A DNA stretch of 47,804 nt from an uncultured Mycoplasmatota bacterium (lineage in GTDB: Bacteria; Bacillota_I; Bacilli_A; RF39; UBA660). Positions 1 to 47,804 of the stretch are shown one piece after another. Below the pieces are notes generated by a model, which was not told where the DNA came from, did not search any database, and saw nothing but the letters and a program-made list of their open reading frames with translations. Location: the NCBI GenBank assembly GCA_946497955.1, contig CAMMMH010000010.1, positions 1 through 47,804 on the forward strand, in the 5' to 3' direction. Every line of letters starts with the position of its first letter. The first letter of the stretch is position 1. The translations under genes were made by a program, and so were the position numbers.

Positions 1-17
1 ATATTTTTATAATTTTG

Positions 18-155
18 TTAACCCCTTTTTAAAGGTTTCCGAACAACTCTAATATATTTATCTACTTTGGAAGTCTGATAGTTACTTAATCTTCTTCTTA
101 TACGAGGTAGTGCTTCTAAATTTTCATTAATATATTTATTTAATCTTTCTTTCAT
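18..155 (-). CDS. Small basic protein, 45 aa, unknown
   Basis: A short minus-strand frame with ATG at 155 and TAA at 18-20. It is preceded by a good ribosome site (AAGGAG, about 6 bases before the ATG). The product is rich in Arg and Lys (RIRRR near residue 20, RKPLKRG at the end), which suggests a nucleic-acid-binding or ribosome-associated peptide, or the remnant of a longer gene. I do not recognise a family. It is divergent from the gene at 229, and the 70-bp gap between them holds TATAAT-like elements. Confidence 0.5.
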   Translation of the reverse strand: MKERLNKYINENLEALPRIRRRLSNYQTSKVDKYIRVVRKPLKRG

Positions 156-228
156 AAATTGTCTCCTTCAATGCGACCAAATTAATTATTAAATATAATA
201 CAATTATACCAGAAAGAAGGAGATGTGT

Positions 229-639
229 ATGCAAGAAAAATTAGATAAGTTAAAAGAAAATAGTATTTTAGGAGTAGAGGCTAAAGCTAATTTGAGTATA
301 TGTCCTGGTACAAGTGGAACAATCATAACAAAAGATAAGAAAGTATATGGTTACTCTTTATATAGTTTTATGACTCCATTTTTGGAGAAAAATAATATTC
401 CATTAGAAAATATATATTTAATAAAAGAATTAACAAGTGATGAGTATGATAAGATTCTAAAATTTGTCCAAGAAGAAATAATTAATAAAGAGTATGAATG
501 TATTCCTACACGAGATGGTTATTCAGCTGTTTTTGGAAAACTTAAATCTAGAATATTTTATTATCCAAATTGTTATGCTATTAATACTAAAGAATCTTTA
601 TATAATAAGACAAGAAAACTAATAGAAGAGGTTAAATAG
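229..639 (+). CDS. Hypothetical protein, 136 aa
   Basis: The frame opens at ATG 223, but the ribosome site AAGAAGGAG abuts that codon. ATG 229, six bases further on, is the better start. The product is soluble, of mixed alpha/beta character, with no signal peptide or membrane segment and no motif I recognise. It stands alone and converges on the toxN gene at 632, overlapping its end by 8 bp inside a shared terminator hairpin. A TATAAT element at 194-199 could be its -10 box. Its position next to two toxin-antitoxin loci makes it part of the accessory region, but nothing in the sequence ties it to them. Confidence 0.7.
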   Translation: MQEKLDKLKENSILGVEAKANLSICPGTSGTIITKDKKVYGYSLYSFMTPFLEKNNIPLENIYLIKELTSDEYDKILKFVQEEIINKEYECIPTRDGYSAVFGKLKSRIFYYPNCYAINTKESLYNKTRKLIEEVK

Positions 640-655
640 CAACCTCTTCTTTTTC
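624..655. terminator. Bidirectional hairpin terminator
   Basis: Inverted repeat AGAAGAGGTT (624-633) and AACCTCTTCT (641-650) with a 7-base loop, followed by a T run on the plus strand. It encodes the last codons of both convergent genes (229-639 and toxN at 632-1129), so it probably ends both transcripts. Confidence 0.8.
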
Positions 656-1129
656 ATATTCCTTACATTTTTCTTCTAAGAGCCTAAAATTACAACATCT
701 ATCTTTAGTTCTTTTAGAAAGTTTATTAGTATCATATTTTAACATAAAGAAATTAACTTTATCTAATAATTCTCTTTTATGATTATTTAAATAAGTAGTT
801 TGTTCTATAATTAATTTTCTATATTGTTTATCTTTTACTAAAGGAAGTACTTCAGTTAAACAAGATATTGGGGTAGGTATCATGTTATTAATATTAACTA
901 TGCCAAGTTCACCATCTTTGATTTTAAACATATCAAGAGCTCTATTATTCATAGTTAAATGTTTTGGTTTAGGACTTGAAAGTGGAGCGAAATAAGTTTG
1001 ATTATTAAAAGTATAGACAACCCCTACATAAGGTCTAGTTTTGGTTTTATTATAAGCAACTCTATTATCAAATTTTCTTAAATAGTTAATGTAATTAGTA
1101 TTAATATAGTATATTTTTAATGTTTTCAT
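632..1129 (-). CDS. toxN: Type III toxin endoribonuclease ToxN/AbiQ family, copy 1
   Basis: The product is 165 aa, the usual size for ToxN. It shows the family pattern: an N-terminal strand followed by YLRKFD (16-21), PYVGVVY (33-39), the active-site segment APLSSPKPKH (48-57) in which Ser52 and Lys54 match the Ser and Lys of the ToxN active site, ELGIVNINNMIP near 75-86, and a C-terminal LLEEKCKEYEKE helix. ToxN proteins cut mRNA at A-rich sites and are held inactive by their repeat RNA. The layout confirms the call: promoter, six repeats, hairpin terminator and then toxN, all on the minus strand, with AGGAGG five bases before ATG 1129. The toxin is expressed by read-through of the terminator at 1150-1179. 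It is a close paralog of the gene at 1444-1941. Confidence 0.93.
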   Translation of the reverse strand: MKTLKIYYINTNYINYLRKFDNRVAYNKTKTRPYVGVVYTFNNQTYFAPLSSPKPKHLTMNNRALDMFKIKDGELGIVNINNMIPTPISCLTEVLPLVKDKQYRKLIIEQTTYLNNHKRELLDKVNFFMLKYDTNKLSKRTKDRCCNFRLLEEKCKEYEKEEVAI

Positions 1130-1149
1130 TTGAACCTCCTGATTATAAT

Positions 1150-1179
1150 AATAAAGGGCGACTTAATTAAAAATCGCCC
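1150..1179 (-). terminator. ToxI1 attenuating terminator
   Basis: On the minus strand GGGCGA (from 1179) pairs with TCGCCC (ending at 1156), with an A/T-rich loop followed by TTTATTATTAT. It sits between the repeat array and toxN, where type III systems carry a leaky terminator that sets the ratio of antitoxin RNA to toxin. Confidence 0.85.
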
Positions 1180-1180
1180 A

Positions 1181-1400
1181 CTTTTTTCAGTCCCTACTAC
1201 GGCAAGGGTATTCCACTTTTTTCAGTCCTTACTACGGCAAAGGTATTCCACTTTTTTCAGTCCCTACTACGGCAAGGGTATTCCACTTTTTTCAGTCCTT
1301 ACTACGGCAAAGGTATTCCACTTTTTTCAGTCCCTACTACGGCAAGGGTATTCCACTTTTTTCAGTCCTTACTACGGCAAAGGTATTCCACTTTTTGTTA
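1181..1400 (-). ncRNA. toxI: ToxI antitoxin RNA, six 35-nt repeats
   Basis: Six direct repeats of exactly 35 bp start at 1181, 1216, 1251, 1286, 1321 and 1356, followed by a partial unit at 1391-1396. Two versions alternate strictly: version A (1181, 1251, 1321) has CCCT and AGGG arms on the plus strand, and version B (1216, 1286, 1356) has CCTT and AAGG. The change is compensatory (C-G to T-A), which supports a paired stem in the RNA. Read on the minus strand, each unit carries an AAAAAAG stretch, the kind of A-rich site at which ToxN processes its own antitoxin. By analogy each unit folds as a pseudoknot that binds one toxin. A plus-strand reading frame over the array (1130-1411) is an artefact of the repeats. 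Confidence 0.92.
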
Positions 1401-1407
1401 CAACAAT

Positions 1408-1436
1408 ATAATATCAAATGAATTATATTTTGTAAA
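1408..1436 (-). promoter_or_regulatory. toxIN1 promoter
   Basis: On the minus strand: TTTACA (1436-1431), a 17-bp spacer, TATTAT (1413-1408). Transcription would begin near 1400, just before the first repeat. The promoter lies only a few bases beyond the stop codon of the second toxN gene (1444). Confidence 0.85.
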
Positions 1437-1443
1437 GCATTTT

Positions 1444-1941
1444 TTATACAGAAACTTCTTCTTTTTCATATTGCCTACATTTTTCTTCTAATAGATTAAA
1501 GTCACAACATCTGTTTCTTAATCTACTAGATAAGTGTCCTTTGTCATACCTTAATTTAAATTGTTTAACTTTATCTAATAATTCTCTTTTATGATCGTTT
1601 AAATAAGTAGTTTGTTCAATAATTAGTTTTCTATAATGTTTATCTTTTGCTAAAGGAAGTACTTCAGTTAAACAATTAATAGGAGTAGGAATCATGTTAT
1701 TAATATTAACTATACCAAGTTCTCCATCTTTGATTTTAAATATGTCAACTGCTTTTTCATTCATTGTTAAATGTTTTGGTTTAGGACTTGAAAGTGGGGC
1801 AAAGTAAGTTTGATTATTAAAAGTATAGACAACTCCTACATAAGGTCTAGCTTTATTTTTATTGTAGGCAACTCTATTATCGAACTTCCTTAAATAATCA
1901 ATATAATTAGTATCAATATAGTATATTTTTAATGTTTTCAT
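1444..1941 (-). CDS. toxN: Type III toxin endoribonuclease ToxN/AbiQ family, copy 2
   Basis: The product is 165 aa and a close paralog of the toxin at 632-1129. By hand alignment about 12 residues differ in the first 124, but 17 differ in the last 41, so divergence is concentrated in the C-terminal part. The active-site segment APLSSPKPKH (48-57) and the PYVGVVY and NNMIPTP blocks are unchanged. The same ribosome site (AGGAGG, five bases before ATG 1941) and terminator precede it. It has its own repeat array and promoter, so it should be a complete second toxin-antitoxin unit rather than a decayed copy. Confidence 0.93.
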   Translation of the reverse strand: MKTLKIYYIDTNYIDYLRKFDNRVAYNKNKARPYVGVVYTFNNQTYFAPLSSPKPKHLTMNEKAVDIFKIKDGELGIVNINNMIPTPINCLTEVLPLAKDKHYRKLIIEQTTYLNDHKRELLDKVKQFKLRYDKGHLSSRLRNRCCDFNLLEEKCRQYEKEEVSV

Positions 1942-1959
1942 TTGAACCTCCTGATTATA

Positions 1960-1993
1960 ATAATAAAAAGGGCGACTTAATTAAAAATCGCCC
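1960..1993 (-). terminator. ToxI2 attenuating terminator
   Basis: On the minus strand GGGCGA (1993 side) pairs with TCGCCC (stem arms 1988-1993 and 1970-1975), followed by five Ts. It is nearly identical to the terminator of the first locus, with two extra bases in the T tract. Confidence 0.85.
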
Positions 1994-2114
1994 ACTTTTT
2001 TCAGTCCCTACTTTGGCAAGGGTATGCCGACTTTTTTCAGTCCCTACTCTGGCAAGGGTATTCCGACTTTTTTCAGTCCCTACTTTGGCAAGGGTATTCC
2101 CACTTTTTTGTTAC
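1994..2114 (-). ncRNA. toxI: ToxI antitoxin RNA, three 36-nt repeats
   Basis: Three direct repeats of 36 bp start at 1994, 2030 and 2066, with a partial unit at 2102-2109. They share the core of the first array (cttttttcagtccctact, then ggcaagggta) but are one base longer. The loop after tact reads TT or CT where the first array has AC. All three keep CCCT/AGGG arms. Units 1, 2 and 3 differ from each other at one or two positions near the loop and the unit end. The minus-strand transcript would start near 2114. Confidence 0.9.
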
Positions 2115-2120
2115 AAGATT

Positions 2121-2149
2121 ATAGTATCAAATAAATTGAACTTTGTAAA
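2121..2149 (-). promoter_or_regulatory. toxIN2 promoter
   Basis: On the minus strand: TTTACA (2149-2144), a 17-bp spacer, TACTAT (2126-2121). It matches the toxIN1 promoter in boxes, spacing and flanking bases. Its -35 region overlaps a plus-strand promoter at 2136-2164. Confidence 0.82.
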
Positions 2150-2164
2150 GACTTTTGTTATAAT
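2136..2164 (+). promoter_or_regulatory. Promoter of the 2189-3903 operon
   Basis: TTGAAC (2136-2141), a 17-bp spacer, TATAAT (2159-2164). It points away from the toxIN2 promoter and shares the stretch 2136-2149 with it, so the two polymerase sites should compete. Confidence 0.75.
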
Positions 2165-2188
2165 TTATTTAGAAAGTGAGTGGTCAAT

Positions 2189-3016
2189 ATGGCAAAACAT
2201 TATGATTTAGTTGGATCAGTTTATGATAAATATGCTAAAGGTAATAAATATAAAGAAGAAGAGATAATTAAAATACCTGGAGTTGCCTTGAAATCTTTAG
2301 AAGATATAGATAAATTTACAGCAGGACTTATTGGCCCTGAGGAATTAAAGAGCAAAATAGATAAAAAATATCAAAATAAATCTACTTTTGCTATAAGAGT
2401 TACCACAGATAATGAAAAATTTTATTATAAGAGCATTATTTATAATAATCCTAATCTAGTTAAAATAGCTAGTTCCTTAAAACAAAACACAGTATATAGA
2501 GCAAGTGGCCCTAGAACTATTAAAATGTATCTTGGTACTGATGATTTATTTATGGATGCCTGGGGGGAGGTTCTAAATAAAATAATAAATAGTAAAGTAA
2601 ATGATGAAGATAGGGAATGGTTATATAGCGTTTTTGGAGAAAAAAGTAGGTATACTACTTCTATTAATAGATATATAAAAGGTGATCCTTATGATAGTGA
2701 AACTGATAAAACATTGTTAGATTTAGAACAAGATTTTAGAGAGTATGAAGTATTTCGTAAATATCTTACTAATAAAGACAAAGCTAAAAATAAAACAACA
2801 ATATCTAATGTAAAAGTTACATCATCTAATATTCCTCTTAAAACTAGTTTAGATGTAATAGAAGAAAAACTAGGCAGTGATATTAGTTATGTGTCTTTAG
2901 ATGATGAAGATGATGACTATGAACCAGATGATTTTGCCTTTCTTTCTCCTGAAGAAAGAGAAAAAGCTTATGGTGAAGGTAATGAAGATATAGAAGAACA
3001 TAGGAGAAGACGTTAA
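2189..3016 (+). CDS. Hypothetical protein, 275 aa, coupled to the recombinase gene
   Basis: The frame opens with GTG 2180, but ATG 2189 has better spacing from the weak ribosome site AAAGTGAG. No family is recognised. The protein is soluble and charged. The middle has YRASGPRTIKMYLGTDDLF, and the C-terminal third is a linker followed by a strongly acidic run (DDEDDDYEPDD) and a basic end (EEHRRRR), a pattern seen in proteins with disordered tails. The stop codon overlaps the next start as TAATG (3014-3018), which implies translational coupling to the XerC-like recombinase. A partner role for the recombinase is possible but is inference from position only. Confidence 0.72.
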   Translation: MAKHYDLVGSVYDKYAKGNKYKEEEIIKIPGVALKSLEDIDKFTAGLIGPEELKSKIDKKYQNKSTFAIRVTTDNEKFYYKSIIYNNPNLVKIASSLKQNTVYRASGPRTIKMYLGTDDLFMDAWGEVLNKIINSKVNDEDREWLYSVFGEKSRYTTSINRYIKGDPYDSETDKTLLDLEQDFREYEVFRKYLTNKDKAKNKTTISNVKVTSSNIPLKTSLDVIEEKLGSDISYVSLDDEDDDYEPDDFAFLSPEEREKAYGEGNEDIEEHRRRR

Positions 3017-3903
3017 TGTTAGATGAATATTTAGAATATCTAGAATATGAAAGACATTATTCTAAATATACTATAGATAACTATGAAAGAGATATAGAAG
3101 AGTTTTTAGATTATTTAGATAAAGAGGGACTTAATTATTTAAAACTAGAATATAGTGATATAAGACTTTATTTAATGTATCTAAAAGATGAAAAACATGA
3201 GAAGTCTACTTCTATTAGTAGAAAACTTAGTGCTCTTAGAAGTTATTATAAATATCTTTGTAGTAATAATAAAGTAAAGACTAATTTATTTAACTTAATA
3301 TCATCTCCTAAGAAAGAACAGAAATTACCTAGATATTTTGAATATAACGAGTTAGAAGAATTGTTTAGTGTGCCAGACTTAAAGACTCCTTTAGGACAAA
3401 GAGATAGATTAGTACTAGAGATTATGTATGCGACAGGGATAAGGGTAGGAGAGCTAGTTAAGATTAGATTAAAAGACATTAATAGAAGTGAAAGAACTAT
3501 TCTTATTCATGGTAAAGGTAGTAAGGAGAGAATTGTTAATTATGGGGAGTATGCTAGTGATATATTAGATTTATATTTAAATAATGGTTATAAAGAATTG
3601 AATAAATTTAATAGTGATTACCTAGTTCTTAATAATCAAGGAAGAGTGATAACAGAACGGGGGATTAGATACATACTCACTAATTTAATTAAGAAAACAT
3701 CTTTACATAAAAATATATCTCCTCATATGTTAAGACATTCTTTTGCAACCCATCTTTTAAATGAAGGGTGTGATATTTTATCAGTAAAAGAATTATTAGG
3801 ACATGAGAGTATTTCCTCTACTCAAATATATACTCATATTACTAATGATAGATTAAAAGAAGTTTATTTACATAGTTTTCCAAGAAGTAATGTCAAAAAG
3901 TAA
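3016..3903 (+). CDS. xerC: Tyrosine recombinase, XerC-like
   Basis: The product is 295 aa, typical for Xer proteins. The N-terminal SAM-like core-binding domain covers about 1-85 and the catalytic domain about 105-290. The catalytic set is complete: Arg143 (GIRVGEL), Lys167 (GKGSKER), His237 and Arg240 (HMLRHSFATHLL), His263 (LLGHESI) and nucleophile Tyr272 (IYTHI). Xer proteins resolve chromosome dimers at dif sites. A second Xer at 39871-40770 has the XerD neighbourhood, so this one is most likely XerC. A role as a dedicated integrase or invertase cannot be excluded, because it is coupled to an unknown gene, sits next to the toxin loci and precedes a surface-protein gene. I saw no dif-like or inverted site nearby. 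Confidence 0.85.
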   Translation: MLDEYLEYLEYERHYSKYTIDNYERDIEEFLDYLDKEGLNYLKLEYSDIRLYLMYLKDEKHEKSTSISRKLSALRSYYKYLCSNNKVKTNLFNLISSPKKEQKLPRYFEYNELEELFSVPDLKTPLGQRDRLVLEIMYATGIRVGELVKIRLKDINRSERTILIHGKGSKERIVNYGEYASDILDLYLNNGYKELNKFNSDYLVLNNQGRVITERGIRYILTNLIKKTSLHKNISPHMLRHSFATHLLNEGCDILSVKELLGHESISSTQIYTHITNDRLKEVYLHSFPRSNVKK

Positions 3904-3940
3904 TAGCAGTTATAGATTTTACAAGTAACTGCTATTTTAT
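3904..3940 (+). terminator. Terminator after xerC-like gene
   Basis: Perfect 9-bp stem TAGCAGTTA (3904-3912) and TAACTGCTA (3926-3934), followed by TTTTAT, directly after the stop codon. Confidence 0.85.
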
Positions 3941-4038
3941 AATTGAAAAATAGGGCTCTATGTGTTAAATTAAATATAGATAGATAAGGTATAAGAAATG
4001 CAAATATAGCCACTATAAGAAGTAAGGGAGAAATATTT

Positions 4039-5874
4039 ATGGAAAAAGATAATAAGAAGATAATAACAATAGTAATGAGCATAATAATTATATTAGTATT
4101 AGTATTAGCGATAAGTTATGCTTACTTTTCTACAGAGCTTAATGGAACAGACCAAATGGTAAAAGTAGGAACATTAGATTTAGTACTAGATGAGACAAGT
4201 GAAGGGATAACTTTAGATAATGCAGTAGGTATAAGTGATAGTGAAGGTTTATCTTTAGATGGTTCTACTTTTGAACTTAGAAATAATGGTAATAAGGCCA
4301 TAGATTATACAATATATTTAGATGATAATACTATAGGAGATAATGATACAAGAATAGATGATAAGTACTTAAAGTATAATCTAAATAAGAATGGTGCAAA
4401 TAGTGGAGCGACTTTACTAACTAGAATAGGTGCTAATCCTAATAGAATATTAGATAGTGGAACCATAGAAGGAGATACTACTAATAAATATAGTTTAAAA
4501 CTTTGGATAACAGATGAAGTAGATGGAAATTATTCAGGTCAAGTATTTAGTGGTAAGTTAAGAGTAGAAGTTAGTCAAGAAAGAGAGAAAGAAGTTGCAA
4601 CTGTATTACTTAATAATATACCAGATGATAATCTTTATGATGATGGAACAGATACCTTTATAACAGGAACTGACCCTAATAACTATATTTGGTATTCAGG
4701 AAAGTTATGGAGAGCTGTATCTGTTAATAATGAAGAAAAAACTGTTAAATTAGTGACTCAGTGGAATATAAGTACTATTTCTTATGATAATGATAGCAGT
4801 GACTTTGAAAAAAGTTACATGCAAGAATGGTTAAATGATACAACAGTAGATGGCTTTTTAGGTAATTTAAGAGATTATGAAAACTTTATTGTAACCAATG
4901 CTGAGTGGAATGCAAGTATGATGACTGATAATAGTAAGCCACCAAGTGAAATCGAAGGAGGAACAATAATAACAGATGCTGTTGGACTTTTAAATAGATA
5001 TGAATATGCAAATAGTTATCGCGGAACGACTGATAAGAATGGTTATTTGAATAATGCACTATATTCATGGCTATTAACACCATATGATTACTCTAGTATT
5101 AATTCTATTTCAGCTTCTGGTTCTATAGTTCACCCACAAAAATTAGGTATTAATGGTATACGCCCATCTATAAATTTAATATCTAATGTAAAAATAGTAA
5201 GTGGCAAGGGTACAGCAGATAATCCTTATCGTTTAAAAGGAGATAAGGATACTAGCTTAAAAGGAACGCATCTAAATACAAGATATAGTGGGGAATACAT
5301 AACTTTTGGAACAGGAGATAATAATTTATATAGAATAGTAAGTCACGAGACTGAAGGATTAACAAAAATAACAAGTGCAGAGCCTTTAAAAAATGAAGGA
5401 TCTTTTATTACAACGGCTTTTGGTAATATATTATTTTCAAGTACAAATACAATTGGATTATTTTTAAACGGAGAATATCTAATAAATTATTTAGGGGAAG
5501 AATATAGTAATATGATAGAAGATAATACAACATGGTATTTAGGATTTGGAGGTCAAGGTACAAATTATAAACTAGCCAAATATACAGATAAAAGTATGTC
5601 AGGTTATGCTACAACAACAACTGCTAAAGTAGGTTTGCTTAGAATGGGAGAATTAATGTCAGGACAATTTGGTAGATATGAAAAAAATAGTAATTACTGG
5701 TTATTAACAACGTATAATACGTCTTACGTTCTTTCTGTATTATATGCAGGAGATATGAATACCTTTATGATGTATAGTTCTGCAATTAAACCATCTCTAA
5801 ATCTTAAATCTAATGTTGTAATAACTTCTGGAGATGGGACTTTACAAAATCCATTTGAAATTGAATTAGAATAA
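4039..5874 (+). CDS. Surface protein with SipW-type signal and two C-terminal repeats
   Basis: The product is 611 aa, with ATG 4039 behind AAGGGAG. Residues 1-35 form a signal peptide or anchor: charged KDNKK, a long hydrophobic run and SYAYFS, the pattern of SipW-dependent (TasA/CalY-like) exported proteins. A beta-rich region of about 35-185 (VKVGTLDLVLDE, NNGNKAIDYTIYL) fits a camelysin/TasA-like fold. Two related domains follow, about 195-400 and 415-611. Each opens with an IWYSG or ITFGTG strand leading into a VSV or VSH segment, contains a YWLLT/YSWLLTPY motif, and closes with the matching pattern IRPSINLISNV...GKGTADNPYRL or IKPSLNLKSNV...GDGTLQNPFEI. They resemble the DUF6273 lectin-like domains found in gut Firmicutes surface proteins. 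No LPxTG motif is present. It is monocistronic, between two terminators. Confidence 0.72.
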   Translation: MEKDNKKIITIVMSIIIILVLVLAISYAYFSTELNGTDQMVKVGTLDLVLDETSEGITLDNAVGISDSEGLSLDGSTFELRNNGNKAIDYTIYLDDNTIGDNDTRIDDKYLKYNLNKNGANSGATLLTRIGANPNRILDSGTIEGDTTNKYSLKLWITDEVDGNYSGQVFSGKLRVEVSQEREKEVATVLLNNIPDDNLYDDGTDTFITGTDPNNYIWYSGKLWRAVSVNNEEKTVKLVTQWNISTISYDNDSSDFEKSYMQEWLNDTTVDGFLGNLRDYENFIVTNAEWNASMMTDNSKPPSEIEGGTIITDAVGLLNRYEYANSYRGTTDKNGYLNNALYSWLLTPYDYSSINSISASGSIVHPQKLGINGIRPSINLISNVKIVSGKGTADNPYRLKGDKDTSLKGTHLNTRYSGEYITFGTGDNNLYRIVSHETEGLTKITSAEPLKNEGSFITTAFGNILFSSTNTIGLFLNGEYLINYLGEEYSNMIEDNTTWYLGFGGQGTNYKLAKYTDKSMSGYATTTTAKVGLLRMGELMSGQFGRYEKNSNYWLLTTYNTSYVLSVLYAGDMNTFMMYSSAIKPSLNLKSNVVITSGDGTLQNPFEIELE

Positions 5875-5896
5875 AATATTATTCTAGTTCTTTTTT
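5867..5896 (+). terminator. Terminator after surface protein gene
   Basis: Stem TAGAATAA (5867-5874) and TTATTCTA (5879-5886) with a 4-base loop, followed by a T-rich tract (GTTCTTTTTT). The stop codon is part of the stem. Confidence 0.7.
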
Positions 5897-5934
5897 GTAT
5901 TTATTTTCTTTATTTGCAAATACTATTAATATAA

Positions 5935-5963
5935 TTTACACCACTTCTTAAATATGATAGAAT
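5935..5963 (+). promoter_or_regulatory. Promoter of the AI-2E family transporter
   Basis: TTTACA (5935-5940), a 17-bp spacer, TAGAAT (5958-5963) with an extended TG. It covers the upstream in-frame ATG at 5954, which shows that translation starts at 5984 instead. Confidence 0.72.
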
Positions 5964-5983
5964 ATGAAACAAGGAGGGATTAT

Positions 5984-7189
5984 ATGTTTCGTAAAAATAA
6001 TAAAAGTGATGAATTAGATTATAAAGCTATTAATAGATTCTTTTATACTTCTAATAACTTATTAAAATTTGTTCTTGCTTTAGTTATTATACTTGCTATA
6101 TTACTTGCAACTTACTTAATTAAAGAATGGAATATCTTAGGTATTATTGGAACTATTTTATCAATAATATCTCCTGTATTTATAGGATTTGTTATTGCTT
6201 GGTTACTTGACCCTCTTGCAACTAAGTTCTCTCATAAAATGCCACGTGTTTTAGCATGTATCCTAACTTATTTAATCATCTTTGGTGGTATTATTTTAAT
6301 TCTTGTTTTGACTATCCCTACATTTTCAAGTGGGGTTACTGATATAGTTTCAGTTGTTCCTGATATCGTTGATAATGCTCAAGATTTTGCAAGCGATATG
6401 TTAGAGAAATTTGGTGATAGTAAACAAGTTGATAGTTATAAAGAAACTATGCTTAATAAGATAGAAAATGTTGGTAGTGACATTGCAAGTAGTTTACCTA
6501 ATACTATTTGGAACTTTGGTAGAGGTTTTATTAGTGGAGCGACTAATATAATTTTAGGTATTATGATTGGCTTTTATCTATTATTTGATTTTCGTAAGTT
6601 TCAAGGCCATTTACTAAGTATTATGCCTAAAAGATGGCATAAGAATGCTAAAGACTTGATGAGACGTATAAATGGTAAACTTAGAAGTTATGTTATGGGT
6701 GTTTTAGCAGTTATGGTTTTAGTTTTTATTACCCAGTCTATTGGCTTTAGTTTGGCAGGACTTTCCGCTCCATTCCTATTCGCTTTATTTTGTGCCATAA
6801 CTGATGTCATTCCATATATCGGTCCTTGGATAGGTGGTGCTCCTGCTGTTATTGTTGGTTTTACCATTGATCCAATGGTAGGAGTATTTTGTTTAGTTTC
6901 AGTAGTAGTTTGCCAGTTACTTGAAAATAACTTCTATCAACCTCTAATCATGGGTAAGACTATGAAATTACATCCTGTTACAATTATGCTTGGACTCTTG
7001 CTTTTTAATTATTTCTTTGGTATGATAGGAATGATAGTTGCAACACCTGTAATCGCTACTATTAAGATAATTTTTGAATTTATTATGGAACATTCTGAAT
7101 TGGGAGCGATGTTTAACAATTATCAAGAGAATAATAAGAAAACAGTGAAGGAATTGAGTACAAAAGAGCATCTTATAGAAGAGAGTTAA
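5984..7189 (+). CDS. AI-2E family transporter
   Basis: The product is 401 aa from ATG 5984, which follows a strong AAGGAGGG site. Several hydrophobic segments are visible: two near 22-70, one near 80-105, and a cluster from about 185 to 365. The segment around residues 230-300 (VMGVLAVMVL, SAPFLFALFCAITDVIPYIGPWIGG) is the signature of the AI-2E transporter family (PF01594), as is QLLENNFYQPLIMGK. Members are membrane proteins of the cell envelope. Some export the AI-2 signal, others are Na+/H+ antiporters, so the substrate is not known here. The last 17 codons also encode the 5' half of the T-box leader for the next operon, so this gene's 3' end is under two constraints. Confidence 0.88.
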   Translation: MFRKNNKSDELDYKAINRFFYTSNNLLKFVLALVIILAILLATYLIKEWNILGIIGTILSIISPVFIGFVIAWLLDPLATKFSHKMPRVLACILTYLIIFGGIILILVLTIPTFSSGVTDIVSVVPDIVDNAQDFASDMLEKFGDSKQVDSYKETMLNKIENVGSDIASSLPNTIWNFGRGFISGATNIILGIMIGFYLLFDFRKFQGHLLSIMPKRWHKNAKDLMRRINGKLRSYVMGVLAVMVLVFITQSIGFSLAGLSAPFLFALFCAITDVIPYIGPWIGGAPAVIVGFTIDPMVGVFCLVSVVVCQLLENNFYQPLIMGKTMKLHPVTIMLGLLLFNYFFGMIGMIVATPVIATIKIIFEFIMEHSELGAMFNNYQENNKKTVKELSTKEHLIEES

Positions 7190-7319
7190 TGGTAGGTGAG
7201 AATTAACTAAGATCCTTTTGGAAAGCTAGTTCTAGAGTTTTGTAGGGATGACCTTTATCAAAATTAAGACCAAAGTAGGATGGTAACGTGTATTATACAC
7301 TCCTACAGTGGTCTTTTTT
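7139..7319 (+). promoter_or_regulatory. Alanine T-box riboswitch (alaS operon leader)
   Basis: All main T-box parts can be read. Base stem: AAAAC (7139-7143) with GTTTT (7237-7241). AGTGA motif: 7144-7148. Specifier loop: AGTA (7157-7160) opposite GAA (7221-7223), then A and the specifier GCT (7225-7227, Ala). Helices CAAAAG/CTTTTG (7161-7166, 7215-7220) and ATCTTA/TAAGAT (7170-7175, 7208-7213). Apical hairpin GTTAAT/ATTAAC (7185-7190, 7202-7207). The T-box bulge TGGT (7281-7284) is complementary to the ACCA end of a tRNA with discriminator A, as tRNA-Ala has. The competing terminator pairs GACCA, GTAGGA and GTGTA (7268-7272, 7275-7280, 7288-7292) with TACAC, TCCTAC and TGGTC (7296-7313) before a six-T run. 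Uncharged tRNA-Ala should allow read-through into 7344-12060. The leader begins inside the upstream coding sequence. Confidence 0.92.
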
Positions 7320-7343
7320 ATGTAATAATAGGAGTTGGTTTAG

Positions 7344-7892
7344 ATGAAGATATTTTTGTTAGCAGGTAAAGCTGGCTGTGGTAAAGATTTGCTTGGTAGT
7401 TATATGAAGACTAAATATGATTTTAAAGGTGATAGTGCTTGTATTCTTCATATAACGACACCTCTATATGAATATGCTAAAAACTATTTTAGTTGGGATG
7501 GTGATATGAGGGATAAACCAAGGGAGTTTTTACAAGAGATGGGAATTGAAGTAATTAGAAATACTTTACATAAAGATACATTTTTAGTAGATAGATTATG
7601 CGAGGATATAGATATATTAAAACATTACTTTGATGTCTTTATTATTACTGATGGTAGACTTGTTAGTGAATTTAATTTGTTAAGAGAAAGATTTCCTGAT
7701 ATTAAGATAATTCATGTAATTAGAGAAAATTATAATAATAATTTAACTGAAAAAGAGAGAAAACATATTACTGAGACAGATATGGATAATTATAAAGATT
7801 ATGATTATGTAGTTAATAATACTACTAAAGAAGAGTTATATAAAGAGGCAGATAAAATTATGGATATAGAAAGTGGGGTCGAATATTTATGA
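7344..7892 (+). CDS. P-loop nucleotide kinase-like protein
   Basis: The product is 182 aa. It starts with a Walker A motif, GKAGCGKD (8-15), in which Asp takes the place of the usual Ser/Thr after the Lys, as in some deoxynucleoside monophosphate kinases of phage type. A region at about 45-75 (SWDGDMRDKPREFLQEMG) resembles the substrate lid of that group. VFIITDGRL near 110 fits a Walker B-like strand, and IIHVIREN follows. The substrate cannot be told from sequence. It is the first gene after the alanine T-box, with AGGAG (7331-7335) about 8 bases before ATG 7344, and it overlaps the next gene by ATGA. Confidence 0.72.
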   Translation: MKIFLLAGKAGCGKDLLGSYMKTKYDFKGDSACILHITTPLYEYAKNYFSWDGDMRDKPREFLQEMGIEVIRNTLHKDTFLVDRLCEDIDILKHYFDVFIITDGRLVSEFNLLRERFPDIKIIHVIRENYNNNLTEKERKHITETDMDNYKDYDYVVNNTTKEELYKEADKIMDIESGVEYL

Positions 7893-8446
7893 AAAAACTA
7901 ATCGCAGTCGTTGGTATGAGTGGAACAGGTAAGAGCGTTGCAACCACTTACTTAGAAGACCAAGGTTATAAGAAGATATACTTTGGAGGAGTAATTTATG
8001 ATAAGATGAAAGAAGCAGGTATAGAGATTACTCCTGATAGTCAAAAAGAGTTTAGAGAAAATTTAAGAAAAGAGCATGGTATGGGAGTAGTTGCCAAGAT
8101 ACTCCTTCCTAAGATAAGTGATGCTTATAGTATAGGAGATACGGTTTTAGATGGACTTTATTCTTGGGATGAATATTTAATTCTTAAAGAAAGATTTAAA
8201 GATTTAAAGTTAATTTGTGTTTGCACAGATAAGAAAATTAGATATAATAGAGTTGAGTCAAGACCAGATAGACCTTTTAATCATGAAGATATTATTAAAA
8301 GAGATGTTGCCGAGATAGAAAACTCTGCTAAAGGTGGTCCTATTGCCTTTGCGGATTATTATATCTTAAATAATGGAGATCTTAATAGTTTTTATAAGAG
8401 ATTAGAAGAAATACTTAAAGATATAGAACAAGAAGGAGAGAAGTAA
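7889..8446 (+). CDS. AAA-type kinase, UPF0200/dephospho-CoA-kinase-like
   Basis: The product is 185 aa with Walker A GMSGTGKS (9-16). The order of motifs follows the UPF0200 group of predicted nucleotide kinases, best known from archaea: FGGVIYDKMKEAGIEITPDSQ (31-51), RKEHGMGVVAKILLPKI, VLDGLYSWDEY (a Walker B-like strand), an Arg-rich RYNRVESR lid and FADYYILNNGDL near the C-terminus. These proteins resemble dephospho-CoA and adenylate kinases, but their substrate is not established. It overlaps the preceding kinase gene by 4 bp and ends one base before alaS, so it is under the same T-box. It is not the usual coaE. Confidence 0.75.
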   Translation: MKKLIAVVGMSGTGKSVATTYLEDQGYKKIYFGGVIYDKMKEAGIEITPDSQKEFRENLRKEHGMGVVAKILLPKISDAYSIGDTVLDGLYSWDEYLILKERFKDLKLICVCTDKKIRYNRVESRPDRPFNHEDIIKRDVAEIENSAKGGPIAFADYYILNNGDLNSFYKRLEEILKDIEQEGEK

Positions 8447-8447
8447 T

Positions 8448-11138
8448 ATGAGATATATGACTAGTAATGAAATAAGAAAGATGTGGATTAAATATTTTGA
8501 AGAACACGGACATAAATATGTTAAGTCAGCCCCATTAATTCCTATTAATGATGATTCACTGCTTTGGATTAATGCCGGGGTTACACCTTTAAAAAAATAC
8601 TTTGATGGTACTGTTACACCAGAGTCTAGAAGAATTGTTAATATTCAAAAATGTATTAGAACTAATGATATAGAAAATGTAGGAGTTACTAAAAGACATC
8701 ATACATTCTTTGAGATGATGGGTAACTTTTCTATTGGTGATTATTTTAAAGATGAAGCGATAGAGTTTGCATATGAACTTTTAACTAGTAAAGATTGGTT
8801 TGATATACCTCTTGATAAACTTTATGTAACAGTCTATACAAACGATGCTGATGCCTATAATAAATGGGTTGAATTAGGTATGCCAAAAGACCATATTATT
8901 AAATTAGAAGGTAATTTCTGGGAAATAGGAGAAGGCCCATGTGGTCCTGATAGCGAGATATTCTATGATCAAGGTGAGAAGCTAGATCCTAATGGTGATG
9001 CTTGGGAAAAGTTTATTCATGATGAAGATCAAGACCGTTATGTTGAGATTTGGAATAACGTCTTTAGTCAATTTAACTCTAAACCAGGTGTTCCTCGTGA
9101 GAAGTATCAAGAACTTCCCCATAAAAATATTGATACAGGTGCAGGACTAGAAAGATGGGCCTGTATCTTCCAAGGTGTTGAATCTAACTTTGAGACTGAT
9201 CTATTTAAACCAATTATAGAGAAAATAGAAGAGTTAAGTGGCGTTTTATATAATGGAGAAGTAGCCTTTAAAGTAATAGCAGACCATATGAAAGCGGTAA
9301 CATTTGCGATAAGTGATGGGGCAAGCTTTGGAAATACTGGTAGAGACTATGTCTTAAGACGTTTAGTAAGACGTAGTGTTAGATTTGGTAGAACTTTAGG
9401 ATTTAGTGAACCATTCCTTTATAAACTAGTTCCTACTATCGTTAATGTAATGGGAGAAGCATATCCTGAATTAAAACAAAATTCTGGTGAAGTTGCAGTA
9501 TACATATTAGATGAAGAGAAATTATTCTTTAATACTCTAGAAGATGGAGAAAGACGTCTAAAAGAGATTATGAGTGATGATAATGATAAAGTAATTAGTG
9601 GTTATGATGCTTTTAGATTATATGATACTTATGGATTCCCATTAGAACTTACAGAAGAGATTGCAAATGAAAATGGGTATACTGTTAATGAACAAGAATT
9701 TAATGATTATATGGCTAAACAAAAGGAACTTGCTAAGAAAAATTCTCGTTCTAAGACATCTATGGCTAGTCAAAAGAAAGTCTTAATGGACTTTACTAAA
9801 CCATCAACCTTTGTTTATGGGCTATATCGCCTAAAGAGTAGTGTTCTTGCTATTGTTAGTAAAGATAAGTTAGAGAAATCTCTTGATCACTCTGGATATA
9901 TCATTTTAAAGAGAACCTGCTTCTACTCTGAGTCTGGTGGTCAAGTATCTGATACAGGTATGATTGTAGGTAAGAACTTTAAAGCAAGAGTAGTTGATGT
10001 TTTCAAAGGACCTAATGGACAACATATTCATAAGATAAAACTTTTAGATGGTATAATTCATGTTAATGATGAAGTTGAAGTAATAATAGATAAGCAAAGA
10101 AGAAAAGAGATTGAGGCAAATCACTCTAGTGTACATATCTTACAATATGCTCTACAACAAGTAGTTGATAAAAATATTAGACAAGCAGGTAGTTATGTAG
10201 ATGAAGAGAAACTTAGATTTGACTTTACTTGTCCATCTAAAATTAGTGATGAAGAGATAGTTAAAACAGAAGATTTTGTCAATAATATAATCAAAAAACA
10301 CGTCATAACATCTACTGAGACTATGCCACTTGATAAAGCGAAAGAATTAGGAGCGATGGCTTTATTCGGTGAGAAGTATGGTAGTACGGTTAGAGTTGTT
10401 AAAATAGATAAATCTATTGAACTTTGTGGTGGTACTCATGTTGCAAATACTAAAGATATAGGTAAGTTTGCCATCTTTAACTTTGAATCTAAAGGAAGTA
10501 ATACCTATAGAATAGAGGCAGTTACTGGTAATAGATTAGAGAATACTTTATTTGAAGTAATTAAACCTTATAATGATGAGATGGTTAAACTATTAATAAA
10601 AGCGAAAGAAATCCTTGCTCTTGCTAAAAGACAAAATATTAATTTAGATTTTGATGTCGAAATAGATAATAGTGCTCCAACTTCTTATAAAGATATTATC
10701 TATAATCAAAATGAACTTTCTTATGTTCAAAGTGAAGTTAAAACCTTAGAGAAGACTTATAATAATGAAGTAGAGAAGTTAACTTTATCAAGCTTAGATG
10801 CTTATCTTTCTAGAGTAAAAGAAATTGGTGGTAAGAAATTATTATACTTAGAACTTGATAATATCGAGATGTTCTTAGTAAAAGCCATGGCTGATAATTT
10901 ATGTAATAAATTTGATGAAGTAGTAGTTTTACTTGCTAATATTAAAGAAGATAATAGTGTTAACTTTATCTGTCGTAGTTCTATACCATCAGTTAATGCT
11001 GGATTTGTTGTAAAAAGTATTACAACTGCCTTTAATGGTAATGGAGGAGGTAGTCCTACATTTGCCCAAGGTGGTATTAAAGATAAGAGTCATTTAAAAG
11101 AGATAAAAAGTGCAGTAGAGGACTTAATTAATGAATAG
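8448..11138 (+). CDS. alaS: Alanine--tRNA ligase
   Basis: The product is 896 aa, close to the usual 870-900. The class II catalytic domain (about 1-240) has the RxxF-type motif region and KCIRTNDIENVG, HHTFFEMMGNFSIGDYF and the GAGLERW motif. The tRNA recognition domain follows to about 460. The editing domain has its metal-binding HSSVH (about 558-562) and CGGTH (about 659-663), so mischarged Ser- and Gly-tRNA-Ala should be cleared. The C-terminal DHHA1-like domain ends with GGGSPTFAQGG. It attaches Ala to tRNA-Ala in the cytosol. The start is ATG 8448, 7 bases after AAGGAG. Regulation by the T-box at 7139-7319, with a GCU specifier, matches the product. Confidence 0.98.
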   Translation: MRYMTSNEIRKMWIKYFEEHGHKYVKSAPLIPINDDSLLWINAGVTPLKKYFDGTVTPESRRIVNIQKCIRTNDIENVGVTKRHHTFFEMMGNFSIGDYFKDEAIEFAYELLTSKDWFDIPLDKLYVTVYTNDADAYNKWVELGMPKDHIIKLEGNFWEIGEGPCGPDSEIFYDQGEKLDPNGDAWEKFIHDEDQDRYVEIWNNVFSQFNSKPGVPREKYQELPHKNIDTGAGLERWACIFQGVESNFETDLFKPIIEKIEELSGVLYNGEVAFKVIADHMKAVTFAISDGASFGNTGRDYVLRRLVRRSVRFGRTLGFSEPFLYKLVPTIVNVMGEAYPELKQNSGEVAVYILDEEKLFFNTLEDGERRLKEIMSDDNDKVISGYDAFRLYDTYGFPLELTEEIANENGYTVNEQEFNDYMAKQKELAKKNSRSKTSMASQKKVLMDFTKPSTFVYGLYRLKSSVLAIVSKDKLEKSLDHSGYIILKRTCFYSESGGQVSDTGMIVGKNFKARVVDVFKGPNGQHIHKIKLLDGIIHVNDEVEVIIDKQRRKEIEANHSSVHILQYALQQVVDKNIRQAGSYVDEEKLRFDFTCPSKISDEEIVKTEDFVNNIIKKHVITSTETMPLDKAKELGAMALFGEKYGSTVRVVKIDKSIELCGGTHVANTKDIGKFAIFNFESKGSNTYRIEAVTGNRLENTLFEVIKPYNDEMVKLLIKAKEILALAKRQNINLDFDVEIDNSAPTSYKDIIYNQNELSYVQSEVKTLEKTYNNEVEKLTLSSLDAYLSRVKEIGGKKLLYLELDNIEMFLVKAMADNLCNKFDEVVVLLANIKEDNSVNFICRSSIPSVNAGFVVKSITTAFNGNGGGSPTFAQGGIKDKSHLKEIKSAVEDLINE

Positions 11139-12060
11139 TTATTTAATTAAAAGCAATGCTATTAGTCTTATAGATAAAAAAATAGATGAATTAATTAAAG
11201 AGTTAGGCTTTAATGATGCTAGCATTACTACTTATGACTTAGAAGAAGATAGTATTACTTCTTTAATAGAAGATGCTGATACTATCTCTTTTCTAACACC
11301 AAGTAAGGTAATAATAGGTAAAAATCTATCTAATAATAATCTAGATGATAAAAACATTAAAACCTTATCTAAATACTTAGATAATCCTAATAGTGATGTT
11401 TTATTAATCTTTGTAACTACTAATATAGATACAAGAAAGAAAAGTATTAAAGAAGTTATCAATAAACTTTCTTTAGTTAATATTAGTACAGATACAAAAA
11501 GCATAGTTAAAGACATATTAAAAGGCTATGATGTAGAATATAGAGTTATTAATCTATTAGATGAATATTATAAAGATGATTTAGAAAGACTTATTAGTGA
11601 GACTAAAAAACTAGCTTTAGCATTTATAAACACTAAGAAAATTACCTATAAAGAGGCCTTTGATTTACTAGTTAAACCTCTAAATAAACAGGATACCCTT
11701 GCTTTTGACCTAGTACGTGAGATAGCTTTAAAAGATAAGAAGAAAGCTTTAAATATTTATAATGAACTACTTAGTTATAATATCGAAAGTTATGCTTTAT
11801 TTGGACTATTAGAAAGTCAGTATAGACTACTTTATCAAGTAAAAGTCTTAAATAAAAGAAATATCTCCTATAACGATATGGCAAGTATTTTAGAAGTACA
11901 TCCTTTTAGAGTTAAGAAGACTTTAGAACTAGTTAGATATTATACCTTAAAAGAAATAAGAAAACTCCTTAAAAATCTTGCTGATATCGATTATAAAATT
12001 AAAAGTGGTATCTATGAAAATAATATAATTATAGATTTGTTAATATTAAATATTAAATAA
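11131..12060 (+). CDS. holA: DNA polymerase III subunit delta
   Basis: The product is 309 aa. It matches the HolA pattern for Firmicutes: an N-terminal AAA+-like region lacking a functional Walker A (MNSYLIKSNAISLIDKKIDELI), a strand with ADTISFLTPSKVIIGKNL (about 49-66), a helical middle domain (LDEYYKDDLERLISETKKLALAF) and a C-terminal collar domain with LFGLLESQYRLLYQVKVL and MASILEVHPFRVKKTLE. Delta opens the beta clamp within the clamp loader. It overlaps alaS by 8 bp, so its translation is probably coupled. Placing a replication gene under an alanine T-box is unusual. In relatives rpsT often lies nearby, but it is absent here. Confidence 0.9.
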   Translation: MNSYLIKSNAISLIDKKIDELIKELGFNDASITTYDLEEDSITSLIEDADTISFLTPSKVIIGKNLSNNNLDDKNIKTLSKYLDNPNSDVLLIFVTTNIDTRKKSIKEVINKLSLVNISTDTKSIVKDILKGYDVEYRVINLLDEYYKDDLERLISETKKLALAFINTKKITYKEAFDLLVKPLNKQDTLAFDLVREIALKDKKKALNIYNELLSYNIESYALFGLLESQYRLLYQVKVLNKRNISYNDMASILEVHPFRVKKTLELVRYYTLKEIRKLLKNLADIDYKIKSGIYENNIIIDLLILNIK

Positions 12061-12082
12061 AAGAAGGAGTTTTTGATATACT

Positions 12083-13066
12083 ATGACAAATGAATATGAC
12101 TTTGAATTATCTAAACAACTTAAATTTGCTATAATAAAAAATAATTTAATAAGTTATGCAAAGATGTGTGGCTCCCAAATTAATTTTTTTGAATTAAATG
12201 AACTTTATAGTATGTACTTGCGTAGAAAATATGAAAGAATACAAGAAAAAATCAAAGACTTAGAAAAAAAATACAATGTTACTATTGATCTTTCTCTTAA
12301 TTATTATGAGAATGTCTTTCTTAACTTTTCTTTAGATAACTTTGATAACCGAGAAATTTCTAGCCCATCCAGATTTATAGAGATTGTAATAAACTATAAA
12401 AATCAAAAATACCTTTTTCAAACCAATGAAAAAGATATAGATGATTATTATAATAATTCTGAAAGTAAGATTTCTAGTCCTTTATATTGTGTGGGTAAAC
12501 AAATTATAAATGTTCCAAACTTTTATAATTTAGAGCATGATATAATAGAACTATGTGTACAATATAAAGCATGTTTGGACGATATTGAAACTTTTTCTTA
12601 TACATCTTTAGATAGAAATATTATAAAAAAAGGAATAGAAAAAAATACATATAATATAAAAACACGTCAAATTAATTTTTCTTTTCAACCATTTATAATT
12701 GGTCAAAGAAAAAGACAAGATATGCATAGTTATTTGTTTAATCTTGATATACTATGTAAAGATTCTATAGAAGGTAACTATTTGTCAAACTGTCTGAAAA
12801 AAACATATTATTTTGATAATAAAAATTTTAGTATGCAGTATAATAGTGATGGGGAATTTTTAAAAGGAACTTGTAAAAATCGATATAAATATTTTCCTGG
12901 TGGAGATTACATTGAAATTTATGATCAAAATGATTTGTATTCTATTTTGTCTTTAATCAGAATTCCTATAACTGATTTGCCGGATTTTCTCTTAGAACAA
13001 TTAACTCCTAGTTTGTTAAAGAAAGAAGAAAAAGTAAAAAAGAAGACTATAATATGTAGGAAATAA
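12083..13066 (+). CDS. Hypothetical protein, 327 aa
   Basis: No family is recognised. It is a soluble protein with an N-terminal helical, coiled-coil-like stretch (about 45-70, RRKYERIQEKIKDLEKKY) and a beta-rich remainder, ending in a Lys-rich tail (KKEEKVKKKT). The AAGGAG site lies 13 bases before ATG 12083, longer than normal, so initiation may be weak. A TATACT element with upstream TG (12073-12081) just before the ATG might act as a -10 box. The gene uses more T-run and C/G-ending codons than its neighbours, so it may be an accessory gene. It could be read through from holA. Confidence 0.65.
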   Translation: MTNEYDFELSKQLKFAIIKNNLISYAKMCGSQINFFELNELYSMYLRRKYERIQEKIKDLEKKYNVTIDLSLNYYENVFLNFSLDNFDNREISSPSRFIEIVINYKNQKYLFQTNEKDIDDYYNNSESKISSPLYCVGKQIINVPNFYNLEHDIIELCVQYKACLDDIETFSYTSLDRNIIKKGIEKNTYNIKTRQINFSFQPFIIGQRKRQDMHSYLFNLDILCKDSIEGNYLSNCLKKTYYFDNKNFSMQYNSDGEFLKGTCKNRYKYFPGGDYIEIYDQNDLYSILSLIRIPITDLPDFLLEQLTPSLLKKEEKVKKKTIICRK

Positions 13067-13211
13067 AAATATAAATTATTAAAACTGATAAAGAGAAAAG
13101 ATGGATTGTATCAAACAATGGTCTAATAATTTAGAAGCTGAAAAAGTTACTAATAGTTAGAAAAGTTATATCATGTTAAATATGGTATGTGTAATGATAC
13201 TTGTAATATAA

Positions 13212-13257
13212 ATATCAAATAGATATGTTTGATATTTTTCTTTTCTCATGGTATAAT
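13212..13257 (+). promoter_or_regulatory. Terminator hairpin with embedded promoter
   Basis: ATATCAAA (13212-13219) and TTTGATAT (13228-13235) form a hairpin followed by T-rich sequence, a terminator for the 12083 gene. The second arm also carries the -35 box TTGATA (13229-13234), 17 bp before TATAAT (13252-13257), which drives the 13283 gene. The stretch from 13067 to 13211 holds nothing beyond a 19-codon frame at 13101 that I do not call. Confidence 0.75.
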
Positions 13258-13282
13258 ATGCATTACATAAAGGGGGGACATT

Positions 13283-13729
13283 ATGAAGAATTTAAAGAAA
13301 TATTCAAATCTTTATAAAGTAGTTTTAAAAAAATTTGTGCTTGGATGTGTTACTTCTTCTTTGGCAATTACAGGTGTTAGTGCCTTTAATAGTATAAGAG
13401 TTGAAAGTGAATTATTAAATGAGAAGAAAGAAAAAATAAGAAAAGAAAAAGAAGATTTAAATAATGAATTTGAAAGTTTATTATCTACTAGAGATTTAGA
13501 AATAAGTGAAGAAGCAAGTGCTGCTATAAATGCAATCTCTTTAGCTCCACTTAATATGACATACTTAGAAGATTTAGATATAACAAAAGATACTAGTATT
13601 TTAGATAATAATTATCAAATGCCTGATGTTTTAGGAAGAGAAAAACAAGAATTTTATCAGTGGTTATGGGAAGATAAAAGTTATGAAGTAGATTTATTTA
13701 ATAGTAGAGAGCTTGTAAAGCAAAGATAG
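13283..13729 (+). CDS. Membrane-anchored or exported coiled-coil protein, unknown
   Basis: The product is 148 aa with a strong AAGGGGGG ribosome site. The N-terminus is basic (KNLKKYSNLYKVVLKKF) and followed by a short hydrophobic segment (about 20-36, VLGCVTSSLAITGVSAF), which fits a signal peptide or anchor. Residues 38-68 form a charged helix (LLNEKKEKIRKEKEDL). The rest is acidic with Trp residues near the end (YQWLWEDKSYE). The Cys at about 23 is not in a clear lipobox. It shares its promoter (13229-13257) with the gene at 13742, 12 bp downstream. No family is recognised. Confidence 0.6.
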   Translation: MKNLKKYSNLYKVVLKKFVLGCVTSSLAITGVSAFNSIRVESELLNEKKEKIRKEKEDLNNEFESLLSTRDLEISEEASAAINAISLAPLNMTYLEDLDITKDTSILDNNYQMPDVLGREKQEFYQWLWEDKSYEVDLFNSRELVKQR

Positions 13730-13741
13730 AAGGTGGGAATT

Positions 13742-14980
13742 ATGGAAATTAAAAATGAAGAAAAAATAAAAAATGACTTATTGAAGAAAATGAATAATGC
13801 TACATCTATAGAAGAATTATTAGATTTAAAATGGCAGTTTACTAAAATTTTTTATACAAGATACTATACTGTTAAGGCCTTAACTTTCTATAAGAATGTT
13901 GAAAGAATTGCCTATGTTAATGCTCTTAGAAATATAACTAATATTGTTAATGATTTGATTAATAATAAGAGTATAGAAGAAATAAAAGATAAATATAATA
14001 CCACATTAAAATCTATTAAGAAAATGTTTAATCTCTATAGTAATAATGGTGCCTACCAAGATAGGACATTAGAAATGGTAAATAAAATGAATGCAACAAA
14101 AGAAGATGAAAAAGTAAATCACGATTTAGATTTCCTTTGTGCTAAAACAGCATTACAATTATTTATAGATAATGATGTTTATAATGCAGATGATGCTAAA
14201 GAAAAAGCTCATGTTAATTCTACTGATTATAGCTCCTATCTTAATCTTTTAAAAGATAAAAAACATCCACTCTATGATAAATATCATAATATTTCTATCA
14301 AACATAAGAGTATGTTGTATAAAGCTTTCTATAGAAAAAAGCAAGCTGAGACAAATGAAAGTATTGAAATAAGTAATTATACCAATAGAGAATTAATTAG
14401 CATTTTAAGTAATAGTCATTCCCAAGAATTTATAAATTTTACAGCTTATTACAATTTAAATAATATAGTATTTTCTTCTATTTTAAAGATGAATAAAAAT
14501 CTAATTTATGAAATCGCTAATAATAGAGAAAATGTATGGTACATATATAATTATTATGTTGATTTATATAGACAAGTAGCAGAAGAAGTAATTAGAGATA
14601 TTAAACTATTAAGTAAAGATAAATTTAAAGAACCACTTGATTTATATAAATATTATTCTAATAATTATAATCTTCTATATATCGCTAAAATTGCAAAAGA
14701 ACTTCCTAATTTAAAAAATAGTACTTTAATATTAAGATATGTAGAGAAGTTTTATAGTTTATTTGAAGTTTTAAATGAAAAAGAACTTAACATTATTAAA
14801 CTTAAAGGACAATTATTATGCCTTAGTAAGAATATTACTTTTACTAATAGTGATTTAAAAAATGCCGTTAATGATATTGAAGAAAAAGGAATGCCATTAT
14901 TAAAAGGAATACTTTATGGTTCTATTAAAAGACAAAAAGAATTAAAAGATGCTAAAGTTAGGAAGAAAACACTATGTTAA
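13742..14980 (+). CDS. Hypothetical helical protein, 412 aa
   Basis: ATG 13742 lies five bases after AAGGTGGG. An upstream in-frame GTG at 13733 is inside that site and unlikely to be used. The protein is almost wholly predicted alpha-helical, rich in Asn, Lys, Tyr and Ile, with no membrane segment. Segments such as SIEEIKDKYNTTLKSIKKMF (about 80-99) look like a helix-turn-helix-type unit, but I cannot assign DNA binding. It has the same general look as the large unknown paralogs at 31395-34982, without a clear alignment. It is the second gene of a two-gene operon with the anchored protein at 13283. Confidence 0.62.
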   Translation: MEIKNEEKIKNDLLKKMNNATSIEELLDLKWQFTKIFYTRYYTVKALTFYKNVERIAYVNALRNITNIVNDLINNKSIEEIKDKYNTTLKSIKKMFNLYSNNGAYQDRTLEMVNKMNATKEDEKVNHDLDFLCAKTALQLFIDNDVYNADDAKEKAHVNSTDYSSYLNLLKDKKHPLYDKYHNISIKHKSMLYKAFYRKKQAETNESIEISNYTNRELISILSNSHSQEFINFTAYYNLNNIVFSSILKMNKNLIYEIANNRENVWYIYNYYVDLYRQVAEEVIRDIKLLSKDKFKEPLDLYKYYSNNYNLLYIAKIAKELPNLKNSTLILRYVEKFYSLFEVLNEKELNIIKLKGQLLCLSKNITFTNSDLKNAVNDIEEKGMPLLKGILYGSIKRQKELKDAKVRKKTLC

Positions 14981-14993
14981 ATAATAATTTATT

Positions 14994-15002
14994 TGATATA
15001 AT
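14994..15002 (+). promoter_or_regulatory. Extended -10 promoter of the HipA-like pair
   Basis: TG followed one base later by TATAAT (14997-15002), about 24 bases before the start codon at 15026. No convincing -35 box is present, as expected for an extended -10 promoter. It gives the two-gene kinase unit its own transcript. Confidence 0.5.
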
Positions 15003-15025
15003 ATATTAAAGAGAGTTGATAAATT

Positions 15026-15313
15026 ATGGGTAATAATTATATTAAAACAAGACAAGGGACATTTCCTGTTACTGTTTTTGAAAAAGATATGTATGATGTT
15101 AATCTTCCTAAATATCTTGAGAATGATATTAAAGCTTTATTAAAAGGAATTAAAGAAAATAGTACACTACTTGATTGTTTAATGGACGAAGTATATGGTT
15201 CTATTAATGGAGCCTACTGGGATGGACAAATTAGTGAAGAACATGCTGATCATTTAAGAGAAAAGTATTTATTATTAAGTTGCAAGGAAAGTGATGATAA
15301 AGATGTTATATAA
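15026..15313 (+). CDS. Small partner of HipA/CtkA-like kinase
   Basis: The product is 95 aa, soluble and acidic at the end. The core, about 45-80 (LLDCLMDEVYGSINGAYWDGQ, then ISEEHADHLREKY), is helical. It reads like the small proteins encoded just before CtkA/HipA-type kinases in Clostridia and Bacilli, although I cannot name a family with certainty. Its frame overlaps the kinase gene by 20 bp, which implies coupled translation and a fixed ratio. By analogy with HipBA it could be the antitoxin or regulator of the kinase. It has no obvious Cro/C1 helix-turn-helix, so it would not be a classical HipB. Confidence 0.68.
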   Translation: MGNNYIKTRQGTFPVTVFEKDMYDVNLPKYLENDIKALLKGIKENSTLLDCLMDEVYGSINGAYWDGQISEEHADHLREKYLLLSCKESDDKDVI

Positions 15314-16205
15314 TTTTAATAACTATGAAATAAATAAATTTAAATACTATGATGGTAGAAATGGGAATAAGATATGTCTTTTAGATGAGCATGGAACTAA
15401 ATATATGCTAAAAACACCTCCTGTAAAAAATAACAATACAAAAGATAAGTATTATACTAATGGATGTATTTCAGAACATATAGGATGTTTAATATTTAAA
15501 TGTTTGGGTTTTAATACCCAAGATACTAAGCTTGGTATTTATACAGTTGATGGTAAAGATAAATTATGTGTGTTATGTAAAGATTTTGAAACAGATAATA
15601 AGAAATTATTTAAATTTGCTGAGATAAAAAATGGTATTATTTCATCAAGTGAAAACGGCTTTGGTGTAGAACTATCTAGTGTTTTAGAGGCAATAGAAGA
15701 ACAAGAGAATATTAATCCTTCCATCTTAAAGTCATTTTATTGGGATATGTTTATTACTGATGCTTTTTTAGGTAATTTTGACCGGCATAATGGTAATTGG
15801 GGATTATTATTAGATGATGTAAACAAAACTAGTGAAATAGCACCTATATATGATTGCGGTAGTTGTTTGTATCCTGCACTGACTGATGAAGAAATGAAGA
15901 AAATATTAAATGATCCTAAGGAGATAGAGGCAAGAATATATGTTTTTCCTAATTCTATTTTGAAAATTAATGACAAGAAAATTAATTATTTTAATTATAT
16001 AAGTTCTCTTGAAAATAAAGACTGTAATGAAGGATTAAAAAGAATAGGACGAAGAATAGATTTAGACGAGATTAATAAAATTATTGATGAAGTGGAAGGA
16101 ATATCTGATATAAGAAAAGAATTTTATAAGACTATGTTAAAATTAAGAAAAGAAAAGATTATAGATTATTCACTTAATCTATTATATGAAAAAGAAGGAG
16201 CTTAG
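15294..16205 (+). CDS. HipA/CtkA-like protein kinase
   Basis: The product is 303 aa from ATG 15294, which has AAGGAAAG a few bases upstream; GTG 15291 and ATG 15303 are alternatives. The kinase core is visible: Lys40 in YMLKTPP for ATP, the catalytic loop GNFDRHNGNWG with Asp163, His165 and Asn168, and the metal-binding IYDCGSCLYP with Asp187, which takes the place of DFG. This is the pattern of the HipA C-terminal domain and the stand-alone kinase CtkA, Ser/Thr kinases. HipA phosphorylates GltX, but the target here is unknown. There is no HipA N-terminal subdomain. It overlaps a small upstream gene and converges on rarA, sharing 4 bp and a hairpin. Confidence 0.82.
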   Translation: MIKMLYNFNNYEINKFKYYDGRNGNKICLLDEHGTKYMLKTPPVKNNNTKDKYYTNGCISEHIGCLIFKCLGFNTQDTKLGIYTVDGKDKLCVLCKDFETDNKKLFKFAEIKNGIISSSENGFGVELSSVLEAIEEQENINPSILKSFYWDMFITDAFLGNFDRHNGNWGLLLDDVNKTSEIAPIYDCGSCLYPALTDEEMKKILNDPKEIEARIYVFPNSILKINDKKINYFNYISSLENKDCNEGLKRIGRRIDLDEINKIIDEVEGISDIRKEFYKTMLKLRKEKIIDYSLNLLYEKEGA

Positions 16206-16226
16206 TTTTCCTTCTTTTGTTTTTCT
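16190..16226. terminator. Bidirectional terminator between kinase gene and rarA
   Basis: A perfect 10-bp stem AAAAGAAGGA (16190-16199) and TCCTTCTTTT (16209-16218), followed by GTTTTTC on the plus strand and A-rich sequence upstream. It spans the stop codons of both convergent genes. Confidence 0.82.
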
Positions 16227-17419
16227 AAGTATAAATATATCGCCTTTAGTTTGTGTTCATATCCTAAATCTTTAGGATGATAATACTTCTTATTCTTTAA
16301 CTTATCTGGTAAGTATTGTTGTTTAACAAAAGCGTTTTTATAGTCATGAGGATATTTATAAGTATCACTTGGATTCTTTAAGTGTTTAGGAATATCACCT
16401 ACATTACCTTTTTCTATGTCACTTAAAGCTTCATCTAAAGCGATATGGGCAGTATTACTTTTAGGAGATAGAGCCATTTCTGTAACAATAGTACCTAAAG
16501 GAATTCTAGCTTCCGGCAAACCTACTAATTTTGCGGCATCAATGGCTGCCATTACTTTAGGACCAATAGAAGGATTAGCAAGACCTATATCTTCATAGGC
16601 GATAACAGACATACGTCTAAAGATACTATCTAGATCTCCTATTTCAATTAATCTTGCTAAGTAGTGTAGTGAAGCATCAACATCACTTCCTCTAATAGAC
16701 TTTTGAAAAGCCGATAACATATCATAGTAACCATCACCATTTTTATCGGCATTAAATACGGGTTTACTATTAATCTTTTTAACAACATCTATATCTACTT
16801 TAAAATCATTAGTAGAGTAGTATGATATTTCTAACAGATTATAGGCATATCTTAAGTCATTACCTGAAGCCCTTACAATATAATTAATAGCATCATCATC
16901 TATCTTTATATTAGGTAAATAAGGACTACTAACCGCTTTCTTTAACCCTTCAACAATATCACTTGTCTCTAAATCCTTAAGTTCAAACAACTGACACCTT
17001 GATCTAATAGCAGGGTTAATAGAGTGATAGGGATTACTTGTAGTCATACCTATTAAAGTAATAAGACCACTTTCTAAACATGGTAGTAAGATATCTTGCT
17101 TATCTTTATTAAGACGATGTATTTCATCAATAACTAAAACGATGCCATCATACATTTTCGCTTCTTCTATAACAATATCTAAATCCTTCTTAGAATTAAC
17201 TGTAGCATTTAAAAATCTATGTCTAACTCCTAAGTCATTAATAATAGCATTAGCGATAGAAGTTTTACCTATACCAGGTTTACCATATAAAATCATGGAA
17301 AATAACTTCTTGTTCTTAACTAAATTACTAAGAATCATATTGTCTCCAACTAAATGTTTTTGTCCTATTACTTCTTTTAGGGAAGTAGGGGCAAGTTTTA
17401 ATGCTAGAGGTTTATCCAT
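16202..17419 (-). CDS. rarA: Replication-associated recombination protein A
   Basis: The product is 405 aa from ATG 17419, the usual family length (about 420). The AAA+ module has Walker A GKPGIGKTS (about 46-54), Walker B VLVIDEIHRL (about 94-103), sensor 1 IGMTTSNP and an Arg finger region (INPAIRSRCQLFEL). The C-terminal part has the family signature GSDVDASLHYLARLIEIGD, RRMSVIAYEDIGLANP and AIPKHLKNPSD-like segments. RarA (MgsA in E. coli) acts at stalled replication forks. The ribosome site is weak (AAAGTG). On the minus strand TTTAAA, a 17-bp spacer and TAAAAT with extended TG precede it. It is divergent from the gene at 17512. Confidence 0.95.
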   Translation of the reverse strand: MDKPLALKLAPTSLKEVIGQKHLVGDNMILSNLVKNKKLFSMILYGKPGIGKTSIANAIINDLGVRHRFLNATVNSKKDLDIVIEEAKMYDGIVLVIDEIHRLNKDKQDILLPCLESGLITLIGMTTSNPYHSINPAIRSRCQLFELKDLETSDIVEGLKKAVSSPYLPNIKIDDDAINYIVRASGNDLRYAYNLLEISYYSTNDFKVDIDVVKKINSKPVFNADKNGDGYYDMLSAFQKSIRGSDVDASLHYLARLIEIGDLDSIFRRMSVIAYEDIGLANPSIGPKVMAAIDAAKLVGLPEARIPLGTIVTEMALSPKSNTAHIALDEALSDIEKGNVGDIPKHLKNPSDTYKYPHDYKNAFVKQQYLPDKLKNKKYYHPKDLGYEHKLKAIYLYLEKQKKEN

Positions 17420-17511
17420 GTGTATCACTTTCTTTCTACTAGATTATTTTATCAAAAAACTCTGTTATTTTAAAGATATTGATGTTATACTTTTATTTAG
17501 GAGGGTTTCGT

Positions 17512-18480
17512 ATGGAAAAGAAAATAGAAGATTATTATAAAGAATATAAAATAATAGATGCTCTTATAAAACAAGAACTAAATAATAAAGATGCCTTATA
17601 TAACGAATTAATAAAAACTAAAGCAGGTAAATTATATTTAAATTTAACTGAGGAGCAAAGAAAAGACTTTAGAGATATTTATAGTGATAGCAGTATTACA
17701 AGATATTATTTTGCAGAGACTAATATTGAAAAATATAATCGCGATAAAACTATTTTGTTTTTGGATGTAGCAGGTAGTGATTGTTTTCCTTTAAATAAAG
17801 AAAGTTTTTTAAATCTCTATGTAAAAGATGGTGTTGATACTTATAATGCATTAACTGATGAATCTACTAAAGATTTAGATATTAGTGATGGTATTAAAAA
17901 ATTTATACAAGAAATTATAGGCTATATATATGGCTTTTCTGATGAATTGTCTATTGATGATATACCATTAATTAAAGTGATTTATGATAAATTAAATAAT
18001 AATAAAGATAAAGATTACTCTACAACAGATTCTGTTACATTTGTACAAGAAAATATCTTAGATAAAGTTAAGAGAATCCATACCATAGATAAAAAATATA
18101 TTACTTATAAAGAAAATAGACGTAATGTTATTGCAGATTTAAAAGAGAAAATAGATGAAAATGAGACGGAAATAAGAAACAGTGACAGTGGCTTTAAGTA
18201 TTTGTTATTATCTTTGGTAGAAACTGCTAAATATGAAGTTAGTCTATTAGAAGGAAAAAGAGTTACTGCTCTTTTAAAAGAAATAGAAGAAAGTAATATG
18301 AGTGAAAGCGATAAAGATTACTTTAAAGATGCTCTTGTTAAAGCATATTATAATTTAACAAATATTGAATTTAGAAAACAAAGTAAATATTTTGATAATG
18401 ACAACGATATTTGTTATGCAACTTTTGAGACAGCTAATGCTGAGATAAATAAAAGATTAATTAAAATGAGACAAGGGTAG
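17512..18480 (+). CDS. Hypothetical protein, 322 aa, paralog of the next gene
   Basis: AGGAGG (17501-17506) precedes ATG 17512. The protein is soluble, helical and Lys/Asp-rich, with no recognised domain. It aligns with the 329-aa product at 18492: both carry SIDDIPLIKV near the middle, and a highly similar C-terminus with AYYNLTNIEFRK, then ETAN.EINKR..KM. The C-terminal block is the best candidate for a functional site. It probably lies in one operon with its paralog and mutS (gaps of 11 bp). The promoter appears to be the TG-extended TATACT just upstream, around 17478. Confidence 0.7.
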   Translation: MEKKIEDYYKEYKIIDALIKQELNNKDALYNELIKTKAGKLYLNLTEEQRKDFRDIYSDSSITRYYFAETNIEKYNRDKTILFLDVAGSDCFPLNKESFLNLYVKDGVDTYNALTDESTKDLDISDGIKKFIQEIIGYIYGFSDELSIDDIPLIKVIYDKLNNNKDKDYSTTDSVTFVQENILDKVKRIHTIDKKYITYKENRRNVIADLKEKIDENETEIRNSDSGFKYLLLSLVETAKYEVSLLEGKRVTALLKEIEESNMSESDKDYFKDALVKAYYNLTNIEFRKQSKYFDNDNDICYATFETANAEINKRLIKMRQG

Positions 18481-18491
18481 TAGGTGGAATT

Positions 18492-19481
18492 ATGCAGTAT
18501 AATAAAGAAGAATTTAAGTTTTACTATGATAATTATATAGATATAAAAAATAAAATAGATGAAACTAAGGGTAAAATAAATGAGCTTTTACAAGATGATA
18601 AATTAAATAAAACTATAGATTTTTATAATAGTTTAAATGACAATGATAAAAAGATTTTTGATTATATTAATTGTAATATGGGATATGTTAGATATAAATT
18701 AAATAAACTAGCACTTGAAAAATTACAAGAATCATTTGAAAAATTATGTAATGAATTTATAGAAAGCGAAGCTTTTCCTTTTTCTAAAGATGAATTTCAT
18801 TTCTTTGTAAAGAAAGATACATATTTAGTTGATGCAATTAATGGTGAAGATAGCAGTAAGTTAAGTAAAGAAGAAAACATATTTTTAAATGATAGTATAA
18901 GTTGTGTATATAATAGTTTAGATTATAATCCTAGCGATTATAGTATAGATGATATACCTTTAATAAAAGTATTATATTTGAAAGATAAGCTTAAATATGA
19001 TAGAAGATGTTTGCCTTTAAATATAGACGGCATGATATACGATATTGATCTTGCCAAAAGAATAGATAGTGGCGACTATACTTATGACGAAAGAAGATGC
19101 AGTTGTCTTCCAGGGTGGAAAAAATCTCATCTTAAGACAAAATTGTTAACTCAACAGCAAAGAATTTTAACAAGTGATTCTAGAAATAAAGATTTATTAT
19201 TATTTTCTGTTGATGCAGCTCTTTATGAAATAGAATTACAAAGTGGGGTTAGTGTTAATGAAATATATGATAGATTAAATAATATGGAAGTTAAAAATGA
19301 ACATCAAAGAAGAAAAGTAGAAAGAGAAAAAGATGCTTTAATTAATGCTTATTATAATTTAACAAATATTGAATTTAGAAAGAATAGTGGTTATTATATG
19401 GGAAATCATTATATTTTTGCTAGGTATGAAACTGCTAATCCTGAAATTAATAAAAGAATGTTAAAAATGATGAAAAGATAG
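18492..19481 (+). CDS. Hypothetical protein, 329 aa, paralog of the previous gene
   Basis: The start is ATG 18492 after AGGTGG. Its relation to the product of 17512-18480 is clear in SIDDIPLIKV and in the C-terminal AYYNLTNIEFRK and YETANPEINKR blocks, while the N-terminal halves have diverged strongly. A Cys-containing insert (DERRCSCLPGW, about 197-207) is present here only. There is no signal peptide or membrane segment. It ends 11 bp before the mutS start codon and likely shares a transcript with it. Its function is unknown. A tandem duplicate with a conserved C-terminus suggests a lineage-specific family. Confidence 0.7.
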   Translation: MQYNKEEFKFYYDNYIDIKNKIDETKGKINELLQDDKLNKTIDFYNSLNDNDKKIFDYINCNMGYVRYKLNKLALEKLQESFEKLCNEFIESEAFPFSKDEFHFFVKKDTYLVDAINGEDSSKLSKEENIFLNDSISCVYNSLDYNPSDYSIDDIPLIKVLYLKDKLKYDRRCLPLNIDGMIYDIDLAKRIDSGDYTYDERRCSCLPGWKKSHLKTKLLTQQQRILTSDSRNKDLLLFSVDAALYEIELQSGVSVNEIYDRLNNMEVKNEHQRRKVEREKDALINAYYNLTNIEFRKNSGYYMGNHYIFARYETANPEINKRMLKMMKR

Positions 19482-19492
19482 GTAGTGATAAC

Positions 19493-22063
19493 TTGAAACG
19501 AAGTGAAGTAGATAGAGATAAATTAAGTCCTATGATGAGACAATATTTAGATATTAAAGATAATTATGAAGATACTATAATCTTTTTTAGACTTGGAGAC
19601 TTTTATGAGATGTTCTTTGAAGATGCTGTTACTGCTTCTCGTGAACTTGAATTAACATTAACAGGTAGAAATGCAGGGCTTGAAGAGCGAGTTCCTATGT
19701 GTGGTATACCTTTTAAAGCTTATGAGGGGTACTTAGATAAGCTAATAGATAAAGGTTATAAAGTTGCAATAGTTGAACAGTTGGAAGACCCTAAGACTAC
19801 TAAAGATATGGTGAAAAGGGATGTTATTCAAGTAGTTACTAAAGGTACAAGATTAGATTCATCTATTAATGCTAAAGATAATAACTTTATCGCCTCTATC
19901 TATGACTTAGAGTATTGTTATGTTTTATCATACTCTGATGTATCGACTGGAGAAGTATATGTTTTATTAGAAGATGGTGATAAAGATGCTCTACTTAGAG
20001 AAGTATTAAGACATAATTTTAGCGAAATAATCGTCAATAATAAAATAGATAGAGAGTTTGTTAATACTTTAAGAACTACGTATCATTTAAACGTTACTAT
20101 CTATGATGAACTATATAATGGCAGTGATTATAGTTATGTCTATAAAAACTTAAAAGATGTAAGAGAAGAGACTGGTATTAAACATTTACTTGCTTATCTT
20201 ACTAATACTAAAAAAGGAGATCTATCACATTTAACAGAAGCGAAGGTAGAGAATACTAAAGAACATTTATTAATAGATAATAATACGAAAAGAAATCTAG
20301 AACTTACTGAGACTGTTAGATTAAGAGAAAGAACTTATAGTCTGTTATGGCTTTTAGATAAGAATAAAACTGCGATGGGTAGTAGACTCTTAAAACAAAA
20401 TATAGAAAGTCCTTTAACTAATAAGAAAGAAATAGAAAGACGATATGACTTTGTAGATAAGTTAAGAGTAGAGTTTATTTTAAGAGATGACTTAAAAAAT
20501 AACTTAAATGAAGTCTATGACTTAGAACGACTTGCTAGTAGAATTACTTATGGTAATTTAAATGCTAGAGACTTACTTCAACTTAAGAATAGCCTAAAAG
20601 TATTACCAGATATTAAGAGAATTTTAAAAGAATTGAACTATTATAAAGAAATAGAGGATTTTCCTGAAGTTTATAGTTTACTTGATAAAAGTATAGTAGA
20701 AGATCCTCCTATTACCTTAAGAGAAGGACATCTTATTAAAGATGGGTATAATGATGAGTTAGATGAGTTAAGGAAAGTATCTAGTGGTTCTAAAGACTTT
20801 ATCTTAGAACTTGAACAAAAAGAGAAGGAAAGAACTGGTATTAAGAACTTAAAAGTAGGTTTTAATAAAGTCTTTGGTTATTATATAGAAGTTAGCAAAG
20901 GACAGGTTAAAGAATTAAAAGATGAATATGAGTATGAAAGAAAACAAACTTTGTCTAATTGTGAGAGATTTATTACTCCTTTACTTAAAGAAAAAGAAAA
21001 TATTATCTTAGGGGCAGAAGAGAAGATTATTAACTTAGAATATGATTTATTTATGAAGATTAGAGAGACTATTAAAAGATATATTCATCCTTTACAGAAA
21101 ACTGCTAATATTATCGCTGAAGTTGATATGTTACAAGCATTCTCTACTATTTCTGATATGTATAACTTTGTAAGACCTACTATTACAGATAACCACTCAG
21201 TAAAGATAATTGCTTCCCGTCATCCTGTTATCGAAGAAGTAATGGCAAAAGAAGATAAGAAGTATGTCTCTAATGATATAATTATGGATGAAGATACAAG
21301 TATACTTTTAATAACAGGCCCTAATATGGCTGGTAAATCAACTTATATGAGGCAGTTTGCCATTACAGTTATCATGGCTCAAATAGGTTGTTTTGTACCT
21401 GCAAAGAGTTGCTCTATGCCAATATTTGATAAGATATTTACAAGAATAGGGGCTAGTGATGATTTAGTTAGTGGTGAGTCTACATTCATGGTAGAGATGA
21501 AAGAGGCTAATCTTGCTTTAGAGAATGCAACAAGAAATAGTTTAATTTTATTTGATGAATTAGGTCGTGGAACTGCTACTTATGATGGAATGAGTTTGGC
21601 TCAAGCGATATTAGAGTATATCCATGATAAAATAGGAGCGAAAACGATGTTTTCTACACATTACCATGAACTTACTAGTCTATCAAATAGCCTAAAACAC
21701 CTGCAAAATGTCCATGTCTCTGCTGTAGAAGAAGATGGAGTTTTAACCTTCTTACATAAGATAAAACTAGGGGCGGTAGATAAGAGTTATGGACTTAATG
21801 TAGCATCTCTTGCTCACTTACCATCATCTTTAATTAAAAGGGCAGAAGAGATACTTAATGTCTATGAAAGTGAAGGGGTTAAGGGAAGAGAATTTACTCA
21901 GACTAGTCTATTTAGTCTAGATGAAGAAGAAGTGAAAGTTGAAGAGAAAACTAATGAAATAGAAGAGATGGTTAAGGAAATAGATCCCTTAAATATGACA
22001 CCAATTAATGCTTTAAACTTCTTATATGAATTAAAAGAAAAAATTAGAAATGAGGAGAAATGA
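19493..22063 (+). CDS. mutS: DNA mismatch repair protein MutS
   Basis: The product is 856 aa, the typical length. The mismatch-binding N-terminal domain has the FYEMFFEDA motif (Phe and Glu that stack on the mismatch, about 37-45) and MCGIPFKAYEGYL. The connector, lever and clamp domains follow. The ABC-type ATPase has Walker A GPNMAGKSTY (about 609-618), the signature region SGESTFMVEM, Walker B LILFDELGRGTATYDG and the H-loop FSTHYHEL. The start is most likely TTG 19493 (TTG AAA CGA), because an N-terminal MKRSEVDRDKLSPMMRQY fits the family and no ATG lies closer. The ribosome site is weak (AGGT). No mutL follows, unlike the mutSL arrangement of Bacillus. Confidence 0.97.
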   Translation: MKRSEVDRDKLSPMMRQYLDIKDNYEDTIIFFRLGDFYEMFFEDAVTASRELELTLTGRNAGLEERVPMCGIPFKAYEGYLDKLIDKGYKVAIVEQLEDPKTTKDMVKRDVIQVVTKGTRLDSSINAKDNNFIASIYDLEYCYVLSYSDVSTGEVYVLLEDGDKDALLREVLRHNFSEIIVNNKIDREFVNTLRTTYHLNVTIYDELYNGSDYSYVYKNLKDVREETGIKHLLAYLTNTKKGDLSHLTEAKVENTKEHLLIDNNTKRNLELTETVRLRERTYSLLWLLDKNKTAMGSRLLKQNIESPLTNKKEIERRYDFVDKLRVEFILRDDLKNNLNEVYDLERLASRITYGNLNARDLLQLKNSLKVLPDIKRILKELNYYKEIEDFPEVYSLLDKSIVEDPPITLREGHLIKDGYNDELDELRKVSSGSKDFILELEQKEKERTGIKNLKVGFNKVFGYYIEVSKGQVKELKDEYEYERKQTLSNCERFITPLLKEKENIILGAEEKIINLEYDLFMKIRETIKRYIHPLQKTANIIAEVDMLQAFSTISDMYNFVRPTITDNHSVKIIASRHPVIEEVMAKEDKKYVSNDIIMDEDTSILLITGPNMAGKSTYMRQFAITVIMAQIGCFVPAKSCSMPIFDKIFTRIGASDDLVSGESTFMVEMKEANLALENATRNSLILFDELGRGTATYDGMSLAQAILEYIHDKIGAKTMFSTHYHELTSLSNSLKHLQNVHVSAVEEDGVLTFLHKIKLGAVDKSYGLNVASLAHLPSSLIKRAEEILNVYESEGVKGREFTQTSLFSLDEEEVKVEEKTNEIEEMVKEIDPLNMTPINALNFLYELKEKIRNEEK

Positions 22064-22065
22064 TT

Positions 22066-22908
22066 ATGAGATTTGATTATTTACTAGCTTTACATAAAAT
22101 TTATTCTGAATTTAATAACAGAAATGATGTATTTGATATACTAGTTAATGAATTAGGTGACTTAGAGAGTGCTATTGCAACATTTAATCTTGAAACTAAA
22201 GAAATTGTTCTTAATAAAGATGAGACAGATGAATATTATAAAATTATGCCTATAAAAGATAATGATAAAATAATTGGAATATCACTTAAAAGAGTAAAGA
22301 AAGAATTTAATGGTGAACAATTTGCTCTCGTGAAAAATATTATTCCTCATAATGATCAGGAAAAAGGAATTACCATTTCTTCATTAGAAAAAGTTATAAC
22401 TAAAGATTATACTATTTTCTTTGCTAGTTCTAAAAATGTAGTTAATACTAATATTTTATATAAAATTAATGATGAAAAAACAGGAATATGGATTTATGAT
22501 AATATGGTTATTAATGAAAATGAAAAGTTATTTCAAGTTACTAGTATAGATTTCTATAAGAATTTTAAAGAAATAGAAGATAACATAAAAGAACAAAAAT
22601 GTATATTGCCAGATTATGTTAGTAAGTTAAAAATTGATTACTCTAAAGTAATAGAGGATGCTATAGGAAATATAAAATTTGTTGATAACGATTATAAGTT
22701 AAAAGAATATCAAATTAAGCTTTCAGCAGCACCTATTTATATGAATTCTCATTCTAGTACAGTTGCTTCTGATTATTATAAAAAAATTTTTAGGATATTA
22801 AGTGTAGAGGAGCCTACATTACCTATAGATACTTCTTTTATTCCTACTGATAAAACTACTGGTAACTATTTAATTGAAAATGTTAAAATTAAAAAGATAG
22901 GTGATTAA
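22066..22908 (+). CDS. Hypothetical protein, 280 aa
   Basis: GAGGAG, overlapping the end of mutS, lies 8 bases before ATG 22066. An alternative ATG at 22060 is too close to it. The product is a soluble alpha/beta protein with no recognised motif. It begins with a helix (FDYLLALHKIYSEFNNRNDVF), then strands (SAIATFNLETKEIVLNKDE). The 3' end abuts the next unknown gene with one base between stop and start. The tight packing after mutS suggests one transcript. No transmembrane segment or signal is present. Confidence 0.65.
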   Translation: MRFDYLLALHKIYSEFNNRNDVFDILVNELGDLESAIATFNLETKEIVLNKDETDEYYKIMPIKDNDKIIGISLKRVKKEFNGEQFALVKNIIPHNDQEKGITISSLEKVITKDYTIFFASSKNVVNTNILYKINDEKTGIWIYDNMVINENEKLFQVTSIDFYKNFKEIEDNIKEQKCILPDYVSKLKIDYSKVIEDAIGNIKFVDNDYKLKEYQIKLSAAPIYMNSHSSTVASDYYKKIFRILSVEEPTLPIDTSFIPTDKTTGNYLIENVKIKKIGD

Positions 22909-22909
22909 A

Positions 22910-23671
22910 ATGAAATATGATTTAGTACAATTAATTAAAGATAGATGTAAATTATTAGAAGATAATCCTAAAGCAAGTGATATATTACATTCTTTACTTA
23001 AATATAATTATTCTTCTGAAATTAAAGATATAGATGAATATGGGATGGATTTAAATGATAATATATTTATTAGAGTAGTAAATAATAATATATTTATAGA
23101 TAAAACAAGAGAAGATACTTTGGAAGGTGAAGATATTAAATTAACTCTTTCATTAGATAATAGTTTTAGTTTATCTTATTATAATTACTTTAAAACAGAT
23201 AATCATCATGTAATTCAAAGTTTTAGGATGTCGTTTACAAATGGAGAAATTACACTTGCAAATATTAGTGAGTGGACATATAGTAAAGATACTCCTAAAA
23301 TTAGTGAATATATTGATAATACATTATTGAATTTACACGATTTTAATTATGATTTTTATAAGGGTATTAAGGATGATGTTATTAATGAGATATATACTGA
23401 TGAAAGAATATTACCAGATGCTTATAAAGAACTATATATAGATACATATATGAGTAAAGTACAACTTGATATAAATAATGCTACTAGTGAGGAAGAGTAT
23501 GATGGTAATATGTTTGGTTTAATAAATAAATTCAGTAACATTACATCTATTGAAGAGAATGATTTAAGAAGATTTAAAATGACTGATATCTTACTTAAAA
23601 TTAATCAGGTTTTAGACAAGGATTATTCTCCTAAAGAAAGACAATATATATTAATTAATAATAGAAAATAA
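22910..23671 (+). CDS. Hypothetical protein, 253 aa
   Basis: The start is ATG 22910 behind AGGTG; an earlier frame opening at 22901 overlaps the preceding gene. The protein is soluble, acidic and Asn/Asp-rich, with alternating strands around 60-110 (NIFIRVVNNNIFIDK, IKLTLSLDNSFSLSYYNYF). It has the same size class and layout as the product of 22066 and may be a distant relative, but I could not align them with confidence. It is the third gene of the mutS transcript. Confidence 0.65.
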   Translation: MKYDLVQLIKDRCKLLEDNPKASDILHSLLKYNYSSEIKDIDEYGMDLNDNIFIRVVNNNIFIDKTREDTLEGEDIKLTLSLDNSFSLSYYNYFKTDNHHVIQSFRMSFTNGEITLANISEWTYSKDTPKISEYIDNTLLNLHDFNYDFYKGIKDDVINEIYTDERILPDAYKELYIDTYMSKVQLDINNATSEEEYDGNMFGLINKFSNITSIEENDLRRFKMTDILLKINQVLDKDYSPKERQYILINNRK

Positions 23672-23687
23672 AAAGGGATGATAACTA

Positions 23688-24206
23688 ATGAATTATGTAT
23701 TAATATATAAAGATACTAAAAAGAATATAAACTACTATTATAATTTTAATGATAAGTTGGTTTATACTAGTAATAATAAAAATAATAATTGTAATATAAT
23801 AGGAGTAATTGGTATTATTATAGGCTTTATTTCCTATCTTACTTTCGCTTGCCTTAGTTACTATTTACCATATTCATATCTATTTATAGTACTAGTTGGA
23901 ATTATCTTTGGTATAGTTATAACACTTATTGCCAATTCTACTATTAAAGATATCTTTAAAGAAAAAGGTAAGAAAGTGTCTTTAGATAAACTAAGAGAAA
24001 TGTATAATAAGAATAAATCATTCAGAATTAAATACTTTATCTTACTAATTGCATTCTTTGTACTTACAGTTTTAAATTTAGTATTGTATCAAAACATCAC
24101 TACTATAAATTGCCTTTTATTTACAAGTACTATAATGACAACATTCTTATTACTTTTATATAGGCCAGTTAATAGTTTTAAGTTTTATAAAATAATTAAT
24201 AAATAA
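23688..24206 (+). CDS. Membrane protein, four segments, unknown
   Basis: The product is 172 aa. Hydrophobic segments lie at about 37-58, 62-86, 115-134 and 140-158, with a charged loop of about 90-112 (KEKGKKVSLDKLREMYNKNK) between the second and third. The N-terminal 30 residues are polar and Asn/Tyr-rich. No transporter or enzyme motif is visible. The ribosome site is AAGGGATG before ATG 23688. It lies in the run of unknown genes between mutS and nusB. Confidence 0.68.
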   Translation: MNYVLIYKDTKKNINYYYNFNDKLVYTSNNKNNNCNIIGVIGIIIGFISYLTFACLSYYLPYSYLFIVLVGIIFGIVITLIANSTIKDIFKEKGKKVSLDKLREMYNKNKSFRIKYFILLIAFFVLTVLNLVLYQNITTINCLLFTSTIMTTFLLLLYRPVNSFKFYKIINK

Positions 24207-24216
24207 CGAGGTAATT

Positions 24217-24801
24217 ATGAAAGAAGAATTAGAAATATGTGTTAAAGTATTAGTTCCATTTAAGGAAATTATTAGTGATATGTTAGAAAAAGGATTTCAT
24301 GTTCAGGAAGAATTTCAACTTAATGATATTTATATGGTTCCAAAAGATAAAGAAATATCTTTGAAAGAAGCTGATAGACTTTTATCTAATTATGTTTTAG
24401 TTAGAGAAACAGTAGGTAAAAGAATATTGCTAACTTTAAAAAATAAGGAAATTAATTCTAAAGGTGAAATAGTAAAACAAAGTTCTGTTAAATGTCCTAT
24501 TTGTAGTGTTGAAGATGGTTATAAGTTTATGAAAGAATTAGGATATAAGAAATTGTTAGAGATAAGAGATCATAATATTTTGCTATCTAATGGAAAAAAT
24601 GAGATATATGTACAAGATGTAGAAGGATTAGGTACTTATATAGAGATGGAACAAAAAAATTTATTACTTGATAATAATAATGGTAATAATATTGAAGAAA
24701 TGATTAATACTTTAAATAGTTATAATCTGAAAATAGATAAGAGTAACTACTTTGCTAAAAAATCTTATGATATGTTAAAGAAAGTTATAGAAAATAAATA
24801 A
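24217..24801 (+). CDS. CYTH-domain protein
   Basis: The product is 194 aa. The C-terminal two thirds follow the CYTH superfamily: a Lys-rich strand (GYKKLLEIRDHNILLSNGKNE), then IYVQDVEGLGTYIEME (about 141-156) with the conserved Asp, Gly and Glu. CYTH enzymes are tunnel-fold phosphatases and cyclases acting on triphosphates (thiamine triphosphatase, class IV adenylate cyclase, inorganic triphosphatase). The N-terminal EExxE-type motif is replaced by MKEELEICVKVLV, in which Glu5 and Lys10 may remain. A CPIC pair at about 93-96 is unusual. The specific substrate is unknown. It is the last gene before a terminator at 24849. Confidence 0.7.
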   Translation: MKEELEICVKVLVPFKEIISDMLEKGFHVQEEFQLNDIYMVPKDKEISLKEADRLLSNYVLVRETVGKRILLTLKNKEINSKGEIVKQSSVKCPICSVEDGYKFMKELGYKKLLEIRDHNILLSNGKNEIYVQDVEGLGTYIEMEQKNLLLDNNNGNNIEEMINTLNSYNLKIDKSNYFAKKSYDMLKKVIENK

Positions 24802-24848
24802 TTTTACCTACATATAACTAATTAATAATAGATATTATTGAGATAGAA

Positions 24849-24877
24849 CAAACATTTAATAATGTTTGCTCTTTTCA
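24849..24877 (+). terminator. Terminator before nusB
   Basis: Stem CAAACATT (24849-24856) and AATGTTTG (24861-24868) with a 4-base loop, followed by CTCTTTTC. It closes the transcript of 17512-24801. Confidence 0.72.
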
Positions 24878-24926
24878 TATGTGACTTTTTTTGATAAAAT
24901 TAAATAGAGAAAGAGAAGTGATACTT

Positions 24927-25334
24927 TTGAAAACAAGAAATGAAGTAAGAGAAATAGCTCTTCGTATAATCTATAAAATAAATATATTTGATGCTGCTCA
25001 TGTTTATTATGATGTAGATGACTTAATTAAAGAAGAATATGAAGTAGAAAATGAGTTTGTTAATTCTCTAGTTAATGGAGTTATAGAAAAGAAAGATGAG
25101 TTAACTAATTTAGTTAATAAATATATGTCTGATTGGACTCTTGATAGACTTAATAAAGTAGACCAAGCTTTATTTCTTTTATCTAGTTATGAGTTAAAGT
25201 ATCTTGATACACCTAGTATTGTTAGTATTAATGAATGGGTAGAAATATCTAAAAAATATAGTGATGAGAAAATTACTAAGATGTTAAATGGCGTATTAGA
25301 TAATATTTATCATAGTGAGGATAATAATGAATAA
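24927..25334 (+). CDS. nusB: Transcription antitermination factor NusB
   Basis: The product is 135 aa from TTG 24927, where NusB proteins begin with a short polar stretch (KTRNEVREIALRIIYKINIF). The frame extends upstream to 24891 without a ribosome site. The helical fold signature is present: DWTLDRLNKVDQALFLLSSYEL (about 83-104), then TPSIVSINEWVEISKKYSDEK and LNGVLDNI. NusB binds boxA RNA with S10 to prevent early termination of rRNA transcripts. Next comes xseA, overlapping by 8 bp, which matches the nusB-xseA-xseB order of Bacillus apart from the missing folD. Confidence 0.93.
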   Translation: MKTRNEVREIALRIIYKINIFDAAHVYYDVDDLIKEEYEVENEFVNSLVNGVIEKKDELTNLVNKYMSDWTLDRLNKVDQALFLLSSYELKYLDTPSIVSINEWVEISKKYSDEKITKMLNGVLDNIYHSEDNNE

Positions 25335-26580
25335 AGAATACTTAACAGTTAGTCAGTTAACTAAATATATTAAATATAAATTAGATAATGATGTTAATCT
25401 AAGAGAAGTTTATCTTAAAGGAGAAATATCTAACTTTAAAGCTCATACTAGAGGACACTTTTATTTTACTATTAAAGATGAAGGCAGTAGAATTAATGCT
25501 GTTATGTTTGCAAGTAGTGCTAGTAAAGTTAAGTTTACCCCAGAAGATGGAATGAAGATACTTGTAACAGGAAGAATATCTGTTTATGAAGCGACAGGTG
25601 GGTACCAAATATATGTTAATGAAATGATGGAAGATGGAGTAGGGAATCTTTATGTCGCTTTTGAACAATTAAAGAAAAAACTTGCTAGTGAAGGCTTATT
25701 TGATGATAGATACAAGAAACCTATTCCTAAGATACCAGAACGTGTGGGAGTTATAACTGCCCCTACTGGAGCGGCAATACGTGATATAATATCTACTATT
25801 AATAGAAGATTCCCACTAACTGAAGTAATACTTTTACCTAGTTTAGTACAAGGAGAAGGTGCGAAAGAAGATATTGTAAGGCAGATAAAACGAGCTGAAG
25901 ATTATAACCTTGATGTTCTAATAGTAGGAAGAGGTGGAGGCTCTATTGAAGATTTATGGGCCTTTAACGAAGAGATAGTAGCAAGAGCAATATTCGAGTG
26001 TCCTATTCCAGTAATAAGTGCCGTAGGTCATGAAATAGACTTTACTATAGCAGACTTTGTAGCAGACCTAAGAGCACCTACACCAACAGGGGCAGCAGAG
26101 ATAGCTGTTCCTAATAAAGCAGATGTTATAAACTATATTAATCAGTTAAGTTTAAGAAGTAGGAAAGCCACAGGAAATATTCTAGAATTAAAGAAAAAAA
26201 GACTTGATAATATTAAGAGTAATTACATCTTAAATAATCCTTTAGATTTATATTCTGCTAAAATTCAAAAACTTGATTATTTAACTGAGAGTTTAGTTAA
26301 AAACTATAAAAATATTATTGATAAAGAAAAAATTAAACTAAATAATATCAAAACAAGGCCATTATTTAGTAATCCATTAGTAATATTAGATAAGACTAAA
26401 CAAAAATATGCTTTACTACTTAGTAAATTAGATGCCTTATCTCCTTTAAAAACCTTAGAAAGAGGTTATGGTATTATTAAACTTAATGAAAAGGCAGTTA
26501 CTAGTATAAAAGACTTAAAGAAAGATGATTTAATAAATATAGAATTAAAAGATGGTAGTAAGGAAGCTATCATAAAGTAG
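25327..26580 (+). CDS. xseA: Exodeoxyribonuclease VII large subunit
   Basis: The product is 417 aa from ATG 25327, with GAGG about 8 bases upstream. The N-terminal OB-fold (about 1-100) has YLKGEISNFKAHTRGHFYFTIKD. The catalytic domain shows the conserved VGVITAPTGAAIRDII, the loop LIVGRGGGSIEDLWAFNEE and VISAVGHEIDFTIADFVADLRAPTPTGAAE, which carry the family's key Asp, Gly and His residues. A long C-terminal helical region follows. With XseB it degrades single-stranded DNA to oligonucleotides. It overlaps nusB and lies in one operon with xseB. Confidence 0.97.
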   Translation: MNKEYLTVSQLTKYIKYKLDNDVNLREVYLKGEISNFKAHTRGHFYFTIKDEGSRINAVMFASSASKVKFTPEDGMKILVTGRISVYEATGGYQIYVNEMMEDGVGNLYVAFEQLKKKLASEGLFDDRYKKPIPKIPERVGVITAPTGAAIRDIISTINRRFPLTEVILLPSLVQGEGAKEDIVRQIKRAEDYNLDVLIVGRGGGSIEDLWAFNEEIVARAIFECPIPVISAVGHEIDFTIADFVADLRAPTPTGAAEIAVPNKADVINYINQLSLRSRKATGNILELKKKRLDNIKSNYILNNPLDLYSAKIQKLDYLTESLVKNYKNIIDKEKIKLNNIKTRPLFSNPLVILDKTKQKYALLLSKLDALSPLKTLERGYGIIKLNEKAVTSIKDLKKDDLINIELKDGSKEAIIK

Positions 26581-26592
26581 GAGGAATTGATT

Positions 26593-26781
26593 ATGACAAA
26601 AGTAAGAAAACAATTAGTTAAATGTGCTAAATGTGGTAAAGAAAGCGAGCAATTAATAATATATAGTGTTAATTTTAGTTTAGGTAAAAAAGAAGATAAC
26701 GAAAAATTAATTAACAAAACTCAAAAATGCCCAAATTGTGGATATGAAGCAAAAGATATAAGTGTAATCAAAAATAATTAA
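26593..26781 (+). CDS. Small zinc-ribbon protein
   Basis: The product is 62 aa from ATG 26593, 8 bases after AGGAGG. Two CxxC pairs (CAKCGK at about 11-16 and CPNCGY at about 48-53) form a probable zinc ribbon. The rest is polar and basic. The DNA- or protein-binding partner is unknown. It lies between xseA and xseB in the same operon, which is not the usual arrangement. Confidence 0.75.
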   Translation: MTKVRKQLVKCAKCGKESEQLIIYSVNFSLGKKEDNEKLINKTQKCPNCGYEAKDISVIKNN

Positions 26782-26800
26782 TAAAAAATAGGAGGAAATT

Positions 26801-27031
26801 ATGGAAAAGAAAGAAATGAAATTTGAAGAGAAAATAACTGAATTAGAAACACTTGTTAAAGCCTTAGAAAATGGAGATGTAGAACTAGATAAAGCGATAG
26901 ATTATTTTACAAAAGCTACTAAACTTGCTTCATCTTGTGATAAAGATTTAAAAGAAGCAGAGAAAGCTTTAACATCTATTGTAAATGAAGATGGAACTAT
27001 TTCTGAATTTAAAGGAGAAGTAGAGGCTTAA
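26801..27031 (+). CDS. xseB: Exodeoxyribonuclease VII small subunit
   Basis: The product is 76 aa, the usual length. The family pattern is [47 protein letters not shown] (about 8-54), a pair of helices that bind the C-terminal arm of XseA. AGGAGG precedes ATG 26801. It functions with xseA two genes upstream. Confidence 0.95.
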
Positions 27032-27033
27032 TT

Positions 27034-27294
27034 ATGAGAGAGATTAAAATACATGGTATTTATAAACACTTTAAAGGAGACTATTATATAGTAGAAGGTA
27101 TTGCAAAACATTCTGAAACAAAGGAAGATATGGTTGTTTATAGAAGATTGTATGGGGATTGTGGTTTATGGGTAAGACCACTTGATATGTTTTTAGAAGA
27201 AGTAGACCATATAAAATATCCTAAAGTTAAACAGAAATATCGTTTTGAACTTATGAAAATTGAAAGTGTTGCTAGTAATTTTAAAGGAGAATAG
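27034..27294 (+). CDS. DUF1653 domain protein
   Basis: The product is 86 aa. It follows the DUF1653 pattern: [48 protein letters not shown], covering about 8-55. This small beta-barrel-like family has no established function. It starts two bases after xseB ends and is probably in the same transcript. Confidence 0.85.
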
Positions 27295-27296
27295 AT

Positions 27297-27950
27297 ATGG
27301 AAGAAATAACTTATAAAGAGTTTAGAAAATTTTTAGATAGTGACGTAGATGAAGCAGAATACTTTGGATGTAATAAAGATAATTTAATTACTATGAGGGA
27401 GTATTTATTAAGCTTAAAAGAAAGATTTGAAATGTGTGAGAGTGAATTAGCTTCTGATAAACAAAGAATTAAAGATAAATATAAAAAAATAACAAAATGG
27501 CAATATGATTATCATAGAGGTAATTTGCTTTTCACTATTGATAAAACGTTATTTTATTTAAAAAAAGATGAGAATACAGGAATTTATAAAGCTAATATAG
27601 CAGGAGGTTCAGACTTAGCATTGTTTTATAAATTAAAAAAATATTATGCTAAAACATTAAAACTAGGAAAAAGGTTTCCTAATGAACTTGAGAATATTAA
27701 GAAATATGGAAAAATGTATTTTGATAAAGATAATGAAATTGAATCTGCTAGCTCTATATTCTCTTTAACTGATGTTTATTATGATTCTATTATCAATTGT
27801 AATGGTGGTATGTTTTTTCGAGTATATAAAGATACTTTAATTCCTGGTGAATCTACAAATAGTGCTTTTGCTGATTTTCATTATAATACAGATAATGTTT
27901 CAGTTGCAGATAAACAAAAACTATTAACTAAGATAATGGTACCAAGATAA
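27297..27950 (+). CDS. Hypothetical protein, 217 aa
   Basis: The start is ATG 27297, two bases after the DUF1653 gene, with GGAGA as ribosome site. The first third is helical (SLKERFEMCESELASDKQRIKDKYKK). The middle is beta-rich with LLFTIDKTLFYLKKD (about 78-92), and the end includes GGMFFRVYKDTLIPG. There is no signal or membrane segment and no recognised family. It is the last gene of the nusB operon. Confidence 0.65.
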   Translation: MEEITYKEFRKFLDSDVDEAEYFGCNKDNLITMREYLLSLKERFEMCESELASDKQRIKDKYKKITKWQYDYHRGNLLFTIDKTLFYLKKDENTGIYKANIAGGSDLALFYKLKKYYAKTLKLGKRFPNELENIKKYGKMYFDKDNEIESASSIFSLTDVYYDSIINCNGGMFFRVYKDTLIPGESTNSAFADFHYNTDNVSVADKQKLLTKIMVPR

Positions 27951-27964
27951 TTTTTAAACTAAAT

Positions 27965-27994
27965 AAGAGTGTTAGCATTAGCTAGCACTCTTAT
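27965..27994. terminator. Shared hairpin, nusB operon and spoIVB
   Basis: A 12-bp stem with one wobble pair, AAGAGTGTTAGC (27965-27976) and GCTAGCACTCTT (27981-27992), with loop ATTA. It covers the spoIVB stop codon. The T tract is weak on the plus strand (ATCTCCTTCTTC) and better on the minus strand. Confidence 0.65.
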
Positions 27995-28985
27995 CTCCTT
28001 CTTCTAACATTGTTGTTATGAAAATACCATACCCTTTCTTAGCATCACTTACAATAACATGAGTGACGGCACCTATTATCTTATTATTCTGAATAATAGG
28101 GGAACCACTCATACCTTGGATGACACCTCCGGTTTCTTTTAAAAGTTCTTCATCTGTTATTTCAAAAAGAATATTTTTAATATCACTGTCTTTATTAATA
28201 TTTAAAATATTTATAGTATATTCTTTTACTTCATTACCATTAATAACAGTCCTTATTATCGCTTCACCTTTCTTAACATCATCTTTTGTTCCTACTTCTA
28301 AAGCTTCAGTATCTAAGAGTTCACTCGAATACTTTCCAAAAATACCAGACTCTTCATTAGAATTAATCTTACCATAAGTTACAGACTCATCATAAGTTGC
28401 ATTTTTCTCTCCAGGTGAACCATTTTCACTTTTGGTATTATCAGTTACTGTGGCTTTAAAGATTTTACCATCTTTTATCTCAAATCTTTCACCAGTAGTT
28501 CTCTCAGTTATCTCATGACCTAAAGCACCGAATATAGTAGTTTTAGGGTCGATATAAGTAAGTGTACCAATTCCTGTTATTTCATCTTTTACATAAAGAC
28601 CTGTTTTACAGACGGCATCACTATCACAAATCATATCTAAAGTTAAATTAGAAGACTTACCATTTCTAATAATAGTTACATCTAACTGATTATTACTATC
28701 TGCTTCTTCATTCACTGCTTTTACCATTTCATCTATATTATTTACTTTGGTATTATTAATTTCTGTAATAGTATCACCAATTAGAAATCCTGCATCTTTT
28801 CCAATATATTTACTATCTACTTCATAAAAGCCAACTACTAAAACACCTTTAGAATTAACTTCTATGCCAATGGTTTCTCCACCTGGGATAATATATTTGG
28901 AATAAGCAGATACACTTTGGGGCATAATAAAGAGTATAAGAAGAGGAAAAATTATTTGTAGCTTTAATTTTTTTAAAAAATGCAT
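27978..28985 (-). CDS. spoIVB: SpoIVB-like serine peptidase
   Basis: The product is 335 aa from ATG 28985, 8 bases after AAGGAG. A signal anchor lies at about 8-27 (QIIFPLLILFIMPQSVSA). A PDZ domain covers about 35-115 (GVLVVGFYEVDSKYIGKDAGFLIGDTI). The S55 peptidase domain has His157 (IFGALGHEI) and the catalytic Ser in GMSGSP (291-296), followed by IIGAVTHVIVSDAKKGYGIFI. In Bacillus, SpoIVB passes from the forespore to cleave SpoIVFA and so allows pro-sigma-K processing. Its presence, with spoIIM at 30769, suggests an endospore pathway or its remnant. The catalytic segments look intact. It is monocistronic here, while in Bacillus it sits by recN and spo0A. Confidence 0.92.
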   Translation of the reverse strand: MHFLKKLKLQIIFPLLILFIMPQSVSAYSKYIIPGGETIGIEVNSKGVLVVGFYEVDSKYIGKDAGFLIGDTITEINNTKVNNIDEMVKAVNEEADSNNQLDVTIIRNGKSSNLTLDMICDSDAVCKTGLYVKDEITGIGTLTYIDPKTTIFGALGHEITERTTGERFEIKDGKIFKATVTDNTKSENGSPGEKNATYDESVTYGKINSNEESGIFGKYSSELLDTEALEVGTKDDVKKGEAIIRTVINGNEVKEYTINILNINKDSDIKNILFEITDEELLKETGGVIQGMSGSPIIQNNKIIGAVTHVIVSDAKKGYGIFITTMLEEGDKSAS

Positions 28986-29049
28986 TTTAATCACTCCTTA
29001 GCTACATTACTATTATGGAGCATTTTAAGAAAAAAAGACATGTTAAATC

Positions 29050-29078
29050 TTGCCAATATTAAACAAATATGATATAAT
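29050..29078 (+). promoter_or_regulatory. Promoter of the 29104-30552 operon
   Basis: TTGCCA (29050-29055), a 17-bp spacer, TATAAT (29073-29078) with an extended TG. Strong by consensus. Confidence 0.8.
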
Positions 29079-29103
29079 ATAGAGCTAATCAAGGGGGAAT
29101 ACT

Positions 29104-29406
29104 ATGAAAGTATGGAAAACTGCTAAATTTTTAAAAAAAGATAAAAATATAGAGTTAATTACTAGAAGTTATATTAATTATATATATAAATATGGACCAA
29201 TTAACGATATTATTAGAAAATATAATATTAATCCTAGTGATGTCTATAAATTAAATCAATATACTGCTAATAGAATTGCAGGATTACTAATATTATATCT
29301 TGCTAAAGATAAGAAAAGACTTAATGATATAGTGTTAAAATATGATACTAGTGATTTATTAGTTAGTGATATAACACCAGAAATAGAAGGATATATAGAA
29401 AGGTAA
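29104..29406 (+). CDS. Hypothetical protein, 100 aa
   Basis: A strong ribosome site (AAGGGGG) precedes ATG 29104. The product is a small helical protein. Residues about 30-60 (YGPINDIIRKYNINPSDVYKLNQYTANRIAGLLILYL) could form a helix-turn-helix-like pair, but I do not assign DNA binding. It is the first gene of a three-gene operon with a 35-aa basic peptide and a 339-aa unknown protein. Confidence 0.65.
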   Translation: MKVWKTAKFLKKDKNIELITRSYINYIYKYGPINDIIRKYNINPSDVYKLNQYTANRIAGLLILYLAKDKKRLNDIVLKYDTSDLLVSDITPEIEGYIER

Positions 29407-29416
29407 GGGGAGTTTT

Positions 29417-29524
29417 ATGGAAGCGAAAAAAGTTAAAAGTAATTATAATAAAAAGAAAAATGTTAAGAAGATAAACTTTTTATCTAATAGTAAGAGAGTT
29501 AATACAACTAAATTATTTAAATAG
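29417..29524 (+). CDS. Small, very basic peptide, 35 aa
   Basis: A 36-codon frame with ATG 29417, stop at 29522-29524 and ribosome site AAGGGGAG. It lies between two genes with gaps of 10 and 8 bp, as expected for a real gene. More than a third of its residues are Lys or Arg (KKKNVKK) with several Asn, and there is no hydrophobic segment. It may bind RNA, the ribosome or another operon product. No family is recognised. Confidence 0.6.
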   Translation: MEAKKVKSNYNKKKNVKKINFLSNSKRVNTTKLFK

Positions 29525-29532
29525 GTGGTATT

Positions 29533-30552
29533 ATGTATTCTAAAAAATTAATATATGATTATATTATAGGTAATGATATAGATAATATAGAAGAATTAGA
29601 AAGCGATAATAGCTTTCTTTTTGAAGTCTTAAAAGCATCTCATGATATATCATACTATAGTTATTTAGATATATCTTATAGAAGAAGCTATAATGTTATT
29701 AAATATATGCTACTTAACTTTAAAGATAATTTTGATGTCTATAGGGAAGATGCTGATTACTTATTAGATAGTTTAGATAGAGATAGTTTAGAATATAAAG
29801 AGATTATCGTTTTAATGGCTTCTATAGATAAAGATGTCTTTAATAACTATAAAATATATAGAACTGGTTTTTATGCTGAAGATAGAGTAGAAGTAGGAGC
29901 AGTTCAAAATAGTGATAAAGAACTTGAAGAATTAATAGGTCTTGGTTTTGAAGTAGTTTTATCTAAGTATGAAGACAAGCCTTTAATACTTGATTATTAT
30001 GCTATATGCTTTTTATATGAGATGTTTTATGAAGATAAGAATTTTGAAGAAATAATTCATGGAAATATTAAAGATAAAGAGAAATTAAATAAAATAGGTA
30101 ATAATAAGTTTTTGTTAGATTATATTGGTAATTTAGATTACTATTTAAGAGAATATTTAAAAGAGCATTTATATCTTTTAGATAATTTATCTAAAGACTT
30201 GGATTTAGTTAAGAATAACTGGGATAACTATATTAAGAGAATTAATGAACAAAGAGTAGCGATAGTTTATCAAGTAGTAGATAAATTTGCCGAAGAGTAT
30301 AGAGGAAAGTTTTATTTTGATATTTATGCTGTTTTAGATAAAATAATTCGTAAACATCACCTAGAGGAAGTATTTGAACTTGAAGAAGAGCTTCAAGAAT
30401 TTGCTTTAAAAGATAATGAATACTTAAAAGAAAAATTTACTTCAGATATGGATAAGTTGATAACTGAATTATTTAGGGAAGATGTAATCTTTAATGATAA
30501 TAGTGATTATGATAATAACAACGCTAAAGTTATAGAATTTAAAAAGAAATAG
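29533..30552 (+). CDS. Hypothetical protein, 339 aa
   Basis: AGGTGG precedes ATG 29533. The product is a strongly acidic, Tyr- and Asp-rich helical protein without membrane segments. A heptad-like region at about 280-320 (LEEVFELEEELQEFALKDNEYLKEKF) could be a coiled coil. No motif is recognised. It is the last gene of its operon, and a hairpin terminator begins in its final codons. Confidence 0.65.
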   Translation: MYSKKLIYDYIIGNDIDNIEELESDNSFLFEVLKASHDISYYSYLDISYRRSYNVIKYMLLNFKDNFDVYREDADYLLDSLDRDSLEYKEIIVLMASIDKDVFNNYKIYRTGFYAEDRVEVGAVQNSDKELEELIGLGFEVVLSKYEDKPLILDYYAICFLYEMFYEDKNFEEIIHGNIKDKEKLNKIGNNKFLLDYIGNLDYYLREYLKEHLYLLDNLSKDLDLVKNNWDNYIKRINEQRVAIVYQVVDKFAEEYRGKFYFDIYAVLDKIIRKHHLEEVFELEEELQEFALKDNEYLKEKFTSDMDKLITELFREDVIFNDNSDYDNNNAKVIEFKKK

Positions 30553-30578
30553 GTTTGTTTAATCTATTTCTTTTCTTA
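30544..30578 (+). terminator. Terminator after the 29533 gene
   Basis: Stem AAGAAATAG (30544-30552) and CTATTTCTT (30564-30572), followed by TTCTTA. It ends just where the convergent small gene (30576-30668) stops. Confidence 0.75.
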
Positions 30579-30668
30579 TATTACATAATAAAAAATTACA
30601 CTAATTACACCTGCTAGTATTGCTACTAACATAATAGCAGAAACTATTTTGACCATTTTTTGATTCAT
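30576..30668 (-). CDS. 30-aa single-pass membrane peptide
   Basis: ATG 30668, stop at 30576-30578, with an AGGTG ribosome site. The peptide has a basic start (MNQKMVK) and one hydrophobic helix (about 8-29), ending in YYVI. A consensus promoter precedes it (30686-30714), which argues that it is expressed. Size and layout resemble the stressosome-linked Prli42 and DUF4044-type micro-proteins of Firmicutes. That match is a suggestion only. Confidence 0.62.
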   Translation of the reverse strand: MNQKMVKIVSAIMLVAILAGVISVIFYYVI

Positions 30669-30685
30669 GTTTTCACCTCACTTCA

Positions 30686-30714
30686 ATTATATATAAAAAG
30701 TCTATTTTTGTAAA
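30686..30714 (-). promoter_or_regulatory. Promoter of the 30-aa membrane peptide
   Basis: On the minus strand: TTTACA (30714-30709), a 17-bp spacer, TATAAT (30691-30686). The -10 box lies 18 bp upstream of the start codon. Confidence 0.75.
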
Positions 30715-30768
30715 ATGAATTTAGGTAAATAATAGTTATTTTTGAATAATATTTACTAGGTGATTATA

Positions 30769-31398
30769 ATGGATTTAAAACTTAAAAAAGTAAAAACTAA
30801 AGTAACTAATAAACTAGCAGAACAGAAAAAAATATATATCTTTTTAATAATAGTAATGCTTATAGGTTTAATACTTGGTATTATCTATGCTGTAATATTA
30901 AATAAAAGTGACCATGCAATAGTAACTACTAGTCTAGATAGTTTCTTTACTAGTATTAAGAACAATGATATAGACTATAAGAGTGCTTTAATTAATAGTC
31001 TAATTGGTAATATTTCATTTGTAACTTTTATCTTCTTACTTGGTATTTCTATTATAGGTATGCCTTTAATTATCTTTTCTTTAGCCTCATCTGCTTTTAT
31101 CTTTGGTTTCTCTTTATCATCAATTATTTATACATATCACTTTAATGGTATTTTAAAGGCCATTACTTATCTTTTTCCTCATCAGTTGATTACTTTATTA
31201 ATGAGCCTATTTTTAGGCTTCTATGCTCTTTATTTTGGTATTAAATTATTTAAATATTTATTTAGAGGTATAGATATTAATCTAAGAAGTTCTATGAAAA
31301 GATATCTACAAGTATATATAACAGTTCTATTAATATTTATATTTTGTAGTTTTATAGAAGTATTCTTATCACCAGCTTTAATTAAATTAGTAGTTTAA
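30769..31398 (+). CDS. spoIIM: SpoIIM-like membrane protein
   Basis: The product is 209 aa from ATG 30769 (AGGTG upstream). Membrane segments are seen at about 22-45, 84-122 (two), 135-163 and 180-203. The family pattern for SpoIIM (DUF95) is there: LGISIIGMPLIIFSL (about 91-105), FIFGFSLSSII, then YLFPHQLITLLMSLFLGFYAL, where Bacillus has a Pro-Gln in the same place. In Bacillus, SpoIIM works with SpoIID and SpoIIP in septal peptidoglycan degradation during engulfment. Some homologs act outside sporulation. With spoIVB nearby, a sporulation role is favoured. It overlaps the end of the convergent gene at 31395 by 4 bp. Confidence 0.8.
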   Translation: MDLKLKKVKTKVTNKLAEQKKIYIFLIIVMLIGLILGIIYAVILNKSDHAIVTTSLDSFFTSIKNNDIDYKSALINSLIGNISFVTFIFLLGISIIGMPLIIFSLASSAFIFGFSLSSIIYTYHFNGILKAITYLFPHQLITLLMSLFLGFYALYFGIKLFKYLFRGIDINLRSSMKRYLQVYITVLLIFIFCSFIEVFLSPALIKLVV

Positions 31399-33197
31399 TT
31401 TTTATGTAATGTTTTTTCAAACTTTTTATCTATCATTAAATTACCACTTATATATCTTTTTAAAGCCTGTTTATATACTTTTACATAAAGAGGAATCCCT
31501 CTTTCTTCTAGAAAATTAATTACTGTTTCTTTTTCATCTCTTGTAACTTCGTAAGGAGAATTATCTATCATAAATATAGTAATACCATTAAGTTCTTGAC
31601 TAACAGTTATTTTGGCCATTTTATTATCGTCTATTCCATATATCATTTGATTGTCATTCATAAATTTTTTAAAAGCGTTTAAAGAAGATATAGTGCATTC
31701 ATTACTTTTTATGTAAATATCAAAAACCTCACTATATCTTAGTTTAGTATTTAGAAAATAATCTAGTAATTCAAATTTTCTAACATTGCCATCTTTATCT
31801 GTTACACCAAATTCTATTTGTTTAACAATAGAGATGATATCTTCAGTAGATTCATTAATTTCTTTTTTCTTTTTATTATGCTTTTCTATTTTTTCTTTTA
31901 TTTGTAAATATAAAGGATTATTAATTTCTTCAAGGACTTTTATACATTTATAATAAGTTCTCTCAGTAATACCCTCTAACTCACAAAACTGTTTAATACC
32001 TTTAATGCTATTATCAAGGAATAGAGTAAAATCAATATTCTTTAATATTTCTTTAGTATTTTCTATGTCATTTTGTCTTCTCTTAGCTTTTTTCTTATTG
32101 TCTATTCTTTTTTTTGAATCATCTATTTTAGTAGTTATCTCTTGCTTTAACATTTCTTTTTCTTCTTCTGTTAAAATTTGTCTATAATTATTAAGAAACC
32201 TTTTAATATACTCAGGAGTTATCAAATTTTTGTTATTTTCTATTATTTTATCTATTATATTAATATCTTCTTCTTTTTCTAGTTTACTTATGACAATAGA
32301 GTAGTGAATATATTTATGTTTTTTTCTAAGACTTTCAATTGCTTTTTTAACTTTAATATATAATTTATTATAAGTATCAGTATCAAAATATTTATTTTTA
32401 TATAAATAATCAAGTACATCTAAAGATACGTGTTTAGTAAATACAACGTTTTCAAAATCTTCAATGTTATCTGAGTTCATATTATCAATAAGGCTTTTAA
32501 CTACTTCTTCTTTAGAACCTTTAATATTAATTTTATTAAGAATAAAAATAATTGATAAAATTTTATTATCTATATGTTGTAAGTCTATATTCAAATATAA
32601 AAAACAATAGGCTTTAATATATTCTATGAATATATCAATATTGATATTATATTTTTCTAAGAATAAATCAATTCTTTTATAGTAATTATCTTTATCAGAA
32701 TAATTATCTATGGTAAAAGCGGTATAATATGCTTCTTTTAATATATCTTTATTAAAATCCTTATATTTTTCTAAAATATCTTTTTCTTTTCGATACGTCT
32801 TAAGTTTTTTAATTAAAGGATAAGCATTTTGAAAGATTTTAGACATAAAATAATACTTATCAAAAAAAGTTTTATAACTTTTATAATAATCAATATTTTC
32901 TTCTTCTTTTAATTTTTCAAGGTTATCTTTTCCATATAAAGAATACATATAGAAAGAAAGTTGTCCTATTTTATAAGCAATATTATTATTTATAGTATAA
33001 ACATCATGATTAATTTCAGAAACTAAAGAATTCTTTATAAAATAATCATTAATTAAGGACTTAAAATTATCTAAAAAACGTTTTTTAATATTATTATCTT
33101 TAACAGTCAAAAAATATTCTATTGCTTTACTGAAATCTTTGCTATTTATATTTTCTTTATCATTATTAATTATTTTATAAAAACTTTCACTATTCAT
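31395..33197 (-). CDS. Hypothetical protein, 600 aa, paralog of the next upstream gene
   Basis: AAAGGATG precedes ATG 33197. A large helical, Lys/Ile/Asn-rich cytosolic protein with no recognised family. It aligns with the 592-aa product of 33204-34982 over the full length: an N-terminal FYKIINNDKENINSKDFSKAIE-type start, the KHKYIHYSI motif at about 295, an FC-LEGITERTYY region (about 395-410) that looks like a helix-turn-helix-type element, and a conserved C-terminus, GITIFMIDNSPYEVTRDEKE then IPLYVKVYKQALKRYISG. The C-terminal block is the most conserved and could be the functional part. It is the second gene of a two-gene operon with a 6-bp gap. Confidence 0.72.
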   Translation of the reverse strand: MNSESFYKIINNDKENINSKDFSKAIEYFLTVKDNNIKKRFLDNFKSLINDYFIKNSLVSEINHDVYTINNNIAYKIGQLSFYMYSLYGKDNLEKLKEEENIDYYKSYKTFFDKYYFMSKIFQNAYPLIKKLKTYRKEKDILEKYKDFNKDILKEAYYTAFTIDNYSDKDNYYKRIDLFLEKYNINIDIFIEYIKAYCFLYLNIDLQHIDNKILSIIFILNKINIKGSKEEVVKSLIDNMNSDNIEDFENVVFTKHVSLDVLDYLYKNKYFDTDTYNKLYIKVKKAIESLRKKHKYIHYSIVISKLEKEEDINIIDKIIENNKNLITPEYIKRFLNNYRQILTEEEKEMLKQEITTKIDDSKKRIDNKKKAKRRQNDIENTKEILKNIDFTLFLDNSIKGIKQFCELEGITERTYYKCIKVLEEINNPLYLQIKEKIEKHNKKKKEINESTEDIISIVKQIEFGVTDKDGNVRKFELLDYFLNTKLRYSEVFDIYIKSNECTISSLNAFKKFMNDNQMIYGIDDNKMAKITVSQELNGITIFMIDNSPYEVTRDEKETVINFLEERGIPLYVKVYKQALKRYISGNLMIDKKFEKTLHKN

Positions 33198-33203
33198 TTA
33201 TAA

Positions 33204-34982
33204 TCATCCTTTCTTTACTATCTTTTTTTCGTTAGAATTATCTATTATCAAATCACCATTAACATATCTTTTTAAAGCTTGTTTATATACTTTTATATAA
33301 AGAGGAATATCTTTAAATCTTAGATAGTTAAGAACAGCTTGTTTTTCTTCTTTGCTTACTTCATATGGACTATCATCTATCATAAAAATAGTTGTACCAT
33401 CAAGTTCTTGTTTAATATTTAATTTATTAGTCAGTTTATTTTTAGCAAAGAAGGTCTTAATTGCTATTAGTGATTCTATATCTATATTTCTATTTTTATT
33501 ATATAAATTTATAAAATCATTAAAGTCTAATTTAGTACTAAGAAAATAATCAAGTATTTCAAAGTTTCTTTTCCTACCATCTTCAAGTTCTATTCCATTA
33601 ATAATGTTATCGGCAATAGAAGTTACTTTATTTAGTAAAACAGCATATCTTTGACCTTTCAAAGCTATTATTTTTTCTTTGATTTTTAAGTATAAGTCAT
33701 TATCTCTAACTTCTAGCATAGAAAGTAAAGTATTAAAGTTACTTTCTGATAATCCTGTAAGATTACAAAAATCATCCTTACTCTTAATATCAGTACTTAA
33801 AAATATATTGAAATCAATACTATTATATAAATTTTCTTTTCTTCTTTCTACTCCTAATGCTTTAAAAGCAGCATTGTCTTTTTTTATGGACTCTTTGGCT
33901 ATTTCAATTTTTTTAAGTAAGTCTTCTACTAATTCTTGTTTCTTTTTATCATCTAAAACCGCTCTATAAATTGCAATAAATCTCTCTACATTATCATTTG
34001 TTAAATATGTTATATTATTTTTAACTATCATTTTGATTTCTTCTAAATCATTACAATTTTCTATTTTTGTTAAAGCGATAGAATAATGAATATATTTATG
34101 CTCTTTTTCTAAAGATTTTATAGCAGTGTTAGTTTTATTAATTATACTATCTAAATTGTTAGCAAACTTTTTATTATAAAATCGATATTTTTCAATAAAA
34201 CTTTTTATTACATATGGGGAAAGATGATTAGTAAATACAATTTCTTTTATATAGTTGATATCATAACTATTTATAATACCATTTAATATACTTTCAAATT
34301 TTAAGAAATCATTAGAGAAATGATTAGTGGCACTTTCAACAAGCTTTATCATCTTATCTATCTTTGTTAACGGAATATTTAAATATAGAATTCCATATGT
34401 TTCAACATAATCTTTTAAAATACCTGGATAAATATTATTTTTCTCTATAAATTTTCTTTTTCTTTCTTCATAATCTTCTTTATCTAAAAAGTTATTAAGA
34501 CTAAAATATATGTAATAAGCTCCCTCTAATACATCTTTACTAATATCACTATATTTAGATTTTAATTCAATTGATTTAGTATACATATCTAAATCTAGCA
34601 GTAACTCCTTATCATCAAATAAATCTTTATTAACATTATTACGGTATCTAGCTAAAGAGTCTAAATAAGGAGAATTATCATTTATATTTTGTATATCTTT
34701 AGTAAATAAAGGGAAAATTTTATTACCATATAAAAAATTAGCCCAATATAGAAGTCTATCTATTTTAAAAACTGTTTTGTCATATGAAATAGAAGTAGGG
34801 TATTCATCTACTAAAGGTAATAAATTATTAACTAAAGATATAATAACACTTTTACATTTTGATAGAAATTCTTCTTTTAATTTTTCATCTTCAATAGTTA
34901 TGAAACACTCTAAAGCTTCTTTTAAATCATTTATAGAAATATTTTCTTCTAAATTAATTATTTTTTTAAAGCTTTTATTCAT
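33204..34982 (-). CDS. Hypothetical protein, 592 aa, paralog of the next gene
   Basis: The start is ATG 34982, 7 bases after AAGGGG; an in-frame TTG lies one codon upstream. Same architecture as its paralog: N-terminal helical region, EHKYIHYSIALTKIE, FCNLTGLSESNFNTLLSML in place of the helix-turn-helix-like element, and the C-terminal GTTIFMIDDSPYEVSKEEKQ, then IPLYIKVYKQALKRYVNG. The degree of divergence suggests an old tandem duplication. A TG-extended TATAAT precedes it on the minus strand. Divergent from mnmA. No function can be inferred. Confidence 0.72.
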   Translation of the reverse strand: MNKSFKKIINLEENISINDLKEALECFITIEDEKLKEEFLSKCKSVIISLVNNLLPLVDEYPTSISYDKTVFKIDRLLYWANFLYGNKIFPLFTKDIQNINDNSPYLDSLARYRNNVNKDLFDDKELLLDLDMYTKSIELKSKYSDISKDVLEGAYYIYFSLNNFLDKEDYEERKRKFIEKNNIYPGILKDYVETYGILYLNIPLTKIDKMIKLVESATNHFSNDFLKFESILNGIINSYDINYIKEIVFTNHLSPYVIKSFIEKYRFYNKKFANNLDSIINKTNTAIKSLEKEHKYIHYSIALTKIENCNDLEEIKMIVKNNITYLTNDNVERFIAIYRAVLDDKKKQELVEDLLKKIEIAKESIKKDNAAFKALGVERRKENLYNSIDFNIFLSTDIKSKDDFCNLTGLSESNFNTLLSMLEVRDNDLYLKIKEKIIALKGQRYAVLLNKVTSIADNIINGIELEDGRKRNFEILDYFLSTKLDFNDFINLYNKNRNIDIESLIAIKTFFAKNKLTNKLNIKQELDGTTIFMIDDSPYEVSKEEKQAVLNYLRFKDIPLYIKVYKQALKRYVNGDLIIDNSNEKKIVKKG

Positions 34983-35027
34983 CAAACCACCCCTTAAAGT
35001 TGCATTGTATATTATACCACATTTTCC

Positions 35028-35056
35028 TTGAAAATAAAAGGTAGATATAGTATAAT
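35028..35056 (+). promoter_or_regulatory. mnmA promoter
   Basis: TTGAAA (35028-35033), a 17-bp spacer, TATAAT (35051-35056). Confidence 0.78.
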
Positions 35057-35087
35057 TAGTACGAAATAAAAGGAAGTAGTGATATTT

Positions 35088-36197
35088 ATGAAAAAAGTAG
35101 TTGTAGGTATGTCTGGTGGAGTAGATTCATCTGTCGCTGCCATTCTTTTAAAAGAAGAGGGATATGAGGTTATTGGACTATTTATGCGTAATTGGGATAG
35201 TTCTATTAATAATGACTTTTTAGGTAATCCTAATTTAAATAATAATATTTGTCCTCAAGAAGAAGATTATAATGATGCCAAAGCTGTATGTGATAAATTA
35301 GGTATTCCTCTCCATAGAGTAGATTTTATTAAAGAGTATTGGGACGATGTATTTACTTACTTTTTAGATGAATTAAAGAAAGGTAGAACCCCTAATCCTG
35401 ATATTATGTGTAATAAATATATTAAATTTGATTTATTTGTAAAAGAAGCGAAAAAGTTAGGGGCTGACTTTATTGCAACAGGTCACTATGCTAAGATTGA
35501 AAATGGTAGACTTATGAGAAGTCATGAACATAATAAAGACCAAACCTACTTCTTATCACAAGTATCTAAAGAACAACTTAAAAATGTTTTATTTCCACTA
35601 GGAGATATTAAAGATAAAAAAGAAGTACGAGCAATTGCAGAGAAGTATGGATTAGTAACTGCTAAGAAAAAAGATTCAACTGGTATTTGTTTTATAGGGG
35701 AAAGAAATTTTAAAAACTTTCTTAAAAACTATTTACCTAATAAGAAAGGTAATATTGTTAATATAGATACTAATGAAGTATTAGGAGAACATATCGGTCT
35801 TATGTATTATACAATAGGGCAGAGAAAAGGTCTTGATATTGGAGGCACTAAAGATAAGTTATTTGTAGTTGGAAAAGATTTAAATAAAAATATTTTATAT
35901 GTTGCAGAAGGGGAGGACAATAAATATCTATATTCAGATAGTGCTGTTTTAGAGTCTATTAACTTTAATTGTGATGAAAGGCCAGTGGAATGTACTGCTA
36001 AATTTAGATATAGAGCCCCTGATGTACCTGTTAAATTAGAATATCTTGATAATGGAGAAATATTAGTAAGATATGACGATGTAAAAGCAGTAACACCAGG
36101 ACAAGCTTGTGTTTTCTATCTTGGAGAATACTGTTTAGGCGGCGGAATTGTTAAAGAAGTTAGAAAAGATAATAAGAAGTTATGGTATTTACTATAG
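35088..36197 (+). CDS. mnmA: tRNA-specific 2-thiouridylase MnmA
   Basis: The product is 369 aa from ATG 35088. The PP-loop SGGVDSS (9-15) binds ATP. The catalytic cysteines are Cys108 ([12 protein letters not shown]) and Cys201 ([12 protein letters not shown]), and the GHYAK and [10 protein letters not shown] segments are typical. The C-terminal part, about 255-369, is a beta-barrel ([24 protein letters not shown]). It places sulfur at position 2 of wobble U34 in tRNA-Lys, -Glu and -Gln, with sulfur delivered by a cysteine desulfurase. It has its own promoter and ends in a terminator. Confidence 0.97.
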
Positions 36198-36207
36198 CTT
36201 CTTTTTC
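36175..36207 (+). terminator. mnmA terminator overlapping the coding end
   Basis: A 12-bp stem with two wobble pairs, AGAAGTTATGGT (36175-36186) and ACTATAGCTTCT (36191-36202), loop ATTT, followed by five Ts. The last seven or so codons of mnmA form part of the hairpin. Confidence 0.78.
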
Positions 36208-36235
36208 GTTGTAAAGGATTTTACATAAATTTTAC

Positions 36236-36264
36236 TTGACTAAACTTGTCAAACTAATTAAAAT
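36236..36264 (+). promoter_or_regulatory. Promoter with inverted-repeat operator
   Basis: TTGACT (36236-36241), a 17-bp spacer, TAAAAT (36259-36264). An inverted repeat TTGAC-N7-GTCAA (36236-36252) covers the -35 box. This is a likely operator, and autoregulation by the Cro/C1-type protein encoded next is the simplest model. Confidence 0.7.
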
Positions 36265-36285
36265 GTATTATAGGTGGTGTGTGAC

Positions 36286-37053
36286 ATGAAAGACTTAAAT
36301 AATTTATTAAGTGAACTTGGAATTTCAAAGGTGAGACTTGCTAAGTATTTAGGAGTATCAAGACAGATGTTATATAATTATTTATCAATGGATAGTTTAA
36401 AAGAATGGCCTAAAGAGAAGGCTGTAAGACTACTTGCCTTATTAAATATAGAAGATGAAGAAGGAGTAAGTGGAATAACTGTTACAAGTGATTATATTAT
36501 TGAAGTAGAAAATAGATTAAATGAAGGTGTAAAAGATTCTTCAAATAGAGAAGTATTAGCAGATCTTAAATGTTTTAATAAAAAAGAACAAGAAATAATG
36601 GCTGATATTATCAATCTATTAAAAGAAAAGTTAGCAGATGACAAGACTAAAACTACCTATAATACATATGTATATTTATATCATTATTTACAGTCAATGG
36701 AGACTGCAGATGAATTAAGATATATCCTAGCCTATATGTCTAAATCTATGGGATTTACTGATCCAATGGAATTTGTATTTGAAAAAGATAAACAATTTAT
36801 ATTTGAAAGTATTTTATTCTCTGCTATGACACTATATCATAACGGAGGAGCATCTAAAAATAAAATAGCAGAAACACATAAGAGATTTGTTCAAGATATT
36901 GAAGCGAAAAAAGAAGAGAAACTTAGTCGTACTCAAGAGTTAAATACTGCTAAGGTACAAGCTTTAAGAGAACTAGGATACAGTGAAATAAATGAGACTA
37001 ATGCTAAAGAAGTCCTTGAAAAAATAGCAGAAATTCAATCAAGAAAGGTATAA
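36286..37053 (+). CDS. Cro/C1-type DNA-binding protein with long C-terminal domain
   Basis: The product is 255 aa from ATG 36286. Residues about 1-45 form a helix-turn-helix (LLSELGISKVRLAKYLGVSRQMLYNYL). The C-terminal 180 residues are helical with no recognised domain (FNKKEQEIMADIINLLKEKL, YLYHYLQSMETADELRYILAYM). Most small Cro/C1 proteins lack such an extension, so it may sense a signal or bind a partner. One base separates its stop from the next start, so it is co-expressed with a membrane-anchored DUF2726 protein. Confidence 0.78.
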   Translation: MKDLNNLLSELGISKVRLAKYLGVSRQMLYNYLSMDSLKEWPKEKAVRLLALLNIEDEEGVSGITVTSDYIIEVENRLNEGVKDSSNREVLADLKCFNKKEQEIMADIINLLKEKLADDKTKTTYNTYVYLYHYLQSMETADELRYILAYMSKSMGFTDPMEFVFEKDKQFIFESILFSAMTLYHNGGASKNKIAETHKRFVQDIEAKKEEKLSRTQELNTAKVQALRELGYSEINETNAKEVLEKIAEIQSRKV

Positions 37054-37054
37054 A

Positions 37055-37540
37055 ATGTATAACTTTTTAATTCTAATAGTAGTTTTAATAATCATAAGTA
37101 TTTTAACAAGACTAATTGATAATTTATTATATAATAATATCTTTAATAATGACAAAAAGTTAGAAACTATTTATAAAAAGAAAAGTATAATGACCAAAGC
37201 TGAAATGAGCTTTTATAATAAAATTAAATGTCTAGAACCAGAATATAAAGTTATACCACAAGTTAATTTAGCTACTGATCTATTTAGAAATATAGATTTT
37301 GCTATATTTGACAATAATTTAGATGCAGTTTTATTATTGATAGAGCTTAACGATGGTACACATAATTTAAAGAAAAGAAAAAGAAGGGATTATAAAATTA
37401 AGAAAATATGTAAAGCTGCAGGTATACCATTACTGTTCTTTTATACAAAATATCCCAATGAAAAAGATTATGTTATTAATAGAATAAAAGATGTTATTAA
37501 TAAAACAAAAAGGAATAATTTAATTGAACAAAATAACTAG
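37055..37540 (+). CDS. Membrane-anchored DUF2726 protein, nuclease-like
   Basis: The product is 161 aa. An N-terminal membrane segment (2-22) is followed by a DUF2726 domain (about 45-150): MTKAEMSFYNKIKCL, VIPQVNLATDL, NIDFAIFD (Asp81), LLLIELNDGTH (Glu97, Asp100, His103), KRKRRDYKI and AAGIPLLFF. The order D-x(n)-E-x-N-D resembles PD-(D/E)xK nuclease cores, and DUF2726 is placed near that superfamily. Nuclease activity is inference. It is paired with the Cro/C1-type regulator just upstream and followed by a terminator. Confidence 0.75.
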   Translation: MYNFLILIVVLIIISILTRLIDNLLYNNIFNNDKKLETIYKKKSIMTKAEMSFYNKIKCLEPEYKVIPQVNLATDLFRNIDFAIFDNNLDAVLLLIELNDGTHNLKKRKRRDYKIKKICKAAGIPLLFFYTKYPNEKDYVINRIKDVINKTKRNNLIEQNN

Positions 37541-37560
37541 ACTTATGGTCTAGTTTTATT
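37536..37560 (+). terminator. Terminator after the DUF2726 gene
   Basis: Stem ACTAGAC (37536-37542) and GTCTAGT (37548-37554), loop TTATG, followed by TTTATT. Confidence 0.8.
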
Positions 37561-37657
37561 TATGTGTTAAGTGTAAACTAAATGTAAAGTATTAAATGAA
37601 GTAGGGGAGTAGACTAGATAATTTGGTATAATTTTCATGTAGAGAGGTGTTTATTTT

Positions 37658-37975
37658 ATGGTTAATAATAGTACAATAGAAACTGTTTCTAATATAATTA
37701 CATATAATTCATATTATGGTCTGTTTTTAACATATGTTTTTCCTATACTTTTATTAGTTTTAATAGTTCTTATGATTGGTTATTTAGCTAGTATAAATAG
37801 AAAATTGAAATATGTTTTTAATGAAGAAAATTCTGAAACTGAATATGTTTATAAAGATGATCAAGAACCATCAAATAATAAAACATTATATGACGCCACA
37901 ATAGTACCTGCAATAATCATTTCATGTCTAGTTGTATTTTTAACTATAGTGGGATTAATTTCTATATTTAATTAA
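37658..37975 (+). CDS. Small membrane protein, two segments
   Basis: The product is 105 aa. Membrane segments lie at about 21-45 and 80-104, with a polar, Glu-rich stretch (NEENSETEYVYKDDQEPSNN) between. No family is recognised. AGAGAGGTG precedes ATG 37658, and a TG-extended TATAAT (37627-37632) provides a likely promoter. Confidence 0.65.
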   Translation: MVNNSTIETVSNIITYNSYYGLFLTYVFPILLLVLIVLMIGYLASINRKLKYVFNEENSETEYVYKDDQEPSNNKTLYDATIVPAIIISCLVVFLTIVGLISIFN

Positions 37976-38471
37976 TATATTTATTTGATATAACTTATCG
38001 ATATGGAAGATAGTATATGGAGATATAAGTATTTTTTAGTTTTATGCTAGTTAACATAATATATATTATAGGAAGTTAAATATTTAATTATTTTAGATGA
38101 ATAATTGTTAATCTTATGTCTTTTACTATTCTATATTATAATCTCCATTTTAATAATAATATTTTTGATTTAAAAAAATATCTGCTTTAATTAGTAACTA
38201 TTATTTGATTTTAGTAACTACTATGCATATGGAAGCATATATAATTAAAACATAATTATATATATCACATTTATAAATTTATAATTTATTTAATTGAAAT
38301 CAATAAGTTATCCAGTTATCAGTTATATGTATAAATTAATTATTTATAATGTATAACATACTACTATTCTACTCTTTTTTAATATAAAACAAAGTAGGGG
38401 AAGTGAATTTTAAAAATAGGGGAATAATATTATATTTTTTGGGAAATATAAATATTGAAGGAGAGAGAAAA
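37976..38471. other. Long A+T-rich intergenic region
   Basis: About 500 bp without a gene on either strand that I can support. It is extremely A+T-rich, with several short imperfect inverted repeats such as the TATGC...GCATA pair around 38222-38240 and TATA-rich runs. I found no riboswitch, tRNA, terminator or clear 17-bp-spaced promoter in it. A small RNA cannot be ruled out. Confidence 0.5.
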
Positions 38472-38651
38472 ATGAAAAAGAAACAAAGTATTAAATGTGA
38501 CGTTGACAGTTGCAAATATAATAGTAACAATCAAGAATGCAACTTAGATGAGATTAAGGTTAGTAGCAACTGTGATTGTCCAAAAGACGAAGTTTGTGAC
38601 CAAGAACAAACTGTATGTGCAAGTTTTGAAAAAAATGAAGAAGAGAACTAG
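38472..38651 (+). CDS. DUF1540 cysteine-rich protein
   Basis: The product is 59 aa from ATG 38472, preceded by AAGGAGAG. It has the DUF1540 pattern: C-x4-CKYNSNNQEC, then DEIKVSSNCDCP and TVCASFE at the end, with eight Cys in all. The family probably binds a metal and is of unknown role; in spore formers several members are spore-associated. Upstream in-frame codons from 38403 lack a start signal. Confidence 0.85.
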   Translation: MKKKQSIKCDVDSCKYNSNNQECNLDEIKVSSNCDCPKDEVCDQEQTVCASFEKNEEEN

Positions 38652-38677
38652 TAGAATTAAACTACTAGTCTTTTTAT
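38647..38677. terminator. Terminator between DUF1540 gene and deoB
   Basis: Stem ACTAGTAG (38647-38654) and CTACTAGT (38662-38669), followed by CTTTTTAT on the plus strand. It starts in the DUF1540 stop codon and also lies just past the deoB stop on the other strand. Confidence 0.82.
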
Positions 38678-38698
38678 ACCCTAAACTACTCCTCTTCC

Positions 38699-39868
38699 CT
38701 ACTCTAGTTCGTCTAATATACTTGTTCCTATTTCTGGAGGTGTTATTTCAAAATTATCTGCTATAGTTGCTCCAATAACTGCCATTGTATCTTGTATCTC
38801 CAATCTCTTAGGATTTTTAAAACTTCTACTATAAATAATTAAAGGAACATTTTCTCTAGTATGATCATTTCCTTTAAAAGTCGGATCATTGCCATGGTCT
38901 GCCGTTATGATTAATAAGTCATCTACCTCTAATTTATTTAAAATCATAGGTATTTCTACGTCTAACTCCTCTATCGCTTTAGCATAGCCTTCTACATCTC
39001 TTAAATGACCATATAAATTATCAAAATCACATAAATTAACCATACAAAGTCCTGTAAACTTTTTATCCATAACATTAGTTAACTTATTAATAGCATCCAT
39101 ATTAGAATTAGCTTTTAAACTTTTATTTATACTAGTTTTACTAAAGATATCATTCATCTTACCTATTGCTATGACATTATAATTATTAGCATTTAAATCG
39201 TCTAAAATAGTCTTAGATGGAGGTGCTACTGGATAATCTTTTCTTCCCGCATTATTTAGTTTAAACTTACCTTTACTACCTGTAAAAGGTCTTGCAATTA
39301 CTCTGCCTACTAAAAATTCATCTTTTAGAGTTAATTCTCTAACCTTTTCACAATAACTATATAAAATCTCAGGACTAATAACATCTTCATGAGCAGCGAT
39401 TTGTAAATCAGAGTCAGCTGATGTATAAACAATTAAAGAACCATAATCTACTTGTCTTTCTCCAAGTTCATTAATAATACCATTGTCGTTGCTACATTTA
39501 TTACCTATAACACGTCTACCTGTAACAGTTTCAATCTCATCAATTAATTCAATAGGGAATCCATTTTCATTAAAAGTCTTAAAAGGAATATTAGATGTAA
39601 TTCCCATCATTTCATAATGACCTGCTAAAGTATCTTTCCCAGCATTATTAGGCCTTGCAATAGTATAGTAAGCATCTACATCAGTATTTTCATCCATATT
39701 TAAAGTATTTAAGAATCCTATTTTAGCAAGATTAGGGATAAATAAATCATAATTTTCTTTAATATGACCTAAAGTATTCGCCCCACTATCTCCATAACTA
39801 GCAGCATCGCTCGCTTCCCCTACTCCAAAGGAATCCAAAACCATTAAAAATATTCTTTTAAATCTCAT
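38699..39868 (-). CDS. deoB: Phosphopentomutase
   Basis: The product is 389 aa, the usual size, from ATG 39868 (8 bases after AAGGAG, which lies in the end of xerD). Alkaline-phosphatase-fold signature: LMVLDSFGVGE with metal-binding Asp12, DSGANTLGHI with the phosphorylated Thr, GKDTLAGHYEMMG, then ITADHGNDPTFKGNDHTRENVPLII at the C-terminus with metal-binding Asp and His. It interconverts ribose or deoxyribose 1- and 5-phosphates in nucleoside salvage. The xerD-deoB pairing is the same as ripX-drm in Bacillus. Confidence 0.97.
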   Translation of the reverse strand: MRFKRIFLMVLDSFGVGEASDAASYGDSGANTLGHIKENYDLFIPNLAKIGFLNTLNMDENTDVDAYYTIARPNNAGKDTLAGHYEMMGITSNIPFKTFNENGFPIELIDEIETVTGRRVIGNKCSNDNGIINELGERQVDYGSLIVYTSADSDLQIAAHEDVISPEILYSYCEKVRELTLKDEFLVGRVIARPFTGSKGKFKLNNAGRKDYPVAPPSKTILDDLNANNYNVIAIGKMNDIFSKTSINKSLKANSNMDAINKLTNVMDKKFTGLCMVNLCDFDNLYGHLRDVEGYAKAIEELDVEIPMILNKLEVDDLLIITADHGNDPTFKGNDHTRENVPLIIYSRSFKNPKRLEIQDTMAVIGATIADNFEITPPEIGTSILDELE

Positions 39869-39870
39869 AA

Positions 39871-40770
39871 TCAATTCTCCTTCTTTGCTCTTGGATGATT
39901 ATTCAAGTAATCATTCTTAACCTTTTCATTAGTAATATGTGTATATATACGAGTAGTAGCAATATCAGAATGTCCTAAAAGCATCTGAATACTTCTAAGG
40001 TCTGCACCTCCATTTAAAAGATGCGTTGCAAAAGAGTGTCTTAAACTATGGGGAGATATATCAGGATTAAGTCCTTTTTCTTTTAATATTTCTTTTAAAT
40101 TCTTAAAGAATCCTTGTCTAGATATACCAGTACCTCTAGAGTTTAAAAATAAGTAATCAGACTGTTTCTTTTTTAATAATAGATGTCTTTTATCTAAGTA
40201 TTCATTTAAATAATACTTTTCTACATCATTAATAGGAACAATTCTCTCTTTACTACCTTTACCTTTAACTCTAACAATATCATTATTAAAGTCAATATCA
40301 TAAACCGTTAGACTAACAAGTTCAGATACTCTTAGCCCTGAACCATACATCAATTCTAACATAGCTTTATTCCTATAGTCAAATGGGGTGTTTAATTCTA
40401 TATCTAAGAGTTTATCTACTTCTTCAATAGTTAAACTATGAGGAAGTGTTTTAGTAGTTTTAGGTCTATCAATAAATTCACTAGGATTGTTAGTTTCATT
40501 CTCTTCTTTTTCTAAATAGTTATGAAAATTTTTAATAGTAGTAAGCTTATGAGCGACTGTTTTACTATCTTCATTACGATTATAACAATATTTTAAGTAC
40601 TTAGTTATAGTATCTTTAGTTATAGATTTAGTATTATCTATCTTTTCTTTTTCTAAAAATGCAATATAGTCTTTCATCTCATAGCCATAACTTTTAATAC
40701 TATTATTAGAAAGTCCTTTTTCAAACTCACAATAATTAAGAAAATTTTCATTAGCAGTTACAAGTTTCAT
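39871..40770 (-). CDS. xerD: Tyrosine recombinase XerD
   Basis: The product is 299 aa. The N-terminal SAM-like domain covers about 5-90, and the catalytic domain carries Arg147 (SGLRVSEL), Lys171 (GKGSKER), His241 and Arg244 (HSLRHSFATHLL), His267 (LLGHSDI) and Tyr276 (IYTHI). The neighbourhood with deoB, as in Bacillus, identifies it as XerD rather than XerC. It stops with TGA two bases before the deoB start codon. A promoter at 40789-40817 serves both genes. With the XerC-like protein at 3016 it would act at dif to resolve chromosome dimers. Confidence 0.92.
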   Translation of the reverse strand: MKLVTANENFLNYCEFEKGLSNNSIKSYGYEMKDYIAFLEKEKIDNTKSITKDTITKYLKYCYNRNEDSKTVAHKLTTIKNFHNYLEKEENETNNPSEFIDRPKTTKTLPHSLTIEEVDKLLDIELNTPFDYRNKAMLELMYGSGLRVSELVSLTVYDIDFNNDIVRVKGKGSKERIVPINDVEKYYLNEYLDKRHLLLKKKQSDYLFLNSRGTGISRQGFFKNLKEILKEKGLNPDISPHSLRHSFATHLLNGGADLRSIQMLLGHSDIATTRIYTHITNEKVKNDYLNNHPRAKKEN

Positions 40771-40788
40771 AACATCATCCTCATAATT

Positions 40789-40817
40789 ATTATATAACTG
40801 TTTAATAACTTTGTAAA
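40789..40817 (-). promoter_or_regulatory. xerD-deoB promoter
   Basis: On the minus strand: TTTACA (40817-40812), a 17-bp spacer, TATAAT (40794-40789). A GAGG ribosome site follows before ATG 40770. The rest of the gap up to 41005 contains only the terminator at 40958-40985. Confidence 0.8.
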
Positions 40818-40957
40818 TTTTACTAAATAATTAATCACCATTTTTGCAGACCTGTACTCACTGATGTAGCGATGATACTAAAATAAAGAATAGAATTATT
40901 TCTTAAAAAACAACACGCAACATGTGATAATAAAAAAACTACCGAAATTAATATAAG

Positions 40958-40985
40958 TAAAAAGACTGATTAATATATAATCAGT
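40958..40985 (-). terminator. Terminator after the 41006 gene
   Basis: On the minus strand ACTGATTA and TAATCAGT (arms 40978-40985 and 40965-40972), loop of five, followed by CTTTTTAC. Confidence 0.78.
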
Positions 40986-41005
40986 TAGGTTGTACAAATA
41001 GATAA

Positions 41006-42616
41006 TTATAATTTATAATTATTTTTTATGTTAGTCTTTATTTGACGCAATGCTTCATTTCTTATTTTCCATAATTCATCCGGTAAAATAGTGTGTTGAT
41101 TAATTCTTGCATTTGCAATACTATTATTATATAAAACAAGTGTTTCTTGTTTTATAGTAGTACTTTCTAAATTAACGTCTGTAAAATTAGTAGAATAATC
41201 AAATAATACTCCATTAGTAGAGTATATTGGAGATTCAAAAGAACAGCCAGATAAATCCTTTTGATAAACCATCTGCGGATCAAAATTCGGAGCTTTAATA
41301 TTTGTATTTCTAAAATCAACTTCTCTAACATCTACATTATCAAAAGATATATCGCTTAAATCATAATATTCTAAATCATCTCTAAACTCCGGACGTATTA
41401 CCCAGTGACCATTGTCTTCATCTTTAATCATCTTACATAAAATATCCTTTGTAATTGACTGTCTCTCACCAAGCTCTTCATACAACTTTTGATTTTTCTT
41501 TATCAGTTTTACAATCTTTATATTGTTATGTGCAACCAATTGCTTTGTCCTATCAACAATTCGAAGGTTTTTAATTCTTTCCTTTTCTTTTCCTTTATCA
41601 AATTGTTTTTTTCCTTCAATTAAATAATCAGTTCCAACATATTTTTCTAAATAATCACTGAAAAAAATAGGTAAATCTTTTAAATATATTTTAAAATTAG
41701 GAAACGCTTCAGAAATCAAAAACTCTATTTCAGGATAAAGTCTACTATCACTATCTTTTGTGATAAGTTTCGAAATATCATTAGTAAAAAAATTCCAACC
41801 TTCATAAAGAAAAGCATCCTGCAAATGATAATCTAAATCAAAACTAATAAAGATATTACCATAATGATTCCATGGTTTTAAACGAAAAAGCTCAACTTTC
41901 TTTATAAAAAGATTAATAGGAAATTCCTCACTATAATAGTGTAAATCATGTGTCCATTCTCCAGTTATATCTGGATCAACAGAAACATCCTTTCTTTCCG
42001 AACAATAAAAAGGAAGAACATAAATTTCTAGTTTAGACTTTTCAGTTTCACTAGCATTAATTTTTCCAACAAAAGAAATAGAAGAAATAGATTTATAATA
42101 TAGATTCATTATTCTTTTATAATCATTTTTATATTTTTTATAAATATTAGTAACTTCTTCTATATTTTTACTTTTTAAATATGAATCATGCTTATGATCA
42201 AAGTATACTTCTTCTAATAAAAGCTGTTCTTGATGATTAAAAAATAAATTTATAGAAACAGTTTCCCTACAACAATCATTATATTTTCTACGATACCAAT
42301 ATTTTTTCATATTTTTTGGTGTTTTTATATCTTGTCGCCATTCATCTCGAACTAAAGATAATGACAGACGAGCAGGATAAGATAGGTCACTAGATAACTT
42401 TCTTTCAAGCTCCTCTTTTGCAGTATGAAATTCTTTAAAATGATCTTTTAAATAAGCCTGATACAAAATAATTACATCTTGTAATGACAAGCTAACTTTG
42501 CTAGTCATCAAATCTTTTACTTCTGTAAATACATTCCTTCTTTGGGAAAGAAATATTAAATCCTTTATTTCCTTTTGAAGTTTTTGAAATGAAAGTTCTT
42601 TTTGCTCATTAACCAT
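41006..42616 (-). CDS. Large unknown protein with pentapeptide-like C-terminus
   Basis: The product is 536 aa from ATG 42616, which follows TTGGAGG by 7 bases; upstream in-frame codons extend only into the promoter. The N-terminal 150 residues are helical and charged. The middle (about 150-330) is mixed, with several Trp and Tyr-rich strands (GEWTHDLHYYSEEFPINLFIKK, HYGNIFISFDLDYHLQDAF). The segment at about 425-500 (DISFDNVDVREVDFRNTNIKAPNF, LSGCSFESPIY, TNFTDVNLESTTIK) reads like pentapeptide repeats, A(D/N)LxX, in a short beta-helix. No known family as a whole. More C and G at third positions than the neighbours suggests an accessory gene. Divergent from tmcAL. Confidence 0.7.
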   Translation of the reverse strand: MVNEQKELSFQKLQKEIKDLIFLSQRRNVFTEVKDLMTSKVSLSLQDVIILYQAYLKDHFKEFHTAKEELERKLSSDLSYPARLSLSLVRDEWRQDIKTPKNMKKYWYRRKYNDCCRETVSINLFFNHQEQLLLEEVYFDHKHDSYLKSKNIEEVTNIYKKYKNDYKRIMNLYYKSISSISFVGKINASETEKSKLEIYVLPFYCSERKDVSVDPDITGEWTHDLHYYSEEFPINLFIKKVELFRLKPWNHYGNIFISFDLDYHLQDAFLYEGWNFFTNDISKLITKDSDSRLYPEIEFLISEAFPNFKIYLKDLPIFFSDYLEKYVGTDYLIEGKKQFDKGKEKERIKNLRIVDRTKQLVAHNNIKIVKLIKKNQKLYEELGERQSITKDILCKMIKDEDNGHWVIRPEFRDDLEYYDLSDISFDNVDVREVDFRNTNIKAPNFDPQMVYQKDLSGCSFESPIYSTNGVLFDYSTNFTDVNLESTTIKQETLVLYNNSIANARINQHTILPDELWKIRNEALRQIKTNIKNNYKL

Positions 42617-42644
42617 ATAATTCCTCCAATAAATTTTTTCTAAA

Positions 42645-42673
42645 ATTATATCACATATTACTGAAAAAAACAA
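42645..42673 (-). promoter_or_regulatory. Promoter of the 42616 gene
   Basis: On the minus strand: TTGTTT (42673-42668), a 17-bp spacer, TATAAT (42650-42645) with extended TG. Its -35 box abuts that of the divergent tmcAL promoter. Confidence 0.75.
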
Positions 42674-42702
42674 TTGATATAACTATAAAATGGTGTTATA
42701 AT
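42674..42702 (+). promoter_or_regulatory. tmcAL-gmk promoter
   Basis: TTGATA (42674-42679), a 17-bp spacer, TATAAT (42697-42702). Back to back with the minus-strand promoter at 42645-42673, so the two -35 boxes touch. Confidence 0.82.
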
Positions 42703-42733
42703 TAATAAACAAATTAAGAAAGGGGTGTTAATC

Positions 42734-43900
42734 TTGTCTAAACATACAGTTGGTATTATCGCTGAATACAATCCTTTTCATAATGGCCATTTATATCATA
42801 TAGAAAAGGTTAAAGAAATGTTTCCTGATAGTCCTATTATCTTAGTACTTGGAGGTAACTTTACAGAAAGAGGAGATATTTCTATTTTAGATAAATGGGA
42901 AAAGACTGCTATTACCATAAAAAATGGTATAGATTTAGTAGTAGAACTCCCCTTCCCTTTCTCTTGCGCTTCTGCAGATATCTTTGCAAAAGGTTCTATT
43001 GATATATTAAATCATCTAGGAGTTACTGATTTAGTCTTTGGTAGTGAATCTGATGATATCGAAGGAATTAAAAAACTTGTAGAGACCCAACTTTTTAATA
43101 AAGATTTTGATAGTTTAGTTCAAGTTTATTTAAGAATGGGCTATAACTACCCTACTTCTTTATCTAAAGCTTTAGAAGATATTACAGGAGATTGTTTTAA
43201 ACTACCTAATGATATTCTAGGTATTAGTTATGTTAAAGCGGTTTTATCTAATAATTATAAGATTACTCCTCATACTATAAAAAGAACTAATGATTATCAT
43301 AGTAAAGAATTAGATAAAAAAAGTATAAACAGCGCAACAAGTATAAGAGAAGCTTTATTGGATGGTAAAGATATAAAGAATAGTGTTCCACCTATTACTT
43401 ATAACTATTTGAATAATAAGAAAATACCTAAGTTAGATGATTATTTTAATCTTTTAAAATATAAAATAATAAGTTCTAATGATTTAACCATTTATAATTT
43501 AGTAGATAGTGGTATTTCTACTAAACTAAAGAAAGAAATTCTTAATAGTTATAGTTTTGATGAGTTAATTAATAAAGTTAAGAGTAAAAATGCTACTTAT
43601 GCTAAGATATCTAGAATGTTAATTTATATATTATGTGACTATACTAAAGAGCAAGCGAAAGAGTTTAAGGATATTAAATATATTAGACTACTTGGTTTTT
43701 CTAATAAAGGAAGAGATTATTTAAATAAGATAAAGAAAGAAATAGATATTCCTATTATTAGTAAGTTTACAAGAGAAAAAGATAAAATGTTAGAATATGA
43801 ATACAAAATCACAAAGATATACTCTTTAGTTTTTGATAAAGATAAGTCTAAAAGCTTAATAGAAGCTGAATATAAGATGAAACCTATAAGGGAGGAATAA
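42734..43900 (+). CDS. tmcAL: tRNA(Met) cytidine acetate ligase
   Basis: The product is 388 aa. The best start is TTG 42734 (Ser-Lys-His-Thr follow), 8 bases after AAAGGGG; the frame opens at GTG 42725. The nucleotidyltransferase-like N-terminus shows GIIAEYNPFHNGHLYH (about 6-21), LVLGGNFTERGD, ELPFPFSCASADIFAKG and FGSE. These are the marks of the YlbM family, TmcAL, which activates acetate with ATP and acetylates C34 of elongator tRNA-Met. The C-terminal helical part ends in MKPIREE. Followed at 3 bp by gmk in one operon. Confidence 0.93.
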   Translation: MSKHTVGIIAEYNPFHNGHLYHIEKVKEMFPDSPIILVLGGNFTERGDISILDKWEKTAITIKNGIDLVVELPFPFSCASADIFAKGSIDILNHLGVTDLVFGSESDDIEGIKKLVETQLFNKDFDSLVQVYLRMGYNYPTSLSKALEDITGDCFKLPNDILGISYVKAVLSNNYKITPHTIKRTNDYHSKELDKKSINSATSIREALLDGKDIKNSVPPITYNYLNNKKIPKLDDYFNLLKYKIISSNDLTIYNLVDSGISTKLKKEILNSYSFDELINKVKSKNATYAKISRMLIYILCDYTKEQAKEFKDIKYIRLLGFSNKGRDYLNKIKKEIDIPIISKFTREKDKMLEYEYKITKIYSLVFDKDKSKSLIEAEYKMKPIREE

Positions 43901-43903
43901 GTT

Positions 43904-44593
43904 ATGGATAATATGGTAAAAACAAAGAAACAAGGGCTTTTAATAGTTATATCAGGACCATCTGGCTGTGGTAAGAATAGTATAATTAATGAATTGTTAA
44001 AAATAAGAAAGAATACTTGGGTATCTATCTCTTGTACTAGTAGAGAGCCTAGAGGTGAAGAGAAAAATGGTATTAACTATTATTTCTTATCTAAAGAAGA
44101 ATTTGAAAATGAAATTAAAAATGATGAATTCTTAGAATATGCAGAGTATTCTGGTAATTACTATGGTACTCCTAAAAAATATATTAAAGAACACTTAGAT
44201 AAAGGAGAAGACGTAATACTAGAAATAGAGATTCAAGGAGCTTTAAAGATTAAAGAAAAACTAGATGAGACTGTCTTTATCTTTATAATGCCTCCTACTA
44301 TGAACGAATTAAAAAGACGACTTATTAGTAGAAATACTGATAGTTTAGAGAAAATAGAAAAAAGATTTAAAAGAGCTTATGAAGAAATAAATGAAATACC
44401 TAAATATAACTATGTAGTTGTCAATGATGATTTAGATAAAGCCGTTAAAAAGGTAGATGCTATTTTAGAAGCAGAACGTTGTCGTGTTGATAGAATTGAA
44501 GAAGTATATCTAGATAGTAAAGAAGAAAAAATCCATGAAGCCTTACTTGATGATGTTAAAGACTTTGATAATTCTAAAATAGAAATAAAATAA
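43904..44593 (+). CDS. gmk: Guanylate kinase
   Basis: The product is 229 aa, slightly longer than the usual 205 because of an acidic C-terminal tail (about 205-229). P-loop GPSGCGKNS (18-26), the GMP-binding segment SCTSREPRGEEKNGINYYFLS and FLEYAEYSGNYYGTP, and the lid with RLISRNTDSLEKIEKRF are present. It makes GDP from GMP and ATP. GGGAGG precedes ATG 43904. In Bacillus gmk is followed by rpoZ, which is missing here. Confidence 0.96.
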   Translation: MDNMVKTKKQGLLIVISGPSGCGKNSIINELLKIRKNTWVSISCTSREPRGEEKNGINYYFLSKEEFENEIKNDEFLEYAEYSGNYYGTPKKYIKEHLDKGEDVILEIEIQGALKIKEKLDETVFIFIMPPTMNELKRRLISRNTDSLEKIEKRFKRAYEEINEIPKYNYVVVNDDLDKAVKKVDAILEAERCRVDRIEEVYLDSKEEKIHEALLDDVKDFDNSKIEIK

Positions 44594-44594
44594 A

Positions 44595-44623
44595 AATACG
44601 AGGAAATTACCTTGTATTTTTTC
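44595..44623. terminator. Terminator between gmk and the 44607 gene
   Basis: A 9-bp stem with one wobble, AATACGAGG (44595-44603) and CCTTGTATT (44610-44618), loop AAATTA, followed by TTTTTC. The stop codon of the minus-strand gene falls in the loop. Confidence 0.78.
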
Positions 44624-46190
44624 TTTCATTTATAACTATATCTTCGATATCACTATCACTATATTTATTTTCATAAAAATCATAAACTTTTTCTCTATTA
44701 TTTTCTATAACAATAGTAGGATGAGTAATATCTTCTATATTCTTTAAAACCTCTTTGATTAACTTAAAATATTCTATAATTTGATTATCATCAATATTAG
44801 GATTTTCTAATTTATGAATTGTTATTAGTGCTTTAAGTATATCATTGCCATTTATAGGTTCTTGATGAAAATTAACACAATAATCAGCCATTTTTTCTAA
44901 AGAACTAGTTTCTTCTAAACAATAATCATAATGACAAGAAGAGGTTCTACATATTTTTTCAAAACTCTCTTCATCAAAATTTCTAATTGTAGGTGCTAAG
45001 AATGAAAGTTTCCATCTAGCGGCAGGAGTATTTACTAATGCATAAAACTCTTCTTTATTTTTGACATTTAAGAAATCATATACATTAAAAGTAACCTCTC
45101 CGATTAACTCTCTTTTAACTTCATCAAAAGTCATTAATATATGATTATAAAAACTGTAGTGAATACTATCCAAAGTAGGATCACTAACATATAGCCCATC
45201 AATACCATACTTATCATCTTTCATTTTAACAAGTAATCTTGCATGGCCATTTGTATTATTTAAGTCTTTTGTATCATCAGGCAAAACATCTACTGACATA
45301 TAATACGTTTCTATATTATAACGTTTACATAATTCTTGTAATAAATTAACATATCCTTCACATACAATATATTCATTAAATAATATCTTTGAAAGAGTTC
45401 TAGATTTATCTAAATCATCTCCTTCTTCTACTTCTTTATATGATTTAAAATCTTTAACAATTTGATATAGTTTAGTATATATTTCAAAAGGAGAAAGTTT
45501 ATCTTTTATAGTTTCTACTGGCTCTAACAATTCTCTTATTTTTAATTCTTTTTTTATCGCTAAATCTAAATCTATTTCATGATTCTCTTCATTTACTACA
45601 ATATTTTTATATGTTATTAAATCACTTAATACATCAGCATTAAAATTTTTAAAATCAATATTAAATATAATTTTTACATCTTTATATATAGAAACAATAT
45701 GATTAATAAATATTTTTAAATCATTATATTCAGTAATATTTATAACAATTGTATTTAAAGGAATATCTTTACTTCTATGTTTAATTACCTCCAATACTTC
45801 TAATAAATCTTTACTATCTATAGCAAGAGTAACTTTATTAATATTTTGATTAGCTGCTATAGCTTCCATAGTCTCTTTTGTTATAAATTCTTTATCTAAA
45901 GATATATAATTACCTACATGTTCTTTTAAAATAGCACAAACTTTATCCATTAGTTCTTTATAGTTTTCTTGCAAATAATCATAATTAATATGTAAATTAG
46001 TATTAAACATAATTTTTTCTAAAGAGAAAGGATTATGTTTAGTTGTATATTGATAAATACAATTAGGATTATTAGAAACCTCAAAATCATCATTTGTACG
46101 TATAGAAGCAATATATTTTAAACTACTATCATCTAAATTTGCAATCTTTACTATATTTTCACGTTTTTGTGTTAAATCAATATATTTCAT
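44607..46190 (-). CDS. Transglutaminase-like cysteine protease-fold protein
   Basis: ATG 46190 follows AGGTG by 6 bases; an upstream GTG at 46199 overlaps that site. The product is 527 aa (residue numbers below count from the GTG). The N-terminal 200 residues have repeating leucine/isoleucine-rich strands (about 115-200). The region at about 270-345 looks like a transglutaminase-like domain: IVCEGYVNLLQELCKRYNIE with candidate Cys280, NGHARLLVKMKDDKYGIDGLYVSDPTLDS with candidate His319 and Asp340. That Cys-His-Asp order is diagnostic. Activity may be protease- or transglutaminase-like. There is no signal peptide, so it acts in the cytosol. Its promoter overlaps the pyk terminator. Confidence 0.72.
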   Translation of the reverse strand: MKYIDLTQKRENIVKIANLDDSSLKYIASIRTNDDFEVSNNPNCIYQYTTKHNPFSLEKIMFNTNLHINYDYLQENYKELMDKVCAILKEHVGNYISLDKEFITKETMEAIAANQNINKVTLAIDSKDLLEVLEVIKHRSKDIPLNTIVINITEYNDLKIFINHIVSIYKDVKIIFNIDFKNFNADVLSDLITYKNIVVNEENHEIDLDLAIKKELKIRELLEPVETIKDKLSPFEIYTKLYQIVKDFKSYKEVEEGDDLDKSRTLSKILFNEYIVCEGYVNLLQELCKRYNIETYYMSVDVLPDDTKDLNNTNGHARLLVKMKDDKYGIDGLYVSDPTLDSIHYSFYNHILMTFDEVKRELIGEVTFNVYDFLNVKNKEEFYALVNTPAARWKLSFLAPTIRNFDEESFEKICRTSSCHYDYCLEETSSLEKMADYCVNFHQEPINGNDILKALITIHKLENPNIDDNQIIEYFKLIKEVLKNIEDITHPTIVIENNREKVYDFYENKYSDSDIEDIVINERKNTR

Positions 46191-46207
46191 ATCATTCACC
46201 TACCGTA

Positions 46208-46252
46208 ATTATATTAGAATTATATATCAAAAGCAAGGAATAATCCCTGCTT
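46208..46252 (-). promoter_or_regulatory. pyk terminator with embedded promoter
   Basis: The stem AAGCA-GGG and CC-TTGCTT (46231-46252, minus strand) with a G-U pair acts as terminator for pyk. The same second arm gives TTGCTT (46236-46231), 17 bp before TATAAT (46213-46208), the likely promoter for the 44607-46190 gene. Confidence 0.7.
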
Positions 46253-46256
46253 ATTT

Positions 46257-47672
46257 TTATATTTCTTCAATCTTCATTAAGTTAGTAATTCTCTTAGTTT
46301 CTGTATTAGGGAAACCACCAGTAATTACAATTAAGTCTCCTTCATTAAGTTCCATAAACTCTTTCGCTTTCTCTACACTTTGAATTAATACTTCATCAGT
46401 TGATGGTAAGTATGGAAGTGTTCCTGCATATACTCCCCAATTTAGAGCTAAACGTCTACCAGTTTTTTCATCTGGACATAAAGCAAGTATTGGAGCATCT
46501 GGTTTTAAGTTACTAATAACTCTTGCAGTTCTACCACTGATTGTAGCAGCACAGATTAATTTAGCACCTAAAGCATCTGTACTAAGTACAACGTTAGATG
46601 CAATAGACTTAGTAATATTATCTAGGCTTTCAATATCAAAAGCATAATCAAAGCTTGCATATTTTTCAGTAGTCTCACAAATACTAGCCATAGCAGCAAC
46701 TGTTTCAACTGGATGCTTTCCAATAGTAGTTTCACCACTTAACATAACAGCATCAGTACCATCTAATACAGCATTAGCAATATCACTAGTTTCTGCTCTT
46801 TTTGGACGAATATTATCACTTGACATCATTGTCTCAAGCATTTCCGTAGCAACAATAGATATTTTTCCAAGTCTTCTACAAGTATTAATCATTTGTTTTT
46901 GATAGATTGGAACCATTTCACTAGGTACTTCAGTACCAAGATCACCACGAGCTACCATAACGCCATCACTAACACTTAAGATATCTTCTAAGTTTTCAAT
47001 ACCTAAAGCACTTTCAATCTTACAAATTATTTGTAAGTCTTCTCTACCATGCTCTTTTAAGATTTCTTTAACTTCTAATACATCTTCTTTAGTAGACACA
47101 AATGAAATAGCAAGAAATTCTCCACCATGTTCACATGCGTAGATGATGTCTTCTCTATCAACATCACTAACATATGGAATATCTAGTTTTATACCTGGAA
47201 CACTCATACTCTTACGGTTTCCTAATACTCCACCATCAATAATTTTACAAGTAACTCTATCTTCATATTTAGCAATAACTTCAAGTTTCATCTTAGCATT
47301 CTCTAATAAGATAATATCTCCAACATTAAGAGAATCAATAGCACTAGGATGATTAACAGAAAATCTCTCTTTAGTACCAGTAACAGGCTCTTTAACTATA
47401 TCAATAGTCTCTCCTGGAACAAGTTCAATAGAATCGTTTTCCATAATTCCACATCTAAATTCTGGACCTTTAGTATCCCAAAGAATAGCTACGTTCATAC
47501 CAGTTCTTTTTCTAACTTCGCGAACTGATGCACATGCTTTCTCTCTTTCTTCTATAGTAGCATGAGAAAAGTTAATTCTTGCTACATTCATTCCTGCTCT
47601 AACCATTTTTTCCATAACATCAGGTTCATTACTAGCAGGACCTATACTACAAACAATTTTTGTCTTTTTCAT
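46257..47672 (-). CDS. pyk: Pyruvate kinase
   Basis: The product is 471 aa, the standard length without the extra C-terminal PEP-utilizer domain found in some Bacilli. Domain A motifs: NFSHAT, DTKGPEFR, then after the B domain the active-site block ICKIESALGIENLEDIL, GVMVARGDLGTEVP and TEMLETMMSS, where the more common form is TQMLESM. The C-terminal regulatory domain ends in LIVITGGFPNTETKRITNLMKIEEI. It makes pyruvate and ATP from PEP and ADP. AGAAGGAG precedes ATG 47672. Confidence 0.97.
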   Translation of the reverse strand: MKKTKIVCSIGPASNEPDVMEKMVRAGMNVARINFSHATIEEREKACASVREVRKRTGMNVAILWDTKGPEFRCGIMENDSIELVPGETIDIVKEPVTGTKERFSVNHPSAIDSLNVGDIILLENAKMKLEVIAKYEDRVTCKIIDGGVLGNRKSMSVPGIKLDIPYVSDVDREDIIYACEHGGEFLAISFVSTKEDVLEVKEILKEHGREDLQIICKIESALGIENLEDILSVSDGVMVARGDLGTEVPSEMVPIYQKQMINTCRRLGKISIVATEMLETMMSSDNIRPKRAETSDIANAVLDGTDAVMLSGETTIGKHPVETVAAMASICETTEKYASFDYAFDIESLDNITKSIASNVVLSTDALGAKLICAATISGRTARVISNLKPDAPILALCPDEKTGRRLALNWGVYAGTLPYLPSTDEVLIQSVEKAKEFMELNEGDLIVITGGFPNTETKRITNLMKIEEI

Positions 47673-47705
47673 TATTTACTTCACTCCTTCTAATCAAGCT
47701 ATACA

Positions 47706-47714
47706 ATTATAGCA
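47706..47714 (-). promoter_or_regulatory. pyk extended -10 promoter
   Basis: On the minus strand TGCTATAAT, an extended -10 box, about 30 bp upstream of the start codon. The -35 region is A/T-rich and weak. From 47720 to the window end no gene is visible. Confidence 0.65.
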
Positions 47715-47804
47715 TAGTTTTATTAAAATTAAAAGAGTATTTTAACCTAACATTAAATAAAATTCAAAGTTCCCGTTTTAAATAAGATGGGAATTTAGTC
47801 TTGT

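Follow-up and report, generated by a model that had tools for sequence, protein, structure and literature searches.

The window (the whole stretch of DNA that was analysed, 47,804 nt) contains an AI-2E family transporter gene followed on the same strand by two small kinase genes, alaS and a holA-like gene, and an alanine T-box lies at the junction, with the first half of its Stem I inside the transporter gene (Table 1). The transporter ORF is open from 5954, and the ATG at 5984 is preceded by an AGGAGG ribosome-binding site. An ORF of 611 residues (4039-5874) lies further upstream; it has a membrane segment at its N terminus, matches no Pfam family and may encode a surface protein. Downstream, the dNMP-kinase-like gene and the second P-loop kinase gene (together 7344-8446) precede alaS in an order that is kept in many relatives, and neither has an obvious link to alanine. 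The transporter stop codon also overlaps an ATG (TAATG, 7189-7191), which opens a frame of only five codons.

Table 1. Features of the transporter-alaS region, in coordinates of the window.
Feature	Position	Strand	Evidence or remark
Promoter-like site upstream of the transporter, TTTACA-N17-TAGAAT, extended -10	5935-5963	+	Motif scan
AI-2E family transporter gene	5984-7189	+	PF01594, 8.6e-59
Candidate intragenic sigma-A-type promoter	6998-7026	+	Synonymous constraint; cross-genus T-box association; codon-column test
Elements of the candidate promoter	-35 TTGCTT 6998-7003; 17-nt spacer; TG 7018-7019; -10 TATGAT 7021-7026	+	
Stem I	7139-7241	+	Rfam alignment; pairing in 98.3% of cells, both sides changed in 8 pairs
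Stem I helices	7139-7143/7237-7241 (base), 7150-7153/7230-7233, 7161-7166/7215-7220	+	Rfam alignment
Stem I helices, upper	7170-7175/7208-7213, 7185-7190/7202-7207 (apical stem)	+	Rfam alignment
5' half of Stem I, formed by the transporter's last 16 sense codons and stop (51-nt overlap)	7139-7189	+	
AGTGA motif (GA motif)	7144-7148	+	
AGTA, 5' side of specifier loop	7157-7160	+	
Transporter stop TAA, in 5' arm of apical stem (GAGAGTTAA)	7187-7189	+	GAGAGTTAA in 28/29 species, GAGAATTAA in one
Specifier GCU (alanine)	7225-7227	+	Within GGAAAGCTAG at 7220; matches known alaS T-boxes (PMC4695836)
Short Stem III, AGG/CCU	7244-7254	+	Rfam alignment; GGG/CCC in several relatives
Antiterminator/terminator region, U run at end	7266-7319	+	Fold -20.3 kcal/mol, z -4.3
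UGGU bulge of antiterminator, complementary to tRNA end	7281-7284	+	As in known alaS T-boxes
Deoxynucleotide-monophosphate-kinase-like, first gene of T-box operon	7344-7892	+	PF21448, 4.5e-10
P-loop kinase (AAA_18), second gene of T-box operon	7889-8446	+	PF13238, 9.3e-9
alaS, alanyl-tRNA synthetase, T-box target	8448-11138	+	PF01411, 2.4e-183
holA-like, DNA polymerase III delta subunit	11131-12060	+	PF21694/PF06144

A first-pass annotation had proposed an alanine T-box here, to be checked by an RNA family search, and the proposal is confirmed. In the 601 nt searched, RF00230 matches positions 7136-7307 of the plus strand over the full model (1-219) with 80.9 bits and an E-value of 6e-18, a score below the curated Rfam gathering cut-off of 93 bits, which is why a default scan returns nothing at the locus. 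The genome holds eight T-boxes by the same model, scoring between 57 and 139 bits, of which the alaS-operon T-box is one. Despite the score, the sequence features settle the identity of the element as an alanine-specific T-box: the GCU specifier, which agrees with the presence of alaS in the regulated operon and is replaced by GCA in a few relatives, the UGGU bulge, and the motifs AGAGAG and GGTAGGTGAGA, which flank the apical stem and correspond to the AG bulge and the GGUG apical motif of T-box Stem I. Neither a Stem II nor a pseudoknot could be aligned, the model positions for both being empty in the Rfam alignment of the element. A strong 3' hairpin with a U run is also present, but its predicted fold contains the antiterminator helix and does not exclude it. 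The terminator thus seems to enclose the antiterminator element rather than to compete with it for one strand, with an outer stem AAGACCA/TGGUCUU around an inner stem that carries the UGGU bulge, and further T-boxes of this genome, as well as some in other genera, have a similar layout.

The annotation had also placed the base stem, AGTGA and AGTA within the transporter's last 17 codons, with the stop codon in the apical hairpin, and these positions agree well with the alignment. The UAA that ends the transporter frame is part of the T-box. This arrangement extends across the genus: this transporter is present in 33 of 35 genomes of 'Candidatus Onthousia' (named close records include 'Candidatus Onthousia faecipullorum'), and exactly the same overlap is found in 29 of these 33, counted as species-level genomes. 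The identical overlap and stop position in 29 species, together with compensatory changes in the stem, argue against a chance coincidence. The remaining four transporter-bearing genomes lack the T-box, and their transporter ends about 20-45 nt before the kinase gene; these four genus members have lost the alaS T-box and kept the transporter-kinase neighbourhood. Alanine codons just upstream of Stem I were considered as a stalling signal and set aside, since the Ala in ELGAM is not conserved.

Elsewhere in the family, too, a T-box comes after this transporter, at distances that vary between genera. By nhmmer placement, Stem I begins 44 nt before the transporter stop in 3 loci, 10-23 nt before it in 13, no more than about 20 nt from it in most of the remaining loci and 31-143 nt beyond it in 14. 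Overlap depth in related genera spans 0-44 nt, and the 51-nt overlap thus marks one position along a gradient of compaction. Where T-box and transporter overlap, the stop codon often comes from T-box motifs, as UAA in AAGUAA, UAG in UAGAGAG or UAA in GAGAGUUAA. Three other genera have deep overlaps of about 44 nt in which another reading frame is used and the UAGAGAG of the T-box provides the UAG stop codon.

How the shared segment evolves can be read from the 29 sequences. Thermodynamic folding of Stem I alone is uninformative (z 0.62), so support for the stem has to come from covariation. In the alignment, 98.3% of the cells of proposed pairs can pair, and 8 pairs have changed on both sides, against 2.8 expected from shuffles and 2-5 in slid versions; in the helix 7170-7175/7208-7213, five of the six pairs are compensated although the 5' strand sits in codons. 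The amino acids change along with the pairing partner, for example CAT to AGT with TAAGAT to TAAGAC. Furthermore, pN/pS of the overlap tail is 0.48 in the close set and 0.69 in all 29, compared with 0.18 and 0.24 in the gene core, and third codon positions evolve no faster than first positions, so that codon periodicity is lost. These three lines of evidence (pN/pS, covariation and lost periodicity) lead us to conclude from the alignment that the tail evolves mainly as RNA. The reading frame is nevertheless kept, because the overlap is free of indels in the 29 species at 68% identity; the 3' half of Stem I has several, and as a control, three of four T-box classes from these genomes differ in length even at 88-96% identity. 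The earlier suggestion of joint coding and RNA-structure constraint thus holds for the RNA structure and for the frame and its length, but constraint on the amino acids is loose, and the residues track the helices. The third positions of the last 17 codons, which had been proposed for comparison among relatives, evolve in an RNA-like manner.

The annotation had further supposed that the leader works only on transcripts started near or inside the end of the gene, or when translation of that gene is low. A sigma-A-type promoter directly precedes the other T-boxes of these genomes (median score 11.2, n=63), and the 100 nt upstream of the transporter starts also score well (median 9.0 compared with 5.5 for the null, 28 species); the score uses approximate base frequencies that we set ourselves and is untrained. 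In the 100 nt before Stem I of the alaS T-box there is no promoter (median 4.6, below the null of 5.5), and a promoter beside Stem I within the coding end was rejected on this ground. A scan of 300 nt found, in nearly all species and about 112 nt before Stem I, TTG[CA]TT-N17-TATGAT with an extended -10 and hexamers whose spacing falls within the 16-18 nt of sigma-A-type promoters; the form TTG[CA]TT-N17-TGGTATGAT is present in all 29 genus members with the T-box. The simple scan had missed this site because its -35, TTGCTT, matches the consensus at only three of six bases, and the case for a promoter therefore rests on conservation and on the extended -10. The site is written into a conserved L-x-F-x-x-F-F-G-x-I-G protein motif, and the codons at 6998-7042 show, out of 390, the highest synonymous constraint in the transporter gene. 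A transcript from the candidate promoter is predicted to start near 7033. Starts inside the gene thus receive comparative support; the word 'only' is not borne out, the transporter having a conserved promoter of its own.

For the comparison with other genera, we define a strict site as TTG plus TATNAT, and an abutting T-box as one that starts within 25 nt of the transporter stop. The strict site occurs in 35 of 52 other-genus loci with an abutting T-box, in none of the 14 with a T-box farther away and in 4 of 72 loci without a T-box adjoining the transporter, three of these four being genus members that have lost theirs (overall, 35/52 abutting and 4/86 otherwise; the motif search and this test used overlapping sets of loci, and the genomes compared are mostly metagenome assemblies). 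About 11 abutting loci are without a good intragenic site. To control for shared ancestry and codon bias, each of 61 usable codon columns at the end of the gene was then compared with the presence of an abutting T-box, in a test that is independent of the promoter score, though the position of the motif was found with it. Two columns stand out, namely the codon with the G of the -35 (TTG in 43/52 abutting loci and 12/83 others, p 1e-15) and that with the first T of the -10 (GGT in 47/52 and 35/84, p 8e-9), the next column having p 0.005. This test over all columns replaced a phylogenetic pair test with too few supported pairs: on a weakly supported short-protein tree of the related loci, five independent pairs gave two that agree and none that oppose, which is not significant. 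The AI-2E paralogue of the same genomes was unusable as a codon control, being too divergent at the motif. Taken together, the intragenic promoter-like site tracks T-boxes abutting the gene across genera. Its retention in at least three of the four genus members without a T-box fits a promoter of the downstream genes.

The best explanation, and one that we consider likely on this comparative evidence, is thus an alanine T-box that has lost the gap to its neighbour and whose main leader starts inside the transporter gene. The T-box would be a transcription-terminating, alanine-specific regulator of the operon of two small kinases, alaS and holA. The gap to the transporter gene has been lost, and the transporter frame runs through the 5' half of Stem I. 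Going by the T-box class, accumulating uncharged tRNA-Ala would pair with both the GCU specifier and the UGGU bulge, allowing transcription to continue into the operon; without it, the hairpin ending at 7319 would terminate transcription. The main leader transcript probably starts at the sigma-A-type site within the gene and would have, ahead of Stem I, about 106 nt of transporter sequence that is not translated. Transcripts that begin at the promoter of the transporter may also reach the T-box, which would then act as their regulated terminator, and read-through transcripts of this kind are likely because that promoter is conserved.

A different account dispenses with the internal promoter altogether: the T-box would be an operon-internal attenuator acting on transcripts that begin upstream of the transporter, and the constraint at 6998-7042 would reflect RNA structure, ribosome pausing or a protein-binding site. 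The conserved promoter upstream of the transporter and the poor -35 speak for it, as does the spacer, which within the genus is conserved as well, beyond what a promoter needs. Across genera, on the other hand, only the codons with the -35 G and the first -10 T stand out, both track the loss of promoter space beside the T-box, and most of the 14 farther T-boxes, none of which is accompanied by the internal site, have a promoter in the gap. We consider this account improbable. Far less probable still is that the shared segment is kept mainly as protein, with a 16-residue tail that functions in the transporter and an RNA that adapts to it. The absence of indels from the overlap, when the 3' half of Stem I has several and three of four control classes vary, is what such a tail would predict, but a pN/pS two to three times that of the core, the lost periodicity and the substitutions that follow the pairing partner do not agree with it, and in most other genera the protein ends before Stem I.

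Translation itself could also decide which transcripts respond. Ribosomes on the transporter would keep Stem I open on long transcripts, which would then always terminate, and only internally started leaders would read tRNA-Ala. The geometry speaks for such gating, because with the stop in the apical stem ribosomes pass through all of the 5' half; yet the stop also lies 130 nt before the end of the terminator, and a coupled ribosome could already be gone by the time the decision is made. Furthermore, RNA polymerase outruns ribosomes in Bacillus subtilis (reviewed in PMC7858274), and under such conditions Stem I could be folded by the time a ribosome reaches it. Gating of this kind seems unlikely to us. 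Were it true, the transporter promoter would never feed alaS, only ribosome-free leaders from the intragenic promoter would read tRNA-Ala, and the overlap would be maintained by selection as an insulator and not be simply a product of compaction.

The alaS T-boxes of B. subtilis and Clostridium acetobutylicum (PMC4695836) have a GCU specifier and a UGGU bulge and control alaS by transcription termination. The element described here has the specifier and the bulge in common with them, along with the GA motif and the AG bulge, and would likewise control alaS by termination, but it differs in having Stem I inside an upstream coding sequence, no alignable Stem II or pseudoknot, two kinase genes before alaS and a putative promoter about 110 nt upstream inside a gene. 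The glyQS-type T-boxes described in PMC4695836 also do without Stem II, passing almost directly from Stem I to a short Stem III and the antiterminator as here; they respond to glycine instead of alanine, and an overlap with an upstream gene is not described for them there. The LysRS riboswitch of Listeria, located between lmo0799 and lmo0798, can also terminate the transcript of the upstream gene (PMC8079631), a role proposed here for the T-box; its aptamer binds lysine and not tRNA, and sequence shared with the upstream coding region is not described there. Like other intragenic bacterial promoters, the candidate site would feed a downstream gene from within coding sequence; here it would feed a T-box leader, and its retention seems to have preserved synonymous codons in many genera.

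T-boxes are usually presented as leaders that occupy non-coding 5' regions, and in the literature searched, of which coverage was partial, we found no report of one overlapping an upstream coding sequence. The present case is thus a known riboswitch class in an unusual position; its new part is the promoter-like site inside the transporter gene, kept by codon choices that many related gut bacteria have in common, which suggests where the leader may start. In a whole genus, the ligand-binding stem of a T-box coincides in part with the end of a neighbouring gene, and the conserved motifs of the T-box provide that gene's stop codon, with other depths of overlap in further genera. The promoter-like site in the neighbouring gene would mean that a regulatory role can preserve synonymous codons over long evolutionary times, and the arrangement gives a testable prediction of how a single stretch of RNA can serve both ribosomes and a riboswitch.
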